NCBI GenBank assembly: GCA_017463245.1
Contig: JAFTPN010000008.1
Span: 1-53,843, forward strand
Direction of reading: 5' to 3'
DNA: 53,843 bases
DNA from: Clostridia bacterium
Lineage (GTDB): Bacteria > Bacillota > Clostridia > Christensenellales > Aristaeellaceae
Shown here: positions 1 through 53,843 of the stretch, piece after piece
Layout of the letters: each line of letters begins with the position of its first letter
Position numbering within the stretch: the first letter of the stretch is position 1
The notes under the pieces: model-generated
What the model was told of the DNA's origin: nothing
Databases searched by the model: none
What the model saw: only the letters and a program-made list of their open reading frames with translations
Made by a program: the position numbers and the translations under genes

Positions 1-129
1 TACTCACCCGTCCGCCGCTAAAACATCAATCTTCCATCCGAAAACTTCCGACTGATGTCTCCGCTCGACTTGCATGTGTTAAGCACGCCGCCAGCGTTCG
101 TCCTGAGCCAGGATCAAACTCTTACGTTT
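1..129 (-). rRNA. rrs: 16S rRNA, 5' end (partial)
   Basis: Read on the minus strand, the segment starts with the universal 16S 5' signature AGAGTTTGATCCTGGCTCAG (its last base lies near 122) and continues through the ACGAACGCTGGCGGCGTGC block and the first variable region to GGACGGGTGAGTA at the window edge. Only about 125 nt are present; the gene continues off the left edge. The mature 5' end is put about 7 nt upstream of the signature, by analogy with other 16S genes. The gene points left, away from the origin-like regions, as rRNA operons near oriC normally do. Confidence 0.95.
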
Positions 130-268
130 AATCCTTTATCTTATCTCACAGCTTTTACCCTGTCAGACAAACTCATTCGGAATCATCTGTCTCTTTACTT
201 GCGTTATATCGTTTCTGTATCGTTTTCAAGGTTCATCCGCTCCCCCGCTCTCGCGAGGCAGCTTTGAT
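130..268 (-). other. rRNA operon leader
   Basis: About 140 nt lie between the 16S 5' end and the rRNA promoter. The stretch is transcribed as leader RNA, and no ORF in it has a ribosome site. I see no convincing boxA or boxB element by eye. Confidence 0.6.
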
Positions 269-297
269 ATAATACCAAATTTCAAACGGTTTGTCAA
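269..297 (-). promoter_or_regulatory. rRNA operon promoter
   Basis: On the minus strand there is a consensus -35 TTGACA (292-297), a 17 bp spacer and a -10 TATTAT (269-274). A-rich tracts directly upstream (298-330) resemble an UP element. This fits a strong growth-rate-regulated rRNA promoter and sits about 140 nt before the 16S 5' end. Confidence 0.9.
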
Positions 298-401
298 CAC
301 CTTTTTGCAATTTTTTTGAGGTTTTTTGCGAACTTCAAAGCCTTGCACCGTAATGGATTCAAAAACATTTGCTTCTGGTGTCCGTTTGACCAGATTGTAC
401 A

Positions 402-1955
402 TCAACCATTGCGTTTTCCGCTGTTTTTTGCCCCTTTTTGCGCCAGCCACAGGGCCTGTCGGCGGCTTTCCAGGGCAAATTCAGCAACTTTTTTCTGATT
501 ATAGCGCAAATATTCTGCGGCGGTCATGCGGGGCAGGTAGACGCTGGTGCCGCGCTCCTTCACCTGGAACACGCCGCAGCCTTCCCCGTCGATGCGCACG
601 TCCCGCTGGCCGCCCAGCACGCAATGCAGCGTGCGCCCGGCGAAGTTTCTTCCTATATACATGCGCTTTTCGCCGCCTGCGCCGTTGGTGCAGAGGAACG
701 CCAGGCCGCTGCCGGGCATTTCCGCATCGCCTTCGCGGGTGAAGCCGATGATCTCCGGGTGGTCGAAGTAGTCGTGTTCGTGACCATAGGCATGGGTGCG
801 GCGCAGGCGCAGAAGCAGCGGCAGCGCGGCCACCGGGACGATCCTCCGGGTGGGGATGCCCGCCACATCGCCCCAGAACACGCAGGGGTAGCCGAAGGAG
901 CGCAGCAGGATCAGCCCATAGGCGGCGGGCTTGAACCAGGGCTCCACCCAGCTTTCCAGGGACTGGCCGGGCTGGGTATCGTGGTTGTCCACAAAGGTCA
1001 CGGCCTGGTAGGGCCGGCAGCCCACCAGCGTGCCCTCAAACAGCTTGCTCATGTCGAACTGGCCACGGGACGCTTCGAACAGGTGCTGGTGCAGCGGCAC
1101 ATCGAACAGGCACATGGCGTCCTGCACCTGGGCGAGGTAGTGCAAGAGGGGCGAAACACCATGCTGCCAATACTCCCCCACGGCAAACAGTTCCCGCCCG
1201 GTGTGCTGGCGCATGGCCGGGAGCCAGTCCCGGTAGAAGGCGGCGCTGATGTGCTTCACCGCGTCCAGCCGGAAACCATCCACGCCGGTAGTGTCCGCGT
1301 ACCACTTGCCCCAGCGGTGCAGCTCCTCCACCACCTGGGCGCTGCCCATATCCACATCCGCGCCCATGAGGTAGTCGTAATTGCCCTTTTCGCCGTCCAC
1401 ATCGGGCATCCATTCCTTGCCCTTGAAGCGGAAGAGACCGTTCTGTTTCGTGTTTTCATCCCAGTCCACAGCGGTGAAGCAGGTGTGATCCCACACAAAA
1501 TCGCTGTACTTGCCCTTTCTGCCGGGGAAGGTGAAGCGGGTGTGTACGTTGGCCGTGCGCTCCGCCGTGCCGGGGATGTCCCGGTGTTCCGGGTCGTCCT
1601 CGATGACGGTGACGGTCTCCCGCTCATCGGCGCCCATCCTGTGGTTCAGCACCACATCGGCCAGGGTCTGCACACCAGCGGCCTGCAGGGCACGGATGGC
1701 CTCCAGGTAGTCCTCCCGGGTGCCGTATTTGGTGCGGATGGTTTTCCGCTGCATGAACTCGCCCAGGTCGTAGAGGTCATACACGCCATAGCCCACGTCG
1801 GTGCTGCCGCCGCTGCCCTTGGTGGCCGGGGGCAGCCAGATAGCCGTGAACCCCTGCCGGTGCAGCGCAAAAGCGCGGCGGGTCAGCACCCGCCACCAGC
1901 GTCCATCCGCAGGCAGCTCCCATTGGAACCCCTGGAGCATCGTACCGTTCTGCAT
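402..1955 (-). CDS. Cytoplasmic alpha-amylase (GH13, subfamily 5 type)
   Basis: 517-residue alpha-amylase hydrolysing internal alpha-1,4 glucosidic bonds of starch or glycogen-type glucans. The (beta/alpha)8 catalytic core shows the nucleophile in GFRLDAVKH (Asp231), the acid/base in AVGEYW (Glu261) and the third acid in VDNHD (Asp326). These positions nearly coincide with the Bacillus liquefying amylases of GH13_5. The N-terminus MQNGTMLQGFQWELP is the usual family start and there is no signal peptide, so the enzyme should act in the cytoplasm. I chose the ATG at 1955 because AGGAGG lies 7 nt before it; upstream in-frame codons fall in the operator and promoter. Transcription probably starts inside a LacI/CcpA-type operator (1970-1987), implying sugar-dependent repression. 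It is followed downstream by the rRNA promoter on the same strand. Confidence 0.95.
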   Translation of the reverse strand: MQNGTMLQGFQWELPADGRWWRVLTRRAFALHRQGFTAIWLPPATKGSGGSTDVGYGVYDLYDLGEFMQRKTIRTKYGTREDYLEAIRALQAAGVQTLADVVLNHRMGADERETVTVIEDDPEHRDIPGTAERTANVHTRFTFPGRKGKYSDFVWDHTCFTAVDWDENTKQNGLFRFKGKEWMPDVDGEKGNYDYLMGADVDMGSAQVVEELHRWGKWYADTTGVDGFRLDAVKHISAAFYRDWLPAMRQHTGRELFAVGEYWQHGVSPLLHYLAQVQDAMCLFDVPLHQHLFEASRGQFDMSKLFEGTLVGCRPYQAVTFVDNHDTQPGQSLESWVEPWFKPAAYGLILLRSFGYPCVFWGDVAGIPTRRIVPVAALPLLLRLRRTHAYGHEHDYFDHPEIIGFTREGDAEMPGSGLAFLCTNGAGGEKRMYIGRNFAGRTLHCVLGGQRDVRIDGEGCGVFQVKERGTSVYLPRMTAAEYLRYNQKKVAEFALESRRQALWLAQKGAKNSGKRNG

Positions 1956-1969
1956 GGCTTGCCTCCTCG

Positions 1970-1987
1970 ACTGGAAACGTTTCCAGT
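1970..1987. promoter_or_regulatory. LacI/CcpA-type palindromic operator
   Basis: A perfect 18 bp palindrome, ACTGGAAACGTTTCCAGT, with the central CG typical of LacI-family sites and close to the CcpA cre consensus. It begins 4 nt downstream of the amylase -10 box and so covers the expected transcription start, a classic repression position. The cognate repressor is not in the window. Confidence 0.8.
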
Positions 1988-1990
1988 CCC

Positions 1991-2019
1991 ATTCTACCAC
2001 ACAGGATAGGATATGTCAA
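1991..2019 (-). promoter_or_regulatory. Promoter of alpha-amylase
   Basis: On the minus strand: -35 TTGACA (2014-2019), 17 bp spacer, -10 TAGAAT (1991-1996), followed at once by the palindromic operator and then the AGGAGG ribosome site. Confidence 0.88.
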
Positions 2020-2059
2020 AAATTCGGAATTATGAATGCGGAATTCGGAATTGAGTGTG

Positions 2060-2088
2060 TTGCACGGGGAGGCGTTTTCTTCTATAAT
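2060..2088 (+). promoter_or_regulatory. Promoter of the methyltransferase/esterase pair
   Basis: TTGCAC (2060-2065), 17 bp spacer, TATAAT (2083-2088), about 20 nt before the ATG at 2109. A short stretch rich in GGAATT/GAATT repeats lies just upstream (2021-2054), between the two divergent promoters. Confidence 0.85.
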
Positions 2089-2108
2089 AATGGAAAAGGA
2101 GTAGGTAT

Positions 2109-2873
2109 ATGAAACAGAATGAATTATTCCAGCATTGGCTGGAGGAAGAGCGCATCGCCCACATCAAGGGCTGGGATTTTTCACACATTGAAGGCAGGTA
2201 CACCGAGGGCGAGGGGCTGCCCTGGGACTACCGGGCGACCATTTTGCAGCACCTGAAGCCGGAGACCCGCCTGCTGGACATCGACACCGGGGGCGGGGAA
2301 TTCCTGCTGGGGTTGGGGCATCCCTGCCAGCTGCTGGCGGCCACCGAGGCCTACCCGCCCAATGTGCAGCTGTGCAAGGACACGCTATTGCCCCTGGGCA
2401 TTGACTTCCGCCAGGCCGATGGCAGCGGTGCGCTGCCCTGGCCGAAGGAGAGCTTTGACCTGGTGATCAACCGACACGGGGACTTCAACCCAGCAGAGAT
2501 CTTCCGCGTGCTGAAACCCGGCGGGGTGTTCATCACCCAGCAGGTGGGTGCGGAGAACGACCGGGCGCTGGTGGAGCAGCTTCTCCCCGGCACACCCATG
2601 CCGTTCCCGGAGCAGTACCTGGCCATTGCCCGGGAAAAGTTTGAACAGGCAGGCTTCACCATTCTGGAGGCGCAGGAGGCCTTCCCGCCCATCCGCTTCT
2701 ACGACGTGGGCGCGCTGGTGTGGTTTGCCCGCATCATCGAGTGGGAGTTCCCGGGATTCTCGGTAGAGAGGTGCAAAGAGCAGCTGTTTGCCGCGCAGGA
2801 GACCCTCGACCAGGGCAGGAGCATTGACGGCGTGACCCACAGGTTTTTGCTGGTGGCAAGGAAGGGGAAATGA
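2109..2873 (+). CDS. Class I SAM-dependent methyltransferase
   Basis: 254 residues with a Rossmann methyltransferase core. Motif I is LLDIDTGGGEFLL (about residues 55-67), with an acidic residue at the end of strand 2 (ATEAYPPN), a motif IV-like DLVINRHGDF and a post-motif LKPGGVFITQQ. Family members transfer a methyl group from S-adenosylmethionine; the substrate cannot be read from the sequence, and homologues are usually annotated only as class I methyltransferases. AAGGAG precedes the ATG. The stop overlaps the next gene's start (ATGA), so it is probably translated together with the esterase. Confidence 0.85.
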   Translation: MKQNELFQHWLEEERIAHIKGWDFSHIEGRYTEGEGLPWDYRATILQHLKPETRLLDIDTGGGEFLLGLGHPCQLLAATEAYPPNVQLCKDTLLPLGIDFRQADGSGALPWPKESFDLVINRHGDFNPAEIFRVLKPGGVFITQQVGAENDRALVEQLLPGTPMPFPEQYLAIAREKFEQAGFTILEAQEAFPPIRFYDVGALVWFARIIEWEFPGFSVERCKEQLFAAQETLDQGRSIDGVTHRFLLVARKGK

Positions 2874-3649
2874 CAATGAAAAAAGTAATTCATATCCCTG
2901 CTGTTGAGCAGGAATGGCTTTATGTCCCGGATGTGGTCTACCAAACCATCAATGGCATTGACCGCAAATTGCAGCTGATCATCCCCTATCGCCGTGAATG
3001 GCCTGCCGACCTTCGCCTGCCCGTGGTGATCAACATTCCCGGCTCGGCCTGGCACCGACAGGAGATGTACAACGGGATCATCAACCACAGCCGCATTGCG
3101 CAGCGGGGCTTTGTGGTGGTGGATGTACAATATCGCGAATCCACCCTCGCCAAATATCCCGCGCCGCTTGAGGATATTCAGGCCGCGCTGGCCTTTCTGC
3201 CCACGATTGCCGAGCAATTCCACATGGATCTGAACAACGTGTTCATTATGGGGGATTCCTCCGGCGCACACCTTGCCCTGATGACCGCCCTGACAACCGG
3301 CTATCCCTTCCGGGGCGTGGTGAGCTTCTTCGCTCCCTCCGACCTGACCAAGCTTAAGCCGGATGGGCCTGCCGGCAATCTGCTCACCTCCTGGGATCAG
3401 GCTGAGGAGGCTTCCTGTCAGCGCTACATCAGCGCCGAACGCCCCGTGCCGCCCGTGCTTCTGCTGCACGGCACCGAGGACGAGCTGGTGAATGTGGAGC
3501 AGTCCCGCCGGCTCTACCAGCTCTTACTGGATGCAGGCAAAGAAGTCACCTACATTGAGCTGGAAGGCGAAGGTCACGGCGGCGGCACCTGGTGGAACGA
3601 CCCTGTTACGACTTTTGTTGAGAAGTTCTTAAGAGCCTACTGTGGTTAA
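2870..3649 (+). CDS. Alpha/beta hydrolase (esterase/lipase family)
   Basis: 259-residue soluble alpha/beta hydrolase. The nucleophile elbow is GDSSG, with an oxyanion-type turn NIPGSAWH earlier in the chain. Acid and base candidates are the Asp in HGTEDELV and the His in GEGHGGG. This is the arrangement of acetyl-esterase or carboxylesterase-like proteins of the BD-FAE/Aes type. The ATG at 2870 overlaps the previous stop; a second ATG at 2876, 8 nt after GGGG, is an equally good start (257 residues). No signal peptide, so cytoplasmic; substrate unknown. Confidence 0.85.
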   Translation: MTMKKVIHIPAVEQEWLYVPDVVYQTINGIDRKLQLIIPYRREWPADLRLPVVINIPGSAWHRQEMYNGIINHSRIAQRGFVVVDVQYRESTLAKYPAPLEDIQAALAFLPTIAEQFHMDLNNVFIMGDSSGAHLALMTALTTGYPFRGVVSFFAPSDLTKLKPDGPAGNLLTSWDQAEEASCQRYISAERPVPPVLLLHGTEDELVNVEQSRRLYQLLLDAGKEVTYIELEGEGHGGGTWWNDPVTTFVEKFLRAYCG

Positions 3650-3654
3650 ATGCG

Positions 3655-3684
3655 GCGGGCGGGCGATCACAGATCGCCCCTACA
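3655..3684. repeat. Family-1 element, single arm
   Basis: One hairpin arm of the dispersed family-1 repeat (full copies near 6262, 22896, 27183, 35859 and 41761). The stem is GGGCGATC/GATCGCCC at 3661-3679, followed by the conserved CTACA end. Confidence 0.8.
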
Positions 3685-3749
3685 GGTGCATATGCAAGCA
3701 GCAGGGCGGGAAATGCAGAGCGTGACCCGCATCATGAGCAGTTTCACAA

Positions 3750-3777
3750 TTGACAATTCGCCTGTTTCTGCTATACT
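3750..3777 (+). promoter_or_regulatory. Promoter of the Cys-rich lipoprotein
   Basis: TTGACA (3750-3755), 16 bp spacer, TATACT (3772-3777), about 30 nt before the ATG at 3807. Confidence 0.8.
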
Positions 3778-3806
3778 TATATCAACAACCTCAAAGGAGC
3801 GTTCCC

Positions 3807-5873
3807 ATGAGAATACATCTGCATAAGCGCACGGCTCTGTTTGTTCTGTTCCTTCTTTTGACCCTCGTTTTGTCCGGCTGCAGCTGTAGCCACAAGAACA
3901 CCATCCTCGCCAATGTCTTCGAACCCACCTGCACCACGGCGGGCTATTCCGGCGACCTCCAATGTGCCGATTGCGACGCCGTATTGGAAACCGGCACCGT
4001 GATCGAGATGATCCCCCACCAGCAGGTGAATTACGTCAACCGCATTGCCGCCACCTGCACGGAGGACGGCTTCTCCGGCGATGCCTACTGCGTTGCCTGC
4101 GATACCATGGTCCTCCCTGGCGAGACCATTCCCGCCACCGGGCATGAGGCCATGACGGATCGCCTTTACGTCCAATATCCCTCCTGCACCGGCGAAGGCT
4201 ACACCGGGGATATCCTCTGCACCCGCTGCAACACCGTTCTGGAGCAGGGCGAGGCCATCCCCGCGCTGGGGCATACCCCCGGTGAGCCCCAGAAGGCTCG
4301 GGCAGCCACCTGCACCAAGGAGGGACGCACGGGCGAAATTCGCTGCCTGACCTGCAACTCTCTTTTGCAGGAGAACGAGACCATCCCCGTCGCCGCCCAC
4401 ACCCCCGGCGAACCCGTGGGTGCAAAGGCTGCCACCTGCAAGGCTGAAGGCCGCACGGGCGAGGTGCGCTGCACCACCTGCGATGCCATTGTGCAGGAAA
4501 ACCTGCGCACGAAGGCGCTGGGACATGAGTGCGTGAACACCAACTGCGAGGAAGAAAAGACCTGCACCCGCTGCGGCGAAATCGTGCCCGGCTTCTCCCA
4601 TGCATACAGCGTTGCCACGCAGACCGAGCCCGCCACCTGTGCCGAATGCGGCCACACCTGGGGGCAGCCCCTGACCGTGCCCTTCTACACCAATGGTGAC
4701 GTGGTGGCCGCGGCGCAGCACATTTGCGCAGCCGAGGTGCTGGACAAGTATTTCTCCGAAAAGGAATACCTCCTGCGCACCGACCCTGAGGCCGTGGACT
4801 ACTATATGTCCACCGAGCGCGTTGCCACGCTCTATGACGATGGCAAGGACGTTCTGCTGACCTCCAAGACCGGATTCTACTTCGGCACGGTGGCTGACGA
4901 TGCCACCACCCGGCTCTATGCCCTCCTGCAAACAGACCTGGGCATTGAGAATTCCGAATACGGCTACTTCTCCGTGTCTGTATACAAATCTGCCAATGGC
5001 TACTGGATCGTCGGGAGCGGCTCGCTGATCTACATCGACACCGTGAACGAAAAGCTCTACGAAATGAAGACCAACAAGGCGGGCTACTATCCCTCCATGG
5101 ACGACCGCTACGCCATGTACAACCAGGGCGACTCCCTGTTCATCCTGGATCGGGAAACCTGCCAGGCGCAGCTCATCCCCTTCAGCGGCGTGGATTCGGC
5201 GCCCTACTTTGACCAGAACGGCGTTGCCATTCTGATCGTCAACAGCGCCTACACCGATGAGCAGAAGGACTATGCCGAAGACTTCCGCATGCACAATACC
5301 CACTACTACTACACCTGGAACAACGCCTGCCTGCAGAAGATCGCCTACGCCGATTACCCCTATGTGGTGTATGCCGACAGCGAAGCCATTATGGTGGAAA
5401 AGGAATTCTCCTTTGAGAAGATCGTCAATGGCGAGGCTGTGTGGTCCATCAAGAAGAAGGATCTCAACCAGGATTCCTCCCGCAAGTTCGCCTTCCAGAC
5501 GGGCGTGCTGTGGCAGTATGGCAACAATTCCTCCTACTACTTCACCTATCTGGTTCCCCAGGAGCAGCCTCTGCTGACCTACTCCCTGGGCGCGCCGGAA
5601 ACCGAGAAGGTCGACCTTTCTTACTTTGTGCCCTGGAGCAGCCGCTTCAGCGATTGCCACAACTACGATTACACCGATCACAGCATCGACCACATGTGCG
5701 TCTTTGACCACATGAACCAGAAGATCCTGCTGCTGAACAAGTATCACCGCAGCAACCGCACCTACAACCAGACCCACGTGCTGTGGGATCGCAACCTCCC
5801 CGAAGAGGGCGGGCGCTACGGCGTTTACGCCATCGAGGACGGCAGCTTCTATCAGCGGAGTTTGACGAAATAA
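3807..5873 (+). CDS. Lipoprotein with five Cys3-His repeats and a propeller-like C-terminal half
   Basis: 688 residues, starting at ATG 3807 behind AAAGGAG. A type II signal peptide ends in the lipobox LVLSGC (Cys25), so the protein should be anchored to the outer face of the membrane. Residues about 35-245 hold five tandem repeats of roughly 38-42 residues. Each has the pattern TC-x(2-3)-G[YFR][ST]G[DE]-x2-C-x2-C, then an acidic turn and IP..GH, giving three Cys and one His per unit. A further CxxC-rich stretch (NCEEEKTCTRCGE, ATCAECGHTW) follows. The remaining 400 residues are Tyr-rich, without Cys clusters, and look like a beta-propeller by their regular short strands. Similar repeats occur in surface proteins of gut Clostridia, but I know of no function. 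Metal binding by the repeats is inference. Confidence 0.8.
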   Translation: MRIHLHKRTALFVLFLLLTLVLSGCSCSHKNTILANVFEPTCTTAGYSGDLQCADCDAVLETGTVIEMIPHQQVNYVNRIAATCTEDGFSGDAYCVACDTMVLPGETIPATGHEAMTDRLYVQYPSCTGEGYTGDILCTRCNTVLEQGEAIPALGHTPGEPQKARAATCTKEGRTGEIRCLTCNSLLQENETIPVAAHTPGEPVGAKAATCKAEGRTGEVRCTTCDAIVQENLRTKALGHECVNTNCEEEKTCTRCGEIVPGFSHAYSVATQTEPATCAECGHTWGQPLTVPFYTNGDVVAAAQHICAAEVLDKYFSEKEYLLRTDPEAVDYYMSTERVATLYDDGKDVLLTSKTGFYFGTVADDATTRLYALLQTDLGIENSEYGYFSVSVYKSANGYWIVGSGSLIYIDTVNEKLYEMKTNKAGYYPSMDDRYAMYNQGDSLFILDRETCQAQLIPFSGVDSAPYFDQNGVAILIVNSAYTDEQKDYAEDFRMHNTHYYYTWNNACLQKIAYADYPYVVYADSEAIMVEKEFSFEKIVNGEAVWSIKKKDLNQDSSRKFAFQTGVLWQYGNNSSYYFTYLVPQEQPLLTYSLGAPETEKVDLSYFVPWSSRFSDCHNYDYTDHSIDHMCVFDHMNQKILLLNKYHRSNRTYNQTHVLWDRNLPEEGGRYGVYAIEDGSFYQRSLTK

Positions 5874-5880
5874 GTAACAG

Positions 5881-5923
5881 AAAAACGGCGAAGAGTGCAT
5901 TGCATTCTTCGCCGCCTTTATTT
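5881..5923. terminator. Bidirectional terminator between convergent genes
   Basis: The inverted repeat CGGCGAAGA/TCTTCGCCG (5886-5914, one wobble pair inside) has A-rich sequence on its left and CCTTTATTT on its right. It separates the convergent lipoprotein and XRE genes. Confidence 0.75.
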
Positions 5924-6130
5924 GCGTGGATAGGGCTTTTTCTCGTCGGTGATGCCCAGCAGATAGTCCACCGATGTATCGTAATAGTATGCCAATTTGA
6001 TAAGTGCCTCGATGGGAATGTTGCGTTGGCCGGTTTCGTATTTGGAATAGGAGCTTTGCTGCACATGGAGATAGTTCGCCATGTCCACTTGCTTGATGTT
6101 GGTATCTTCCCGCAAATCGCGTATTCGCAT
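5918..6130 (-). CDS. Small XRE-family (HTH_3) DNA-binding protein
   Basis: 70 residues, essentially one Cro/C1 helix-turn-helix: RIRDLREDTNIKQVDMANYL, then the recognition-helix region QQSSYSKYETGQRNIP and the closing helix ALIKLAYYYDTSVDYLLG. GGAGGGG precedes the ATG. It ends in TDEKKPYPRK, the same tail as the XRE protein at 41396 (TDVKEPYPRK), so the two are paralogues. A TATAAT -10 box lies at 6149-6154 with no good -35. Targets unknown; autoregulation is likely for this class. Confidence 0.85.
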   Translation of the reverse strand: MRIRDLREDTNIKQVDMANYLHVQQSSYSKYETGQRNIPIEALIKLAYYYDTSVDYLLGITDEKKPYPRK

Positions 6131-6261
6131 GCCATCCCCTCCACGGAGATTATATCAAATAGAGAGTAAAACACTATGATATATTACTGTTTGTGATATG
6201 CTTGTGCTGCAGGGCAGCGCAAAGTGACAAGCCGCTGCTTTGCCAAGCAACATTTCTATCG

Positions 6262-6352
6262 TGTAGGGGCGAACTGTGTTCGCCCGCCACGTTGCATTTC
6301 CTGCCTACTGTGCATATGTGCGACTTGCGGGCGATCACAGATCGCCCCTACA
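6262..6352. repeat. Family-1 element, full copy (91 bp)
   Basis: Terminal-inverted-repeat element. The left arm carries a GGGCGAAC/GTTCGCCC hairpin and the right arm a GGGCGATC/GATCGCCC hairpin; the outer ends are TGTAGGGG and CCCCTACA. No coding capacity. Confidence 0.85.
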
Positions 6353-6385
6353 GGTGCATCCATATGTAAGGCGTTGAAAAACGTC

Positions 6386-6550
6386 GCAGAACCACTCCCT
6401 CAGTCAGCGCAAGCGCTGACAGCTCCCTCGAGAGGAAGCCTTTTGGTCGATTCAGCGGCTATTCGGTTTCTTCAAAGCATTTGGAATACAAACTAAGCCT
6501 CCCTCTCGAGGGAGGTGGCAGCCGCTTGCGGCTGACGGAGGGAGTTCACG
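6386..6550. repeat. Family-2 inverted pair
   Basis: Two inverted copies of the family-2 module. Each has a CTCCCTC start, a CAGC..GCAAGC..GCTG hairpin and a CCCTCGAGAGG core. They flank about 50 bp of AT-richer DNA. The left end is GCAGAACCACTCCCTC; the right end has diverged. Together with the family-1 copy it fills the gap between the XRE gene and rpsR. Confidence 0.75.
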
Positions 6551-6572
6551 CCGCACCCCCGCCCACCCACAC

Positions 6573-6603
6573 AAAAACCCCCTGAACCTTTCGGCTCAGG
6601 GGG
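6573..6603 (-). terminator. Terminator of the rpsF-ssb-rpsR operon
   Basis: On the minus strand the stem CCCCCTGA/TCAGGGGG (6578-6603) is followed by TTTTTGTG. It lies just after the rpsR stop. Confidence 0.88.
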
Positions 6604-6619
6604 TACTTCATTAGCGGAA

Positions 6620-6877
6620 TTAGTCCACCGTGAAGGGCAGCAGCGCGATGGCACGTGCGCGCTTGATGGCCTCGCTCAGCTGACGCTGATGCTTGGCGCA
6701 GTTGCCGCTCATACGACGGGGCAGGATCTTGCCGCGCTCGTTGATGTAACGACGCAGACGGTTGATGTCCTTGTAGTCGATGTATTCGACCTTATCCACA
6801 CAGAAGCTGCACACCTTCCGGCGGGGGCGACGGCCTCCACGCGGACGGGGCCTTCTCTCAGTACGTTCTTCAGACAT
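6620..6877 (-). CDS. rpsR: Small ribosomal subunit protein bS18
   Basis: 85 residues; the S18 core [23 protein letters not shown] is unmistakable. It is the zinc-binding (C+) form, with CSFC near residue 24 and C-x2-H (CAKH) after the core. The N-terminus is Arg-rich. GAGGAGG lies 8 nt before the ATG. It is the last gene of rpsF-ssb-rpsR, the usual bacterial order. A perfect DnaA box (6792-6800) lies inside the coding sequence. Confidence 0.97.
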
Positions 6878-6910
6878 TGGGATGGCCTCCTCTCATTAAA
6901 CTTAAGCGTA

Positions 6911-7336
6911 TTAGAAGGGAAGTTCGTCGGTTTCCACGGCGGTAAAGCCGCTGTTCTGCGCGGTGACGCTGGGCGCGGGGGCGGCATTGTAGCTGCCGGC
7001 GGCCTGGTCGTCGTTGCGGCTGGACAGGAATTCGACGTCTTCAGCAGTGACTTCCAGAGAAACGCGGGTGGTACCGTCGTTGGCCTGATAGGTTCGGGCG
7101 CTGACGGGACCAATGACGCAAACCTTGCGACCCTTGGCCAGGAACTTGGCGCAGTTTTCACCCAGCTGGCGCCATGCGCTCACGCGGAAGAAATCCGCCT
7201 CGGGCTGGCCATTCTGGGCATTCTGGCCGCGGCGGCGGTTCACGGCGACGGTAAAGTCGCAAACGGTGTAGCCGTTGCCCACGGTGCGCAGTTCGGGATC
7301 ACGGGTCAGGTTGCCGATGATCGTCAGTTTGTTCAT
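6911..7336 (-). CDS. ssb: Single-stranded DNA-binding protein
   Basis: 141-residue SSB: N-terminal OB fold (MNKLTIIGNLTRDPELR, then DFFRVSAWRQLGENCAKFLAKG), a flexible Gly/Ala/Pro linker and the acidic C-terminal tip DELPF that recruits partner proteins. It coats single-stranded DNA during replication and repair. It lies between rpsF and rpsR, the standard Bacillota arrangement, and shares their promoter. Confidence 0.97.
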   Translation of the reverse strand: MNKLTIIGNLTRDPELRTVGNGYTVCDFTVAVNRRRGQNAQNGQPEADFFRVSAWRQLGENCAKFLAKGRKVCVIGPVSARTYQANDGTTRVSLEVTAEDVEFLSSRNDDQAAGSYNAAPAPSVTAQNSGFTAVETDELPF

Positions 7337-7359
7337 CGTCTTTTTCCTCTTGGAGTCGA

Positions 7360-7758
7360 TTACTCAGCAGCTTCCACAGCGGGAGCGGCCTCAACGGCAG
7401 CCTCCTCGGCAGGAGCGGCCACGGGAGCGGCAGGACGGGCAGCGCGGGGCTTCACGTTGCTGCGCTTTTCGACCAGCTTCACCACCAGGTAGCGGAGAAC
7501 GCTGTCGTAGATCTCCAGGTTACGCTCAAGTTCCTTGGGCAGTTCGGCAGGAGCCTTGAAGGTCACCAGCACGTACCAACCTTCGGTCTTGTAGTTGATG
7601 GCATACGCCAGGCGGCGCTTGCCCCAAGTCTCGTCGACCTTTTCCACCTCACCACCGTTAGCAGCGATCAGGGCGGACACCTTCTCGATCAGTTCCTTAC
7701 GAGCGGTTTCCTCCAGCGCAGTATCGATGATGTAGGTCAGTTCATACCTATTCATCAT
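7360..7758 (-). CDS. rpsF: Small ribosomal subunit protein bS6
   Basis: 132 residues. The N-terminal MNRYELTYIIDTALEE and the WGKRRLAYAINYKTEGWYVLVTFKA segment are typical of S6. An unusually long Ala/Pro/Glu-rich tail (about 35 residues) follows the fold. The start is ATG 7758 or ATG 7755 behind AGGAGG; the GTG at 7764 overlaps the ribosome site. First gene of the operon, transcribed from the promoter at 7821-7849. Confidence 0.95.
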   Translation of the reverse strand: MMNRYELTYIIDTALEETARKELIEKVSALIAANGGEVEKVDETWGKRRLAYAINYKTEGWYVLVTFKAPAELPKELERNLEIYDSVLRYLVVKLVEKRSNVKPRAARPAAPVAAPAEEAAVEAAPAVEAAE

Positions 7759-7820
7759 TTTCACCTCCTCTTGGACTTATGGCGATACACTTGCGTATCG
7801 CAAGGATGTGCCGATTAAAG

Positions 7821-7849
7821 ATTATAACAGACAAAGCAAGGAATTTCAA
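7821..7849 (-). promoter_or_regulatory. Promoter of rpsF-ssb-rpsR
   Basis: On the minus strand: TTGAAA (7844-7849), 17 bp spacer, TATAAT (7821-7826). Confidence 0.85.
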
Positions 7850-7969
7850 GGGTTTTCGCGACTTTTTTTGAAAATTTTCTGCACTTCTGTATATTGTGGG
7901 AATCTTGCCGGGGGAATACCCTCCGTAGGGGTGGATGGGGAGGAAGCAGCAGAACCCGCTGCATCCTCC

Positions 7970-8100
7970 GCGTCGCGGCGCGACCGTATTCGCGCCGTGA
8001 CCCCTGCTGAAACAGCGTACCTCCGCCATCCCAGCCTGGGAGTCCAGAGGGCCGAAGGCCCTTTGGTGGAGGAGTCCAGAGGAGGCAACGCCTCCTTTGG
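7970..8100 (+). repeat. Composite hairpin element, copy A (families 3 and 4)
   Basis: It starts with an invariant GCGTCGC flank, then a covarying stem GGCGCGA/TCGCGCC (7977-7996) around CCGTAT, then GTGACCCC. A linker and two small-loop hairpins beginning CAGAGG follow (8044-8100). Homologous copies lie at 23107, 26873 (inverted) and 45662. It occupies most of the 400 bp between rpsF and the methyltransferase at 8162. Confidence 0.75.
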
Positions 8101-8132
8101 TTGCCAAATTACCCAAAACATGATACCATACC

Positions 8133-8138
8133 TATAAT
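8133..8138 (+). promoter_or_regulatory. Probable -10 box of the uracil methyltransferase
   Basis: A perfect TATAAT with only a weak TTACCC 18 bp upstream as -35. A start of transcription near 8145 would exclude the ATG at 8141 and favours the ATG at 8162. Confidence 0.5.
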
Positions 8139-8161
8139 AAATGTCAGAAGGCAGGATGGCT

Positions 8162-9505
8162 ATGAAGAAGAACGATGTGCTGACCCTCACCGCCCACGCC
8201 CTGGGCGCCGACATGGAGGGCGTGTGCCGCCACGAGGGCATGGCGGTGTTTGTGCCCGGAATGCTGCCGGGTGAAACCGCCCCCGTGCGCATCGTGAAGG
8301 AGCAGAAGCGCTTCGCCTTCGGCCGCCTGGAGGGCAAGCCGGATGTCCCCGCCCCCACCCGCCGGGAGCCGGACTGCCCGGCCTATCCCCGCTGCGGCGG
8401 CTGCTCCTGCCGCCACATGAGCTACGAAGCTACCCTGGATGCCAAGCGCCAGCAGGTGAAGGACTGCTTTCAGCGCATCGGGCATATCGACATCGACGTG
8501 CCGCCGGTGCTGGGCATGGCCGAGCCCTCGGCCTACCGCAACAAGACCGCCCTGCCCGTGGGCGGCACCGCGGATGCGCCCCGTGTGGGCTTCTTTGCGC
8601 CCCGCAGCCACGCGCTGATCCCCATCGACCGCTGCCCCAATGCCATGCCCCCTGCTGACCAGCTGTGCGAGGCCGTGCTGGACTGGATGCGGGCAAACCG
8701 CGTTGCCCCCTATGTGGAGGAAAGCCACACCGGGCTGATGCGCCACATTGTGATCCGGGTGAACCGCCAGGGCGAGGCCATGGTGACCCTGGTGGTCAAC
8801 GGCGCCTCCCTGCCCAAGGAAAAGGAGCTGGCCGCAGCCCTGATGCAGCGGGGCGCGGTGAGCGTGATCTTCAACGAGAACCGGGACAAAACCAACGTGA
8901 TATTGGGAAGGAAGTTCCGCACCATTGCCGGGCAGGACACCCTGAAGGACGTGCTCTGTGGCCTGACCTTCGACCTGTCCCCCGCGGCGTTTTTCCAGGT
9001 GAACCCCAGCCAGACCGAGGTGCTGTACCAGACCGCGCTGGACTATGCGGACATCACCCCCGAGGACACCCTGTGCGACGTCTACTGCGGCGCGGGCACC
9101 ATCACCCTGATGATGGCGCGCCATTGCAAAACCGCCCTGGGCATTGAGATCGTCCCCCAGGCCATCGACAACGCCCGGCAGAACGCCCAGCGCAACGGCA
9201 TCACCAACACGGACTTCCGCGTGGGCGCCGCCGAGGAAGTGCTGCCCCGCCTGGTGGATGAAGGCCTGCGCCCGGACGTGATCGTGGTGGATCCGCCCCG
9301 CAAGGGTCTGGACGAAAAGGTGATCCACGCCATGGCCAAGGCCGCCCCGCGACGCATCGTTTATGTGAGCTGCAACGTGGCCACCCAGGCGCGGGACGCC
9401 GCCCTGCTGCAGGAGGCGGGCTATCGGCTGGAAAAGGTGCAGCCGGTGGATATGTTTGCGTGGACCAGCGGGGTGGAGAACGTTGGTCTGTTTGTCAAAG
9501 AATGA
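8162..9505 (+). CDS. 23S rRNA (uracil-C5)-methyltransferase, RlmD/RlmCD family
   Basis: 447 residues. An N-terminal TRAM-like RNA-binding domain (residues about 5-60) is followed by an iron-sulfur cluster motif CPAYPRCGGC and a later Cys in DRCPNA. The C-terminal Rossmann domain has motif I DVYCGAGTITLMMA, motif IV VDPPRKG and the catalytic Cys in VYVSCN. These enzymes methylate C5 of specific uridines in 23S rRNA using SAM. The ATG at 8162 is chosen from the -10 box position and the AAGGCAGG ribosome site; ATGs at 8141 and 8156 are alternatives. Which uridine is modified cannot be told from sequence. Confidence 0.92.
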   Translation: MKKNDVLTLTAHALGADMEGVCRHEGMAVFVPGMLPGETAPVRIVKEQKRFAFGRLEGKPDVPAPTRREPDCPAYPRCGGCSCRHMSYEATLDAKRQQVKDCFQRIGHIDIDVPPVLGMAEPSAYRNKTALPVGGTADAPRVGFFAPRSHALIPIDRCPNAMPPADQLCEAVLDWMRANRVAPYVEESHTGLMRHIVIRVNRQGEAMVTLVVNGASLPKEKELAAALMQRGAVSVIFNENRDKTNVILGRKFRTIAGQDTLKDVLCGLTFDLSPAAFFQVNPSQTEVLYQTALDYADITPEDTLCDVYCGAGTITLMMARHCKTALGIEIVPQAIDNARQNAQRNGITNTDFRVGAAEEVLPRLVDEGLRPDVIVVDPPRKGLDEKVIHAMAKAAPRRIVYVSCNVATQARDAALLQEAGYRLEKVQPVDMFAWTSGVENVGLFVKE

Positions 9506-9522
9506 ATTGGGAGGTAATCGAC

Positions 9523-10224
9523 ATGAAAAGGTTCATTGCTCTTGTCAGCGCGCTGCTCATGGTGTTTGCAGCTCTGCCTGCCGTGGCGGAGGACGCCATG
9601 CCCCGGGAGGTGCATACCTTCTTCAGCGGCATGGGTGATATGGTGGATATGAGCCAGGTGGCTTATGCGGCGGATCAGGAGACCTATGTGAACGGCATGC
9701 CCGGCAGGCTGCTGTCCTTCACCATCAGCCGCCAGCAGTATGACAGCTTCTACTACTATGTTTTCGATGATCAGACCGCCATCACCGTCTGCTGCGTGGA
9801 TGGCAAGCCGCTGGCCTACATTCTCGACTGCGCCGCGATCAACTTTATCGGCGGCCATGAGACCACGCACAATATCCTCCAGGAGCTCCCAGGTGCCTAT
9901 TCCAGCGCCTGTCCCCAGCAGAAGAGCGACCTGGATGCCTACGCATTTTTTACCAGTCCCATGCTGAACAGTATTTATGATCCCATGGCGCAGGTATTCC
10001 TTTCCGATGTGCAGGATCATGGCCAGACGCTGGTTTCCTCCCACATCTTTGCCCTGGGCGGGCAGATGGCCGTGCAGCTCTTCCCCAAGGCTGCCTATGA
10101 CGGCGTGATCGTTGAGGGCGAGGCGCTGACAGCGGAGATGAATCATGATCTTTCGGCGGCGCTGGCGATGGACACGGAGTATCAGCTGGTGATGAAGAAC
10201 TTAGAACGGAATTCAAGCAAATAA
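9523..10224 (+). CDS. Secreted protein of unknown function
   Basis: 233 residues with a type I signal peptide (MKRFIALVSALLMVFAALPAVAED, cleavage probably after AVA). GGGAGG lies 8 nt before the ATG, 17 nt after the upstream stop, so it may be co-transcribed. The mature part is mixed alpha/beta, Tyr-rich near residue 70 (FYYYVF) with a CC pair (VCCVDG). I recognise no domain. Expected outside the membrane. Confidence 0.75.
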   Translation: MKRFIALVSALLMVFAALPAVAEDAMPREVHTFFSGMGDMVDMSQVAYAADQETYVNGMPGRLLSFTISRQQYDSFYYYVFDDQTAITVCCVDGKPLAYILDCAAINFIGGHETTHNILQELPGAYSSACPQQKSDLDAYAFFTSPMLNSIYDPMAQVFLSDVQDHGQTLVSSHIFALGGQMAVQLFPKAAYDGVIVEGEALTAEMNHDLSAALAMDTEYQLVMKNLERNSSK

Positions 10225-10234
10225 AGGATGGAAC

Positions 10235-10714
10235 ATGGACATACTTTACCGCAAGGCAACCAGCGACGATTGCCTCGCCCTTGCCGAATTGAAGGGCAGG
10301 GTGTGGAACACCACCTACAAGGGCATTTATTCGGATGAAACGCTGCAAAACTATGATGTTGCCAAAAACCAAAGCATTTTCGAGAGCATCGTTGCCAATC
10401 CGGAAATTGAGCTCTACCTGGCCGAATGCAACGGCACGGCCGTGGGTCTGATGACCTGTGGCAAGCCTTTTCGTCCATTCATGCACTATGAGCAGGAAAT
10501 TGGCTTGCTGTACATTTTGAAGAGCTACCAGCGCCGGGGCATTGGCAGGGGGTTCTTTGAACTGGCTCGCCAGCAGGTGAAGAACAGCGGCCACCGGGAG
10601 TTTCTGGTGTCGGTAAACAAGCTGAACAAGCCCGCCATTGACTTTTACCTGGCTATGGGCGGAAAAGTTGTTCTGACGGATGAAAAGCAGATGAAGATAG
10701 GGTATTGTGTGTAA
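10235..10714 (+). CDS. GNAT-family N-acetyltransferase
   Basis: 159 residues. The acetyl-CoA site motif A is QRRGIGRGFFELAR, preceded by the strand GLLYILKSY and followed by the motif B-like NKPAIDFYLAMGGK. It transfers an acetyl group from acetyl-CoA to an unknown amine. AAGGA precedes the ATG, 10 nt after the previous stop, suggesting an operon with the secreted protein. A terminator follows. Confidence 0.88.
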   Translation: MDILYRKATSDDCLALAELKGRVWNTTYKGIYSDETLQNYDVAKNQSIFESIVANPEIELYLAECNGTAVGLMTCGKPFRPFMHYEQEIGLLYILKSYQRRGIGRGFFELARQQVKNSGHREFLVSVNKLNKPAIDFYLAMGGKVVLTDEKQMKIGYCV

Positions 10715-10721
10715 GCAAAAG

Positions 10722-10751
10722 ACGGAGGATGCTTCCTCCGCCTGTTTTTCT
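10722..10751 (+). terminator. Rho-independent terminator after the GNAT gene
   Basis: Stem CGGAGGA/TCCTCCG (10723-10740) followed by CCTGTTTTTC. Confidence 0.8.
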
Positions 10752-10770
10752 TACAGCCTGTCGGTCCAAT

Positions 10771-11745
10771 TTACGCCTGCTTGCGGTTGACCATGAACAG
10801 ATATAATCCACCAAAAAGTACACCGGCCACCGGCCAGATGATCCAGCTGCGCTCCCAATCGTTGGTGATAAAGCTGTACCCCAGAAACGCCGCCGTGACC
10901 ACGCACCAATAGGTCGGCACAAAGGCTGAATGGTTCATGGCCTTACGGGCACGGGTGTAATCGCCTTCCTCCAGCAGCTTTTCAAAGCTGGCCTGTGGAA
11001 TCCCCACGCTGATGAACAGATACACCGCTGCCGCAACGATCGCCAGCAGCAGACACACCGCTGCAATGACCCATGCTTCATCGCCGCCCAGCAGCGCGAT
11101 GCAAATCAGCGGCAGCACGGAAAGAATGCACATAACCACGCCCACCACATTATTGCGGATATACATCTCCCGCCGGGCCTTGATCTGCTCCCGTACCATG
11201 CCGCTGACGCCATAAGCGGTTTCGATGGGTTCCTTTTCCAGGTACTCGTAAGCACCGGTTTTCATGCCGCAGGTGATGAAATTCACCACCGCAAAGGTCA
11301 CCGCCAGGATCAGGATCACCAGGCCCAGTGTCACTGCCATGGTCTGATCCATGATATTCTTGGCAGTAAGCGCGCAAAAAAGCAGCAGCGGAATAGGTGC
11401 CAGGCAGCACACCGCCGCCCCCAGAGCGATCTTGGGCGAGGTTTCCTGCTTAACACGCAGGAACTCGCTGGCTTCTTCCATCGATACCCGGCGAAGCCCC
11501 GTGACCATTACCTCCTCCGCACTCATGGTCTGGGGGACGGACGCTTCCATTTCTTCTTTAAGAAGATAATCCGTACTCACGCTGAACAGCTGGCTCATGG
11601 CGATCACTCGCTCCAGGTCGGGGATGGACTGGGCGCTTTCCCACTTGCTCACCGCCTGGCGGCTCACGCCCAGCTTCTCCGCCAGTTCCTCCTGGGACCA
11701 GCCGCACTTCTTGCGCAGGTCGATGATCTTGTCTGCTAAAATCAT
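10771..11745 (-). CDS. XRE-family regulator with multi-pass membrane domain
   Basis: 324 residues. The N-terminal Cro/C1 HTH spans residues 5-62 ([35 protein letters not shown], split here only for reading). A linker follows, then about six hydrophobic segments (near 108-125, 135-158, 200-220, 225-245, 272-290 and 298-318). Such fusions tether a DNA-binding head to the membrane; the signal sensed is unknown. GAGGG precedes the ATG. An inverted repeat at 11796-11824 in its upstream region is a candidate operator. A TATACT -10 box lies at about 11784-11789. Confidence 0.85.
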
Positions 11746-11795
11746 TTGCCTTACCCTCTTTCGTTTTTCTTGGAAACGGCTTCAGTATAGCCATC

Positions 11796-11824
11796 AGCCC
11801 GGTTGCATTCCATCAAACCGGGCT
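11796..11824. promoter_or_regulatory. Inverted repeat upstream of the membrane XRE gene
   Basis: Perfect 9 bp arms AGCCCGGTT and AACCGGGCT separated by 11 bp, just upstream of the likely -10 of the XRE gene. No T-run follows, so an operator is more likely than a terminator. Confidence 0.55.
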
Positions 11825-11911
11825 GGAAATGTGTCAACTGATGGTTGCAACTATTGGTTTCGCCTTGTTTTTCTGGGATTCCTCCATTGAAGAAGCACCT
11901 TTTGCATGATA

Positions 11912-11939
11912 TGATAAAAGCGGAGGATGTTCCCTCCGC
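11912..11939 (-). terminator. Terminator after the DUF378 gene
   Basis: On the minus strand the stem GCGGAGG/CCTCCGC (11920-11939) is followed by TTTTATC, directly after the DUF378 stop. Confidence 0.72.
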
Positions 11940-11944
11940 TCCGC

Positions 11945-12148
11945 TCACATTTTTGCCCTGTCCCGATCCCGGAAAAGCAGCGAGATGCACCACAGACCCG
12001 CTGCACCGATGATGGTGTAGATGATGCGGCTGATCAGCGCGCCCTGGCCGCCAAAGAGCCAGGCCACAATGTCAAACTGGAAAATGCCTACCAAAAGCCA
12101 GTTCACCGCGCCAACGATGACCAGCAGCAGGGAGATCGTATCGATCAT
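11945..12148 (-). CDS. DUF378 family small membrane protein
   Basis: 67 residues with two transmembrane helices: TISLLLVIVGAVNWLLVG and LISRIIYTIIGAAGLWCI. The GAVNWLLVG signature and length match DUF378 (YuzA-like), which has no known function. AAGGAGG lies about 9 nt upstream of the ATG. A terminator follows, so it is probably monocistronic. Confidence 0.88.
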   Translation of the reverse strand: MIDTISLLLVIVGAVNWLLVGIFQFDIVAWLFGGQGALISRIIYTIIGAAGLWCISLLFRDRDRAKM

Positions 12149-12225
12149 AAAAACCCTCCTCCTTGTTGATAATCACAGGATGAACCGACCGACCATCAAT
12201 TATGCAACTGAAAGGAATGTTTGCT

Positions 12226-13479
12226 ATGAAAAACATCGGCATCTGCCCTGCCAGCATCCTTCTACCCAGGGAGGACGTGCAGCCCACCACCTGGGCTTGC
12301 GTGGCCTGCGATCAGTATACCTCCCAGCCGGAATACTGGGAGGACGTGGCCTTGCAGGTGGGCGACGCGCCTTCCACCCTGCGGCTGATGCTGCCGGAGT
12401 GCTACCTGAGCGAAACGGAAGAGCGGGTGCCGGTGATCAACCAGACCATGGTGGATTATCTGGCAAAGGGCATTTTGCAGGAGGCCGTGGCCTGCGGCTA
12501 TGTGCTGGTAGAGCGCTCTACCCAAAGCGGCCAGCGCATTGGCCTGGTGTGCGCGGTGGATCTGGAGCAGTATGACTACACCAAGGGTTCCAAGCCCCTG
12601 GTGCGCCCCACCGAGGAGACCATCGCCGCCCGCCTGCCTGCCCGCCTGGCCATCCGCCAGGGTGCGGCCATTGAGATGAGCCACATCATGATGCTGGTGG
12701 ACGACCCTCTGCGCACCGTGATCGAGCCCCTTTACGCCCGCCGGGATACCCTGCGCCACCTCTACGATTTCCCGCTGATGAAGGAGGGCGGCCACCTGCG
12801 GGGCTGGGCGGTGGAGAGCGAGCGCGACATTGCCGCCATTGCCGAGGCGCTGGACGCGGTGAAGCAGCGCCAGGGCGAAGATCCTCTGCTGTTTGCCGTG
12901 GGCGACGGCAACCACTCCCTGGCCACCGCCAAGGCTGCCTGGGAGGCGCTGAAGCCCGGCCTCACCGCCCAGCAGCAGGAAAGCCACCCCGCCCGCTTTG
13001 CCCTGTGCGAGGTGGAGAACATCCACGACGACGCCCTGAACTTTGAGCCCATCCACCGCATTTTGATAAATGTGAACGGCGCCGAGCTGATGCAGGACTG
13101 GACGCTGTATTGCCATGAGCGCGGCATGGAGCTGAGCGAGGACGCAGGCACGCAGCAGGTGCAGGTGCTGTATGGCGGCATGGAGATCACCGCCGCCATC
13201 ACCAACCCCGATGGAGCCATCCCCGTGGACACCCTGCAGCGCTACCTGGACGATTACCTGCGCCGCCACCCGGAGGCGGAGATCGACTACATCCACGGCG
13301 ACGACGTGGTGCGGGAGCTGGCGCAGAAAGATGGCTGCATAGGCTTCCTGGTGCCGCCCATCGACAAGGGAAGCTTCTTCAGCGCCATTCAGACGCTGGG
13401 AACCCTGCCCCGCAAAACCTTCTCCATGGGTCACGCCCACGAGAAGCGCTTCTACATGGAATGCAAAAAGATCATCTGA
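12226..13479 (+). CDS. DUF1015 family protein
   Basis: 417 residues; the ATG at 12226 follows AAAGGA by about 10 nt. The DUF1015 signatures are visible: an N-terminal PTTWACVACDQYTSQ block and GDGNHSLATAKAAWE in the middle, where most homologues read [AG]DGNHR/S. In other Clostridia this family often sits beside serine biosynthesis genes, and a role linked to serine metabolism has been suggested; I cannot confirm that here. The neighbour 12 nt downstream is an SDR, so a two-gene operon is likely. Confidence 0.88.
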   Translation: MKNIGICPASILLPREDVQPTTWACVACDQYTSQPEYWEDVALQVGDAPSTLRLMLPECYLSETEERVPVINQTMVDYLAKGILQEAVACGYVLVERSTQSGQRIGLVCAVDLEQYDYTKGSKPLVRPTEETIAARLPARLAIRQGAAIEMSHIMMLVDDPLRTVIEPLYARRDTLRHLYDFPLMKEGGHLRGWAVESERDIAAIAEALDAVKQRQGEDPLLFAVGDGNHSLATAKAAWEALKPGLTAQQQESHPARFALCEVENIHDDALNFEPIHRILINVNGAELMQDWTLYCHERGMELSEDAGTQQVQVLYGGMEITAAITNPDGAIPVDTLQRYLDDYLRRHPEAEIDYIHGDDVVRELAQKDGCIGFLVPPIDKGSFFSAIQTLGTLPRKTFSMGHAHEKRFYMECKKII

Positions 13480-13491
13480 CGAGGTGCAGCC

Positions 13492-14202
13492 ATGGAACGT
13501 TTTGATGATAAGGTGGTCGTGGTCACCGGCGGTGCCATAGGCATTGGCAAGTGCATTTGCGAATGCTTTGATAAGGCGGGCGCAAAGGTGTGCATGATCG
13601 ACGTTTTGCCGGGCGGGTACTTCCAGGGGGATATTGGCGACAAGGCTGCCCTGGAGGCCTTTGCGGCCAAGGTGATAGCAGAGCATGGCCGGGTGGATGT
13701 GCTGGTGAACAACGCCCCGCCCATGATGAAGGGCATCGATACCTGCACCTGGGAGGACTTCACCCAGGCGCTGAATGTGGGCGTCACAGCGGCGTTTTAC
13801 CTCACCAAGCTGTTTCTGCCCGTGTTCAGCCAGGGGGCCAGCATCATCAACATTTCCTCCAGCCGCGACCGCATGAGCCAGCCCCAAACGGAGAGCTACA
13901 CCGCTGCCAAGGGCGGCATTGCTGCCCTGACCCACGCCCTGGCGGTGAGCCTGGCGGGCAAGGCGCGGGTGAACAGCATCTCCCCCGGGTGGATCGACAC
14001 GGCCTACACGGTGTATCACGGCGCGGACGCGGTGCAGCAGCCCGCCGGGCGCGTGGGTGACCCTATGGACATTGCCAATGCGGTGCTGTTCCTTAGCTCG
14101 GAGCGGGCGAGGTTCATCACCGGGGAGAATCTGTGCATCGATGGGGGTATGACAAGGCAGATGATCTACCACGGCGACCATGGATGGACGCTGGAGGTGT
14201 AA
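13492..14202 (+). CDS. Short-chain dehydrogenase/reductase
   Basis: 236 residues, classical SDR: cofactor motif TGGAIGIG (residues 13-20), NNA at strand 4, catalytic Ser in NISSS and Tyr-x3-Lys in YTAAK, and PGWIDT after strand 6. It should oxidise or reduce an alcohol/ketone with NAD(P)(H). The Asp after strand 2 (MIDVLP) hints at an NAD(H) preference. It has the C-terminal GENLCIDGG typical of the family. GAGGTG precedes the ATG, 12 nt after DUF1015. Confidence 0.92.
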   Translation: MERFDDKVVVVTGGAIGIGKCICECFDKAGAKVCMIDVLPGGYFQGDIGDKAALEAFAAKVIAEHGRVDVLVNNAPPMMKGIDTCTWEDFTQALNVGVTAAFYLTKLFLPVFSQGASIINISSSRDRMSQPQTESYTAAKGGIAALTHALAVSLAGKARVNSISPGWIDTAYTVYHGADAVQQPAGRVGDPMDIANAVLFLSSERARFITGENLCIDGGMTRQMIYHGDHGWTLEV

Positions 14203-14232
14203 GCTTTTTTCACCTTTTGAATAGGCAAAGGT

Positions 14233-14505
14233 GTTGCGCCGCGGGCTCCCTCAGTCTCCGCGCAAGCGCGGAGCCAGCTGTCCCGGTCGCAATCATCGAT
14301 TGCTCCCCGCTTTGGCTAAAAACATGCCACTGGCATGTTTTTTACGCGTCACGCCTCCCAGAGGGAGCCTCTGTGCATAGCGCTGCTCCGTATCCTTTCA
14401 GCTGCTTGTCTGATATTGTTGCAAGGTGAACGACCAAAAGGCTCCCTCCGGGAGGGAGCTGTCAGCGGACGCAGTCCGATGACTGAGGGAGAACGCGGGC
14501 GCAAC
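14233..14505. repeat. Family-2 composite with nested insertion (273 bp)
   Basis: The ends are inverted (GTTGCGCC...CTCCCTCAGT on the left, its near-complement on the right). The left half is interrupted at the point where other copies join CAGCT to CCTCC. The insertion (about 14278-14360) contains a CAATCAT/ATTG hairpin and a strong AAAAACATGCC/GGCATGTTTTT hairpin, and is nearly identical to the inverted insertion at 40852-40946. No gene lies in this 365 bp gap. Confidence 0.75.
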
Positions 14506-14524
14506 AAAAGAGCCCATTTACATC

Positions 14525-14568
14525 AAAAAAAGCGCACGTCAGCTTTGGCTGCATCGTGCGCTATTTTT
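14525..14568 (-). terminator. Terminator of the MBL hydrolase gene
   Basis: Stem AGCGCACG/CGTGCGCT (14531-14562). On the minus strand a TTTTTTGATG run follows; on the plus strand ATTTTTT follows, so it may work both ways. Confidence 0.8.
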
Positions 14569-15467
14569 TATTCATCCATCTTCACCGGGAGGTCAGTCTC
14601 GATAAAGGGGTCATTTTCTTCATAACCCTGCAAATTCACCTGCGCCTCGCCGGTGGGCTGAGCTTCCGCAGGCACCTCGCTCATCTTGGGGGTGGGCACA
14701 GCTTCCGGTGCAGTAAGCAGGTGAATGGTCAGATAGCCGTCGTCCTCGAACTGCAGGCGGATCTGCTCGCCATAGCGGGTCATGGCCAGCACCTCGGTCT
14801 CGCGGCAGCGGGCACGGCGGGCAAATTCCACCGCGATCTCTGCCCTGCCCCAGAAGTGCATGGGGATCAGCAAGCGGGGCTTCACGCTGAGGATAAAGGT
14901 GTTGGCGCCCGCATCAAACAGGCGACCCTGGCGGGGATCCACCGGGAAGAATGCCACGTCGATGGGCTCGCCTTTCAAAGGAATGATGGCCTGCTGGAAG
15001 TCCTGATCCGCCTCTTCGATCTCCTTGAGGGTGGATTCCTCCCGCCAATGCCAGAAGTTCAGGTCACCGGCGTGGAAGAGCTTGATGCCCTTCAAGTCCA
15101 CCAGAAAGGACACACCCAGGTCGGTGGACTCAAAGGCGCGGACCTTCACGTTTTCGCTCACGGTGTAGCTGTCGCCGGGCGCCATGCGCTTGCCGCGGGT
15201 GCCCACCGGCATATCGTGGGAAACGATGTAGGTCACGGGGAGTTCCTTGCGCCACTCGAACACCTCGGGATCCATATGATCCGGGTGCTCGTGGCTCACA
15301 AACACCACGATCTCCTTGAAGTCCTTCAATTTTTCCGGCGTGATGCGCTTGGTGAAGGGGAGTTCCCCATGCTCGCCAGTCCAATAATCGAAGACCAGCA
15401 GCGTGTCATCCAGCGCGGCGGAAAAACCGCTGTGATGATAATAGGTGATATCGAGCAATTGCTCCAT
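14568..15467 (-). CDS. MBL-fold metallo-hydrolase
   Basis: 299 residues. The metal-binding signature is SHEHPDHMD (H-x-H-x-D-H near residue 60), with HAGDLNFWHW supplying further ligands, FFPVDPRQG and a late His in IPMHFWG. The layout resembles UlaG/UPF0173-like lactonase or nuclease relatives. The last 40 residues are a low-complexity Pro/Glu-rich tail outside the fold. AAGGAGG lies about 10 nt before the ATG, and the gene has its own promoter. Substrate unknown; cytoplasmic. Confidence 0.88.
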   Translation of the reverse strand: MEQLLDITYYHHSGFSAALDDTLLVFDYWTGEHGELPFTKRITPEKLKDFKEIVVFVSHEHPDHMDPEVFEWRKELPVTYIVSHDMPVGTRGKRMAPGDSYTVSENVKVRAFESTDLGVSFLVDLKGIKLFHAGDLNFWHWREESTLKEIEEADQDFQQAIIPLKGEPIDVAFFPVDPRQGRLFDAGANTFILSVKPRLLIPMHFWGRAEIAVEFARRARCRETEVLAMTRYGEQIRLQFEDDGYLTIHLLTAPEAVPTPKMSEVPAEAQPTGEAQVNLQGYEENDPFIETDLPVKMDE

Positions 15468-15532
15468 GGAATGAGCGCCTCCTTGAATGGCCGGAAAGCT
15501 CCGGCGTCAGGAAAAGATATCTATTGATAAAG

Positions 15533-15553
15533 ACCGTCTGAGTGGCAGACGGT
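15533..15553. other. Hairpin in the 5' UTR of the MBL gene
   Basis: Perfect 8 bp stem ACCGTCTG/CAGACGGT with a 5 nt loop, between the promoter (15571-15599) and the start codon. Role unknown. Confidence 0.5.
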
Positions 15554-15570
15554 GCTTGCTCATCCATGCC

Positions 15571-15599
15571 ATTATGCCATGATTAACCCTTTTTGTCAA
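15571..15599 (-). promoter_or_regulatory. Promoter of the MBL hydrolase
   Basis: On the minus strand: TTGACA (15594-15599), 17 bp spacer, CATAAT (15571-15576). The AT-rich 15600-15720 stretch behind it has no gene. Confidence 0.82.
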
Positions 15600-15721
15600 A
15601 CTTTTTTCACATTTTTAGGAACTAAAACCCATTTTATATTACTTTTTTGGTTCATTTTTGCGATAAAAACCCACTTTTGTACCTAATTCGCCTTTTTATG
15701 CGCAGGAGAGCCACCACTTCA

Positions 15722-16534
15722 TCAGATGCGGTAAAGCGTTTTTTTCCGCTGGCAGAAGCTGGCCTGATACTTCCCGCCCATGGCGCGCACCGCCTCCTTG
15801 GCACGCTCGATGTCGGCATAGTTCCTGTCCACATTGTGGCTGTCGCTGCCGAAGGTGAACTGCTCGCCCCCCAGCTCGATGTAGCGCTTCACGATGGTGG
15901 AATGCGCCAGGAAGTCCCCGGTGGTGGCATAGCCGGAGGTGTTGATCTCAATGCACTTGTCGTGGTCGATCACATAGCGCAGCAGGGTGTCGAAGGCGTC
16001 GGGGGCATCCTGATACACCAGCGCCCGCTCCGGCCCGGTGAAGGCGGAATACTTGGCCACGTAGCCGATGTGCGCCACGCTGTCGAAGTCCAGCCAGTCC
16101 GTGATGGACTCCACCTTGGCCTCCACATACTCCCGGTAGGCCTGGTCACGGGTCTTTCCGGCAAAATATTTGTCGATGTCATAGGGGTCGATGCCGTTGA
16201 CCAGGTGCAGGCTCAGCAGGCGGAAATCCAGGGGCAGCTCGTCCAGATAGGCCTTGGTCTGCGGACGGCAAACCGGGTTGTCGCCGATCTCCACCCCGGC
16301 GCGGATGGTCAGCAGCGGGTACTTGGCACGGCACTCGGCGATCTCTTGAAACCACACATCCCAGATGGGCGGCACGTCGATGCCCTCGCCGGGGTGGCCG
16401 GGTTCAATATGCTCGGTGAGGCAAATTTCCTCCACGCCCTTTTCCACCATGCTTTGGCACAATTCGTCCATGGTCTGCTTGCCGTCCATGGAATGCAGGG
16501 TGTGCAGGTGATAGTCCATTCTTCTTTGTTCCAC
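15722..16534 (-). CDS. PHP-domain phosphatase (histidinol-phosphatase HisJ family)
   Basis: 270 residues of PHP fold: DYHLHTLHS at the N-terminus, LTEHIE, the metal-site Glu in RAGVEIG, SLHLVNG, INTSGY and FGSDSH. The family hydrolyses phosphate esters with bound divalent metals, typically histidinol phosphate, though other PHP hydrolases look alike and no his genes are nearby. I place the start at GTG 16534, 8 nt after AAGGAG (16543-16548). The ATG at 16519 is too far from any ribosome site. The GTG lies inside a perfect parS site (16527-16542). It follows addA by only 15 nt. Confidence 0.85.
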   Translation of the reverse strand: MEQRRMDYHLHTLHSMDGKQTMDELCQSMVEKGVEEICLTEHIEPGHPGEGIDVPPIWDVWFQEIAECRAKYPLLTIRAGVEIGDNPVCRPQTKAYLDELPLDFRLLSLHLVNGIDPYDIDKYFAGKTRDQAYREYVEAKVESITDWLDFDSVAHIGYVAKYSAFTGPERALVYQDAPDAFDTLLRYVIDHDKCIEINTSGYATTGDFLAHSTIVKRYIELGGEQFTFGSDSHNVDRNYADIERAKEAVRAMGGKYQASFCQRKKTLYRI

Positions 16535-16542
16535 GTGAAACA
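16527..16542. promoter_or_regulatory. parS site (perfect)
   Basis: TGTTCCACGTGAAACA, the Bacillus-type ParB binding consensus. It sits between the ribosome site and start of the PHP gene and contains its GTG start codon. Confidence 0.9.
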
Positions 16543-16549
16543 CTCCTTT

Positions 16550-19500
16550 TTACTGCCGCGGCACGGGGTACGCCTTGGCCTTGCCCAGGGCGTAGAGCCA
16601 CATTTCCTTCACCGGGGTATCGGTGATCTTCTCCAATGCGCGGGCGTACCACTCCAGCTGCATGGCGTAGCGCTGGATGAAAGCTTCCTCGTCGTCGATA
16701 CGGTCAGTCTTGTAATCCAGCAGCACCCAGCCGCCATCTTCCAGAAAAGCGCAGTCGATGACGCCTTGCAAAAGGGTATCGCCCTCCATGCGCAGGTTGA
16801 AGCTCCACTCCCGGCGCACCTGCTGGCTTTGCAGCATCCGCTGGGCAATGGGGCTTTGGTAGAACTGCATCAGGCTGCGGTGGCTGATCACGTCCGCTTC
16901 CTCTTTGGAGATGCAGCCCAGCTCCATCAGGCGATGCAGCTCCTGCCACAGGCCTTCGCTGATGCTGCCCTGCAGCGCTTGCAGGTCGATGAGGGACAGT
17001 ACCCTGTGAATCACCGTGCCGCGCTCGGCGCCGGTCATGCGCTTTTCTTCCATAAAGGCCGGGCGGGCGGGCAGGTCGCTGAGGCGCAGCGGGGAGATGA
17101 TCTCCTCCGGCTGGCGCTTGTCCTCCATGTCCTCATCGCTGTCGGTGAGGGGCATGGGATCGTGCAGCACATTCTTCTTGGCAAGGCTGCTGACGGAGGT
17201 CTTGAGGGGGGTGTTTTCGGCCTGGTGATAGATGCCCTCCCACTCTATCCCCATTTGTTCCACAGCCCCCACGGAAACCACGGAATCAAGCCACTTTGCC
17301 AGGCTGTGGATAACCTTGTTTTTTTCCACAGCTTGCGCTGCAAAATTGCTCCAAACCCTTATTTTCCAAGGGTTTGCGTCCTGTGGATAACCTGTGGATT
17401 GTTCCTGTGTAATACTCTGCATCACCCAGTCCAGCATGCTTGTGGCCGACCAGATCCGATAGGCGCTGCGGGGCATTTTCCAGCTGGTTTTTCCTTCTGC
17501 CGAGGCACAGCCGATGAGGATCAGCCGCTCCCTGGCGCGGGTCATGGCGACGTATAGCAGGCGGGCTCGCTCGGCCTTTTCGTCCAGGAGGCGCTGCACC
17601 TCAAAAGCGTCGTCCCCCAGGGTGTCCCGGCGAATGTTCAACCTGTGGTTCACATAAGGCAGGCATACGCCCAGCTGGGCGTGCATCTTCAGCCCGGTGC
17701 GCTTGGGCAGGTGGATTTTGCTGCTCATGCGCAGGCAGAACACCACGGGGAATTCCAGGCCCTTGCTCTTGTGGATGGTCATGATGCGCACCAGGTTTTC
17801 GCTTTCGCCCAGGGTCTTGGCGCTGCGGCTGTCCCCTGCCTGCTGCTGGCTGTCGATCTGCTTGAGGAACCCGCCCAGCGTAACGCCGCCGTTGTCCTCA
17901 TACTCCGCAGCCCGCTGGCACAAAAGCCGCAGGTTGGCCTGCCGCAGTTCTCCCTCCGGTAATGCTCCACAAGAGGCGTAGAAGCCGCTTTCCCGCAGGA
18001 TGTACCACAGGAAGTCTTTGATGGGCATGATCTCCGCCCGGAAGCGCCATTCCTGCAGCTGCGCCCAAATGGCGCTGCACCTTTGCCCCAGGGGCGTTTC
18101 CTGCTGGCAGCACTCCTGGAATGCCACGTGGAACGGCACGTCCCGCCCGGTTTTGCACAGGCGCACGTCGGCCAGCTGCTGGTCGGTCATGCGGAAGGGC
18201 GTCATTTTCAGGGTAGCCAGCAGCGGCACATCCTGCATGGGGTTGTCCAACACGCTGAGCAGCGCCGTGATGGTCTTGATCTCCGGCAGGCCGAAGTAGC
18301 TTTCCGCGCCGTCGAAATACACCGGCACGCCCTGCTGCTGCAAAAGTTCTGCCAGGGCAGAGCCCACCCGCGCCACCTTGGGCAGCAGGATCACCATGTC
18401 CCGGTATTGGTACGGGCGGCGCACGCCCTTGTCCTCGAAGGATTGAGTCAGCAGGAACTTGATGCGCTGCACCAGCACCTGGCTTTCCGCCTCCAGGTCC
18501 TTCACCGACTCATCCTCATCGGCGGTGGTGTCCAGCAGGTGGATTTCCACGGCGGGGTCGTCCTCGGTTTCTCGGCCGGGGATCAATTCATCCTCCGGCA
18601 GATAGTCGATCTCCGTCACGTCGGTCATCATGGTCTGGCGGAAAACACGGTTGGTGGCGTCCAGCACAGCGGCGCGGGAGCGGAAGTTCTTTTGCAGGAA
18701 AATGCGGCGCTCCCGGGCGTTTTCTTCATCAGAAAAGGTGCGCATGCGGTGCAGAAACAGGGTGGGATCGGCCAAACGGAAGCGGTAGATGGACTGCTTC
18801 ACGTCACCCACCATGAACAGGCAGCTTTGTTCCCCGTGGATGTTCTGCAAAATGGCGTCCTGCACGGCGGAAACGTCCTGGCATTCGTCCACAAAAATGT
18901 GGTCATAATCCTGCTGAAGCTTGGCGCGGAGTGCGTCCTGGCGCAGAATGGTCAACGTCATTTGCTCCAGGTCGTTGAAGTCCACCACGTTCTGCTGCAA
19001 TTTATAGGCGGCAAAGTGCTGCTGGGTACGCTTCACCAGCGCGGCCAACCCCCGCAGCAATTGCTGCATGGCGGCAAACTCCATGGTCAGCCGCTGGGGA
19101 TCCAGCCTCAGGCCCTCGGTGGTGTCCTTCACCAGCGCTTTCATCTGGTCGCGCACCTTGGTGTAGCGCTTCTTCCATTCCTTCTGCTCTTCGGTGAGAC
19201 CCTTGCAAACCACAGCTTTTTTGAACGCAAAGGTAGACAGCGCTTCCACCATGTCCAGCGGAGAGCCTGCGTCCAGGCTCATCAGCTTGTCGTAGGCTTC
19301 CTGGTCGGCCAGCCATGTTTCACGTAGAACAGGCACGGCATCGGGCTCGTCGAACATCTCGTCCTGCGTTTGCAGCAGCATCCCCAGGCCTTGCAGCTGG
19401 CGGGCGGAGTGGTTCACCAGCGTCATGTACCAGGGGTGATGCTCGTAGGGCTGCTGGGTGATGGCGGCGATGTGCTCATCCAGCCAGGCGAAGGGCTCCG

Positions 19501-20023
19501 GCAGGGACATGAGGAAGGTGTACAGCCGCCCGGTCATGTCGCGGATCTCCTGCTGATCGAAGCTGTCCGCAAAGGCCTGGAAGTCCTTGCCCTTTTCTTC
19601 CAGCAGCTCGTTCATGGCATCGCAGAAGGCCTGCTCAAACAGGGTCTGCTGCTGCTGTTCATCGCAGATGCGGGTCAGCGGGTCAACGCCCACAGCCTGA
19701 AAATCGTTGCGGATGATCTTCTGGCAGAAGGCGTGGATGGTGGAAATTTCAGCAGACTCCAGGTCGTCCAGCGCCTGGGTCATGTGCTCCGGGTCGCTTT
19801 GGGCCTCCTTGGCGATGCGCTGATTCAGCCGCTGGCGCATTTCTGCCGCGGCGGCCCGGGTAAAGGTGACGATGAGCATCCGATCCAGCCGATAGCCCTC
19901 CCGCACCAGACCCACGATGCGCTCCACCAGCACGGCGGTTTTGCCGGAGCCTGCGGCAGCGCTGACCAATATGGTGTGGTTGCGGGCGTCGATGGCCGAC
20001 TGCTGTTCCTTTGTCCAGGGCAT
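16550..20023 (-). CDS. addA: ATP-dependent helicase/nuclease subunit A
   Basis: 1157 residues, a near-normal AddA length. UvrD/Rep-type helicase motifs: Walker A AAAGSGKTAV (about residue 23), the Walker B region IFVDECQDVS, QKNFRSR, motif V MTIHKSKGLEFPVV and motif VI VAMTRARERL. The C-terminal RecB-like nuclease has GVIDCAFLEDG and DYKTDR. AddAB resects double-strand breaks to start recombination. GGAGG precedes ATG 20023. AddB, the usual partner directly upstream, is not in the window. A degenerate linker (residues about 870-925) carries several DnaA boxes in its DNA. The PHP gene follows closely. Confidence 0.96.
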   Translation of the reverse strand: MPWTKEQQSAIDARNHTILVSAAAGSGKTAVLVERIVGLVREGYRLDRMLIVTFTRAAAAEMRQRLNQRIAKEAQSDPEHMTQALDDLESAEISTIHAFCQKIIRNDFQAVGVDPLTRICDEQQQQTLFEQAFCDAMNELLEEKGKDFQAFADSFDQQEIRDMTGRLYTFLMSLPEPFAWLDEHIAAITQQPYEHHPWYMTLVNHSARQLQGLGMLLQTQDEMFDEPDAVPVLRETWLADQEAYDKLMSLDAGSPLDMVEALSTFAFKKAVVCKGLTEEQKEWKKRYTKVRDQMKALVKDTTEGLRLDPQRLTMEFAAMQQLLRGLAALVKRTQQHFAAYKLQQNVVDFNDLEQMTLTILRQDALRAKLQQDYDHIFVDECQDVSAVQDAILQNIHGEQSCLFMVGDVKQSIYRFRLADPTLFLHRMRTFSDEENARERRIFLQKNFRSRAAVLDATNRVFRQTMMTDVTEIDYLPEDELIPGRETEDDPAVEIHLLDTTADEDESVKDLEAESQVLVQRIKFLLTQSFEDKGVRRPYQYRDMVILLPKVARVGSALAELLQQQGVPVYFDGAESYFGLPEIKTITALLSVLDNPMQDVPLLATLKMTPFRMTDQQLADVRLCKTGRDVPFHVAFQECCQQETPLGQRCSAIWAQLQEWRFRAEIMPIKDFLWYILRESGFYASCGALPEGELRQANLRLLCQRAAEYEDNGGVTLGGFLKQIDSQQQAGDSRSAKTLGESENLVRIMTIHKSKGLEFPVVFCLRMSSKIHLPKRTGLKMHAQLGVCLPYVNHRLNIRRDTLGDDAFEVQRLLDEKAERARLLYVAMTRARERLILIGCASAEGKTSWKMPRSAYRIWSATSMLDWVMQSITQEQSTGYPQDANPWKIRVWSNFAAQAVEKNKVIHSLAKWLDSVVSVGAVEQMGIEWEGIYHQAENTPLKTSVSSLAKKNVLHDPMPLTDSDEDMEDKRQPEEIISPLRLSDLPARPAFMEEKRMTGAERGTVIHRVLSLIDLQALQGSISEGLWQELHRLMELGCISKEEADVISHRSLMQFYQSPIAQRMLQSQQVRREWSFNLRMEGDTLLQGVIDCAFLEDGGWVLLDYKTDRIDDEEAFIQRYAMQLEWYARALEKITDTPVKEMWLYALGKAKAYPVPRQ
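17256..17401. other. DnaA-box cluster inside addA
   Basis: Two perfect TGTGGATAA boxes (17305-17313 and 17382-17390), one-mismatch boxes at 17322-17330 (TTTTCCACA) and 17393-17401 (TGTGGATTG), and a weaker one at 17256-17264. They fall in a poorly conserved linker of AddA. Confidence 0.6.
19316..19331. promoter_or_regulatory. Degenerate parS-like site inside addA
   Basis: TGTTTCACGTAGAACA, two mismatches from the perfect palindrome. It may be a weak ParB site or a coincidence. Confidence 0.4.
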
Positions 20024-20041
20024 ATCATCACCTCCAACACG

Positions 20042-20070
20042 ATTTTACCATAGTGTTTCACGTGAAACAA
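20042..20070 (-). promoter_or_regulatory. Probable addA promoter
   Basis: On the minus strand: TTGTTT (20065-20070), 17 bp spacer, TAAAAT (20042-20047), about 20 nt before the start codon. The spacer and -35 are largely parS sequence. Confidence 0.6.
20054..20069. promoter_or_regulatory. parS site (perfect palindrome)
   Basis: TGTTTCACGTGAAACA, an exact fully symmetric parS, lying between recF and addA and overlapping the likely addA promoter. Confidence 0.92.
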
Positions 20071-20225
20071 GCGGTTTTCTGTGATACTTATAAAAATATC
20101 ATATTCAATGTTTCTGTATTCCTTTGTTTTCAACAGTTTTTATCAATATTGACGTCTGAAATGTACAAATACGTCCATCAGCGACCCCATCTTCAAAAAG
20201 AAGATTGATTTTCGTTTTCACGGCG

Positions 20226-20265
20226 GGACGAAAATTGCCCGATTTTTGCTGCAAAATCGGGCAAT
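20226..20265 (-). terminator. Terminator after recF
   Basis: 12 bp stem TTGCCCGATTTT/AAAATCGGGCAA (20235-20264), followed on the minus strand by TTTTCG. It separates dnaN-recF from addA. Confidence 0.85.
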
Positions 20266-21440
20266 CAGGTGAAATCGGGGTCGGAAATCTCCACCGCAGG
20301 TCTATGCACTTGTTCGCCCTGGCTGATCTCCGTAATAGTGGCGCTGGCATTTTCTCCCATGGACACATGGTAGCTGCGGCGCTCGCGGCAGCCCTCCAGG
20401 TCGCTTTCGTCCGTGCAGGTGATGAAGGTCTGCACTCCGCTGATTTCTTCCAGCAGGCGGGTGCGGCGGGTCATGTCCAGCTCGCTCATCACGTCGTCAA
20501 GAAGAAGGATGGGCGCCTCCCCCGTCTGCTGGCGGAACACCTCCAGCTGGGCAAGCTTCATGCTCAGGGCGGCGGTGCGGATCTGCCCCTGTGAAGCAAA
20601 GAGCTTCATCTCCCGGCCGGAAAGGGTGAGGGCGATATCTTCCCGGTGAATGCCGAAGGTGGTGGTGGCGCGGAACATATCCTCCTGGCGGTTCTTCCGC
20701 AGCTGCGCCTTCACCTGGCCGGGGATGTCCTCCAGGCTGTTCAGGCAGCAGACATAACGCATGGAGAACTTTTCCTGCTCCCGCCCGCTGATGGCGCGGT
20801 ACTTTTCCGCCGCGCAGGCTGCCACCTGCTCCAACACCTTGTGGCGCATGGTCACAATGGTCTGGCAGGGTCGCGCCATGGCTTCTTCAAAAGCGTCCAG
20901 CATGGCAATATCGCAATGTGCGCCCTTCTTGATCTCCTTCAATATGGCGTTGCGCTGCTCCAAAGCCTTGTTATACTGCTGCAAGGCCACGAAATAGCCC
21001 GTGGAGAGCTGACTAAGCAGCATATCCAGGAAGCGGCGGCGAATGGAGGGACCCTCCTTCACCAGCATCAGGTCTTCCGGGGAGAAAATGACGCATTGCA
21101 GCTTGCCCATCATGTCGCTGATGCGGTCAGCCCGCTTGCGGTCAAGGAAAATCTGTTTCTTTTTGCTTTCGCCTGGGGTCAGCTTGACGACTACATCCAC
21201 CTTCACGCCGGACTTGCGCACCTGCACGCCGCAGGCTGCCATGGCAGCACCCTTGCGCACCACTTCCCTGTCGATGGAGGTGCGGTGGCTGCGTCCCAGC
21301 GCGCAATAATGAACGGCTTCCAGCAAGTTGGTCTTGCCGGAGCCGTTCTGTCCGAAAAGGATGTTGATCCCCGGATGAGGAGCTAAGCTCAGCTCCTCAT
21401 AATTCCGGAAATCATGCAGTTTCAAGCTTTCAATAATCAT
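20265..21440 (-). CDS. recF: DNA replication and repair protein RecF
   Basis: 391 residues, slightly longer than usual because of a C-terminal extension. SMC-like ATPase: N-terminal KLHDFRNYEEL, Walker A GQNGSGKTNLLEA (about residue 30), signature ASQGQIRTAALSMKLAQ and Walker B ILLLDDVMSELD. RecF loads RecA at gaps with RecOR. Its ATG lies 1 nt after the dnaN stop, so translation is probably coupled; dnaN-recF is a standard origin-proximal pair. Confidence 0.97.
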   Translation of the reverse strand: MIIESLKLHDFRNYEELSLAPHPGINILFGQNGSGKTNLLEAVHYCALGRSHRTSIDREVVRKGAAMAACGVQVRKSGVKVDVVVKLTPGESKKKQIFLDRKRADRISDMMGKLQCVIFSPEDLMLVKEGPSIRRRFLDMLLSQLSTGYFVALQQYNKALEQRNAILKEIKKGAHCDIAMLDAFEEAMARPCQTIVTMRHKVLEQVAACAAEKYRAISGREQEKFSMRYVCCLNSLEDIPGQVKAQLRKNRQEDMFRATTTFGIHREDIALTLSGREMKLFASQGQIRTAALSMKLAQLEVFRQQTGEAPILLLDDVMSELDMTRRTRLLEEISGVQTFITCTDESDLEGCRERRSYHVSMGENASATITEISQGEQVHRPAVEISDPDFT

Positions 21441-21441
21441 T

Positions 21442-22557
21442 TTACTGGAACACGCGCACCGGCAGGATCAGGTACAGGTACTGGTCACCCTCCTGGGGGC
21501 AGACCACGCAGGGACTGACGTTGCTGTTGAACTTCATGCACAGCTCGTCGTCGGTGATGTTGCGGATCACGTCGGTGATGTACTTGGCGTTGAAGGCGAT
21601 CTCGATGGGGTCGCCCTGGAGGGAGGCTTCCATTTCTTCCAGCACGTCGCCCAATTCAGCATTGGAGGTAATGGTGAGGCCTTCGGTGTTGAAAGACATA
21701 CGGATCAGGTTGTTCTTGCCCTCGCGCGCCATGAGGCTGGCACGGTCGATGGCATTCTGCACCTGGGAGCGGTCTGCCTTGGCCTGGGTCTTGAAGGCGG
21801 GAGGCAAAATTTTGCGGTAGTCGATGTACTCGCCCGCCAGCAGCACGGTGGACAGGCGGGTGTTGCCGAAGGTGGCCTGCATGCGGGTCTTATCGATGAG
21901 CAGGGTGCAGAACTCCTCCTCGTCCAGGAGGATTTTGCTCAGCTCGTTCAGCACGCGGCCGGGGATCACGGCCTTCAGGGTCTCCTGCTCGGCGGGGAGC
22001 TGGAAGGGCTGGAACACCTTCTGCATGGCCAGGCGGAAACCATCCAGGGCAACCATGCGGGCTTCGGCCTGGGTGACCTCCAGCAGGCAGCCGGTGAGGA
22101 TCTGACGGCTCTCGTCGGTGGCGATGGCAAACACCACGCGGCTGATCATTTCCCGCAGCTTATTCTGGGGGATCTTCACCGTGGTACCGGCGTCCACCTC
22201 GGCCATTTCGGGGTATTCCATGGGGTTCATGCCGGCCAGGTTGGACTTGGAATTCATGCAGCGGATGGAAGCGGAATGGTTCTCGTTGACCTTGATGGTC
22301 ACGGTGCCGCCGGGGAGCTTGCGCACCAGCTCGGTAAAGAGCTTGCCGGGCAGCACAACGCGGCCGGGCTCCTTCACGTCGCCGGTGAGCAGGCTTTCGA
22401 TGGACAGGCTGCCATCGGAGCAGGTGAGGGTGATGCCATCGCTGTTGGCGTCCACCAGCACGCCCTCGAGAATTTGCTTGGCAGGTCTTGCTGCCAGCGC
22501 ACGGGTTACGGTATTCAGGCCGTCCAGCAGATCCTGGGCGTTCATGGTGATAAGCAT
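21442..22557 (-). CDS. dnaN: DNA polymerase III sliding clamp (beta subunit)
   Basis: 371 residues, standard length. Three-domain beta clamp features are visible: NAQDLLDGLNTVTRALAARPAKQILEGVLV at the N-terminus (shown in part: LLDGLNTVTRALAA), the middle EMISRVVFAIATDESRQILTG block (part: FAIATDESRQILTG) and the C-terminal YLYLILPVR. It holds the polymerase on DNA. AGAGGA precedes ATG 22557; ATG 22545 is a less likely alternative. The region just upstream has origin features where dnaA or oriC would normally lie. Confidence 0.97.
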   Translation of the reverse strand: MLITMNAQDLLDGLNTVTRALAARPAKQILEGVLVDANSDGITLTCSDGSLSIESLLTGDVKEPGRVVLPGKLFTELVRKLPGGTVTIKVNENHSASIRCMNSKSNLAGMNPMEYPEMAEVDAGTTVKIPQNKLREMISRVVFAIATDESRQILTGCLLEVTQAEARMVALDGFRLAMQKVFQPFQLPAEQETLKAVIPGRVLNELSKILLDEEEFCTLLIDKTRMQATFGNTRLSTVLLAGEYIDYRKILPPAFKTQAKADRSQVQNAIDRASLMAREGKNNLIRMSFNTEGLTITSNAELGDVLEEMEASLQGDPIEIAFNAKYITDVIRNITDDELCMKFNSNVSPCVVCPQEGDQYLYLILPVRVFQ

Positions 22558-22583
22558 GGGATCATCCTCTCTTGGTTCTTCTT

Positions 22584-22860
22584 CTATATTATATAATAAT
22601 CAGCAGTAGTAGTAGGGGGTGTGAAAACTGTGGAAAAGGGATTTGAAGCTTGTGGTTACCTCATTTTCAGGGGTGGATGATTTGTGGATAGGTGTTCACT
22701 TTTTCCACCCCATATGTGGAGTATTTTTCTCCTTCATGATTATATTCCATGAATGGGGAAATGATTCCTTCTTTCAGGGGGAAGATTGTGGCGGTTTTTG
22801 GTGGTTTATCCACAGAATTAACAGGGTGTGGAGGAATGTTTGTGTGGATAAAGGGGTTTT
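22584..22860. other. Candidate oriC unwinding region (DUE, DnaA-trio, DnaA boxes)
   Basis: Directly upstream of dnaN, in order: an all-A/T stretch (22585-22600); CAGCAGTAGTAGTAG (22601-22615), a DnaA-trio in the right polarity; GGGG (22616-22619); TGTGAAAAC and TGTGGAAAA back to back (22620-22637); then TGTGGATAG (22683-22691), TTTTCCACC (22701-22709), perfect TTATCCACA (22806-22814) and perfect TGTGGATAA (22843-22851). This order matches the basal unwinding system described for Bacillus subtilis oriC. No ORF with a ribosome site lies here. Confidence 0.7.
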
Positions 22861-22895
22861 GCAGCTTGCATCAGAGCGCCGCTTGGCGGGGTAGA

Positions 22896-22986
22896 TGTAG
22901 GGGCGAACTGTGTTCGCCCGTTACGTTGCATTTTCTGCCTACTGGGCATATGTGCGGCAGGCGGGCGATCGCAGATCGCCCCTACA
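22896..22986. repeat. Family-1 element, full copy (91 bp)
   Basis: Same orientation as the 6262 copy: left arm GGGCGAAC/GTTCGCCC, right arm GGGCGATC/GATCGCCC with a GCA loop. Confidence 0.85.
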
Positions 22987-23022
22987 TTTTACACAACTAA
23001 GTAGCTTGGCAAGGAATGCGGC

Positions 23023-23073
23023 TTTCCACCTCATCAGTCGCCTAAAGGCGACAGCTTCCCCTCAAGGGGAAGC
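23023..23073. repeat. Family-2 half element (TTTCCACCTCATC type)
   Basis: Starts TTTCCACCTCATCAG, then a GTCGCC/GGCGAC hairpin and a CTTCCCCTCAAGGGGAAG hairpin. Related to the pair at 27031-27148. Confidence 0.7.
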
Positions 23074-23106
23074 CATGGTGCGTGGTCAAGCAAAAGCCAC
23101 TCCCCC

Positions 23107-23226
23107 GCGTCGCGGCGCAACCGTATTTGCGCCGTGACCCCTGCTTATGTGCGTACGAAACGCCCTCCCCGAAGGGGAGTCCAGAGGGTAGAAGACCCTC
23201 TGGTGGGGTTAAGGGGCAACGCCCCT
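23107..23226 (+). repeat. Composite hairpin element, copy B (families 3 and 4)
   Basis: GCGTCGC flank, stem GGCGCAA/TTGCGCC (23114-23133) around CCGTAT, GTGACCCC, then CCAGAGGGT and AAGGGGC/GCCCCTT small-loop hairpins. The last hairpin touches the smc stop codon and could end the smc transcript. Confidence 0.75.
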
Positions 23227-26200
23227 TATTCCTTGTAGTCCTGCAACGATACGGAGACCATTTTGGAGACGCCTTGTTCCTCCATGGCGACGCCGTAGAG
23301 GGCGTTGCAGCGCTCCATGGTACCTTTGCGGTGGGTGACGACGATGAACTGGGTGCCCTGGCTGTATTCCTGGAGGTAATCGGCGTAGTAGCCGATATTG
23401 GCGTCGTCCAGGGCGGCTTCGATCTCGTCGAGGATACAGAAGGGGGTGGGTTTCAGCTTCAGCATGGCGAAGAGGATGGCGATGGCCGTCAGCGCGCGCT
23501 CGCCGCCGGAGAGCAGGGAAAGCAGCTGGAGCTTCTTGCCCGGGGGCTGGGCGTTGACTTCGATGCCGCAATTCAGCGGGTCGGAGGGGTCCATCAGCGT
23601 CAATTCGGCCTTGCCGCCGCCGAAGAGGCGGGTGAAGGTCTCGGAAAAGTATACTTGCAGCTTGCTGAAATTATCCACAAAAGTGGTTTCCATTTGCTCA
23701 AGCAGGCGGTTGATCAGCTCCCGCAGGTCGTTTTCGGCCTGGCGCAGGTCTTCCTGCTGGGCGGTCAGCTCGTCAAAGCGCTCCTTGGTGCTGGCGTATT
23801 CCTCCACGGCGTTGACGTTGACATTGCCCAGGGCGCGAATCTGGCTCATGAGCTGAGCGGCGCGGCGGTCGGATTCCACCACGTCAAAGCCCTCGGTGAT
23901 GCGGAACTCCTCCGCACCGGCGTAGGTGACTTCATAGCTGTTCCAGATGCGATCCTGCATGACGCGAAGGTCGCTGTCCACCTTGGAGCGGGCAAGCTCT
24001 GTGCGGTGGACGCGGTCGGCGTCGCGGTTGTGCACCTGGTGCAGGTTTTCCATGTCGGTGAGCACGTCGCGGAGCTTCTCCTGGGTGGCGGCGCGGCGGG
24101 TCTCCAGGGACTGCGCCACCTGCTCCTGACGGCGCTGCTCCAGCTGGCGGGTCTCCACCAGGGCGGTGGTGCGGGCAATCTCGGTCAGATCCTGCTGATC
24201 CATGTCATCCATGGCGGCAAGCTGCTCGGTGCGGCGCTCCATTTCGCGGAGAATCTGACTGCGATCCTGCTCGTAGCGGGTGGTATCCTTGTGCAGAATG
24301 TCCAGCTGGTGGCGCAGGTCGCTGAGCTGCAGGGTGCGGGTCATGACCCGGTCGGAGGCCTCGGCGGCCTGCTGGCGGGCGGTGTATAGCGCTTCTTGCA
24401 GCTGGGCGGTTTTTTCCTCCATGGCGGTCTGGTCAAGCTGCGCGTCGCCGCTGAGCTGTCCAATGCTCTCCAGCTGCTGGTCGATCTGCTCGATGGACTC
24501 CTGCAGCTGCACGGTGGCCAGCTCGGTCTGCTCCATGCGGGCGCGGTGGTTGTTCAGCTCGGTGCGGGCGGCGTCCTCGCGCTCGGTCTCGCGGGCCACG
24601 GCGATCTCCTGCTGGTGCAGGGCGTTGGTGGCCTCCTGCACGGAGAGCTTCAGGCCGTTTTTCTTCTGCTGCTCCTGCTGCAATTCATTGCGCAGGGTAT
24701 CCAGCCTGGCTTTGCCTTCCTGCAAGCGCTGGGTGAGTTCTTTCAGCTCGCGCTCGCGACCCAGCAGGTTCACCATCTTGGACTGGGTGGAACCGCCGGT
24801 CATGGAGCCGCCGGAGTGCATCACGTCGCCCTCCAGGGTCACCAGGCGGAAGGTGTGGTTGCCTGCGCGCATGATGGGAATGCCGTGATCCAGGTTGTCG
24901 GCGATCACGGTGCGCCCCAGCAGGTTTTCAATGATGCCCCGGTATTCCGGCGCGCACTTCACCAGGTCGGCAGCGATGCCGATGCAGCCGGGGAGCTTCA
25001 GCGCCTGACGCTCCTTGTCGTTCAGGAGCTTGGAGCGCACGGTGGTCTGGGGCAGGAAGGTGGCACGGCCAAGGCGATTCTGACGGAGGTAGTTGATGAG
25101 CTCCTTGGCGGTGTTTTCGTTGTCGGTCACAATGTTCTGCTGCGCCGCGCCCAGCGCCATGTCGATGGCAGTCTCATACTGCTGAGGCACGGAGATCAGC
25201 TGCGCCAGCACGCCGCGAACGCCGGAAATTTGGCGCTCCTTGGCATAGGAAACGGCGCGGCGGACGGAGTTGTTGTAGCCCTCCATTTCCCGGGTCATTT
25301 CTGCCAGCAGCTTCTGGCGGCTCTGGGCGGCTTGCAGGTTGGAGGCCAGCTGTTCGGCCTGATTGCGGATCTGGATCAGCGCGGCGTCGGAAACCTGCAG
25401 CTCGTCCTGCCTGGCTTTCAGGGCATCGGCCAGCACCTGCTGGTGATCCTTTTCTGCTTGCAGTCGCTCCCCTGCCTCGTTGGCGGCCAGCTCCAGGCGG
25501 ATTTCCTCTTCCTTCAGCGCATCGGTGGACGTGCTGATCTCCGCCAGGCGGGCTTCCATCTGGGAGCGCATGGTTTTCAGGCGGGTCTGGTCGTTCTTCA
25601 CGGCATTGAGCCGGTTCATGGCGGTCATGATGGCCGCCTTGTGGGCTTCCAGCGCCTCGTCGGCTGCGGCTTCCTGTTCCTCGGCAGAGGACGCATCAGC
25701 CTTGGCCTTTTCCAGGGCGGCTTCCGCCTGCTGCACCAGGGCTTCCTGGGCGTTGGATTCATCCTCGCTGCGGGTGAACAGGTCGTCCAGCTCCTGCAAG
25801 CGGTGCTGGCTGTCGTTCTGCTCATCCAGGATGCGCTGCCGGTTTTCCTGGCGGGTCTCCCGGCGGCTGTTCAGGGCGGAAAGGGTGTTCTGCGCCTCGT
25901 GAACGGACTCCGCGCAGGCCATCAGGCCATTGCGGGCGGCGGTGATCTTCTCTTCCAGCTGGGCGATCTCCGTTTGATGGGCGTCTCGCAGCTGGGTCTT
26001 TTCGGCCAGGGCGACCTCGGTATCGTCCAGCACGGCGCGGAGGTTCATCAGCTCCGTGTCCAGCTCGGCCAGGCGCTCCTTGGCGCGGTCGGAACGGACA
26101 AGGAACAGGTTCAAATCGAGGATCTTTAATTCGGAAGACAGCTCAATGTACTCCCGGGCGTTGCGCGCCTGCTCCTCCAGGGGCTTGAGCTGGCGGTTCA

Positions 26201-26792
26201 GCTCTTCCAGGATATCATCCACGCGGGCGGCGTTTTCCAGCGTGCGCTGGAGCTTCTTGTCCGCCTCTTCCTTGCGGGCTTTGAATTTCACGATGCCAGC
26301 CGCTTCCTCGAAGATCTGGCGGCGATCCTCGCCCCGGCGGGAAAGGATCTCGTCAATGCGGCCCTGACCGATGATGGAATAGCCCTCTTTGCCGATGCCG
26401 GTGTCCCGGAACAGGTCGATGATGTCCTTCAAGCGGCAGGCGGTGCGGTTGAGGTAGTATTCGCTCTCGCCGTTGCGATACACCCGGCGGGTGACCATCA
26501 CCTCGGCATAGTCCATGGGCAGGGCGCGGTCGTCGTTATCAAAAATCAGGGAGACTTCGCAATAGCTCAGCGGCTTGCGCTTCTGCGTGCCGTTGAAAAT
26601 CACGTCGGACATGCTGGCGCCGCGCAGGGTCTTGGCAGATTGCTCGCCCAGCACCCAGCGCACCGCATCGCCGATGTTGCTCTTGCCGGAGCCGTTAGGT
26701 CCCACGATGCCGGTGATGCCTTCGTTAAAGACGATCTCCGTGCGCTGGGCAAAGGACTTGAAGCCGTACAGCTCCAGCTTTTTCAGCCGCAT
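23226..26792 (-). CDS. smc: Chromosome segregation protein SMC
   Basis: 1188 residues, full length. N-terminal head MRLKKLELYGFKSF with Walker A GPNGSGKSN (about residue 32); two long coiled coils rich in Gln/Glu/Leu heptads; a hinge (about residues 510-660, with GCIGIAADLV and the Gly-rich MHSGGSMTGGS); and a C-terminal head with signature LLSGGERALTAIA and Walker B FCILDEIEAALDD. The condensin core is loaded at parS by ParB and resolves sister origins. GGGAGG lies 7 nt before ATG 26792. Perfect parS sites lie 3-7 kb beyond its 3' end, across dnaN-recF. A perfect DnaA box lies at 23671-23679. Confidence 0.97.
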   Translation of the reverse strand: MRLKKLELYGFKSFAQRTEIVFNEGITGIVGPNGSGKSNIGDAVRWVLGEQSAKTLRGASMSDVIFNGTQKRKPLSYCEVSLIFDNDDRALPMDYAEVMVTRRVYRNGESEYYLNRTACRLKDIIDLFRDTGIGKEGYSIIGQGRIDEILSRRGEDRRQIFEEAAGIVKFKARKEEADKKLQRTLENAARVDDILEELNRQLKPLEEQARNAREYIELSSELKILDLNLFLVRSDRAKERLAELDTELMNLRAVLDDTEVALAEKTQLRDAHQTEIAQLEEKITAARNGLMACAESVHEAQNTLSALNSRRETRQENRQRILDEQNDSQHRLQELDDLFTRSEDESNAQEALVQQAEAALEKAKADASSAEEQEAAADEALEAHKAAIMTAMNRLNAVKNDQTRLKTMRSQMEARLAEISTSTDALKEEEIRLELAANEAGERLQAEKDHQQVLADALKARQDELQVSDAALIQIRNQAEQLASNLQAAQSRQKLLAEMTREMEGYNNSVRRAVSYAKERQISGVRGVLAQLISVPQQYETAIDMALGAAQQNIVTDNENTAKELINYLRQNRLGRATFLPQTTVRSKLLNDKERQALKLPGCIGIAADLVKCAPEYRGIIENLLGRTVIADNLDHGIPIMRAGNHTFRLVTLEGDVMHSGGSMTGGSTQSKMVNLLGRERELKELTQRLQEGKARLDTLRNELQQEQQKKNGLKLSVQEATNALHQQEIAVARETEREDAARTELNNHRARMEQTELATVQLQESIEQIDQQLESIGQLSGDAQLDQTAMEEKTAQLQEALYTARQQAAEASDRVMTRTLQLSDLRHQLDILHKDTTRYEQDRSQILREMERRTEQLAAMDDMDQQDLTEIARTTALVETRQLEQRRQEQVAQSLETRRAATQEKLRDVLTDMENLHQVHNRDADRVHRTELARSKVDSDLRVMQDRIWNSYEVTYAGAEEFRITEGFDVVESDRRAAQLMSQIRALGNVNVNAVEEYASTKERFDELTAQQEDLRQAENDLRELINRLLEQMETTFVDNFSKLQVYFSETFTRLFGGGKAELTLMDPSDPLNCGIEVNAQPPGKKLQLLSLLSGGERALTAIAILFAMLKLKPTPFCILDEIEAALDDANIGYYADYLQEYSQGTQFIVVTHRKGTMERCNALYGVAMEEQGVSKMVSVSLQDYKE

Positions 26793-26829
26793 GGTGCTGC
26801 CTCCCTTCTGTAGTATACTCGTACTCTCA

Positions 26830-26859
26830 ATTATACCACATATCGGGTAAATAGTCCAA
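26830..26859 (-). promoter_or_regulatory. Promoter of smc
   Basis: On the minus strand: TTGGAC (26854-26859), 18 bp spacer, TATAAT (26830-26835). Confidence 0.75.
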
Positions 26860-26872
26860 TAAATTTCATCCA

Positions 26873-27018
26873 AGGGCTCTGCCCTTAGAGAACCCGGTCA
26901 GGGCTCTGCCCTGACAACCCGCGAAGGGACTTCGTCCCTTTCGAAACCCATGCGGGGATGGCGTTGCATGGCGGTCTCCGAGCAGGGGTCACGGCGCATA
27001 ACGGATGCGCCGCGACGC
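26873..27018 (-). repeat. Composite hairpin element, copy C (families 3 and 4)
   Basis: Inverted relative to the other copies. The covarying stem is GGCGCAT/ATGCGCC (26993-27011) with the GCGTCGC and GTGACCCC flanks on the minus strand. Three small-loop hairpins (AAGGGAC, TCAGGGC and AAGGGC stems) follow toward smc. Confidence 0.75.
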
Positions 27019-27030
27019 GAATGATGTCAC

Positions 27031-27148
27031 TTTCCACCTCATCCGGCCTCACGGCCACCTTCCCCTCAAGGGGAAGGCAAGGCGTATGCCTTTGCAAAAG
27101 GCTTCCCCTTGAGGGGAAGCTGTCCCGAAGGGACTGATGAGGTGGAAA
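27031..27148. repeat. Family-2 element with perfect 13 bp terminal inverted repeats
   Basis: Ends TTTCCACCTCATC and GATGAGGTGGAAA. Inside are two CCCCTCAAGGGG-type hairpins in opposite orientation. 118 bp, no ORF. Confidence 0.8.
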
Positions 27149-27182
27149 GCTGCTTTCGCACCCAGCAACTTTCCCGCGCACC

Positions 27183-27273
27183 TGTAGGGGCGATCTGCGA
27201 TCGCCCGCACGCCGCACATATGCACAGTAGGCAGGAAATGCAACGTGGCGGGCGAACACAGTTCGCCCCTACA
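27183..27273. repeat. Family-1 element, full copy (91 bp, inverted)
   Basis: Same element as at 6262 in the opposite orientation: the GATC-type arm is on the left and the GAAC-type arm on the right. Confidence 0.85.
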
Positions 27274-27306
27274 TTTGCACCGCCAAGTGGCGTGATGGGG
27301 CAAGCA

Positions 27307-27368
27307 GCAGAACCACTCCTTCCGTCCTCGCTACGCTCGGCCACCTCCCTCGAGAGGGAGGCTTTTGG
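27307..27368. repeat. Family-2 single module
   Basis: Starts GCAGAACCACTCC and ends at the CCCTCGAGAGGGAGGC hairpin, followed by TTTTGG as in other copies. Confidence 0.7.
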
Positions 27369-27404
27369 TTACTGTGCACCCTATCCCTTCACAAAAGCAT
27401 CGCC

Positions 27405-27442
27405 ATAAAAAAAGCAGCAAGCCGTTGTTCACAGCTTGCTGC
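27405..27442 (-). terminator. Terminator of alaS
   Basis: On the minus strand the stem GCAGCAAGC/GCTTGCTGC (27414-27442) is followed by TTTTTTTATG, just after the alaS stop. Confidence 0.88.
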
Positions 27443-27455
27443 AATGATTTACTTT

Positions 27456-29423
27456 TTACTTATTGATAACAGCCTTGATGCGGCGCACGCCAGCAGAAGA
27501 AGACTCCTCCTTCTGGATCTTGAAGTTCACCAGATCGCCGGTGTTCTCGGCATGGGGGCCGCCGCAGATCTCGAAGGAGAACTCGCCCATCTTGTAGGTG
27601 CGAACCTTCTCGCCATACTTGCTCTCGAACAGGCCGATGGCGCCCTTGGCCTTGGCTTCCGGCACGGTCATCTCTTCGCAGATGATGGGAGCCTTGGCCT
27701 GGATGGCCTCGTTCACCAGCTTCTCCACCTGGGCCAGCTCCTCGGGGGTCACCTTGCGGCCAAAGGAGAAGTCGAAGCGCAGGCGCTCGGCGGTGATGTT
27801 GGAACCCTTCTGGGCAACCTCGTCGCCCAGGACCTTGCGCAGGGCGGCGTGGAGCAGATGGGTGGCGGTGTGCAGCTTGGCGGTTTCCTCGCTGTGGTCG
27901 GCCAGGCCGCCCTTGAACTTCTGCTCGGCGCCCTGGTGGCTCAGCTCCTGGTGCTTCTTGAAGCGCTCGGCGAAGTCCGCCTCGTCCACCTTCAGACCCT
28001 TTTCAGCGGCCAGCTCCATGGTCATTTCAATGGGGAAGCCGAAGGTATCGTAGAGCTTGAAGGCGCTGCGGCCGTCCAGGGTATCCAGGGTGGCCATGCG
28101 GGCGATGAGGGCAGCGACCAGCGCGGCCTCATCACCGGCATTGGCAGCCTCGATGATGGGCATCATGTCGGGAGAGGGACGCAGCTTCTTGGTCTTGGCC
28201 ATTTCCTGGGCGAAGGCGATCTTGTCCTCAGCCGCCAGAATGTTTTCCAGCAGCGCCTTGGTGTTCATGGTGTTGTTGTACACCTTGTCGAATTCCTTTT
28301 CGCCCTGCTTCAGCGTGCGGGCAAAGCGGCCTTCCTCCAGCTTCAGCTGCTCCAGCACGAAGGCGGCATTGCGCTCCAGCTCGGGGTACACTTCCTTGTA
28401 CTGGTTGATGATCACCTGGGCGATCTCGGCGGTGAAGCCCTCGCCCATGCCCAGCTGCATGCCATAGCGCACAGCGCGGCGGATCAGGCGGCGGAGGATG
28501 TAGCCCTGGTCGGTGTTGGAGGGGGACACGCCGCGGTCGTCACCCAGGATGAAGGTGGAGGTGCGCATGTGGTCAGCCACGATGCGGAAGGCCTTGGTGT
28601 CCTCGTCGTTGGCCAGGTACACCTTGCCGCTCAGTTCGCCGATCTTGGCCAGGATATCCGCAAAGGCGTCGGTCTCGTAAACGGACTTCTTGCCCGTCAG
28701 CACGCAGATGGTGCGCTCCAGACCCATGCCGGTGTCCACGTTCTTCTTCTCCATGGGCAGGAAGGTGCCGTCCTTCTGCTTGTTGTACTGCATGAACACG
28801 TCGTTCCAGATCTCCAGATAACGGCCGCAGTCGCAGGCAGGAGAGCAATCGGGGCCGCAGGGCTCCTGATCGCGGATGATGAACATTTCGGTATCGGGGC
28901 CGCAGGGGCCGGTCTGACCGGCGGGGCCCCACCAGTTGTTCTCCTTGGGCAGGAAGAAGATGTGATCCTCCGCCACGCCCAGGCTGCGCCAGATATCGGC
29001 GGCCTCGTCATCGCGGGGGCAGTTCTCGTCGCCCGCGAACACGGAGAAGGCCAGCTTGTCCTTGTCCAGGCCCAGGTATTCGGGGCTGGTGAGGAACTCC
29101 CAGCTCCAGGAGATGGCTTCCTTCTTGAAATAATCGCCCAGGGACCAGTTGCCCAGCATTTCAAAGAAGGTCAGGTGGGAAGGATCGCCCACCTCGTCGA
29201 TATCGCCGGTGCGGATGCACTTCTGCACGTCAGTGAGCCGGGTGCCGGCGGGATGGGGCGCGCCCAGCAGGTAAGGCACCAGGGGGTGCATGCCGGCGGT
29301 AGTGAACAGCACGGTGGGGTCGTTCTCCGGAATGATGGAGGCGGACTGGATGCGGTGATGCCCCTTCGACTCCATGAACTTCTGGAACATTTCGCGCAGC
29401 TGCGCGGAGGTAATGTTCTTCAT
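27456..29423 (-). CDS. alaS: Alanyl-tRNA synthetase, short form without the C-Ala domain
   Basis: 655 residues against about 875 for usual bacterial AlaRS. Catalytic core: MHPLVPYLLG, FFEMLGNWSLGDYFK and MGLERT. A tRNA-recognition region follows, then the editing/SAD domain with HTATHLLH (H-x3-H) and CGGPH (C-x3-H) for zinc. The protein stops at SAGVRRIKAVI, the end of the SAD domain, so the DHHA1/C-Ala domain is missing. An extra Cys cluster CGPDCSPACDCG sits in the core. It charges tRNA-Ala and should clear mischarged Ser and Gly. Start ATG 29423 follows AAGGAG by 8 nt. The reading frame is clean, so this is a short form rather than a pseudogene. Confidence 0.93.
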   Translation of the reverse strand: MKNITSAQLREMFQKFMESKGHHRIQSASIIPENDPTVLFTTAGMHPLVPYLLGAPHPAGTRLTDVQKCIRTGDIDEVGDPSHLTFFEMLGNWSLGDYFKKEAISWSWEFLTSPEYLGLDKDKLAFSVFAGDENCPRDDEAADIWRSLGVAEDHIFFLPKENNWWGPAGQTGPCGPDTEMFIIRDQEPCGPDCSPACDCGRYLEIWNDVFMQYNKQKDGTFLPMEKKNVDTGMGLERTICVLTGKKSVYETDAFADILAKIGELSGKVYLANDEDTKAFRIVADHMRTSTFILGDDRGVSPSNTDQGYILRRLIRRAVRYGMQLGMGEGFTAEIAQVIINQYKEVYPELERNAAFVLEQLKLEEGRFARTLKQGEKEFDKVYNNTMNTKALLENILAAEDKIAFAQEMAKTKKLRPSPDMMPIIEAANAGDEAALVAALIARMATLDTLDGRSAFKLYDTFGFPIEMTMELAAEKGLKVDEADFAERFKKHQELSHQGAEQKFKGGLADHSEETAKLHTATHLLHAALRKVLGDEVAQKGSNITAERLRFDFSFGRKVTPEELAQVEKLVNEAIQAKAPIICEEMTVPEAKAKGAIGLFESKYGEKVRTYKMGEFSFEICGGPHAENTGDLVNFKIQKEESSSAGVRRIKAVINK

Positions 29424-29479
29424 GACCAAGACTCCTTCCAAAAATCATCGCGGTTTCCCGCGGAACAATCGTACCGTTT

Positions 29480-29508
29480 ATTATACCAAAGGAAAAACAT
29501 CTTGGCAA
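29480..29508 (-). promoter_or_regulatory. Promoter of alaS
   Basis: On the minus strand: TTGCCA (29503-29508), 17 bp spacer, TATAAT (29480-29485). The leader is only about 50 nt, too short for a T-box. Confidence 0.82.
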
Positions 29509-29509
29509 G

Positions 29510-29547
29510 AAAAAACCGGGAAAACGCGGAAAAAGCGTAATTCCCGG
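29510..29547 (-). terminator. Terminator of the HEPN/MNT operon
   Basis: On the minus strand the stem CCGGGAA/TTCCCGG, extended inside by ACGC/GCGT, is followed by TTTTTTC. It directly follows the HEPN gene and abuts the alaS promoter. Confidence 0.85.
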
Positions 29548-29551
29548 CTGC

Positions 29552-29950
29552 TTATTGTTCAGCGTATTTCTGCTGCAAAAACGCATCGACGCTGTGCAGG
29601 AAGTCCTCTGCACCCTTGACCAGCTTTTGTGTGTCCTCGATGGAGCAGATGTAGAAGTCCTCATAATCGCTGCGGTTGCGGATCAGGGAAGCGTTGGAGA
29701 TCAGTTTGCCATAATCGCGAGGAAGAATTTCTGTTTTCAGATAATTCATGGTGAATCGTGCAATGACAGCGGAATGCTTTTTGTAATCCTCGCCATCAAG
29801 AGCGATCACAGCGCGCATGGCGTGGAAAATGCAGTAATAGGCACGGTTGTTGGCCGAGGCGTAATCCTCTGCGTGCATATCGCGTCTGGCGGTTTCAAGC
29901 GTTTCTGCGGCTTTCGCAAGGCGGTATCTGGAAAGATCGATCAGGGTCAT
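29552..29950 (-). CDS. HEPN-domain protein (probable toxin of a HEPN/MNT pair)
   Basis: 132 residues from ATG 29950, which lies 1 nt after the MNT stop; an upstream in-frame ATG at 30019 would overlap the MNT gene by 68 nt. All-helical HEPN fold of the PF05168 type: AKAAETLETARRDMHAEDY (first helix), ANNRAYYCIFHAMRAVIAL, GEDYKKHSAVIARF and the final NRSDYEDF. HEPN proteins are often RNases; here the usual R-x4-6-H motif appears as an R..DY form, so catalysis is uncertain. Paired with a minimal nucleotidyltransferase, the standard toxin-antitoxin layout. Confidence 0.85.
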   Translation of the reverse strand: MTLIDLSRYRLAKAAETLETARRDMHAEDYASANNRAYYCIFHAMRAVIALDGEDYKKHSAVIARFTMNYLKTEILPRDYGKLISNASLIRNRSDYEDFYICSIEDTQKLVKGAEDFLHSVDAFLQQKYAEQ

Positions 29951-29951
29951 A

Positions 29952-30293
29952 TCAGGCAACGATCCGCACCCCCTCGCGCTGCACATTTCTGAAGAAGGGA
30001 AGCAGATCGGCATTCGCATGATAATATGCCCGATTCTCTACAATAGGCGAAACAACGATACCGAAATCCATCAGCACCTCTGCGGCAGCTTCTCCGATCT
30101 GCCAATGCTTCTCCTGGATCGTCTGGCGGGAGGAATCCACGAGGAACATCACATCAATATCCGATTCATCGTCAGCATCATGACGGGCATAGGAGCCAAA
30201 CAGAATGATGTCAAACTGTTCCTGCGGAAAGACATTGGCCAGTCTTTCGCGAAGCTGGGCAATAATGGTGCGTACTTCAAGCTGCGAACACAT
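29952..30293 (-). CDS. Minimal nucleotidyltransferase (MNT) antitoxin-type protein
   Basis: 113 residues. The polymerase-beta-like motif is FGSYARHDADDESDIDV (G-S-x10-D-x-D), with a third acidic position likely in DFGIVVS. In characterised HEPN/MNT pairs the MNT enzyme neutralises the HEPN toxin by adenylylation or AMP transfer. AGGAGG lies 8 nt before ATG 30293. It leads the two-gene operon from the promoter at 30320-30349. Confidence 0.9.
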   Translation of the reverse strand: MCSQLEVRTIIAQLRERLANVFPQEQFDIILFGSYARHDADDESDIDVMFLVDSSRQTIQEKHWQIGEAAAEVLMDFGIVVSPIVENRAYYHANADLLPFFRNVQREGVRIVA

Positions 30294-30319
30294 ATGATAT
30301 TCCTCCTTTCTTCAAGAAT

Positions 30320-30349
30320 ATTGTAGCACAGGCAGCATGAATCATTCAA
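30320..30349 (-). promoter_or_regulatory. Promoter of the HEPN/MNT operon
   Basis: On the minus strand: TTGAAT (30344-30349), 18 bp spacer, TACAAT (30320-30325). Confidence 0.75.
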
Positions 30350-30385
30350 GTGGTAAAGAATATTCCGTCCGCAAAACCTGAAAAC

Positions 30386-30428
30386 GCAAAATTCCCCCGC
30401 AGGGCAGAAGGGAGAAACCCTGCGGGGG
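30386..30428 (-). terminator. Terminator of the SH3b protein gene
   Basis: 11 bp stem CCCCCGCAGGG/CCCTGCGGGGG (30394-30428), followed on the minus strand by AATTTTG. Confidence 0.78.
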
Positions 30429-30467
30429 CGAATCAATACCGTCTTTTGTATCGCTTGTCTATTCAGT

Positions 30468-31391
30468 TTACTTCATGAACCAGGTGGAAATGTAGCCGGT
30501 TTCGCCTTCCACGTCAACCTTGCACCAGTCGGTGCCGTGCTCCAGCACGGTGATCTGGGTGCCCACCGGCACGGTGCGGATGATGGAGGCGCTGAGGCTG
30601 GGGCCGGAGCGGAAGTTGACGATCTTGCCGCCGTTGACGTTGATCAGCGTGGCGGTGTAGGGCTGGGTCTCGCCGGTCTCGTCGGTCACCTTCAGGAACT
30701 TGGCCATCATGTAGCCGATCTTGCCGTCCTCCACCTGCACCTTGTGCCAGGTGGAGCCGGACTTGAGGATGGTGACCTTCACGCCGTTGCGGTAGTAGTC
30801 CAGCACCTTGGCGTCCAGGGAGGCGGACTGGCGCAGGTTCAGCACCTGGGTAGAACGAGGATTGTTCACCAGGGCGATCTTGCCGGTGGAAGAGCCGCTG
30901 GAAGAAGAGCTGCCGGAGCCGAAATTCAGGTACTGGGTGGCCATGAAGCCTTCCTGGTCGCCCACGCTGACCCGGGACCAGGCAGCGCCCTTCTGCAGCA
31001 CGGTGACCTGGGTGCCGGGCTTGTAGCTGGTGATGATGGCGCCGTCCATGCCGGGCTCTTCACGCAGGTTCAGGCCGATGCCGGTGTTGGTGCGCACGGT
31101 GGCGGCGGTGTCCTTCTTCTCGGTGGAGAGGTACTTGGCCATCATGTAGCCGCTCTTGCCGTTCACTTCGACCTTGTGCCATTCATCGCCGGATTCCACG
31201 ATCTCCACCAGCGTGCCGGTGGGGAACTGACCCAGCACCTTGGCGGTGAGGGAGGCGGTCTCGCGCAGGTTCAGCGCGCCGCCCTGCACCAGGGCAGACT
31301 GGGCGGTATCGGCCATGGCCATCATGGGAGCCAGGGACATGGCAGCGGCGGCGGTGATGCCCGCCAGCTTCTTGAGCGTTTCGTGTTTCAT
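30468..31391 (-). CDS. Secreted protein with four SH3b domains
   Basis: 307 residues. A signal peptide (KKLAGITAAAAMSLAPMMAMA) is followed by four bacterial SH3 domains at about 33-90, 97-157, 173-236 and 247-307. Each has the LNLRE/VNFRSG-type motif near its start and a GYM/GYI..(W/K)FLK-type end. A Ser/Gly-rich linker separates domains 2 and 3. SH3b domains bind peptidoglycan or cell-wall components; no catalytic domain is present, so the protein is probably a wall-binding adaptor. AAGGAGG precedes the ATG. Confidence 0.9.
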   Translation of the reverse strand: MKHETLKKLAGITAAAAMSLAPMMAMADTAQSALVQGGALNLRETASLTAKVLGQFPTGTLVEIVESGDEWHKVEVNGKSGYMMAKYLSTEKKDTAATVRTNTGIGLNLREEPGMDGAIITSYKPGTQVTVLQKGAAWSRVSVGDQEGFMATQYLNFGSGSSSSSGSSTGKIALVNNPRSTQVLNLRQSASLDAKVLDYYRNGVKVTILKSGSTWHKVQVEDGKIGYMMAKFLKVTDETGETQPYTATLINVNGGKIVNFRSGPSLSASIIRTVPVGTQITVLEHGTDWCKVDVEGETGYISTWFMK

Positions 31392-31538
31392 GGGGTTTTC
31401 CTCCTTTGCTTTGTGTAAGCCCTGCGGCCTACAACCATCAAACGGGGGAATCCCACCCTGAAATGCAGGGAAAAACTGTTATAGGAAAGGGCTTTGCGCC
31501 TTTTTGGAGGATGCTGGAAGCCTTGCCCTGATCAGCCA

Positions 31539-31567
31539 TTGTGTTGCGGGGAAAGCTATGCTATAAT
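31539..31567 (+). promoter_or_regulatory. Promoter of the PfkB kinase
   Basis: TTGTGT (31539-31544), 17 bp spacer ending in TGC, TATAAT (31562-31567): an extended -10 promoter. Confidence 0.7.
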
Positions 31568-31599
31568 ATGGCTACAAGCTCGTTGGAGGTCGTTGACAA

Positions 31600-32688
31600 A
31601 TGAAGCATATGAATCCTTTGATTCGGGACAACCATAGCCCCAAGAAGTTCATCACCATGGGCGAGATCATGCTGCGCCTCTCCCCGCCCAACTATGCCAA
31701 GATCCGCATGGCCAACAATTTCGACGCCAGCTACGGCGGCTCCGAGGCCAACATCGCCCTGGCGCTGGCCAACCTGGGTGTGGACAGCACCTTCTTCTCC
31801 GTGGTGCCGAACAATTCCCTGGGCAAGAGCGCGGTGCGCATGCTGCGCTCCAATGATGTGCATTGCACGCCCATGATCCTCTCCACTCCCGAAGAGACCC
31901 CCACCCACCGCCTGGGCACCTACTACCTGGAGACCGGCTACGGCATCCGCCCCAGCAAAGTGATCTATGACCGCAAGCACTCTGCGCTGACGGAGTACGA
32001 CTTCTCCAAGGTGGATCTGGACGACCTGCTGGAGGGCTACGACTGGCTGCACCTGTCCGGCATCACCCCGGCGCTGGCGCCCAACTGCCGTAAGTTTACC
32101 CTGGAGATGCTCAAAGCCGCCCACGCCAAGGGCATGACCGTTTCCTTCGACGGCAATTTCCGTTCCACCCTGTGGACCTGGGAGGAAGCCCGGGACTTCT
32201 GCACCGAATGCCTGCCCTATGTGAACATCCTGCTGGGCATTGAGCCCTATCACCTCTGGAAGGACGAAAACGACCACACCCAGGGCGACTGGAAGGACGG
32301 CGTGCCCATGCAGCCCAGCTATGAGCAGCAGGACGAGATCTTCCAGCACTTCATTGCCAAGTACCCCAACCTGCAATGCATTGCCCGCCACGTGCGCTAC
32401 GCCCACTCCGGCAGTGAGAACAGTCTCAAGGCCTATATGTGGTACCAGGGTCACACCTTCGAGAGCAAGCTGTTCACCTTCAACATCCTCGACCGCGTGG
32501 GCGGCGGCGACGCCTTTGCCTCCGGCCTGATCTACGCCTATATGCATGAATACAAGCCCATGGATCTGATCAACTTCGCCGTGGCCAGTAGTGTGATCAA
32601 GCATACCATTCACGGCGACGCCAACATTACGGATGATGTGAAGAGCATCAGGAACCTGGCGAATATGAATTATGATATCAAGCGGTAA
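31600..32688 (+). CDS. PfkB-family sugar kinase, probable 2-keto-3-deoxygluconate kinase
   Basis: 362 residues. Ribokinase fold: N-terminal TMGEIMLRLSPPNYAKI, YGGSEANIALALANLG (substrate side), SFDGNFRSTLW and the C-terminal PfkB signature DRVGGGDAFASGL with catalytic Asp. The N-terminal block and DGNFRSTLW are typical of KDG kinases, which phosphorylate 2-keto-3-deoxygluconate with ATP in hexuronate use. No kdgA or uronate genes are adjacent, so the substrate is inferred. GGAGGT lies about 10 nt before the ATG. Confidence 0.85.
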   Translation: MKHMNPLIRDNHSPKKFITMGEIMLRLSPPNYAKIRMANNFDASYGGSEANIALALANLGVDSTFFSVVPNNSLGKSAVRMLRSNDVHCTPMILSTPEETPTHRLGTYYLETGYGIRPSKVIYDRKHSALTEYDFSKVDLDDLLEGYDWLHLSGITPALAPNCRKFTLEMLKAAHAKGMTVSFDGNFRSTLWTWEEARDFCTECLPYVNILLGIEPYHLWKDENDHTQGDWKDGVPMQPSYEQQDEIFQHFIAKYPNLQCIARHVRYAHSGSENSLKAYMWYQGHTFESKLFTFNILDRVGGGDAFASGLIYAYMHEYKPMDLINFAVASSVIKHTIHGDANITDDVKSIRNLANMNYDIKR

Positions 32689-32689
32689 G

Positions 32690-32800
32690 GAACCCCTCAG
32701 TCAGCCTGACGGCTGACAGCTCCCCTACGAAGGGGAGCCCAAACTGCCTCCCCTTTGTAGGGGAGGTGGCTGAGTCTTTAGCGAAGCCGGAGGGGTTTGC
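32690..32800. repeat. Family-2 inverted pair
   Basis: AACCCCTCAGTCAGC...CCCCTACGAAGGGG on the left and its diverged inverse on the right ending GGAGGGGTTT. It follows the kinase stop directly and could act as its terminator. Confidence 0.75.
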
Positions 32801-32804
32801 CCCA

Positions 32805-32840
32805 CAAAAAAAACCGGGCGCTTATACGCGTCCGGTTTTT
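32805..32840. terminator. Bidirectional terminator
   Basis: AAAACCGG...CCGGTTTT imperfect stem (GCGC/GCGT inside) with A-run left and T-run right. It overlaps the FUSC stop codon. Confidence 0.75.
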
Positions 32841-33364
32841 CTATGCAGCTTATCCAGCCAGCGAACCACCTTTTCCCGGGGCAGGAGCCAGTTGATCAAA
32901 AGGGCAATGGCCACGCCGATGCCGGTGTCCAGCATGCGATCCAGGGAGTAGCTGATGTAGGTGTTCACCGGGGTGTTGAACAGGATGATGCACAGCACCA
33001 CGCCGCCGGGCTGCACCGCGCCGGGCCAATGGAAGGTCTGGCTCACCAGGATCAGCGCCACCACGCCGGCAAACAGGAACAGCAGCATGGGCAGATGCTT
33101 GCTGCCGTCCGGGTAGAAGATGATGTACAGCCGGAACAGCAGCATGCCCAGCAGACCGCCGATGATGGTGCCGAAGAAGCGGTTGCCGCCGTTGAGGCGG
33201 GAGTTATCCATGTCGCTGCCCACGCCGAAAATGGCGCCGATGCAGGCAAAGGTGGGGTTGCGCCCCACAAGGAAATACAAAAATGCACACAGGGTGGCCG
33301 CCAGGGCGGTTTTGATATTGCGCTGACCCACGTGCAGGTGCAGGTGATACTTGCTCAGATCCAT
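32822..33364 (-). CDS. FUSC/aromatic acid exporter-like membrane protein
   Basis: 180 residues, about half the length of full exporters. Four to five hydrophobic segments: TALAATLCAFLYFLVG, FFGTIIGGLLGMLLFRLYII, LPMLLFLFAGVVALILV, GGVVLCIILFN and GIGVAIALLINWLL. The N-terminal GQRNIKTALAATL and RLNGGNRFFGTIIGGLLG are typical of the FUSC/ArAE_1 N-terminal domain. The soluble C-terminal domain is absent. GGGAGG precedes the ATG. Substrate unknown. Confidence 0.8.
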   Translation of the reverse strand: MDLSKYHLHLHVGQRNIKTALAATLCAFLYFLVGRNPTFACIGAIFGVGSDMDNSRLNGGNRFFGTIIGGLLGMLLFRLYIIFYPDGSKHLPMLLFLFAGVVALILVSQTFHWPGAVQPGGVVLCIILFNTPVNTYISYSLDRMLDTGIGVAIALLINWLLPREKVVRWLDKLHRKTGRV

Positions 33365-33399
33365 GCTGACCCTCCCAATTCATTGGAAACACGGGGTCT

Positions 33400-33427
33400 A
33401 TTATAGCACGGAAAAGCCGGGATGCAA
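33400..33427 (-). promoter_or_regulatory. Promoter of the FUSC gene
   Basis: On the minus strand: TTGCAT (33422-33427), 16 bp spacer, TATAAT (33400-33405). Confidence 0.75.
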
Positions 33428-33453
33428 GCGTTTATCTGCGTTTTTTCGACAAA

Positions 33454-34341
33454 TCACATAAGCAGGTCGATCTCGTCCAACAGGGCGTCCATGTTCTCAT
33501 CGGAATACTCGATCTCCGAGGAATACAGCCGCGCCAGCTCAGAAAGGTCGTTTCGCAGCATACGGCGCAGGAGGCGCCATACCAGGGCGCAATAGGCCAC
33601 GCGGCCCTGCACATCGCCGTCCTCCAGCGCACCGGCCAGGTGGCGGAAGAGCAGGTACACCATGAGCTGCTCCAGGGGGATCTCCCAGCGGGGAGAAACG
33701 GGCTGCTCCGGCTCCGTCAGGCGGCGAAGCATATCGACCCAGCGCTCGTCCAGGCGTTCCAAGTCCATCAAAAGGGCTGCCCAATGGGCATAATCCACCG
33801 TGAGGGCGATGCCGCAGGCTTGCAGCATTTGCTCCACTCGCTGCACCATGGGCAGGGAGCGATCCTGCACGATGGCGAAAAGCTTGTCCCGGAAGGCCAG
33901 GAAGGCCGCATCCGGCGCTTCCATGCCGCCGTCGTCCTCCAGGGTGAGGAAGCCCACGGGCTCCTGCCGGGTAAGGATCAGTTCAGCCGCAGCCTCGCAG
34001 CACAGGCCAAGCCCCATTTCTGTTCTGTCGGAAAGGAAATTGCGGAAGCGGGGGTGGTCGGCGCAGATCTGGCAGAGGCAGTCCTCCCCCAGGCCGATGA
34101 TCAGGTCGCACAGACCCTGCTGGTTCAGGAAGGGGCAGCGCTCTCCATCGCCCAGGCGGAAGCAGCCGTTTTCCCGGTCGATGCTCTCCCGCAGGCGATC
34201 GCCCAGCGCACCTTCTGCTTGAAGGAAACGCTGCATGGAAGCTTCGTCCACGTCGATCTCCCAGCCGATGCAGCAGCTGTGCTGGCAGGCCCCGGCAATG
34301 CAGCGGAATTCCGGGTAGTAGTCCGGAACGATCAGCTTCAT
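33454..34341 (-). CDS. FliB-like Cys-rich protein (annotated as flagellin lysine-N-methylase)
   Basis: 295 residues from ATG 34341, which overlaps the upstream TGA (ATGA). The N-terminal YYPEFRCIAGACQHSCC, then CPFLNQQGLCDL and DCLCQICADHPRF, and later LCCEAAAEL match the cysteine-cluster proteins grouped with FliB. The rest is helical. FliB methylates flagellin lysines in enterobacteria, but no flagellar genes are seen here and the Cys pattern suggests metal or iron-sulfur binding. Coupling to a ferritin-like gene supports a redox or metal role; that is inference. Confidence 0.75.
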   Translation of the reverse strand: MKLIVPDYYPEFRCIAGACQHSCCIGWEIDVDEASMQRFLQAEGALGDRLRESIDRENGCFRLGDGERCPFLNQQGLCDLIIGLGEDCLCQICADHPRFRNFLSDRTEMGLGLCCEAAAELILTRQEPVGFLTLEDDGGMEAPDAAFLAFRDKLFAIVQDRSLPMVQRVEQMLQACGIALTVDYAHWAALLMDLERLDERWVDMLRRLTEPEQPVSPRWEIPLEQLMVYLLFRHLAGALEDGDVQGRVAYCALVWRLLRRMLRNDLSELARLYSSEIEYSDENMDALLDEIDLLM

Positions 34342-34796
34342 AGGGTCTCCAGCTTCTTTTTCAGCTCTGCCAGGTGGAGGGCTTCTTCCCCGGCGATGCT
34401 GGTGAAGGATTCGGCAATGGCGGGGTCGGTGCATTTTTCTGCAAAAGTCATGTAGTTATCCACAGCGTCCTGCTCACTTTTGGCAGCGAAGGTATACAGG
34501 CCGTGGAGGGAGTCCAGCCCCTTGGCACGCTCCAGCTCCATCACCCCGCCGGGGAAGAGCATTTCCGCCGCCATGGCCTGGGTGAGCATACGCTCTTCGT
34601 TTTCGCTGGGAGGGCAGGCGGCCTTCATGGCGGAGAAGCGGCGGAAGTGCTCCTTCTCGTCGCTAAGGATCTCCTGGATGCCTGCGCGCACCTGGGGGTC
34701 GGTGGCCAGCATCAGCGCCCGCTCGTACACGCGGATGGCGCGGCGTTCCATTTCCACCGCCACGCACAGCGCCTGCTGTTGGTTGCGAACGATCAT
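34338..34796 (-). CDS. Ferritin-like (rubrerythrin-type) diiron protein
   Basis: 152 residues, a four-helix bundle with the two iron-binding pairs: VEMERRAIRVYERA and DEKEHFRRF in the first half, SEQDAVDNYM and GEEALHLAELKK in the second. There is no rubredoxin domain. Such proteins reduce peroxide or store iron. AGGAGG lies about 9 nt before ATG 34796. The stop overlaps the FliB-like start. A perfect DnaA box lies inside (34456-34464), and the upstream region is the 34.8 kb DnaA-box array. Confidence 0.85.
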   Translation of the reverse strand: MIVRNQQQALCVAVEMERRAIRVYERALMLATDPQVRAGIQEILSDEKEHFRRFSAMKAACPPSENEERMLTQAMAAEMLFPGGVMELERAKGLDSLHGLYTFAAKSEQDAVDNYMTFAEKCTDPAIAESFTSIAGEEALHLAELKKKLETL

Positions 34797-34811
34797 AATG
34801 AAAACCTCCTG

Positions 34812-34904
34812 TTATGCACAGAATTATCCACAAAGTTATCCACAAGTGTTTATAAATACATGAATATGCACCGGTTTATCCACATTATCCACAGGTTTTC
34901 CACA
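34812..34904 (+). other. DnaA-box array (candidate oriC or DnaA-box cluster)
   Basis: Six same-strand boxes in 93 bp: TTATGCACA (34812-34820), perfect TTATCCACA at 34824-34832, 34836-34844, 34876-34884 and 34885-34893, and TTTTCCACA (34896-34904). An AT-rich gap (34845-34870) lies between the two clusters. No gene here; it separates the ferritin-like gene from tag. Confidence 0.85.
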
Positions 34905-34935
34905 GCTATTGGGGATAATTCGGGGCAAATCAAGG

Positions 34936-35484
34936 TCAATCAGGGCAGCAATCGCACTCCTGGCCGTGGCCGTTGATAACGCCAATGGCCTGCAAATAGG
35001 AATAGATGATCACCGATCCCACAAATTTCATGCCCCGCTTTTTCAAATCGCGGGAAATCTGATCCGAAAGGGGCGAGGTGGTGCGCAGGGTATACGGCTC
35101 CGCCACAGCCTTTCCCCCGGTGAAGCCCCAGATGTAGGCATCAAAGGAGCCAAACGCCCGCTGGATCTCCCGGAACACCCGGGCATTGGTCACGCTGGCG
35201 TTCACCTTCAGCCGGTTGCGGATGATGCCCGGGTTTTCCAGCAGGGCAAGGCATTTTTCTTCATCAAAACGGCTGACCTTTTCCACATCAAAGCCCTCAT
35301 AGGCAGTGCGGAAGGCTTCCCGCTTGTTCAGCACGCATTCCCATGAAAGCCCGGCCTGGAAGCCCTCCAGGACTAGCAGCTCAAACAGTGCCCGGTCATC
35401 ATGCTGGGGAACGCCCCATTCCTCATCGTGATAGCGGATGTAAAGGGGGTTTTTCATGTTGACCCATCCGCAGCGGCGTATCAT
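34936..35484 (-). CDS. tag: DNA-3-methyladenine glycosylase I
   Basis: 182 residues from ATG 35484. Typical TagA: RCGWVN at the N-terminus, HDEEWGVPQHDD, LFELLVLEGFQAGLSW with the active-site Glu, and the zinc-binding Cys/His at both ends (RCGW; GHGQECDCC). It excises 3-methyladenine from alkylated DNA. AGGTG lies 5 nt before the start. Only about 16 nt separate the start from an upstream terminator hairpin, so its transcription source is unclear. Confidence 0.93.
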   Translation of the reverse strand: MIRRCGWVNMKNPLYIRYHDEEWGVPQHDDRALFELLVLEGFQAGLSWECVLNKREAFRTAYEGFDVEKVSRFDEEKCLALLENPGIIRNRLKVNASVTNARVFREIQRAFGSFDAYIWGFTGGKAVAEPYTLRTTSPLSDQISRDLKKRGMKFVGSVIIYSYLQAIGVINGHGQECDCCPD

Positions 35485-35499
35485 ATATTCACCTGCCAG

Positions 35500-35529
35500 A
35501 AAAAAATGCAGGCTCCGCATGGAGCCTGC
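35500..35529 (-). terminator. Terminator after the DUF1858 gene
   Basis: On the minus strand the stem GCAGGCTCC/GGAGCCTGC (35508-35529) runs into ATTTTTTTC. The tag start codon is just beyond it. Confidence 0.88.
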
Positions 35530-35540
35530 TTGCTTGTGGG

Positions 35541-35744
35541 TTACTGCTTCTCGGCGAAGTACTCGTTCAGCTGATGCACCAGCTCGTCGCAGTTGGCGCC
35601 GTGAGCCATGCAAGCCTGCTCGATGGTCTCGGACACAGCGTGGGGGCAGCCCAGGCAGTGCATGCCAAACTCCATGAAGATGCGGGCGGTGTTGCGGTCA
35701 GCATTCAGCACCTGCGCCAGGGTCATGTTCTTTTCAACCGTCAT
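35541..35744 (-). CDS. DUF1858 domain protein
   Basis: 67 residues: KNMTLAQVLNADRNTARIFMEFGMHCLGC...ETIEQACMAHGANCDELVHQLNEYF is a complete DUF1858 domain with its CLGC dithiol motif near residue 30. The family occurs beside hybrid-cluster or redox proteins in anaerobes; its function is unproven. AAGGA lies about 11 nt before ATG 35744. Own promoter and terminator, so probably monocistronic. Confidence 0.88.
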   Translation of the reverse strand: MTVEKNMTLAQVLNADRNTARIFMEFGMHCLGCPHAVSETIEQACMAHGANCDELVHQLNEYFAEKQ

Positions 35745-35777
35745 GGTAAAAATCATCCTTTCCAATGGTGTATGGTC

Positions 35778-35807
35778 ATGATACTGCAAGAAAGGGGGTT
35801 CTGTCAA
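35778..35807 (-). promoter_or_regulatory. Promoter of the DUF1858 gene
   Basis: On the minus strand: TTGACA (35802-35807), 18 bp spacer, TATCAT (35778-35783). Confidence 0.75.
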
Positions 35808-35858
35808 GATGCAGGAAATGGGTTTGCAGATGGAAATATTGCTGCCTGGCAGTACACC

Positions 35859-35950
35859 TGTAGGGGCGATCTGTGATCGCCCGGGCGCTGGGGTTTCTGC
35901 CAGCTGGGTGATAGGTGCAGCGTGGCGGGCGAACACAGTTCGCCCCTACA
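35859..35950. repeat. Family-1 element, full copy (92 bp, inverted)
   Basis: GATC-type arm left, GAAC-type arm right; ends TGTAGGGG and CCCCTACA. Confidence 0.85.
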
Positions 35951-35991
35951 TATGCGTAGGAAAGCAGCAGAACCTTTCCCTTTGTCCGTCC

Positions 35992-36849
35992 TTACCTGTT
36001 GCACTCCACCCGGAAGGAGCCATCCTCGTAGAGCAGCTCGCCCCGGTTGAAGGAACCCTCGAAGGTGCCTTCGATGTAGGCCGTGTCGGCGTCTTTTTCC
36101 ATTTTGGTGATCCTGACCACAAAGTAGTCCTCGCTGCTGAGCAGATTGGCGTCCTCCGCCACATTATAGAAAATCAGGTGACCCTCTTCGGTCGTGTAGA
36201 AATACAGGCCATCCATCAGGTTTCCTTTGGTCACGCGGAATTCATCCCCGGTCTGGGCGTGATCCGGGAAGGCCAGAGAGAACCCGGTGATGGGTTCCTC
36301 GCTGAAATAAGTGCTGATCGCAAACATATGGGAGGTACCGATGGAACGCGTCTTTTTGTAGCAGGAGGGCTCCTGGGTGGAGGTGATCTTCCGGCCGTTG
36401 CGGGTGAACTGCACATAGTTACCCTCTGGCAGGGGCTCGCCAAAGACCATGCCGTTTTCCACCATCAGCATCACAGAGCCGGAGTATTCCGGGAAGAGCA
36501 GCGCCTTTTTGCCGCCGTGGGTCAGGGACAGCGCGGCAAAGCCATCGGCGGTGGTGTTTTCCACGGCAAAACCGTTGGCGGTGGCCAGGGACTGGTATTC
36601 TGTGAGGAAGGAGGCCACGTCAGCGGGAAGCTTGTAGAGGTACACGGTGGAGGTGAACCCGGCGTAGGCGTAGTCCTGGGCAAACAGGGTGCCTTCGCCC
36701 AGCAGGTCGGCAGGGTCGGGCAGGACGCCCGCGTCGCCGGTGTCGGTGGTGGTGATGGTGGGCAGACCGCCGCCGATGTCCGGCAGGCCGCCGGCAAAGG
36801 CCACGCAGGGCAGCAGCATGAGGCACAGCAGGAGAGCAAGCTTCTTCAT
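35992..36849 (-). CDS. Secreted protein of unknown function
   Basis: 285 residues from ATG 36849, with AGGAGG upstream. Type I signal peptide MKKLALLLCLMLLPCVAFA. The mature N-terminal domain (about 20-140) is related to the N-terminal domain of the next gene upstream: both contain ALxFPxYxGxVMLMVxxGM. The C-terminal half (about 145-285) has no recognised domain. Sixteen nt after the neighbouring secreted protein, so an operon. Confidence 0.75.
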   Translation of the reverse strand: MKKLALLLCLMLLPCVAFAGGLPDIGGGLPTITTTDTGDAGVLPDPADLLGEGTLFAQDYAYAGFTSTVYLYKLPADVASFLTEYQSLATANGFAVENTTADGFAALSLTHGGKKALLFPEYSGSVMLMVENGMVFGEPLPEGNYVQFTRNGRKITSTQEPSCYKKTRSIGTSHMFAISTYFSEEPITGFSLAFPDHAQTGDEFRVTKGNLMDGLYFYTTEEGHLIFYNVAEDANLLSSEDYFVVRITKMEKDADTAYIEGTFEGSFNRGELLYEDGSFRVECNR

Positions 36850-36865
36850 GGTGGTTCCTCCTTTG

Positions 36866-37465
36866 TTAATGAAAAACTTGTTGATATTCTTTGGTGGTGA
36901 TGGTTCCTTTGCCATCGCAGGAAGAGCAGGCAGGGTCGCAGGAGACCGACTCGCCATAGAGGCTGTAGGTGCCGGTGCCCTTGCACACGCTGCAGCGCCC
37001 CATGGTGCAATAGGGACAGTCCTTTTCCACCTCCACCCATTCCCAGTTGCCTCCGGTGGAGGCAGTGGGCACCGGGGTGGCTTTGGGCGTGGGGGTGGCC
37101 AGGGCGGGGGCGTAGTCCATGCCCTGCTGCACCATGAGCATCACCGCCCCCTGATACTGGGGAAACATCAGCGCATAGCGGCCGGTTGCGTCCTCCAGGC
37201 GGTAGGCGGTTTGGCCTTCCACGGTGGTGCAGCTGACGGTGTAGCCGCTGTGCAGCGCGTCCATGATCCAATCGGCCATGCGGCTATCGGTGCGGGCGTC
37301 CCGGGGGTAGACCCACACGCTGCACACATAATCCTGGCTGAACACGTAGTCCGTCATCTGCTGCTGGGGACTGACATCCAGCGCGATGCCTGCATCCGGC
37401 AGCACCTGGGCGCTGGCGGTGGCGCAGAGCAGCAGGCAGAGGAGGATGAGCAATATGCGTTTCAA
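36866..37465 (-). CDS. Secreted protein with C-terminal DnaJ-like zinc finger
   Basis: 199 residues. The start codon is TTG 37465, about 8 nt after GAGGTGATC; no ATG fits the signal peptide MKRILLILLCLLLCATASA. The N-terminal domain is shared with the protein encoded just downstream. After a Pro/Thr linker, the last 50 residues carry four Cys pairs or half-pairs (CPYC, CSVCKGTG, CDPAC, CSSCDGKG), the CxxCxGxG pattern of DnaJ zinc fingers. A zinc finger of this kind on an exported protein is unusual. Function unknown. Confidence 0.78.
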   Translation of the reverse strand: MKRILLILLCLLLCATASAQVLPDAGIALDVSPQQQMTDYVFSQDYVCSVWVYPRDARTDSRMADWIMDALHSGYTVSCTTVEGQTAYRLEDATGRYALMFPQYQGAVMLMVQQGMDYAPALATPTPKATPVPTASTGGNWEWVEVEKDCPYCTMGRCSVCKGTGTYSLYGESVSCDPACSSCDGKGTITTKEYQQVFH

Positions 37466-37503
37466 AAACGATCACCTCGCATATTTGTTTTGTTCGCCGG
37501 GGG

Positions 37504-37540
37504 ATGAAAAAACCCTCTTTCCGGGGGGAAAGAGGGGGAA
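37504..37540 (-). terminator. Hairpin with T-run after tldE
   Basis: 10 bp stem CCCTCTTTCC/GGAAAGAGGG (37513-37536) with a GGGG loop, followed on the minus strand by TTTTTTC. It also lies in the leader of the secreted-protein operon, so attenuation is possible. Confidence 0.65.
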
Positions 37541-37562
37541 AAGTATAGCGGTGGAACAAGAG

Positions 37563-37822
37563 GCAGAACCACTCCCTCCGTCAGCCGCAAGCGGCTGCCA
37601 CCTCCCTCGAGAGGGAGGCTTTGTGCGCGCTCCATACGCTATGGAAAACCCGGAGCGTTGTGAACCGGCCAAAAGGCTCCCTCTCGAGGTGAGCGAAGCG
37701 AGCGTCGCCAGTGGCGACAAAAAGCGAGCTGAGCGAATCAACCGAAACAAGCGAGCTTGCTCGCGCCGATTGAGGTTGCGGATAGCTGTCAGACGTAAGC
37801 CTGACTGAGGGAGTGGTTCTGC
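37563..37822. repeat. Family-2 composite with perfect 16 bp inverted ends (260 bp)
   Basis: Ends GCAGAACCACTCCCTC and GAGGGAGTGGTTCTGC. The right half is interrupted right after CTCGAG by about 105 bp containing GTCGCC/GGCGAC and GCGAGC/GCTCGC hairpins. No gene in this gap. Confidence 0.8.
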
Positions 37823-37848
37823 TGCATGAATCGAAGCGATACTTAATC

Positions 37849-39126
37849 TTACAGCACCGCAATCCCCTTCAGCAGCATCCGCTGGGGACCATCATACTCG
37901 CCGGAGACGCCGGTCTCGGTGGAGAGCTTCATGCCTGCCAGCGCCTCGGAGAGCTTGGCGCTCATGGTGATGCCGGTGACAGGAATGGTCTTTTCGCCGT
38001 CGAAGTAATAAGCGAGGCGAATCTCGCCGCCGATGTAGTCGTTGTACAGGTCAAGCTGCAAGCCGGACATGGACACGATGTCCAGGCAGGGCTGCTGCTT
38101 CATGTCGGCCATGGGCAGGCTGCCGGGAGCCACCTGGGCGCAGCGCAGAGAGCCGCTGGGCTTTGCCACATTCAGGTACTGGCCAAAGCGGCTGGCGCCG
38201 AAGTAGTTCTTCACCACACCGTTTTCGATGACGCAGGTGTCGGTGAGCGCCAGGCCGTCGTCGTCGAAGCAGGCAGACTTCTCGCTGCCCTCCACCACGG
38301 CCTTCAGGGTCACGGTGAGCTTGTCGCCGGAGCCGTCCTTCTGCAGGTCGTCGCCCTCATGGTGCAGGTTGGCGTGGCTGTACACGGAGGCGTAGTTCAG
38401 GTCCCAGGCCAGCTCGCTGATCAGTTCGCTGATCTCGTGGGGGCGCAGGAGCACGTTCACGGTCATGGGCACGGCGGGCTTCACGGCCTCGCTGCGAGCC
38501 TTGACCTCCTGCATCTTCTCGGCGATCTCCGTGGTGATCTTGGCCGCATCGAACTCGGTGAAGCGGTAGTCCTCATACAGCTCCACGGATTCCTTCTCCG
38601 TGGTGAAGGTGGGGATAGCCTCGATCATGGCGCGGTGGGTAACCTGCGTCTTGTCCACGCCGCGGCTGTTCAGCACGCGCACGGTATCGCGGTAGAGGAA
38701 GATCTCGCAGGCGTTGATGGAGCCGCCGGGCAGGGTATCGGCTGCGAAAACGGCGTCGGCAATCTTCACGCCCAGCTCCTTCATGTCGCAGTCCTTCATG
38801 TTGGTGGGCAGCTCGGCGGAAAGCTCGCCGCCCTCGGGCAGGTCATAGGGCTGGTTGGACACCAGCTTGGCACGAGCCACGGCGGCCTCGATCTTGGCGG
38901 CGATGTCCGCTTCCGTCATGGACTGATACACCGCAAAGGTGGAATCGCCCTTGGCGCCGTCGTGATCCACATACACGGTCACGCTGGTGGACACGGTGTC
39001 CGTGGCGCGGACGGTCTCCAGGCTCTGGTGCACAAAAAACAGTTCGTAGGACAGGGTGGCCTTCTGCGTGATGCGCCATCCATTCACATGCTGGTTCTTT
39101 TCCAGCAGATTCTTCACCGTCATCAT
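37849..39126 (-). CDS. TldE/PmbA-type subunit of the TldD/TldE protease
   Basis: 425 residues. PmbA_TldD fold without the HExxxH motif, as expected for the non-catalytic TldE partner. Visible blocks are SVTVYVDHDGAKGDS, HANLHHEGDDLQ, LTDTCVIENGVVKNYFG and GGEIRLAYYFDGEKTIPVTG. TldD/TldE degrade or process peptides such as microcin B17 precursor and CcdA. The start overlaps the tldD stop (ATGATGA), so the two are translationally coupled. Confidence 0.9.
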   Translation of the reverse strand: MMTVKNLLEKNQHVNGWRITQKATLSYELFFVHQSLETVRATDTVSTSVTVYVDHDGAKGDSTFAVYQSMTEADIAAKIEAAVARAKLVSNQPYDLPEGGELSAELPTNMKDCDMKELGVKIADAVFAADTLPGGSINACEIFLYRDTVRVLNSRGVDKTQVTHRAMIEAIPTFTTEKESVELYEDYRFTEFDAAKITTEIAEKMQEVKARSEAVKPAVPMTVNVLLRPHEISELISELAWDLNYASVYSHANLHHEGDDLQKDGSGDKLTVTLKAVVEGSEKSACFDDDGLALTDTCVIENGVVKNYFGASRFGQYLNVAKPSGSLRCAQVAPGSLPMADMKQQPCLDIVSMSGLQLDLYNDYIGGEIRLAYYFDGEKTIPVTGITMSAKLSEALAGMKLSTETGVSGEYDGPQRMLLKGIAVL

Positions 39127-40520
39127 CCCAGCTTCACCCTCACTTTCAGATTGGGGCCGCCATCGGCAACGCGCACCCATTCCTTGTAGCCCTTGCCGCA
39201 CATGCCAGCGCCGATGACCTTGAACTGGTCGCTGACCATGGAGATGGACTTCAAAAGTTCCGGCACAGAGCCGCTCATCACCACGGGGGAAACATAGTGA
39301 TCGGTGAGCTTGCCGTCCACGATCTCGATGCCGTATTCCGCCGTGCACTGGATCTGCCAGTTCTTGGGGTCTTCCATGCCGTTGTTGGTCTCAAAGAGCA
39401 TATAGCCGTGCTTGATGGAGGCGATCATGTCCTCCAGTTTGTCCTTGCCCGGCTCGAAGAAGGTGTTGGTCATGCGGGAATAGGCCTTGCGCTTGTAGGA
39501 ATCCCGGCGGCCATTGCCGGTGGGCTCGGTGCCCAGCTGGGTGGCGGAGGCCAGGTCGCTGAGGCCGGCCACCAGAATACCGTCCTTGATGATCTGGGTA
39601 TCGTGCGCCAGCACGCCGTCGTCGTCGAAGAAATAGGAAGCAACGGAGTGGGTGGCGGCAGCGCCATCGTGCATGTTGGTGATGGGGGACGCCACATACT
39701 CGCCCATGCAGTTCTTGGCCAGGGCACGATCCTTCACGAACTGATCCATTTCCACGCCGTGGCCGAAGGCCTCGTGGGCGATGAGGCCGGAAATGGAGCT
39801 GTCGGTGATGACGTCGTACACGCCGGGCTCGATGGCGGTGGCCTTGGTCAGGTGCCTGGCCAGGTCGACAACGGCATCGGTGTTGCTCTTCAGGTCGGCG
39901 ATGATATCGGCCAGCTTGTCGGCGCCTTCGCCATGGCGTGCCTGCACCATCTTTTCGCCAGCGTAGACCACGGCCAGGAAGCCATTGGCCCAGGAGTAGT
40001 GCTGGCTGAGCTGGCGGTTCCTGGTGACGAAGAGCTTGGACACCACATAGGGCTGGATGCCCACCACGGCGTTGAGGATCTTCTCGTCCTTGGCCAGCAA
40101 TTCCTTGCTCAGCTCCTGGCAGATGCCCAGCAGCTGCTCATCGGTATACTGATCGAAGTCGCTCTCCCGCACGAAGTCCTTCACCATGGGCTCGTCGGCC
40201 ACGGCGGCAGCGGAGATCATGCGGCCTGCCAGGGAGGCATCGGCCTGCACGGCGGCGAGGATCTTCTCCGCCAGGGCGGCCTTGTCGCCGGAGATATCGT
40301 CCAGGGAATATTCATAGAAAGCCTTGCCATCGTGCATTTTCACCACAAAGCCGCACTCCCCCGCGCCGTCCTGCACGGCAGAGGAGCGGCGGTCGGCACG
40401 GATGGTGGTGGCATGGACATCCGTTCCCAGAATGCTGACATACTGGAAATGCTTGCCCAGGGCTTCCACCAGCGCAGCGCAGTTTTCCCGCTGCTGGTTC
40501 AGATAAGCAGAAAAGGGCAT
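39123..40520 (-). CDS. tldD: TldD-type metalloprotease subunit
   Basis: 465 residues from ATG 40520, 7 nt after AGGAGG. The zinc-protease motif HEAFGHGVE is at residues 249-257 (H249, E250, H254). Other family blocks are GVYDVITDSSISGLIAHEAFG (part), VSPVVMSGSV and VIGAGMCGKGY. It forms a heterodimer with TldE and cleaves unfolded peptides entering the chamber. First gene of a two-gene operon. Confidence 0.93.
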   Translation of the reverse strand: MPFSAYLNQQRENCAALVEALGKHFQYVSILGTDVHATTIRADRRSSAVQDGAGECGFVVKMHDGKAFYEYSLDDISGDKAALAEKILAAVQADASLAGRMISAAAVADEPMVKDFVRESDFDQYTDEQLLGICQELSKELLAKDEKILNAVVGIQPYVVSKLFVTRNRQLSQHYSWANGFLAVVYAGEKMVQARHGEGADKLADIIADLKSNTDAVVDLARHLTKATAIEPGVYDVITDSSISGLIAHEAFGHGVEMDQFVKDRALAKNCMGEYVASPITNMHDGAAATHSVASYFFDDDGVLAHDTQIIKDGILVAGLSDLASATQLGTEPTGNGRRDSYKRKAYSRMTNTFFEPGKDKLEDMIASIKHGYMLFETNNGMEDPKNWQIQCTAEYGIEIVDGKLTDHYVSPVVMSGSVPELLKSISMVSDQFKVIGAGMCGKGYKEWVRVADGGPNLKVRVKLG

Positions 40521-40571
40521 TGTGTTTCCTCCTATATGATCCATTTTCTCAGTTCAAAACTGAATGCTGTT

Positions 40572-40600
40572 ATTATACACCAGATGTGGGGAAATGTCGA
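40572..40600 (-). promoter_or_regulatory. Promoter of tldD-tldE
   Basis: On the minus strand: TCGACA (40595-40600), 17 bp spacer, TATAAT (40572-40577). Confidence 0.72.
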
Positions 40601-40631
40601 TAAAGCAAAGGGTGAAATATTGCTGCAAGCG

Positions 40632-40823
40632 AAGCAGTCAAAAGCCTCCCTCTCGAGGGAGGTGGCCGAGCGCAGCGAGGACGGAGGGAGTGGTTCTGCT
40701 GCGGGAAAGAGTAAGACGCTAAAGCAAGCAGCAGAACCACTCCCTCAGTCGCCTTCGGCGCCAGCTCCCTCGAGAGGGAGCCTTTTGGTGCGTATTTCTT
40801 GTTGTAAGACCAGACAAGCAGCT
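40632..40823. repeat. Family-2 tail-to-tail pair
   Basis: One module reads inward from 40632 (CCTCCCTCTCGAGGGAGG), the other from 40729 (GCAGAACCACTCCCTCAG...CTCGAGAGGGAG). The tail after the second (40789-40823, ending AGACCAGACAAGCAGC) recurs almost exactly at 41713-41747. Confidence 0.72.
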
Positions 40824-40849
40824 AAGAAGGGTGCAAACAGCACAATGCA

Positions 40850-40985
40850 CGGAGGCTCCCTCCGGGAGGCGCGACGCGTAAAAAACATGCCAGTGGCATG
40901 TTTTTAGCCAAAGCGGGGAGCAATCTATGATTGCGACCGGGACAGCTGTCAGCCGCTTGCGGCTGACTGAGGGAGAACGCGAGGC
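40850..40985. repeat. Family-2 module with nested insertion
   Basis: Carries the same insertion as 14233-14505 in inverted orientation (about 40852-40946), including the AAAAACATGCC/GGCATGTTTTT hairpin, then a GCCGCTTGCGGC hairpin and CTGAGGGAG. Confidence 0.75.
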
Positions 40986-40995
40986 GACTGCCCCA

Positions 40996-41301
40996 TCACT
41001 CCCTTATATGCTTGAGATAAAGCGCGATGATCTCCTTCAGCTGCCGCTGCTCCCGTTCGGTCAGGGTGGTGGGCAGCTCCTGCTGGGTGGCAAAGGCTTC
41101 CACGGAAAGCAGGTCGTTGGGGGTCACGCCCAGGGTATCGCACAGCGCCAGCAGCGTGTCCAGGCTGAGGATGCGGGTGCCGCGCTCGATGTGCCCCAGA
41201 AAGGATGCGGAAATGCCCACCTGCCTGGCCAGCGCCTCCTGGGTGATGCGCCGCGCCTTGCGCAAAAGCCGCACTTTGTGGCCTAAAACGGTGTAGTTCA
41301 T
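40996..41301 (-). CDS. XRE-family transcriptional regulator
   Basis: 101 residues. The Cro/C1 HTH spans residues 5-62 (RLLRKARRITQEALARQVGI, then FLGHIERGTRILSLDTL). A short C-terminal helix (TEREQRQLKEIIALYLKHI) probably mediates dimerisation. GGAGGG lies about 7 nt before the ATG. Divergent from the next XRE gene; its own promoter is overlapped by an inverted repeat, suggesting autoregulation. Confidence 0.88.
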   Translation of the reverse strand: MNYTVLGHKVRLLRKARRITQEALARQVGISASFLGHIERGTRILSLDTLLALCDTLGVTPNDLLSVEAFATQQELPTTLTEREQRQLKEIIALYLKHIRE

Positions 41302-41331
41302 GCTTTTCCCTCCGTTATTGCTTCTGAGATA

Positions 41332-41360
41332 AGTATATGCCTATTTGTCATAAATGTAAA
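41332..41360 (-). promoter_or_regulatory. Promoter of the XRE gene at 40996-41301
   Basis: On the minus strand: TTTACA (41355-41360), 17 bp spacer, TATACT (41332-41337). Confidence 0.75.
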
Positions 41361-41364
41361 TAGG
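41340..41364. promoter_or_regulatory. Candidate XRE operator
   Basis: Inverted repeat CCTATTT/AAATAGG with an 11 bp centre, covering the spacer and -35 of the leftward promoter in the divergent XRE intergenic region. Confidence 0.6.
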
Positions 41365-41395
41365 TCAATCTGCCATAATTTCAGCAGGTGATGAT

Positions 41396-41620
41396 ATGAG
41401 CAGATTGAAAGAATTGCGCAAAGGACTAAAGCTTACACAGATTGCCATTCAAATGCGCACAGGCATTGATCAGAGTGATTATTCCAGAATAGAATCAGGC
41501 AAGCGGAACCTTTCCTTTGAGCAATGCAAGCAGCTTGCCATCGCCCTGAACACCAGCATGGACTACCTTGCCGGGCTGACGGACGTGAAGGAGCCTTATC
41601 CCCGCAAGAAGGAGGAATGA
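41396..41620 (+). CDS. Small XRE-family DNA-binding protein
   Basis: 74 residues: one HTH (LKELRKGLKLTQIAIQMRT, then DYSRIESGKRNLSF and the CKQLAIALNTSMDYLAG helix). The tail TDVKEPYPRK matches the XRE protein at 5918-6130. AGGTGATGAT precedes the ATG at 41396. Divergent from the XRE gene at 40996-41301; either protein could bind the shared operator. Confidence 0.85.
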   Translation: MSRLKELRKGLKLTQIAIQMRTGIDQSDYSRIESGKRNLSFEQCKQLAIALNTSMDYLAGLTDVKEPYPRKKEE

Positions 41621-41660
41621 GGTGACTGTCCTTTGTGGCGGGGCGATCATGCTGCGCCGC

Positions 41661-41747
41661 GGGCTCCCTCAGTCGCCTTCGGCGCCAGCTCCCTCCCGGA
41701 GGGAGCCTTTTGGTGCGCATTCTTTGTTACAAGACCAGACAAGCAGC
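41661..41747. repeat. Family-2 single module with conserved tail
   Basis: CTCCCTCAGTCGCC, GCCTTCGGCGCC hairpin, CTCCCTCCCGGAGGGAG hairpin, then the tail shared with 40789-40823. Confidence 0.72.
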
Positions 41748-41760
41748 TCTCCCTTGCATA

Positions 41761-41853
41761 TGTAGGGGCGAACTGTGTTCGCCCGCGGCGCTGCGGTTTT
41801 CTGTTTGCTGGGTAATGGGTGCAACGTGCGGGCGATCACAGATCGCCCCTACA
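41761..41853. repeat. Family-1 element, full copy (93 bp)
   Basis: Left arm GAAC type, right arm GATC type; the inner segment is more diverged than in the other copies. Confidence 0.83.
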
Positions 41854-41909
41854 GCTGTACAGCCAGGCAGCGCGGCGATGCAAGCCGATGGATTCATCGT
41901 CACAACCAG

Positions 41910-41952
41910 TTGAACAATCCCTGCCAACGTGTTACAATGGCAGGGATTTTTT
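41910..41952 (+). promoter_or_regulatory. azlCD promoter with overlapping dyad
   Basis: TTGAAC (41910-41915), 17 bp spacer, TACAAT (41933-41938). A perfect 11 bp inverted repeat AATCCCTGCCA/TGGCAGGGATT (41916-41948) starts in the spacer and ends past the -10, then a T-run. It could be an operator or, if transcribed from further upstream, a terminator. Confidence 0.6.
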
Positions 41953-41971
41953 TACTAAAGAGGTGCCGCTT

Positions 41972-42667
41972 ATGAAGCGTCGCGCGTTGAAGGCTGCCTT
42001 TCCCCACACCATCCCCATTCTGGCGGGATATCTGTTTCTGGGCATGACCTATGGAATCTATATGGGTTCTCTTGGGTTCAGCTTTGTGTATCCCATGTGT
42101 ACGGCCATGATCATCTTTGCCGGCTCCATGGAGTTTGTGACGGCGAATCTGCTCATCGGGGCGTTCAACCCGGTGCAGGCGTTCCTTATGACGCTGATGA
42201 TCAACGCCCGCCACCTGTTCTATGGCCTGGCCATGCTGGAAAAATACAAGATCCCCGGCTTGAAGCGGCTGTACCTGATCTTCGGCATGGCGGACGAGAC
42301 CTTCTCCGTTACCTGCACGGCAGAGCCGCCGGAGGGCGTGGACCGGGGGTGGTTCATGTTCTTTGTGACGCTGCTGGATCAATGCTACTGGGTGGCGGGC
42401 GCCACCATCGGCGGGCTGTTCGGCATGGTGCTGAACTTCAACACCGAGGGTCTTGATTTTGTGATGACGGCCATGTTTGTGGTGATCTTTATCGAAAGCT
42501 GGATCAAGGAAAAGGATCACACCAGCGCGCTGGCGGGACTGGGCATATCGGTTTTGTGCCTGGTGCTGTTCGGGGCGGATGGGTTCATCATCCCGGCCAT
42601 GGTGTGCATTATGCTGGCGCTGACGCTGCTGCGTCCCCGCCTGGAGAAGGGAGGCGAGGCTGCATGA
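41972..42667 (+). CDS. azlC: Branched-chain amino acid exporter, large subunit AzlC
   Basis: 231 residues from ATG 41972 behind AGAGGTG. Multi-pass membrane protein with AzlC features: [21 protein letters not shown] at the N-terminus (part), [24 protein letters not shown] and GGLFG. With AzlD it exports branched-chain amino acids or analogues such as 4-azaleucine. The stop overlaps the azlD start (ATGA). Confidence 0.94.
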
Positions 42668-42990
42668 CGGTGACACAGCACATTATCACCATCGCCGTGG
42701 TGGCTCTTGGCACCATGCTGACCCGCTTCCTGCCCTTCCTGGTGTTCCCGGCCGGGAAGCCCACGCCCAAATATGTGCAGTACATCGGCAAGGTGCTGCC
42801 CCCGGCGGTATTCAGCCTGCTGGTGGTGTATTGCCTGAAAAATGTGAGCCTGCTCTCCGCGCCCCACGGCCTGCCGGAGGCCATTGCCATCGGTGTGGTG
42901 GCGGCGCTCCACCTGTGGAAGCGGCAGATGCTGCTGTCTATTGCTGCTGGCACGGTGTGCTATATGCTCTTGGTGCAGCTGGTGTTCTGA
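42664..42990 (+). CDS. azlD: Branched-chain amino acid exporter, small subunit AzlD
   Basis: 108 residues. Three to four hydrophobic helices with [29 protein letters not shown] and the closing segment [19 protein letters not shown] (part of a helix) typical of AzlD. Small partner of AzlC, translationally coupled by a 4 nt overlap. Confidence 0.93.
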
Positions 42991-43003
42991 TAACATATTC
43001 TGG

Positions 43004-43033
43004 TTGAAATGGAAGAAAGAGATGCGGTATAAT
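43004..43033 (+). promoter_or_regulatory. Promoter of the first lipocalin-like gene
   Basis: TTGAAA (43004-43009), 18 bp spacer, TATAAT (43028-43033). Confidence 0.78.
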
Positions 43034-43062
43034 GTAGAAAAACGCAACAGGAGGAAACCGCC

Positions 43063-43887
43063 ATGATGAAAAGACTTGCAGCCGCCTTTCTCGCCGCCCT
43101 GCTGATGCTGACTGGCGTCAGCTGTGCAGAAGAAGTGACCAATGCCGACCTGCTGGCCGAGATCACTGCCATGAAGGAGCAGCTCGCCGCGCTGACCGCC
43201 GAGGTGGAAGCGCTGAAAGCGCTGCTTGACGAGCCGGAGGCGACCCTGGTGGGCGAGGTGGATCCCAGCCTGTGCGGCAAGTGGTATGCCGACGAGATCA
43301 GGCTGGATGATCTGACCTTTAAGCCTGCGGTCATGGGTGCAGAAATGAGCCTGACCCTGAATGAGGATGGCACGGGTTCGCTGTACGTGACCGATGAAGA
43401 GCCGGAAGCCTTCACCTGGGCAGCGCAGGACGATGAAGTGATGCTCCTTTCCGACGGCGAGACGGACACCCTTACCCTGGAGGATGATACGCTGACGCTC
43501 AATGAAGACGGCATGGAAGTGATCTTCGTGCGCGACGATGCCAAGGCGACCAGCACCAAGGTGAAAAAGGCTGCCGTGCTGAGCGATTTCAGCGGCGAAT
43601 GGCTTGCCACCCGCGGTTCCCTCGCCGGTATGGAAATGTCCTTGGAGGATGCGGACTATGAGTGCCGCCTCACCGTGGAGGGCAGGTATGTTACCCTTTC
43701 CAAAAAGGAAGATGGAAAGGTCAATGAGGGTACCGGCTATGGGATGCTCCTTGGCGGCACGCTGACGGTGTTTGGCAACAACGGGCAGGATCTTGAGCTG
43801 CAAATGCTGGAGGACGGCAGGATCATGCTTGAGGCGGAAATGACCGACGACCTTTTGTTCACCTACTATTTTGAAAAGATCAAGTGA
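43063..43887 (+). CDS. Exported lipocalin-like protein 1 (coiled coil plus two domains)
   Basis: 274 residues; AGGAGG lies 8 nt before ATG 43063. The signal peptide ends near VSCAEE; the Cys gives only a weak lipobox, so lipoprotein or free secreted form are both possible. A short coiled coil (MKEQLAALTAEVEALKALL) precedes two beta-rich domains (about 70-165 and 180-272), each starting GKWY/GEWL and ending in an F.R or YFEK strand. It is a paralogue of the next two genes. Function unknown. Confidence 0.75.
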   Translation: MMKRLAAAFLAALLMLTGVSCAEEVTNADLLAEITAMKEQLAALTAEVEALKALLDEPEATLVGEVDPSLCGKWYADEIRLDDLTFKPAVMGAEMSLTLNEDGTGSLYVTDEEPEAFTWAAQDDEVMLLSDGETDTLTLEDDTLTLNEDGMEVIFVRDDAKATSTKVKKAAVLSDFSGEWLATRGSLAGMEMSLEDADYECRLTVEGRYVTLSKKEDGKVNEGTGYGMLLGGTLTVFGNNGQDLELQMLEDGRIMLEAEMTDDLLFTYYFEKIK

Positions 43888-43907
43888 TGCGTAAGGGAGA
43901 ATCCCCC

Positions 43908-44636
43908 ATGAAGAAGTTTGTTTCGCTGCTGCTTGCCCTTTTGCTGTGCCTGAATCTTGCCCTGGCGGAGGCGGTGGACTACACCGGCACCTGGTATTTT
44001 GTTGAAGCGACCTATCAGGGGCAGACCCTGCTGGCGGCGGAGATGGACATGGATACCAGCATGACCCTGAATACCGACGGCACCGCCTACAGCCAGGCGC
44101 AGATGCAGCAGCTCCCCGCCGTGTGGGTGGCTGCGGACGGCGGCGTGATGATCTACCCGGTGGTGGAGGGCGCTGCGCTGGAGGTGGGCATCACCTACAC
44201 CCTGGAGGGCGACAGGCTGGTGGCGGAGGACGAGGGTCTGCGCATGGTGTACAGCCGCGACAGGGCTGAGGGCGGGTTCTATACGGTGGGCGAGGCGCAA
44301 ACCGACGCCACCATGGACGACTACAACGGCACCTGGGTGGCTACGGTGGCGCAGGTGAAGGGCATGCAGGTGTCCATGGCCGAAGCGAACCGGTATATGA
44401 TCCTGCGCGTCGATAACGGCATGGCTACCCTGGGCGTGGGCGAGACCAAGGAGGAGTACACCATTGCCTGCAAGGCTGTGGTGGAAAACGGCGCCCTGCT
44501 CCTGTTGGACACGGCTACCGACGAGGAGGGTTTCTCCCTTCAGCTGAACGACGCTGGCCGCCTGGTGATGACCCAGGAGCTGGAGGAAAACATGACCGGG
44601 ATCACTTACCTGGAAAGGCTGGCGGATGAGGAATAA
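43908..44636 (+). CDS. Exported lipocalin-like protein 2
   Basis: 242 residues from ATG 43908 behind AAGGGAGA. Signal peptide MKKFVSLLLALLLCLNLALA. Two repeats of a beta-rich domain: GTWYFVEATYQGQTLLAAEM at about residue 26 and GTWVATVAQVKGMQVSMAEA at about 140. The 20-nt gap to gene 1 suggests an operon. Function unknown. Confidence 0.78.
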   Translation: MKKFVSLLLALLLCLNLALAEAVDYTGTWYFVEATYQGQTLLAAEMDMDTSMTLNTDGTAYSQAQMQQLPAVWVAADGGVMIYPVVEGAALEVGITYTLEGDRLVAEDEGLRMVYSRDRAEGGFYTVGEAQTDATMDDYNGTWVATVAQVKGMQVSMAEANRYMILRVDNGMATLGVGETKEEYTIACKAVVENGALLLLDTATDEEGFSLQLNDAGRLVMTQELEENMTGITYLERLADEE

Positions 44637-44639
44637 AGG

Positions 44640-44668
44640 TTGCCAGCTGCGCTTTCATCCTGTATACT
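44640..44668 (+). promoter_or_regulatory. Promoter of the third lipocalin-like gene
   Basis: TTGCCA (44640-44645), 17 bp spacer, TATACT (44663-44668). Confidence 0.78.
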
Positions 44669-44707
44669 GATAGCAGAGACCCCAATGGGGACAAGGAGGA
44701 AGAACAA

Positions 44708-45394
44708 ATGAAGAAATTTGCTGCGCTGCTGCTGGCTCTGGTGCTGTGCCTGGGTGTGGCCGTGGCCGAAACGGCAGACATCATCGGCACCTGGTACCTG
44801 AGCGAGGTGGTATACCAGGGGGTGAGCTATCCTCCCGCTATGCTGGGCATGGACTACACCATAACCTTCGATGAAAACGAGAGGGCTACCACGGTATCCG
44901 GCGAAGAAACGATGAGCAGCTACTGGGCGCTCAATGGTGACAAGTATATCACTCCCCTCTCCGATGGCCTTCTGGTCTTCGCACCGCAGGACGGCAAGCT
45001 GGTGGGTGACCTGAATGGCACACAGATGATCTTTGTCAAGGCCATTGAGTTGGGCGCTGCCAGGACCGACGCCACCATGGCCGACTACAACGGCAAGTGG
45101 AGCGCCGCGCTGGTGGACTTCCTGGGGACGCAGATGCCCATCGCCGACATGGGTACCACCATGGAGATCACCATTGCGGATGGCAAGGCAAGCATGAAGG
45201 AAGGCCTCGCTGACGGCACCGAAATGGCCGAGGAAGGCACCGTGACCGTGGAAAACGGCGTGGCGTCCTTCACCGTGGCTGGCAGCGATGAAGTGATCGC
45301 CATGCAGCTCCACGAGGGCGATGTGATGGTGTGGGTCGCCGAAATGGCGGAAGGCATCAACATGACGACCTATTTTGAGAAAAGTGCAGAATAA
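44708..45394 (+). CDS. Exported lipocalin-like protein 3
   Basis: 228 residues. AAGGAGG precedes the ATG. Signal peptide MKKFAALLLALVLCLGVAVA. Two beta-rich domains starting GTWYLSEVVYQGVSYPPAML and GKWSAALVDFLGTQMPIADM. Closest to protein 2: the MKKF..LLLAL signal, TWY....YQG and TDATM.DYNG are shared. It has its own promoter and terminator. Function unknown. Confidence 0.78.
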   Translation: MKKFAALLLALVLCLGVAVAETADIIGTWYLSEVVYQGVSYPPAMLGMDYTITFDENERATTVSGEETMSSYWALNGDKYITPLSDGLLVFAPQDGKLVGDLNGTQMIFVKAIELGAARTDATMADYNGKWSAALVDFLGTQMPIADMGTTMEITIADGKASMKEGLADGTEMAEEGTVTVENGVASFTVAGSDEVIAMQLHEGDVMVWVAEMAEGINMTTYFEKSAE

Positions 45395-45401
45395 AAAACG
45401 C

Positions 45402-45430
45402 AGCGCCCTGGAAAAGTCCGGGGCGCTTTG
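45402..45430 (+). terminator. Terminator of the lipocalin-like cluster
   Basis: Stem AGCGCCC/GGGGCGCT (45402-45427), followed by TTTG. Confidence 0.7.
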
Positions 45431-45445
45431 CTGTGCACACAAAAA

Positions 45446-45509
45446 CGCTGCGGTTCCAACCTTCTGGGTGATGTGTGCGGCGGGCGGGCGATCGCAGATC
45501 GCCCCTACA
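45446..45509. repeat. Family-1 element lacking its left arm
   Basis: Inner segment and right arm only (GGGCGATC/GATCGCCC, CCCCTACA). Confidence 0.75.
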
Positions 45510-45542
45510 GGGGCAGGGAAAAGTTAGGCGTTGAAGCAAGGA

Positions 45543-45649
45543 GCAGAACCACTCCTTCCGTCAGCCGCAAGCGGCTGCCACCTCCCTCGGGGAGGGAGGC
45601 TCAACCCCTCAGTCCCTTCGGGACAGCTCCCCTATGAAGGGGAGCCTTA
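45543..45649. repeat. Two family-2 modules in tandem
   Basis: First GCAGAACCACTCC...CCTCCCTCGGGGAGGGAGG (45543-45600), then CCCCTCAGTCCC...CCCCTATGAAGGGG (45605-45649). Confidence 0.7.
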
Positions 45650-45661
45650 GTTACTTTCCCC

Positions 45662-45816
45662 GCGTCGCGGAGCGCCCGTTGCGCTCCGTGACCCCCACAA
45701 AGGAAAAACCCACCCGGCCATCGCCGAATGGGTTTCGAAAGGGACGAAGTCCCTTCGCGGGTTGTCAGGGCAGAGCCCTGACCGGGAGTCCAGAGGGCAG
45801 AGCCCTCTGGCGCCGC
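45662..45816 (+). repeat. Composite hairpin element, copy D (families 3 and 4)
   Basis: GCGTCGC flank, stem GGAGCGC/GCGCTCC (45669-45687) around CCGTT, GTGACCCC, linker, then three small-loop hairpins (AAGGGAC, TCAGGGC and CCAGAGGGC stems). It abuts the rubrerythrin stop codon. Confidence 0.75.
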
Positions 45817-46359
45817 TTAGTAATTCACAGCGCGGATCATGAAGTAGCTTTGGGGGTGGGCGCAGACGGGGCAGACTTCGGGGGCTTTTTTGCCGATGTG
45901 GAGGTGGCCGCAGTTGGAGCACTCCCAGATCATATCGCCGTCGCGGGAGAAGACCAGGCCGCCTTCCACGTTGGCCAGGAGCTTGCGGTAGCGCTCTTCG
46001 TGGGTCTTTTCAATGGCGGCCACCATTTCAAACTTGGCGGCGATGTCGTCGAAGCCTTCCTCGCGGGCTTCGCGAGCCATGCGGGCGTACATATCCGTCC
46101 ACTCGCCGTTCTCGCCCTCGGCGGCGGCCAGCAGATTTTCGGCCGTGCCCTTGATGGAGCCGCCCTCCAGGAGCTTGAACCACATCTTGGCGTGCTCCTT
46201 TTCGTTGTTGGCAGTATCTTCAAACAGCTGGGCGATCTGCACATAGCCGTCCTTCTTGGCCTTGGAGGCAAAGTAGGTATACTTGTTGCGCGCCATGGAT
46301 TCGCCGGCAAAGGCCTCCAGCAGGTTCTGTTCGGTGCGGGTACCCTTCAGGTTCTTCAT
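45817..46359 (-). CDS. rbr: Rubrerythrin
   Basis: 180 residues from ATG 46359 behind AAGGAGG. N-terminal diiron four-helix bundle ([43 protein letters not shown]) and C-terminal rubredoxin with two CxxC knuckles ([18 protein letters not shown]). Cytoplasmic peroxide reductase of anaerobes, fed by rubredoxin or NADH systems. A 7-1-7 palindrome (46397-46411) upstream suggests control by a Fur/PerR-family repressor. Confidence 0.96.
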
Positions 46360-46396
46360 ATTCGGTAAACCTCCTTGTTCTGTTTGCGGTCTTGCG

Positions 46397-46411
46397 GTAT
46401 ATTGAATATAC
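46397..46411. promoter_or_regulatory. 7-1-7 palindrome, candidate PerR/Fur-family box
   Basis: GTATATTGAATATAC, a perfect 15 bp palindrome with a single central base, 37 nt before the rubrerythrin start. It agrees with the PerR box in 10 of 14 defined positions. Confidence 0.6.
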
Positions 46412-46493
46412 ACCATGATAAGCCTGGACGAAACAATTTTTCGGAATATTTTTTGACTTTCCCTGTTAGTTTTGTGACATATGGTCAAATCGG

Positions 46494-46523
46494 TTGACAT
46501 GGATTTTCCGGGCGTGGTATAAT
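46494..46523 (+). promoter_or_regulatory. Promoter of apbE and the flavoprotein
   Basis: TTGACA (46494-46499), 18 bp spacer, TATAAT (46518-46523). Confidence 0.85.
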
Positions 46524-46560
46524 CCAATATGTATCCATATGGGTATGAAAACAATCATGG

Positions 46561-47619
46561 ATGGCAAAGAACCAAATGAAAGTGCGACATCCATCCCATG
46601 TGCGCCTGCTGGCGCTGTTGCTGCTGCTGGCAGCGCTGCTTTCCGGCTGCAGCGGGCAGGAGCCTGCCCCGGAGCCGACTTCTGCCCCGGTGAAGCGCAG
46701 CGGCGTGGGATTTTACTTTGATACGGTGGTGACCGCCACCCTCTATGGCGGCGAGGAAGGGCTGCTGGACGAGATATGGGCGGCATGCGCCCGGTATGAA
46801 AACCTGCTGAGCAAGACCATTGCGGGCAGCGATGTGGATCGCATCAACAAGGCAAACGGGGAGACGGTGACCGTTGACCCGGAGACCTGGGCGATACTGC
46901 AAAGGGCAAAGGACATCAGCCAAATGACCGGCGGCGCCTTTGCGGTGACCATCGCCCCCATGACGGCCATGTGGGACTTTACCGACGGCACCAACCGGAT
47001 GCCCACCGACGAGCAGCGCCTCTCTGCCCTGCCCTTGGTGAACGATGAGGCCATCGCCCTGGGGGACAACAACACCGTGACCCTGCCTGCGGGCATGGAG
47101 ATCGACTTGGGCGGCATTGCCAAGGGGTATATAGCCGATCAGGTGGCGAAAATGGTGGAAGGGCGCGTCAGCGGCGCGGTGCTCAGCCTGGGCGGCAATG
47201 TGTATGTGCTGGGCAGCAAGCCCGACGGCAGCACCTATAATGTAGGCATTCAGGATCCCGACGGGGGCAGCGGCTCGGTGCTGGCGGTGGTGAACACCAC
47301 GGATCGCTCGGTGGTCACCAGCGGCATTTACGAGCGGCAGTTCACACTGGACGGTGTGACCTACCACCACATTCTGGATCCGGTGGACGGCCTGCCCTCC
47401 TGCAGCGACCTGAGCAGCGCCACCATCATCGGCAAAAGCTCCATGGACGCCGACGCCCTGGCCACGGCCTGCATCGTGCTGGGCAGGGAAAAGGCGCTGG
47501 AAATGATGGCGGAGCAGGGCATCGAGGGTGTGCTGATCACCCGCGACAGACAGGTGTACAAGCATCAAACAAGCGATACATTCCAGCTGAATATGCTGGT
47601 GGACATTCCGGTACAATAA
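46561..47619 (+). CDS. apbE: FAD:protein FMN transferase (ApbE), lipoprotein
   Basis: 352 residues. The lipobox LLSGC (Cys30) anchors it outside the membrane. ApbE core: FYFDTVVTATLYGG, CARYENLLSKT, TGGAFAVTIAPMTAMWDF, EIDLGGIAKGYIADQV, GGNVYVLGSKPDG, then the HHILDPVDG and SSMDADALATACIVLG metal/FAD region. It attaches FMN from FAD to Thr in (S/T)GAT motifs of partner proteins. The partner is evidently the next gene, 18 nt downstream. The start is uncertain: no clear ribosome site before ATG 46561, and ATG 46576 is an alternative. Confidence 0.95.
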   Translation: MAKNQMKVRHPSHVRLLALLLLLAALLSGCSGQEPAPEPTSAPVKRSGVGFYFDTVVTATLYGGEEGLLDEIWAACARYENLLSKTIAGSDVDRINKANGETVTVDPETWAILQRAKDISQMTGGAFAVTIAPMTAMWDFTDGTNRMPTDEQRLSALPLVNDEAIALGDNNTVTLPAGMEIDLGGIAKGYIADQVAKMVEGRVSGAVLSLGGNVYVLGSKPDGSTYNVGIQDPDGGSGSVLAVVNTTDRSVVTSGIYERQFTLDGVTYHHILDPVDGLPSCSDLSSATIIGKSSMDADALATACIVLGREKALEMMAEQGIEGVLITRDRQVYKHQTSDTFQLNMLVDIPVQ

Positions 47620-47637
47620 ACGTAGGAGGCAACACCC

Positions 47638-50292
47638 ATGGAAAACAATGCGCCCCAGAAAAAGCAGTTCCCGGCGTTTCTGACCCTGACCATCATTGCG
47701 GTGGTGGCCGCTGTGGTGCTGGCTTTGACCAACATGATCACCGCCGGCCCCATTGCCGAACACGCTATGGCTGCCCTGAAGGAAGCCTTCAATGCGGTGA
47801 TGCCCGCTGAAAGCTATGAGGCCATGACTGTGCCTGCCGAGTACGAGGTCGCCAGCCTGTATGCGGCCAAGAACGGCGATGAGGTCATCGGCTACTGCGT
47901 GACTGCCTCCAGCAATGGCTACGGCGGCCCCGTGGCTGTGACCCTGGGCGTGGACAAAAGCGGCGTGGTCACCGGCTGCTCCGTGGGCGACACCAATTTT
48001 GCCGAGACCGCTGGCTTTGGCGCCCGTGCCAAGGATGCGTCCTTCCAGGAGCAGTTCCCCGGTATCAGCGCGGTGGACGGCGGCGCTTTTGAGGCGCTGA
48101 GCGGCGCCACCATCACCAGCGAGGCCGTGCGCGCTTCCGTCAACAAGGGCCTGAAGTGCGTGGCCGAGGTGGCGCTGGGTGCATCCCAGAAGGCTCAGGT
48201 GGAGTTTGGCGCTCCCGCTGGCAAGGCTGACGAGGCTGAAGCTGTGGAGCCCGTGGGCGAAGTGCTGACCGCCGCTGCCCCTGGCTTTGCCGGGCAGGAC
48301 GTGATTGTGAACGCCACCATGAATGCGGATGGCACCATTGCCACCCTGTCTTTCGACATGAGCCTGCAGGCGCCCCCTGTGTGCGACCTGTGCAACACCG
48401 ATGAGTTCAAGAGCCAGTTCATCGGCAAGGCTGGCCCCTTTGTGAAGGGCGAGGGCATCGATATTGTGTCCGGCGCCACCTTCACCTCCGAGGGCATCAT
48501 TGCTGCGGTGAACAAGCTCTATGAGACCCAGGAGACCTTTGCCGAGGCTCCTGCCACCGTGATCGCCGAGGGCGACTCCGCTGCCCTGGCCGTGAAGGCC
48601 GACGGCGCTGCCGTGGTGACCCCTGTAGAGGGCTACACGGGCGACGTGGCCGTGAACCTCACCGTGGAAAACGGCCAGGTCACCGCAGGCGAGTTTGCTG
48701 CCCCTGCGGAAGAAGTGGCTGCTGAGCCTGCCCCCGCTGACAACATCATCGGCACGGCTCCTGGCTTCCAGAGTGACGTGAACGTGTCCATCACCTTGGC
48801 GGAGGATGGCACCATCGCCGCCCTGAGCATCGGCTCTGCCGGCGAGACCCCCGGCTTTGGCATCCGCTGCGCCGAGGATGAGACCTTCATCAACCAGTTC
48901 ATTGGCAAGAAGGGTCCCTTCGCCATTGGCGAGAATGTGGATGCCCTGACTGGCGCTACCATGACTTCCACCGCCGTGGTGGAGGCCATCAACGTGGCCA
49001 TGAACGCGGATGAGGCCGTTGCTGACACCACCGAAGAAGTGGTGGAGGAAGTTCCTGCTGAAACCGCCGCCCCCGCTGGCGAGACCTTCACCGGCACCGC
49101 CGCTGGCTTCCAGAGCGACGTGACCGTGACCCTGACTGTGGCTGACGGCGTGATCACCGCCATCACCGTGGATTCCTCCGGCGAGACCGTTGGCTTCGGC
49201 ACCCGCTGCGCCGAGGACGAGACGTTCCTGAACCAGTTCATCGGCAAGAAGGTCGAAGTGTTCACCCTGGGCGAGAATGTGGACGCGCTGACTGGCGCGA
49301 CCATGACCAGCCAGGCTGTGGTGAATGCCATCAATGCTTCTTCTACCGTGGCAGCTACTGCCGAGGCGGTGGAAGCCGCTCCCGCTGGCGAGACCCTCAC
49401 CGGCACCGCCGCTGGCTTCCAGAGCGACGTGACCGTGACCCTGACCGTGGCTGACGGCGTGATCACCGCCATCACCGTGGATTCCTCCGGCGAGACCGTT
49501 GGCTTCGGCACCCGCTGCGCCGAGGACGAGGCGTTCCTGAACCAGTTCATTGGCAAGAAGGCCACCCCCGACCTGGGCGAGGGCATTGATGCGCTGAGCG
49601 GCGCTACCATGACCTCCGAGGCGGTGGTGAAGGCTGCCAATGCGGCCATCGGTGTGGAAGAGGCCGTGGAGACCACCGAAGAAGTGGTGGAAGAAGTTCC
49701 CGCCGCTCCCGCTGCTGAAGAGCTGACCGCCGCTGCTGCTGGCTTTGCTGGCAAGGATGTGGGCGTGGCCGTGACCCTGAACGAGGATGGCACCATCGCC
49801 ACCCTGACCCTTGACCTGACTCAGCAGGTTCCTCTGGTGTGCGACCTGTGCAACAGCGAGGACTTCCTGAACCAGTTCATCGGCAAGAAGGGCCCCTTTG
49901 TGAAGGGCGAGGGCGTTGACATCGTGACCGGCGCGACCTTCACCTCTGACGGCGTGATCGCTGCGCTGAACACCCTGTTCCCCGAAGAGGAAAAGGTGGA
50001 AGAAGCTGCTGCTCCCGCTGGTGAAGCGCTGACCGCCGCTGCGCCTGGCTTCCTGGACAGCGAGGTGGGCGTGACCGCCACCCTGAACGCCGACGGCACC
50101 ATCGCCACCCTGACCTTCGACCTGAGCAAGCAGGTGCCTCCGGCGGGCGACCTGTGCGACTCCGAGGATTTCAAGGCGCAGTTCATCGGCAAGAAGGGCC
50201 CCTTTGTGCTGGGCGAGGGCGTCGATGCTGTGACCGGCGCCACCTTCACCTCCGAGGGCGTTGTCGAGGCGCTGAACAAGCTGTTTCAGTAA
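47638..50292 (+). CDS. Membrane-anchored protein with seven FMN-binding domains
   Basis: 884 residues; AGGAGG precedes the ATG. One transmembrane helix (about 11-32) with the rest outside. Seven PF04205-type FMN-binding domains, each ending in the flavinylation motif [ST]GATxTS, with acceptor Thr at 158, 281, 441, 555, 657, 767 and 869. Domain 1 resembles RnfG/NqrC (GYGGPVAVTLG). Domains 2, 6 and 7 form one subtype (VCDLCN or GDLC before the motif); domains 3-5 another (GFG[IT]RCAED). A degenerate segment without the motif (about 300-365) separates 2 and 3. Ala/Glu/Pro-rich linkers join the domains. It should carry up to seven covalent FMNs and pass electrons along the chain outside the cell membrane. 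Partners upstream in the chain are not in the window. Confidence 0.93.
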   Translation: MENNAPQKKQFPAFLTLTIIAVVAAVVLALTNMITAGPIAEHAMAALKEAFNAVMPAESYEAMTVPAEYEVASLYAAKNGDEVIGYCVTASSNGYGGPVAVTLGVDKSGVVTGCSVGDTNFAETAGFGARAKDASFQEQFPGISAVDGGAFEALSGATITSEAVRASVNKGLKCVAEVALGASQKAQVEFGAPAGKADEAEAVEPVGEVLTAAAPGFAGQDVIVNATMNADGTIATLSFDMSLQAPPVCDLCNTDEFKSQFIGKAGPFVKGEGIDIVSGATFTSEGIIAAVNKLYETQETFAEAPATVIAEGDSAALAVKADGAAVVTPVEGYTGDVAVNLTVENGQVTAGEFAAPAEEVAAEPAPADNIIGTAPGFQSDVNVSITLAEDGTIAALSIGSAGETPGFGIRCAEDETFINQFIGKKGPFAIGENVDALTGATMTSTAVVEAINVAMNADEAVADTTEEVVEEVPAETAAPAGETFTGTAAGFQSDVTVTLTVADGVITAITVDSSGETVGFGTRCAEDETFLNQFIGKKVEVFTLGENVDALTGATMTSQAVVNAINASSTVAATAEAVEAAPAGETLTGTAAGFQSDVTVTLTVADGVITAITVDSSGETVGFGTRCAEDEAFLNQFIGKKATPDLGEGIDALSGATMTSEAVVKAANAAIGVEEAVETTEEVVEEVPAAPAAEELTAAAAGFAGKDVGVAVTLNEDGTIATLTLDLTQQVPLVCDLCNSEDFLNQFIGKKGPFVKGEGVDIVTGATFTSDGVIAALNTLFPEEEKVEEAAAPAGEALTAAAPGFLDSEVGVTATLNADGTIATLTFDLSKQVPPAGDLCDSEDFKAQFIGKKGPFVLGEGVDAVTGATFTSEGVVEALNKLFQ
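49072..49251 (+). repeat. Recent tandem duplication, copy 1 (with 49381-49560)
   Basis: 180 bp inside flavin domains 4 and 5 that match the copy 309 bp (103 codons) downstream with four differences. Confidence 0.9.
49381..49560 (+). repeat. Recent tandem duplication, copy 2
   Basis: Second copy, in frame, encoding the N-terminal part of flavin domain 5. Confidence 0.9.
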
Positions 50293-50311
50293 AATGTGAA
50301 AAATTTGTTTG

Positions 50312-50352
50312 CTCCGGGGCTGGCGAAAGGCTGGCTCCGGGGCATTGTTTTT
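50312..50352 (+). terminator. Possible terminator after the flavoprotein gene
   Basis: CCGGGGC pairs with GCTCCGG (one wobble) across a 13 nt loop, followed by GGCATTGTTTTT. The weaker inner structure makes this tentative. Confidence 0.45.
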
Positions 50353-50434
50353 GGCGGAAAATCAGGCTTTGGGGCAGGAATTGGGGCGAAAAAGGGCGAA
50401 CTTGTAAAAAACATAGAATATTAACGCGAGGTTC

Positions 50435-50463
50435 TTGACATTGTAATAATTCTGTAATAGAAT
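50435..50463 (+). promoter_or_regulatory. Promoter of the large SH3b protein
   Basis: TTGACA (50435-50440), 17 bp spacer, TAGAAT (50458-50463). Confidence 0.85.
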
Positions 50464-50523
50464 GGATGTACCTGAATAGGTGAGGTCTATCCAGACCGTG
50501 AATGAGACTGAGGTGAACCATAG

Positions 50524-53500
50524 ATGAAGCAATTTGGAAAACGACTGCTGACGCTGACGCTGGCATTGCTGATGGCCATGTCTGTGCTGCCGGAGGAGTG
50601 GCATCGCTCTGCCCAGGCAGCGGGCGCCTATGGCAAGGTGACGGCTGATGGAGTCAAGCTCCGCAAAAAGGCCAGTACCTCCGCAGCATACTGGTTCAAG
50701 CTGGACACGGGCTACGTCTGCCAGGTGCTGGACGTGACCGCCAGCGGCGATATCACCTGGTATAATGTGGAGGCGGTGCATCCCGATCCGGGCAGCACCC
50801 GCACCTATATTGGCTACATCCATGGTGATTTCTTCACCCCCCTGACGGAGCAGGAGGCCGCCGAGTATGAGGCCAATGGCAAGCTGGAAAGCAGCGCGCC
50901 CGACACCTCTACCGATACGTCTACTGACACGTCCACCGGGGATACGTCTGCCGATGACGCCGCCAAGGAGGAGGATGCCTCCCAGGAGGATACCTCTGCC
51001 GATACCTCCACGGGCAGCAACACCACCGCCTATGCCGGTGCCACCGGACAGATCACCAACGATGGCGTGAACTTCCGCGAGTCCGAGGGCGGCGACATGA
51101 TCCGCAAGCTGGATCGCGGCACGGTGGTGGAGGTGCTGACCATCCCCCCGGTGATCGACACCAACCATTGGTATAAGGTGCGCTATGCGGGCGATGTGGG
51201 CTACATCATGTCCACCTTCCTGCAGTTGATCTCCACCGGCGACCCCAACGGTACGCCTACCGATCCCGATGCTGACCTTTCCCTGCACGGCTATGTGAAG
51301 CTGGTGCTGTCCTCTGCCAACCTGCGCCTGACCCCCGCTGGCACCGTGGGCGCCCAGTGGGAGAACACCGGCGAGGTGCTGGCCGTGGTGGCTGCCCCCG
51401 TGACGGAGAAGAACTTTGTGTGGTACCCCGTGGAATATGAGGGCAACCGTTATTATGTCCGCGAGGATACCGTGCAGCTGCAGGCTACCCCCGGCAGCTC
51501 CGGCTCCAGCAGCTCTGGTTCTTCCGGCTCTGCCAGCGGCGGCACCACCGCTACCATCGTGGGCTATGTGCGCACCACCAAGAGCGGTGTGAACCTGCGC
51601 CTGAAGCCCGCCGGTACCGTGGTGACCCAGATCAGCAAGGGCGAAGTGCTGCCCATGATCGCCAATGTGGTGAAGGACAGCGGCTACTACTGGTATAACG
51701 TGCAGACCGCGGACAATGTGCGCGGCTACCTGCGCGGCGACTGCGTGGTGGTCTGCAATGCGGATGGCAGCAACATCGAGTCCGGTTCCACCCCCGTGGT
51801 GACCGACCCGCCTGCCTCCACCAGCTATGGCTATGTGAAGACCATCAAGGATAAGGTCAACCTGCGCAACAAGCCCGCCGGTTCCTCCCAGGAGCAGATC
51901 GCCCTGGGCGTGGTGGTTCCCATGACCGGCAACAAGGTGAAGAGCGGCAGCTACTACTGGTATCCTGTGAAGGCCGCCTCCGGCAAGACGGGCTACCTGC
52001 GCAGCGACTGCGTGATCGAGTGCGACAACGACGGCACCGATTCCACGGTGACCAGCGCCCCCGAGACCAGCCAGCCCACCGAGACCACCAAGCCTGAGGA
52101 AACCACGCCGCCCGCCACCTCCGCCTATGGCTATGTGATGGTGACCAAGGACAGCGTGAACCTGCGCAAGACCGCCGCCGGTACCAAGATCGGCGAGGTG
52201 AACAGCAACTCCGTGTGGCCCATGACCGGCGAAAAGGTGAAGGCCAAGGGCTACTACTGGTATCCCGTGAATGTGGAAGGCAAGCTGGGCTTTATCCGCG
52301 AGGACTGCTGCTTCCAGCTCTCCAAGACCCAGCAGGAAAGCTACCTGGCTGGCAACGGTGTGCCGGATGAGGACACCGTGGATGCACCCTCCAACTATGT
52401 GATCACCACCCTGGACAAGGTGAACCTGCGCATGGCCGCCACCAAGGATTCCACCGCCAAGTTCAACGTGGCGCTGGGCACGGTGATGGCCTACAAGTCC
52501 ACCGCCACGGTGAGCGGCGCCAAGTGGTACCGCGTGATCTACAGCAACACCGAGGTGTGGGTGCTGGGCTCCTGCGTGGATGAAATGACCGCCTCCGAAT
52601 ATGAAGAGTGGGCGGCGAAGAACCCCAATAACACGCCCCAGACGGAAGTCATTCTGGGCTATGTGCGCACCACCGCCGATGGCGTGAACCTGCGCAAGAC
52701 TGCCGCCGGTACTGTGCTGGCCCGCATGGACAAGGGCAATGTGTACTCCTACTCCAAGACGGAAGCCAAGGGCGGCTATACCTGGTACTACGTCAAGACC
52801 CCCGTGGGCAATGGCTACCTGCGCAGCGACTGCGTGATGGAGTGCAACTCCGACGGCAGCAACTTTACGCCCACGGTGACCACCACGCCCTCTACCTCCG
52901 GCCAGGAGGCCAGCTACACCACCCTGAAGCTGGGTTCCAGCGGCACCGCCGTGAAGAACCTGGTGGCTGAACTGAAGAACCAGGGCTACTACTCCGGTGA
53001 CGTGACCAGCAGCTATACCTCCGCTGTGGAGAGCGCTGTGAAGACCTTCCAGGCCGCCAAGGGGCTCACGGTGGACGGCATTGCCGGTTCCAAGACCCAG
53101 CATGCGCTGTTCGGCACGGTGCCGATTGGCTCCGGCGACAGCTCCAACCTGAGCTTCACCCACTACCCGGCAGAGAAGATCGACTGGTTCACCGGCGGCA
53201 TTCAGCAGCTGTGGCCCAAGGGCGCGAACTACAAGATCTACGACGTGAAGACCGGCATCGTGTGGTGGGCACACCGCTGGAGCGGCTTCAACCATGCTGA
53301 CATCGAGACCCTGACCGCTGCCGATACGGCACGCCTGTGCAAGATCTACGGCGTGAGCAAGGCCAGCGAGATCAACGACAAGCAGCACTGGCACCGCCGC
53401 CCCTGCCTGGTGACCATTGGCACCCGCACCTTTGCCTGCTCGCTGTATGGCGTGCCGCATAACCCCGATGGCGATACCATCAGCAACAACGAGATGACTG

Positions 53501-53619
53501 GTCAGATCTGCCTGCACTTTACCAACAGTATGACCAGCGACACGAAGGTCGTGGATACCAACCACCAGAAGGCCATTGACTACGCATATCAGAATGCGCC
53601 CGGTGGCCAGAAAAAGTAA
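50524..53619 (+). CDS. Secreted wall protein: eight SH3b domains, PG-binding domain, unknown C-terminal domain
   Basis: 1031 residues. Signal peptide (KRLLTLTLALLMAMSV...AQAA). Eight SH3b domains, each opening with a GYV/GKV...VNLR-type motif, spread over about residues 36-780 with Thr/Ser/Asp-rich linkers. A PG_binding_1 domain (LKLGSSGTAVKNLVAELKNQ at about 800 to DGIAGSKTQHALFG) follows. The last 150 residues are a conserved-looking domain with HYPAEKIDWF, WWAHRWSGFNHADI, HWHRRPCLVTI and GQICLHFTNS. I have seen this type in Clostridia but cannot name it; its conserved His and Cys suggest an enzyme. It probably binds and remodels peptidoglycan. Confidence 0.88.
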   Translation: MKQFGKRLLTLTLALLMAMSVLPEEWHRSAQAAGAYGKVTADGVKLRKKASTSAAYWFKLDTGYVCQVLDVTASGDITWYNVEAVHPDPGSTRTYIGYIHGDFFTPLTEQEAAEYEANGKLESSAPDTSTDTSTDTSTGDTSADDAAKEEDASQEDTSADTSTGSNTTAYAGATGQITNDGVNFRESEGGDMIRKLDRGTVVEVLTIPPVIDTNHWYKVRYAGDVGYIMSTFLQLISTGDPNGTPTDPDADLSLHGYVKLVLSSANLRLTPAGTVGAQWENTGEVLAVVAAPVTEKNFVWYPVEYEGNRYYVREDTVQLQATPGSSGSSSSGSSGSASGGTTATIVGYVRTTKSGVNLRLKPAGTVVTQISKGEVLPMIANVVKDSGYYWYNVQTADNVRGYLRGDCVVVCNADGSNIESGSTPVVTDPPASTSYGYVKTIKDKVNLRNKPAGSSQEQIALGVVVPMTGNKVKSGSYYWYPVKAASGKTGYLRSDCVIECDNDGTDSTVTSAPETSQPTETTKPEETTPPATSAYGYVMVTKDSVNLRKTAAGTKIGEVNSNSVWPMTGEKVKAKGYYWYPVNVEGKLGFIREDCCFQLSKTQQESYLAGNGVPDEDTVDAPSNYVITTLDKVNLRMAATKDSTAKFNVALGTVMAYKSTATVSGAKWYRVIYSNTEVWVLGSCVDEMTASEYEEWAAKNPNNTPQTEVILGYVRTTADGVNLRKTAAGTVLARMDKGNVYSYSKTEAKGGYTWYYVKTPVGNGYLRSDCVMECNSDGSNFTPTVTTTPSTSGQEASYTTLKLGSSGTAVKNLVAELKNQGYYSGDVTSSYTSAVESAVKTFQAAKGLTVDGIAGSKTQHALFGTVPIGSGDSSNLSFTHYPAEKIDWFTGGIQQLWPKGANYKIYDVKTGIVWWAHRWSGFNHADIETLTAADTARLCKIYGVSKASEINDKQHWHRRPCLVTIGTRTFACSLYGVPHNPDGDTISNNEMTGQICLHFTNSMTSDTKVVDTNHQKAIDYAYQNAPGGQKK

Positions 53620-53634
53620 GCACAAACGAAAAAG

Positions 53635-53662
53635 CTTCCCGGCGATAAGCCGGGAAGTTTTT
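53635..53662 (+). terminator. Terminator of the large SH3b gene
   Basis: Stem CTTCCCGGC/GCCGGGAAG (53635-53657), followed by TTTTTG. Confidence 0.9.
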
Positions 53663-53663
53663 G

Positions 53664-53843
53664 TGTCCCCAAAGTGGCGGAGCCACTTTGGGGAGGATTG
53701 CGCTCCGTCACTGTGTCCGGCGCAAGCGCCGTCCACGGCCGTTCCTCCGCGTAAGGAATTTTTTTCGCAAAGCGAAAAAAGACCCGCCCCGTCGGCAAAG
53801 CCGCCGGATACGATTACAGTCAGAGGCGCTGCGGCGCCTCCGA
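53664..53843. repeat. Chain of consecutive hairpins
   Basis: No gene. At least five stems follow each other: CCCCAAAGTGG/CCACTTTGGGG, CGGCGC/GCGCCG, TTTTTTTCGC/GCGAAAAAA, CGGC/GCCG and GAGGCGC/GCGCCTC. It runs off the window edge. Confidence 0.6.

Follow-up and report, generated by a model that had tools for sequence, protein, structure and literature searches.

A predicted seven-flavin RnfG-type protein encoded beside apbE and apart from an rnf operon with an empty rnfG slot

The stretch of DNA analyzed here (the window, 53,843 nucleotides) carries two genes on the + strand that both begin with ATG and are separated by 18 nt. The first, apbE (46561..47619), encodes a 352-aa FAD:protein FMN transferase in which an ApbE domain (Pfam ApbE, 267.3 bits) is combined with a predicted lipoprotein export signal (lipobox LSGC); it is the only ApbE match in a profile search of the genome. 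The second (47638..50292) encodes an 884-aa protein with seven FMN_bind stretches (E 1.4e-79), whose PDB matches are to RnfG only. A rubrerythrin gene is the divergent neighbor of apbE (45817..46368, - strand; NF045767, 258.6 bits against a cut-off of 200). An earlier note on this DNA had described this order of genes and a single N-terminal helix in the flavin protein. The order is borne out by the ORF coordinates, the lipobox and Pfam, and the helix by Kyte-Doolittle analysis, where the most hydrophobic segment spans about residues 11-35 and every 19-residue window after residue 40 scores 1.6 or less. With seven domains and one N-terminal helix, the protein belongs to the multi-flavinylated proteins, defined by more than one FMN_bind domain, and it presumably faces the outside of the membrane. 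The sequence therefore supports the earlier reading of the two genes as a putative flavinylation pair, with a membrane-anchored, outward-facing multi-flavin protein. A match to HutF_N in the protein scan of the locus (27.6 bits, cut-off 25, although no individual stretch passed) was discounted as a presumed repeat artefact.

The flavinylation motif [ST]GATxTS is intact in all seven FMN_bind domains, with the acceptor threonines exactly where they had been placed before (Thr 158, 281, 441, 555, 657, 767 and 869). A chance origin was ruled out by 5000 composition shuffles of the protein, which gave a mean of 0.001 motifs and a maximum of one. Behind the first domain, and on the same + strand, lie domain 2 (Thr281; 48292..48522, PF04205 33 bits), domain 3 (Thr441; 48763..49002, 53.8 bits), domain 4 (Thr555; 49105..49338, 51.1 bits), domain 5 (Thr657; 49414..49650, 57.8 bits), domain 6 (Thr767; 49750..49974, 32.5 bits) and domain 7 (Thr869; 50059..50283, 35.9 bits). 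Domains 4 and 5 are 87.9% identical at the DNA level over 272 nt. The ETPGFG-like loop that is usual in FMN domains is absent from domains 2, 6 and 7. According to the alignment, domain 2 has a CxxC loop in place of the isoalloxazine loop, domain 6 also has a CxxC loop, and domain 7 has a changed loop with one Cys. As judged from the sequence, covalent FMN is likely on most of the seven sites.

In the Rnf ferredoxin:NAD+ pump, RnfG is the flavin subunit on the extracytosolic side. The N-terminal module of the 884-aa protein (47638..48162, + strand), made up of the transmembrane helix and flavin domain 1 (Thr158), is colinear with it: helix, linker and flavin domain all fall within an end-to-end alignment of residues 11-173 to RnfG (7zc6_G 7-179, E 4.4e-19 by phmmer; 9eri_G, E 4.5e-15). 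All four distinct PDB sequences matched at E<=0.001 are RnfG (7zc6_G, 9eri_G, 8rb9_G and 8ahx_G). On its own the module scores 93.9 bits with TIGR01947 over residues 15-173, below the cut-off of 102, and likewise falls below the cut-offs of other RnfG models; the whole protein reaches 196.8 bits with TIGR01947 and 221.3 bits with NF045876, both scores being sums over the repeats. The loop Tyr and the acceptor Thr are shared as well, Tyr95 and Thr158 aligning with positions 113 and 185 of 9eri_G, where Tyr113 is the loop Tyr of A. woodii RnfG. The A. woodii mutants Y113A and T185A are described as having neither growth nor activity (PMC11889175). What distinguishes the 884-aa protein from the RnfG of Rnf complexes is its six extra flavin domains and the position of its gene, which lies behind apbE and not in the rnf operon. 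The RnfG identity of the 884-aa protein is very probable and is the surest step of the interpretation.

The genome, a MAG of 92 contigs and 90.8% completeness, has one intact rnfCDEAB operon, on a contig (C11) separate from that of apbE. The five genes all score above cut-offs (rnfC 553.5, rnfD 310.5, rnfE 246, rnfA 269.7 and rnfB 155.4 bits), and nothing occupies the rnfG slot: rnfD overlaps rnfE by 8 nt, and there is no gene between the two. The 884-aa gene is thus not in the usual place of rnfG, although place does not define an RnfG protein. No FMN_bind match was found on the rnf contig in the genome search, which returned ten in all, seven in the 884-aa protein and three in other proteins, a lipoprotein and two FAD reductases. 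Nor is there a second RnfG-type protein among the matches listed for this 90.8% complete genome. A small rnfG could be missing from the assembly, because the MAG is incomplete and in 92 contigs, but it would then have to be missing in this way throughout the genus. A broken rnf operon was ruled out, since all five reading frames are open and their products are conserved (64-97% identical to those of the seven genus members compared).

The same arrangement recurs in the genus. In all 16 genus operons read, the rnfD-rnfE spacing is exactly -8 nt and the G gene and apbE lie elsewhere in the genome; G is multi-FMN in most members, and in each of 18 genus genomes apbE adjoins G. Over a wider set of 49 operons in 48 genomes the D-E spacing is bimodal, with 18 operons at 528-2089 nt and 31 at -32 to 12 nt. 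Each of these 31, whose slot has no G, is accompanied by an RnfG-type module elsewhere: detached in 20, before rnfC in three, on another contig in three, where contig ends leave the linkage of G to rnf open, and fused to RnfD in five. Upstream of rnfC, all 20 detached cases have the same recN-like gene (named by eye), so the detached G does not lie before rnfC. Where relatives have G in the slot, it has one, two or four FMN domains. The haem motif CxxCH is absent from the G proteins counted, and haem on the tail was rejected on this basis.

In an RnfC+D+E+A tree of 43 of the 49 operons (leaving out G037, G048, G050, G052, G053 and G058), the detached state needs two changes and is nested among relatives with a slot G. 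A tree of the G module, with 36 modules and 169 columns, does not put the genus together with the slot G found in its Rnf-core neighbors, suggesting that the G gene may be a replacement rather than the displaced original; long branches and few columns make this tree weak. It was built without G009, G016 and G017, in which a flavin domain is inserted inside domain 1, and without G041, G042 and G046 with long branches; nor does it contain G037, G052, G053, G058, the second G of G018 or any of the five RnfD fusions.

We consider it probable that the 884-aa protein is the RnfG of the genome's only Rnf complex, unlinked from the operon, standing behind the genome's only apbE match and extended by six flavin domains. 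The earlier note had seen a self-contained flavin wire whose electron source was open. That reading is mostly replaced: domain 1 and the helix form an RnfG module, rnfG is missing from the only rnf operon and the 16 genus operons read show the same pattern, leaving 'self-contained' unsupported. That the protein reaches into the wall, as the note had it, is conceivable. With its suggestion of an Rnf encoded elsewhere the note pointed in the right direction, but the protein is more convincing as an Rnf subunit than as a client. No NADH dehydrogenase, Eet or Rnf gene had been seen nearby. This fits the ORFs lying between 44 kb and the window end, where seven proteins were scanned, and neither a linked electron source nor a linked acceptor gene was seen there. 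It does not hold for the rest of the genome, where the proposed search for ndh2, eetAB and rnf found rnfCDEAB and, on a third contig, an EetA/EetB-like pair that probably serves FAD export. The search gave no match to NDH2_C, an insensitive test whose controls match in four of 14 genomes and in neither E. coli nor B. subtilis, and a quinone/Ndh2 route is unsupported.

The pair could instead be a stand-alone wire, with the RnfG-like start as an anchor only, electrons from another membrane donor (Ndh2/quinone or CcdA/thioredoxin) and an Rnf that is G-less or broken. Its lack of linkage to rnf fits such a wire, and the genome does encode one CcdA/DsbD_TM protein with an adjacent thioredoxin-like protein. 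They are not linked to the apbE pair and could be another donor, DsbD being among the electron donors named in the part of PMC8238504 available to us. However, no NapH-like, Ferric_reduct/MsrQ-like or second NqrB/RnfD-like protein was found in the genome, the rnf genes are open and conserved, G is kept elsewhere in 31 of 31 operons without a slot G, and the flavin-site mutants of A. woodii RnfG are dead for Rnf activity. We regard a stand-alone wire as improbable.

If the 884-aa protein is RnfG, ApbE would attach FMN to all seven threonines, and domain 1 would shuttle electrons between RnfA/E and RnfD, completing the path from ferredoxin to NAD+. Fed by domain 1, domains 2-7 would serve as a flexible arm pointing outward and may pass electrons to extracytosolic acceptors. 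The best candidates are two reductases that combine FMN_bind with FAD_binding_2; their genes lie elsewhere in the genome, and their export is judged by eye. Such branching to outside acceptors is plausible, with even chances for and against. Alternatively, the tail may be inert or act as a capacitor, holding several flavins while no net current leaves the pump. One genus member (G013) has a plain one-domain RnfG of 201 aa at the same apbE locus, followed by an SH3-type gene (54% identical), the number of FMN domains varies from six to 12 among tail-bearing genus proteins not cut by a contig end, and motifs are degenerate in some relatives' domains (the strict motif is kept in 119 of 169 domains over the 27 multi-domain proteins counted, including this one). 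Yet all seven motifs are intact here, nine further proteins of the 27 have the strict motif in every domain, and long tails occur in separate Rnf lineages; an inert or capacitor-like tail is unlikely. Rubrerythrin beside apbE, found in 14 of 16 genus loci tested, raises another role for a multi-flavin RnfG, mainly as a shield in which reduced tail flavins burn surface O2 and rubrerythrin removes internal peroxide. A reduced three-FMN protein is described as consuming O2 (PMC10339131), but neighboring genes can be unrelated and the two FMN/FAD reductases offer a conventional acceptor. We give the shield little probability; it is compatible with RnfG identity.

Multi-flavin RnfG inside RNF clusters was described in 2021 (Meheust et al. 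2021, PMC8238504), with several FMN domains on RnfG as here and, in the accessible text, a model of a second, outward electron path. Here, in contrast, the G gene is unlinked, the operon slot empty and the CxxCH motif lacking from the G proteins counted. As described there, RNF assignment required rnfB within five genes of apbE or an FMN-binding gene, and an unlinked multi-flavin RnfG would escape that survey because of the five-gene window. SaFMN3 and CbFMN4 (PMC10339131) share tandem FMN_bind domains flavinylated by ApbE, and the seven-domain profile picks up CbFMN4 domain 1 (8p2b; E 1.1e-5). Those proteins have three to four domains, and RnfG identity is not among the features described in the portion of that paper available. 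Flavin-based EET of Listeria (Ndh2, EetA/B, FmnA/B and PplA; PMC9973259, available in part) shares an ApbE-type transferase and an EetA/EetB-like pair, whereas here Ndh2 has no match in the weak NDH2_C test and the donor is most likely Rnf. By description, the apbE-'NosR' module of an iron-reducing Clostridium (PMC13134045, likewise) is similar in that apbE adjoins the gene of a membrane protein bearing several FMN-binding motifs and that an outward electron flow is proposed; quinone is proposed as its electron source. In the accessible literature on multi-flavin, unlinked or missing RnfG, with supplements outside the search, we found no description of an unlinked multi-flavin RnfG.

Multi-flavin proteins are common: the available text of PMC8238504 gives 2081 of them in 1530 genomes and describes what their gene clusters do as generally unclear. 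In the parts seen, surveys assign electron donors from neighboring genes. Looking for an rnfG slot that stands empty elsewhere in the genome is a simple test, which here names the donor and can be applied to the remaining multi-flavin proteins. Tentatively, and with somewhat less than even confidence, we suggest that in this gut Clostridia genus, where no operon read has a gene in the rnfG slot, the pump works with a separately encoded G (six to 12 flavin domains in most members) and becomes a three-way device in which one flavin is common to ferredoxin, NAD+ and the cell surface; 'orphan' pairs of apbE and multi-flavin genes in other genomes may be unlinked Rnf subunits, not separate wires. 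Should current flow through the tail, Rnf would give ruminant-gut fermenters a way to discharge electrons from ferredoxin, with a bearing on how these organisms dispose of reducing power.

We read the 884-aa protein of the window, which lies on contig C12 of a metagenome-assembled genome (2.70 Mb, 92 contigs, 90.8% complete), as this genome's RnfG subunit with six further flavin domains. Its gene (47638-50292, + strand) begins 18 nt after apbE (46561-47619, + strand), and the product carries seven FMN_bind domains behind a single N-terminal membrane helix. The flavinylation motif [ST]GATxTS is present at all seven flavin sites, a set essentially never reproduced in shuffled copies of the protein. 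Coordinates, domains and motifs thus bear out the earlier note, which had described an apbE followed after 18 nt by a one-helix protein with seven motifs. A profile of the seven domains matched RnfG, NqrC and chains of CbFMN4 domains (11 distinct sequences), placing the repeats, as judged by sequence, in the FMN-binding fold family. Linkers rich in Ala, Pro and Glu join the domains. The flavin loops of domains 2, 6 and 7 are altered, which may tune their potentials; domains 2 (48292-48522) and 6 (49750-49974) carry a CxxC loop (VCDLC) as opposed to ETPGFG-like loops in the others, and CxxC occurs in 6 of the 17 G proteins counted from the genus. Domains 4 and 5 (49060-49665) share 87.9% DNA identity across 272 nt, reflecting either recent duplication or an artefact of the assembly.

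The N-terminal module, domain 1, most resembles RnfG. The rnfG model gave 93.9 bits on residues 15-173 (cut-off 102), and the methanogen and DVU2794 RnfG models gave 73.1 and 67.3, both also below their cut-offs; NqrC models reached only about 20. Searching all PDB chain sequences with the first 175 residues returned four distinct matches at E<=0.001, every one an RnfG (7zc6 of C. tetanomorphum, 4.4e-19; 9eri, 8rb9 and 8ahx), with the alignment running from inside the membrane helix to past the flavin site. In the alignment with 9eri_G, Tyr95 pairs with position 113 and Thr158 with position 185. With either Y113A or T185A in its RnfG, A. woodii neither grew nor showed ferredoxin:NAD+ activity (PMC11889175).

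The earlier note had proposed searching the genome for rnf and eetAB genes, and both searches were positive. A set of rnf genes other than rnfG lies on contig C11, as rnfC (5457-6902), rnfD (6907-7851), rnfE (7844-8485), rnfA (8482-9060) and rnfB (9077-10282), all over their NCBIfam cut-offs and flanked on both sides by about 5 kb of other sequence. An 8-nt overlap of rnfD with rnfE leaves this operon no space for rnfG in its usual slot, and its RnfD is the only RnfD/NqrB-type protein of the genome. On contig C24 we found an EetB-type protein and an adjoining NusG_II (EetA-like) gene. The window's apbE was the single ApbE match in the genome, and ten FMN_bind matches fell in four proteins: the 884-aa protein, two FMN_bind plus FAD_binding_2 proteins (603 and 619 aa, on C39 and C2) whose starts look signal-like by eye, and a lipoprotein-like 328-aa protein with one domain (C54, L018:6682-7668), which adjoins two ORFs without a Pfam match and is a likely further ApbE substrate.

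We searched 60 genomes for rnfG, RnfD/NqrB and ApbE (18 from the genus, our own included, 18 further from the family and 24 further from the order). RnfD was found in 49, the genus genomes G001 and G013 being among those where it was not, and rnfD and rnfE were both readable in 49 operons from 48 genomes; G021 (rnfD off the contig end) and a second operon of G018 (rnfE not found) were left out. The rnfD-rnfE gap was 528-2089 nt in 18 operons and -32 to 12 nt in 31. Sixteen wide gaps contain an FMN_bind ORF with 1, 2 or 4 domains by our profile. The other two, in the order-level relatives G048 and G050, hold ORFs of 334 and 204 aa (L220:5872-6876, L221:3388-4002) with an RnfG-like start by eye and no match to the FMN_bind profile, perhaps very divergent RnfG.

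All 31 narrow-gap operons have an RnfG-type module elsewhere. It is detached from the operon in 20 (16 of the genus plus G019, G025, G030 and G031), directly or shortly before rnfC in three (G018, G023, G028), on another contig in three (G026, G027, G032), where contig ends keep position from settling linkage to rnf, and fused in a single reading frame to RnfD in five from family and order (the second operon of G019 and those of G020, G033, G035 and G044; the five loci are L103:3315-5012, L115:4212-5894, L229:2827-4404, L230:1386-2948 and L102:1734-3125). The same recN-like gene (named by eye; L017:3705-5408) precedes rnfC in 20/20 detached-G operons and is missing there in G026, G027 and G032. 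Within the genus, the gap is exactly -8 in 16/16 operons read, and apbE adjoins the G gene in 18/18 genomes.

Our profile counts 6 to 12 domains in genus G proteins that no contig end truncates, with one exception. In G013, a tail-less, one-domain RnfG of 201 aa (L232:4057-4662) keeps the same synteny, flanked by apbE and by an SH3-type gene that shares 54% identity with the window's across 854 aa. Downstream of it, no more strict motifs were found in three frames, and the stretch contains no N. The short form is either natural or an assembly loss; under both readings the locus encodes a plain RnfG. In G009, G016 and G017 (L128, L134, L135, at the G gene start) an additional FMN domain is inserted within domain 1. 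In the set of multi-domain proteins (27, our own included), 119/169 domains keep the strict motif. AGAT or xAT stands in many of the remaining domains, and a few of the motifs picked are six-mers that occur by chance, so that flavin loading need not hold for every relative's domain. Around the window's pair, a rubrerythrin gene (45817-46368) diverges from apbE and is kept in 14/16 genus loci tested. Downstream lies a 1031-aa protein (50524-53619) that combines SH3_3 repeats with a peptidoglycan-binding domain; such a gene follows G in 8/16 genus loci tested and in G013, several loci stopping within or soon after G. By ApbE, the nearest named loci are from 'Clostridia bacterium' MAGs; one of water deer rectum origin ranks first (90% identity), followed by one from sheep colon (76%).

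On a tree built from RnfC+D+E+A for 43 of the 49 operons, detachment takes two changes, one in a clade of 18 (genus, G019, G025) and one in G030+G031, among relatives whose G occupies the slot (G022, G024, G029). The RnfD-G fusions formed one clade, and G026, G027 and G032 fell among genomes with G before rnfC. The G-module tree recovered the clade of genus, G019 and G025 (100/99), but did not place it with G022/G024/G029. The disagreement between these sequence trees would fit either displacement of the original rnfG or its replacement by a front-type G.

The RnfG of known Rnf complexes bears a single covalent FMN, on which it carries electrons as it swings between RnfA/E and RnfD (PMC9588780, PMC12174285). 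Domain 1 should perform this shuttle, and the six flavins C-terminal of it could take its electrons and pass them outward, with the two FMN/FAD reductases (C39, C2) and the C54 protein as candidate acceptors; the FMN_bind domains of both reductases would rely on the same ApbE. The EetB-type protein could export FAD for ApbE. Listeria EetB is required for PplA flavinylation and interpreted as a FAD exporter, and in 572 Clostridia genomes an EetB gene is found close to those for Rnf (PMC9973259). In G021 and G028, NusG_II, FAD synthetase, apbE, a multi-FMN G and rnfC-D share one contig, with EetB also there in G021, a grouping that ties these functions together.

Multi-flavinylated RnfG in RNF clusters, with a proposed second outward path, was described by Meheust et al. 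2021, some of whose clusters, in Christensenellales, include multi-haem parts (PMC8238504). Unlike the RNF clusters in the text of that paper, the G gene here is unlinked to the rnf operon and the slot is empty. Since their assignment required rnfB within five genes of apbE or an FMN-binding gene, as the text words it, such an arrangement would go unassigned. Relative to the text of the cited articles, the additions are a G gene unlinked to rnf, a slot left empty in each of the genus operons read, the series of intermediates and a test applicable to other orphan multi-flavin genes.
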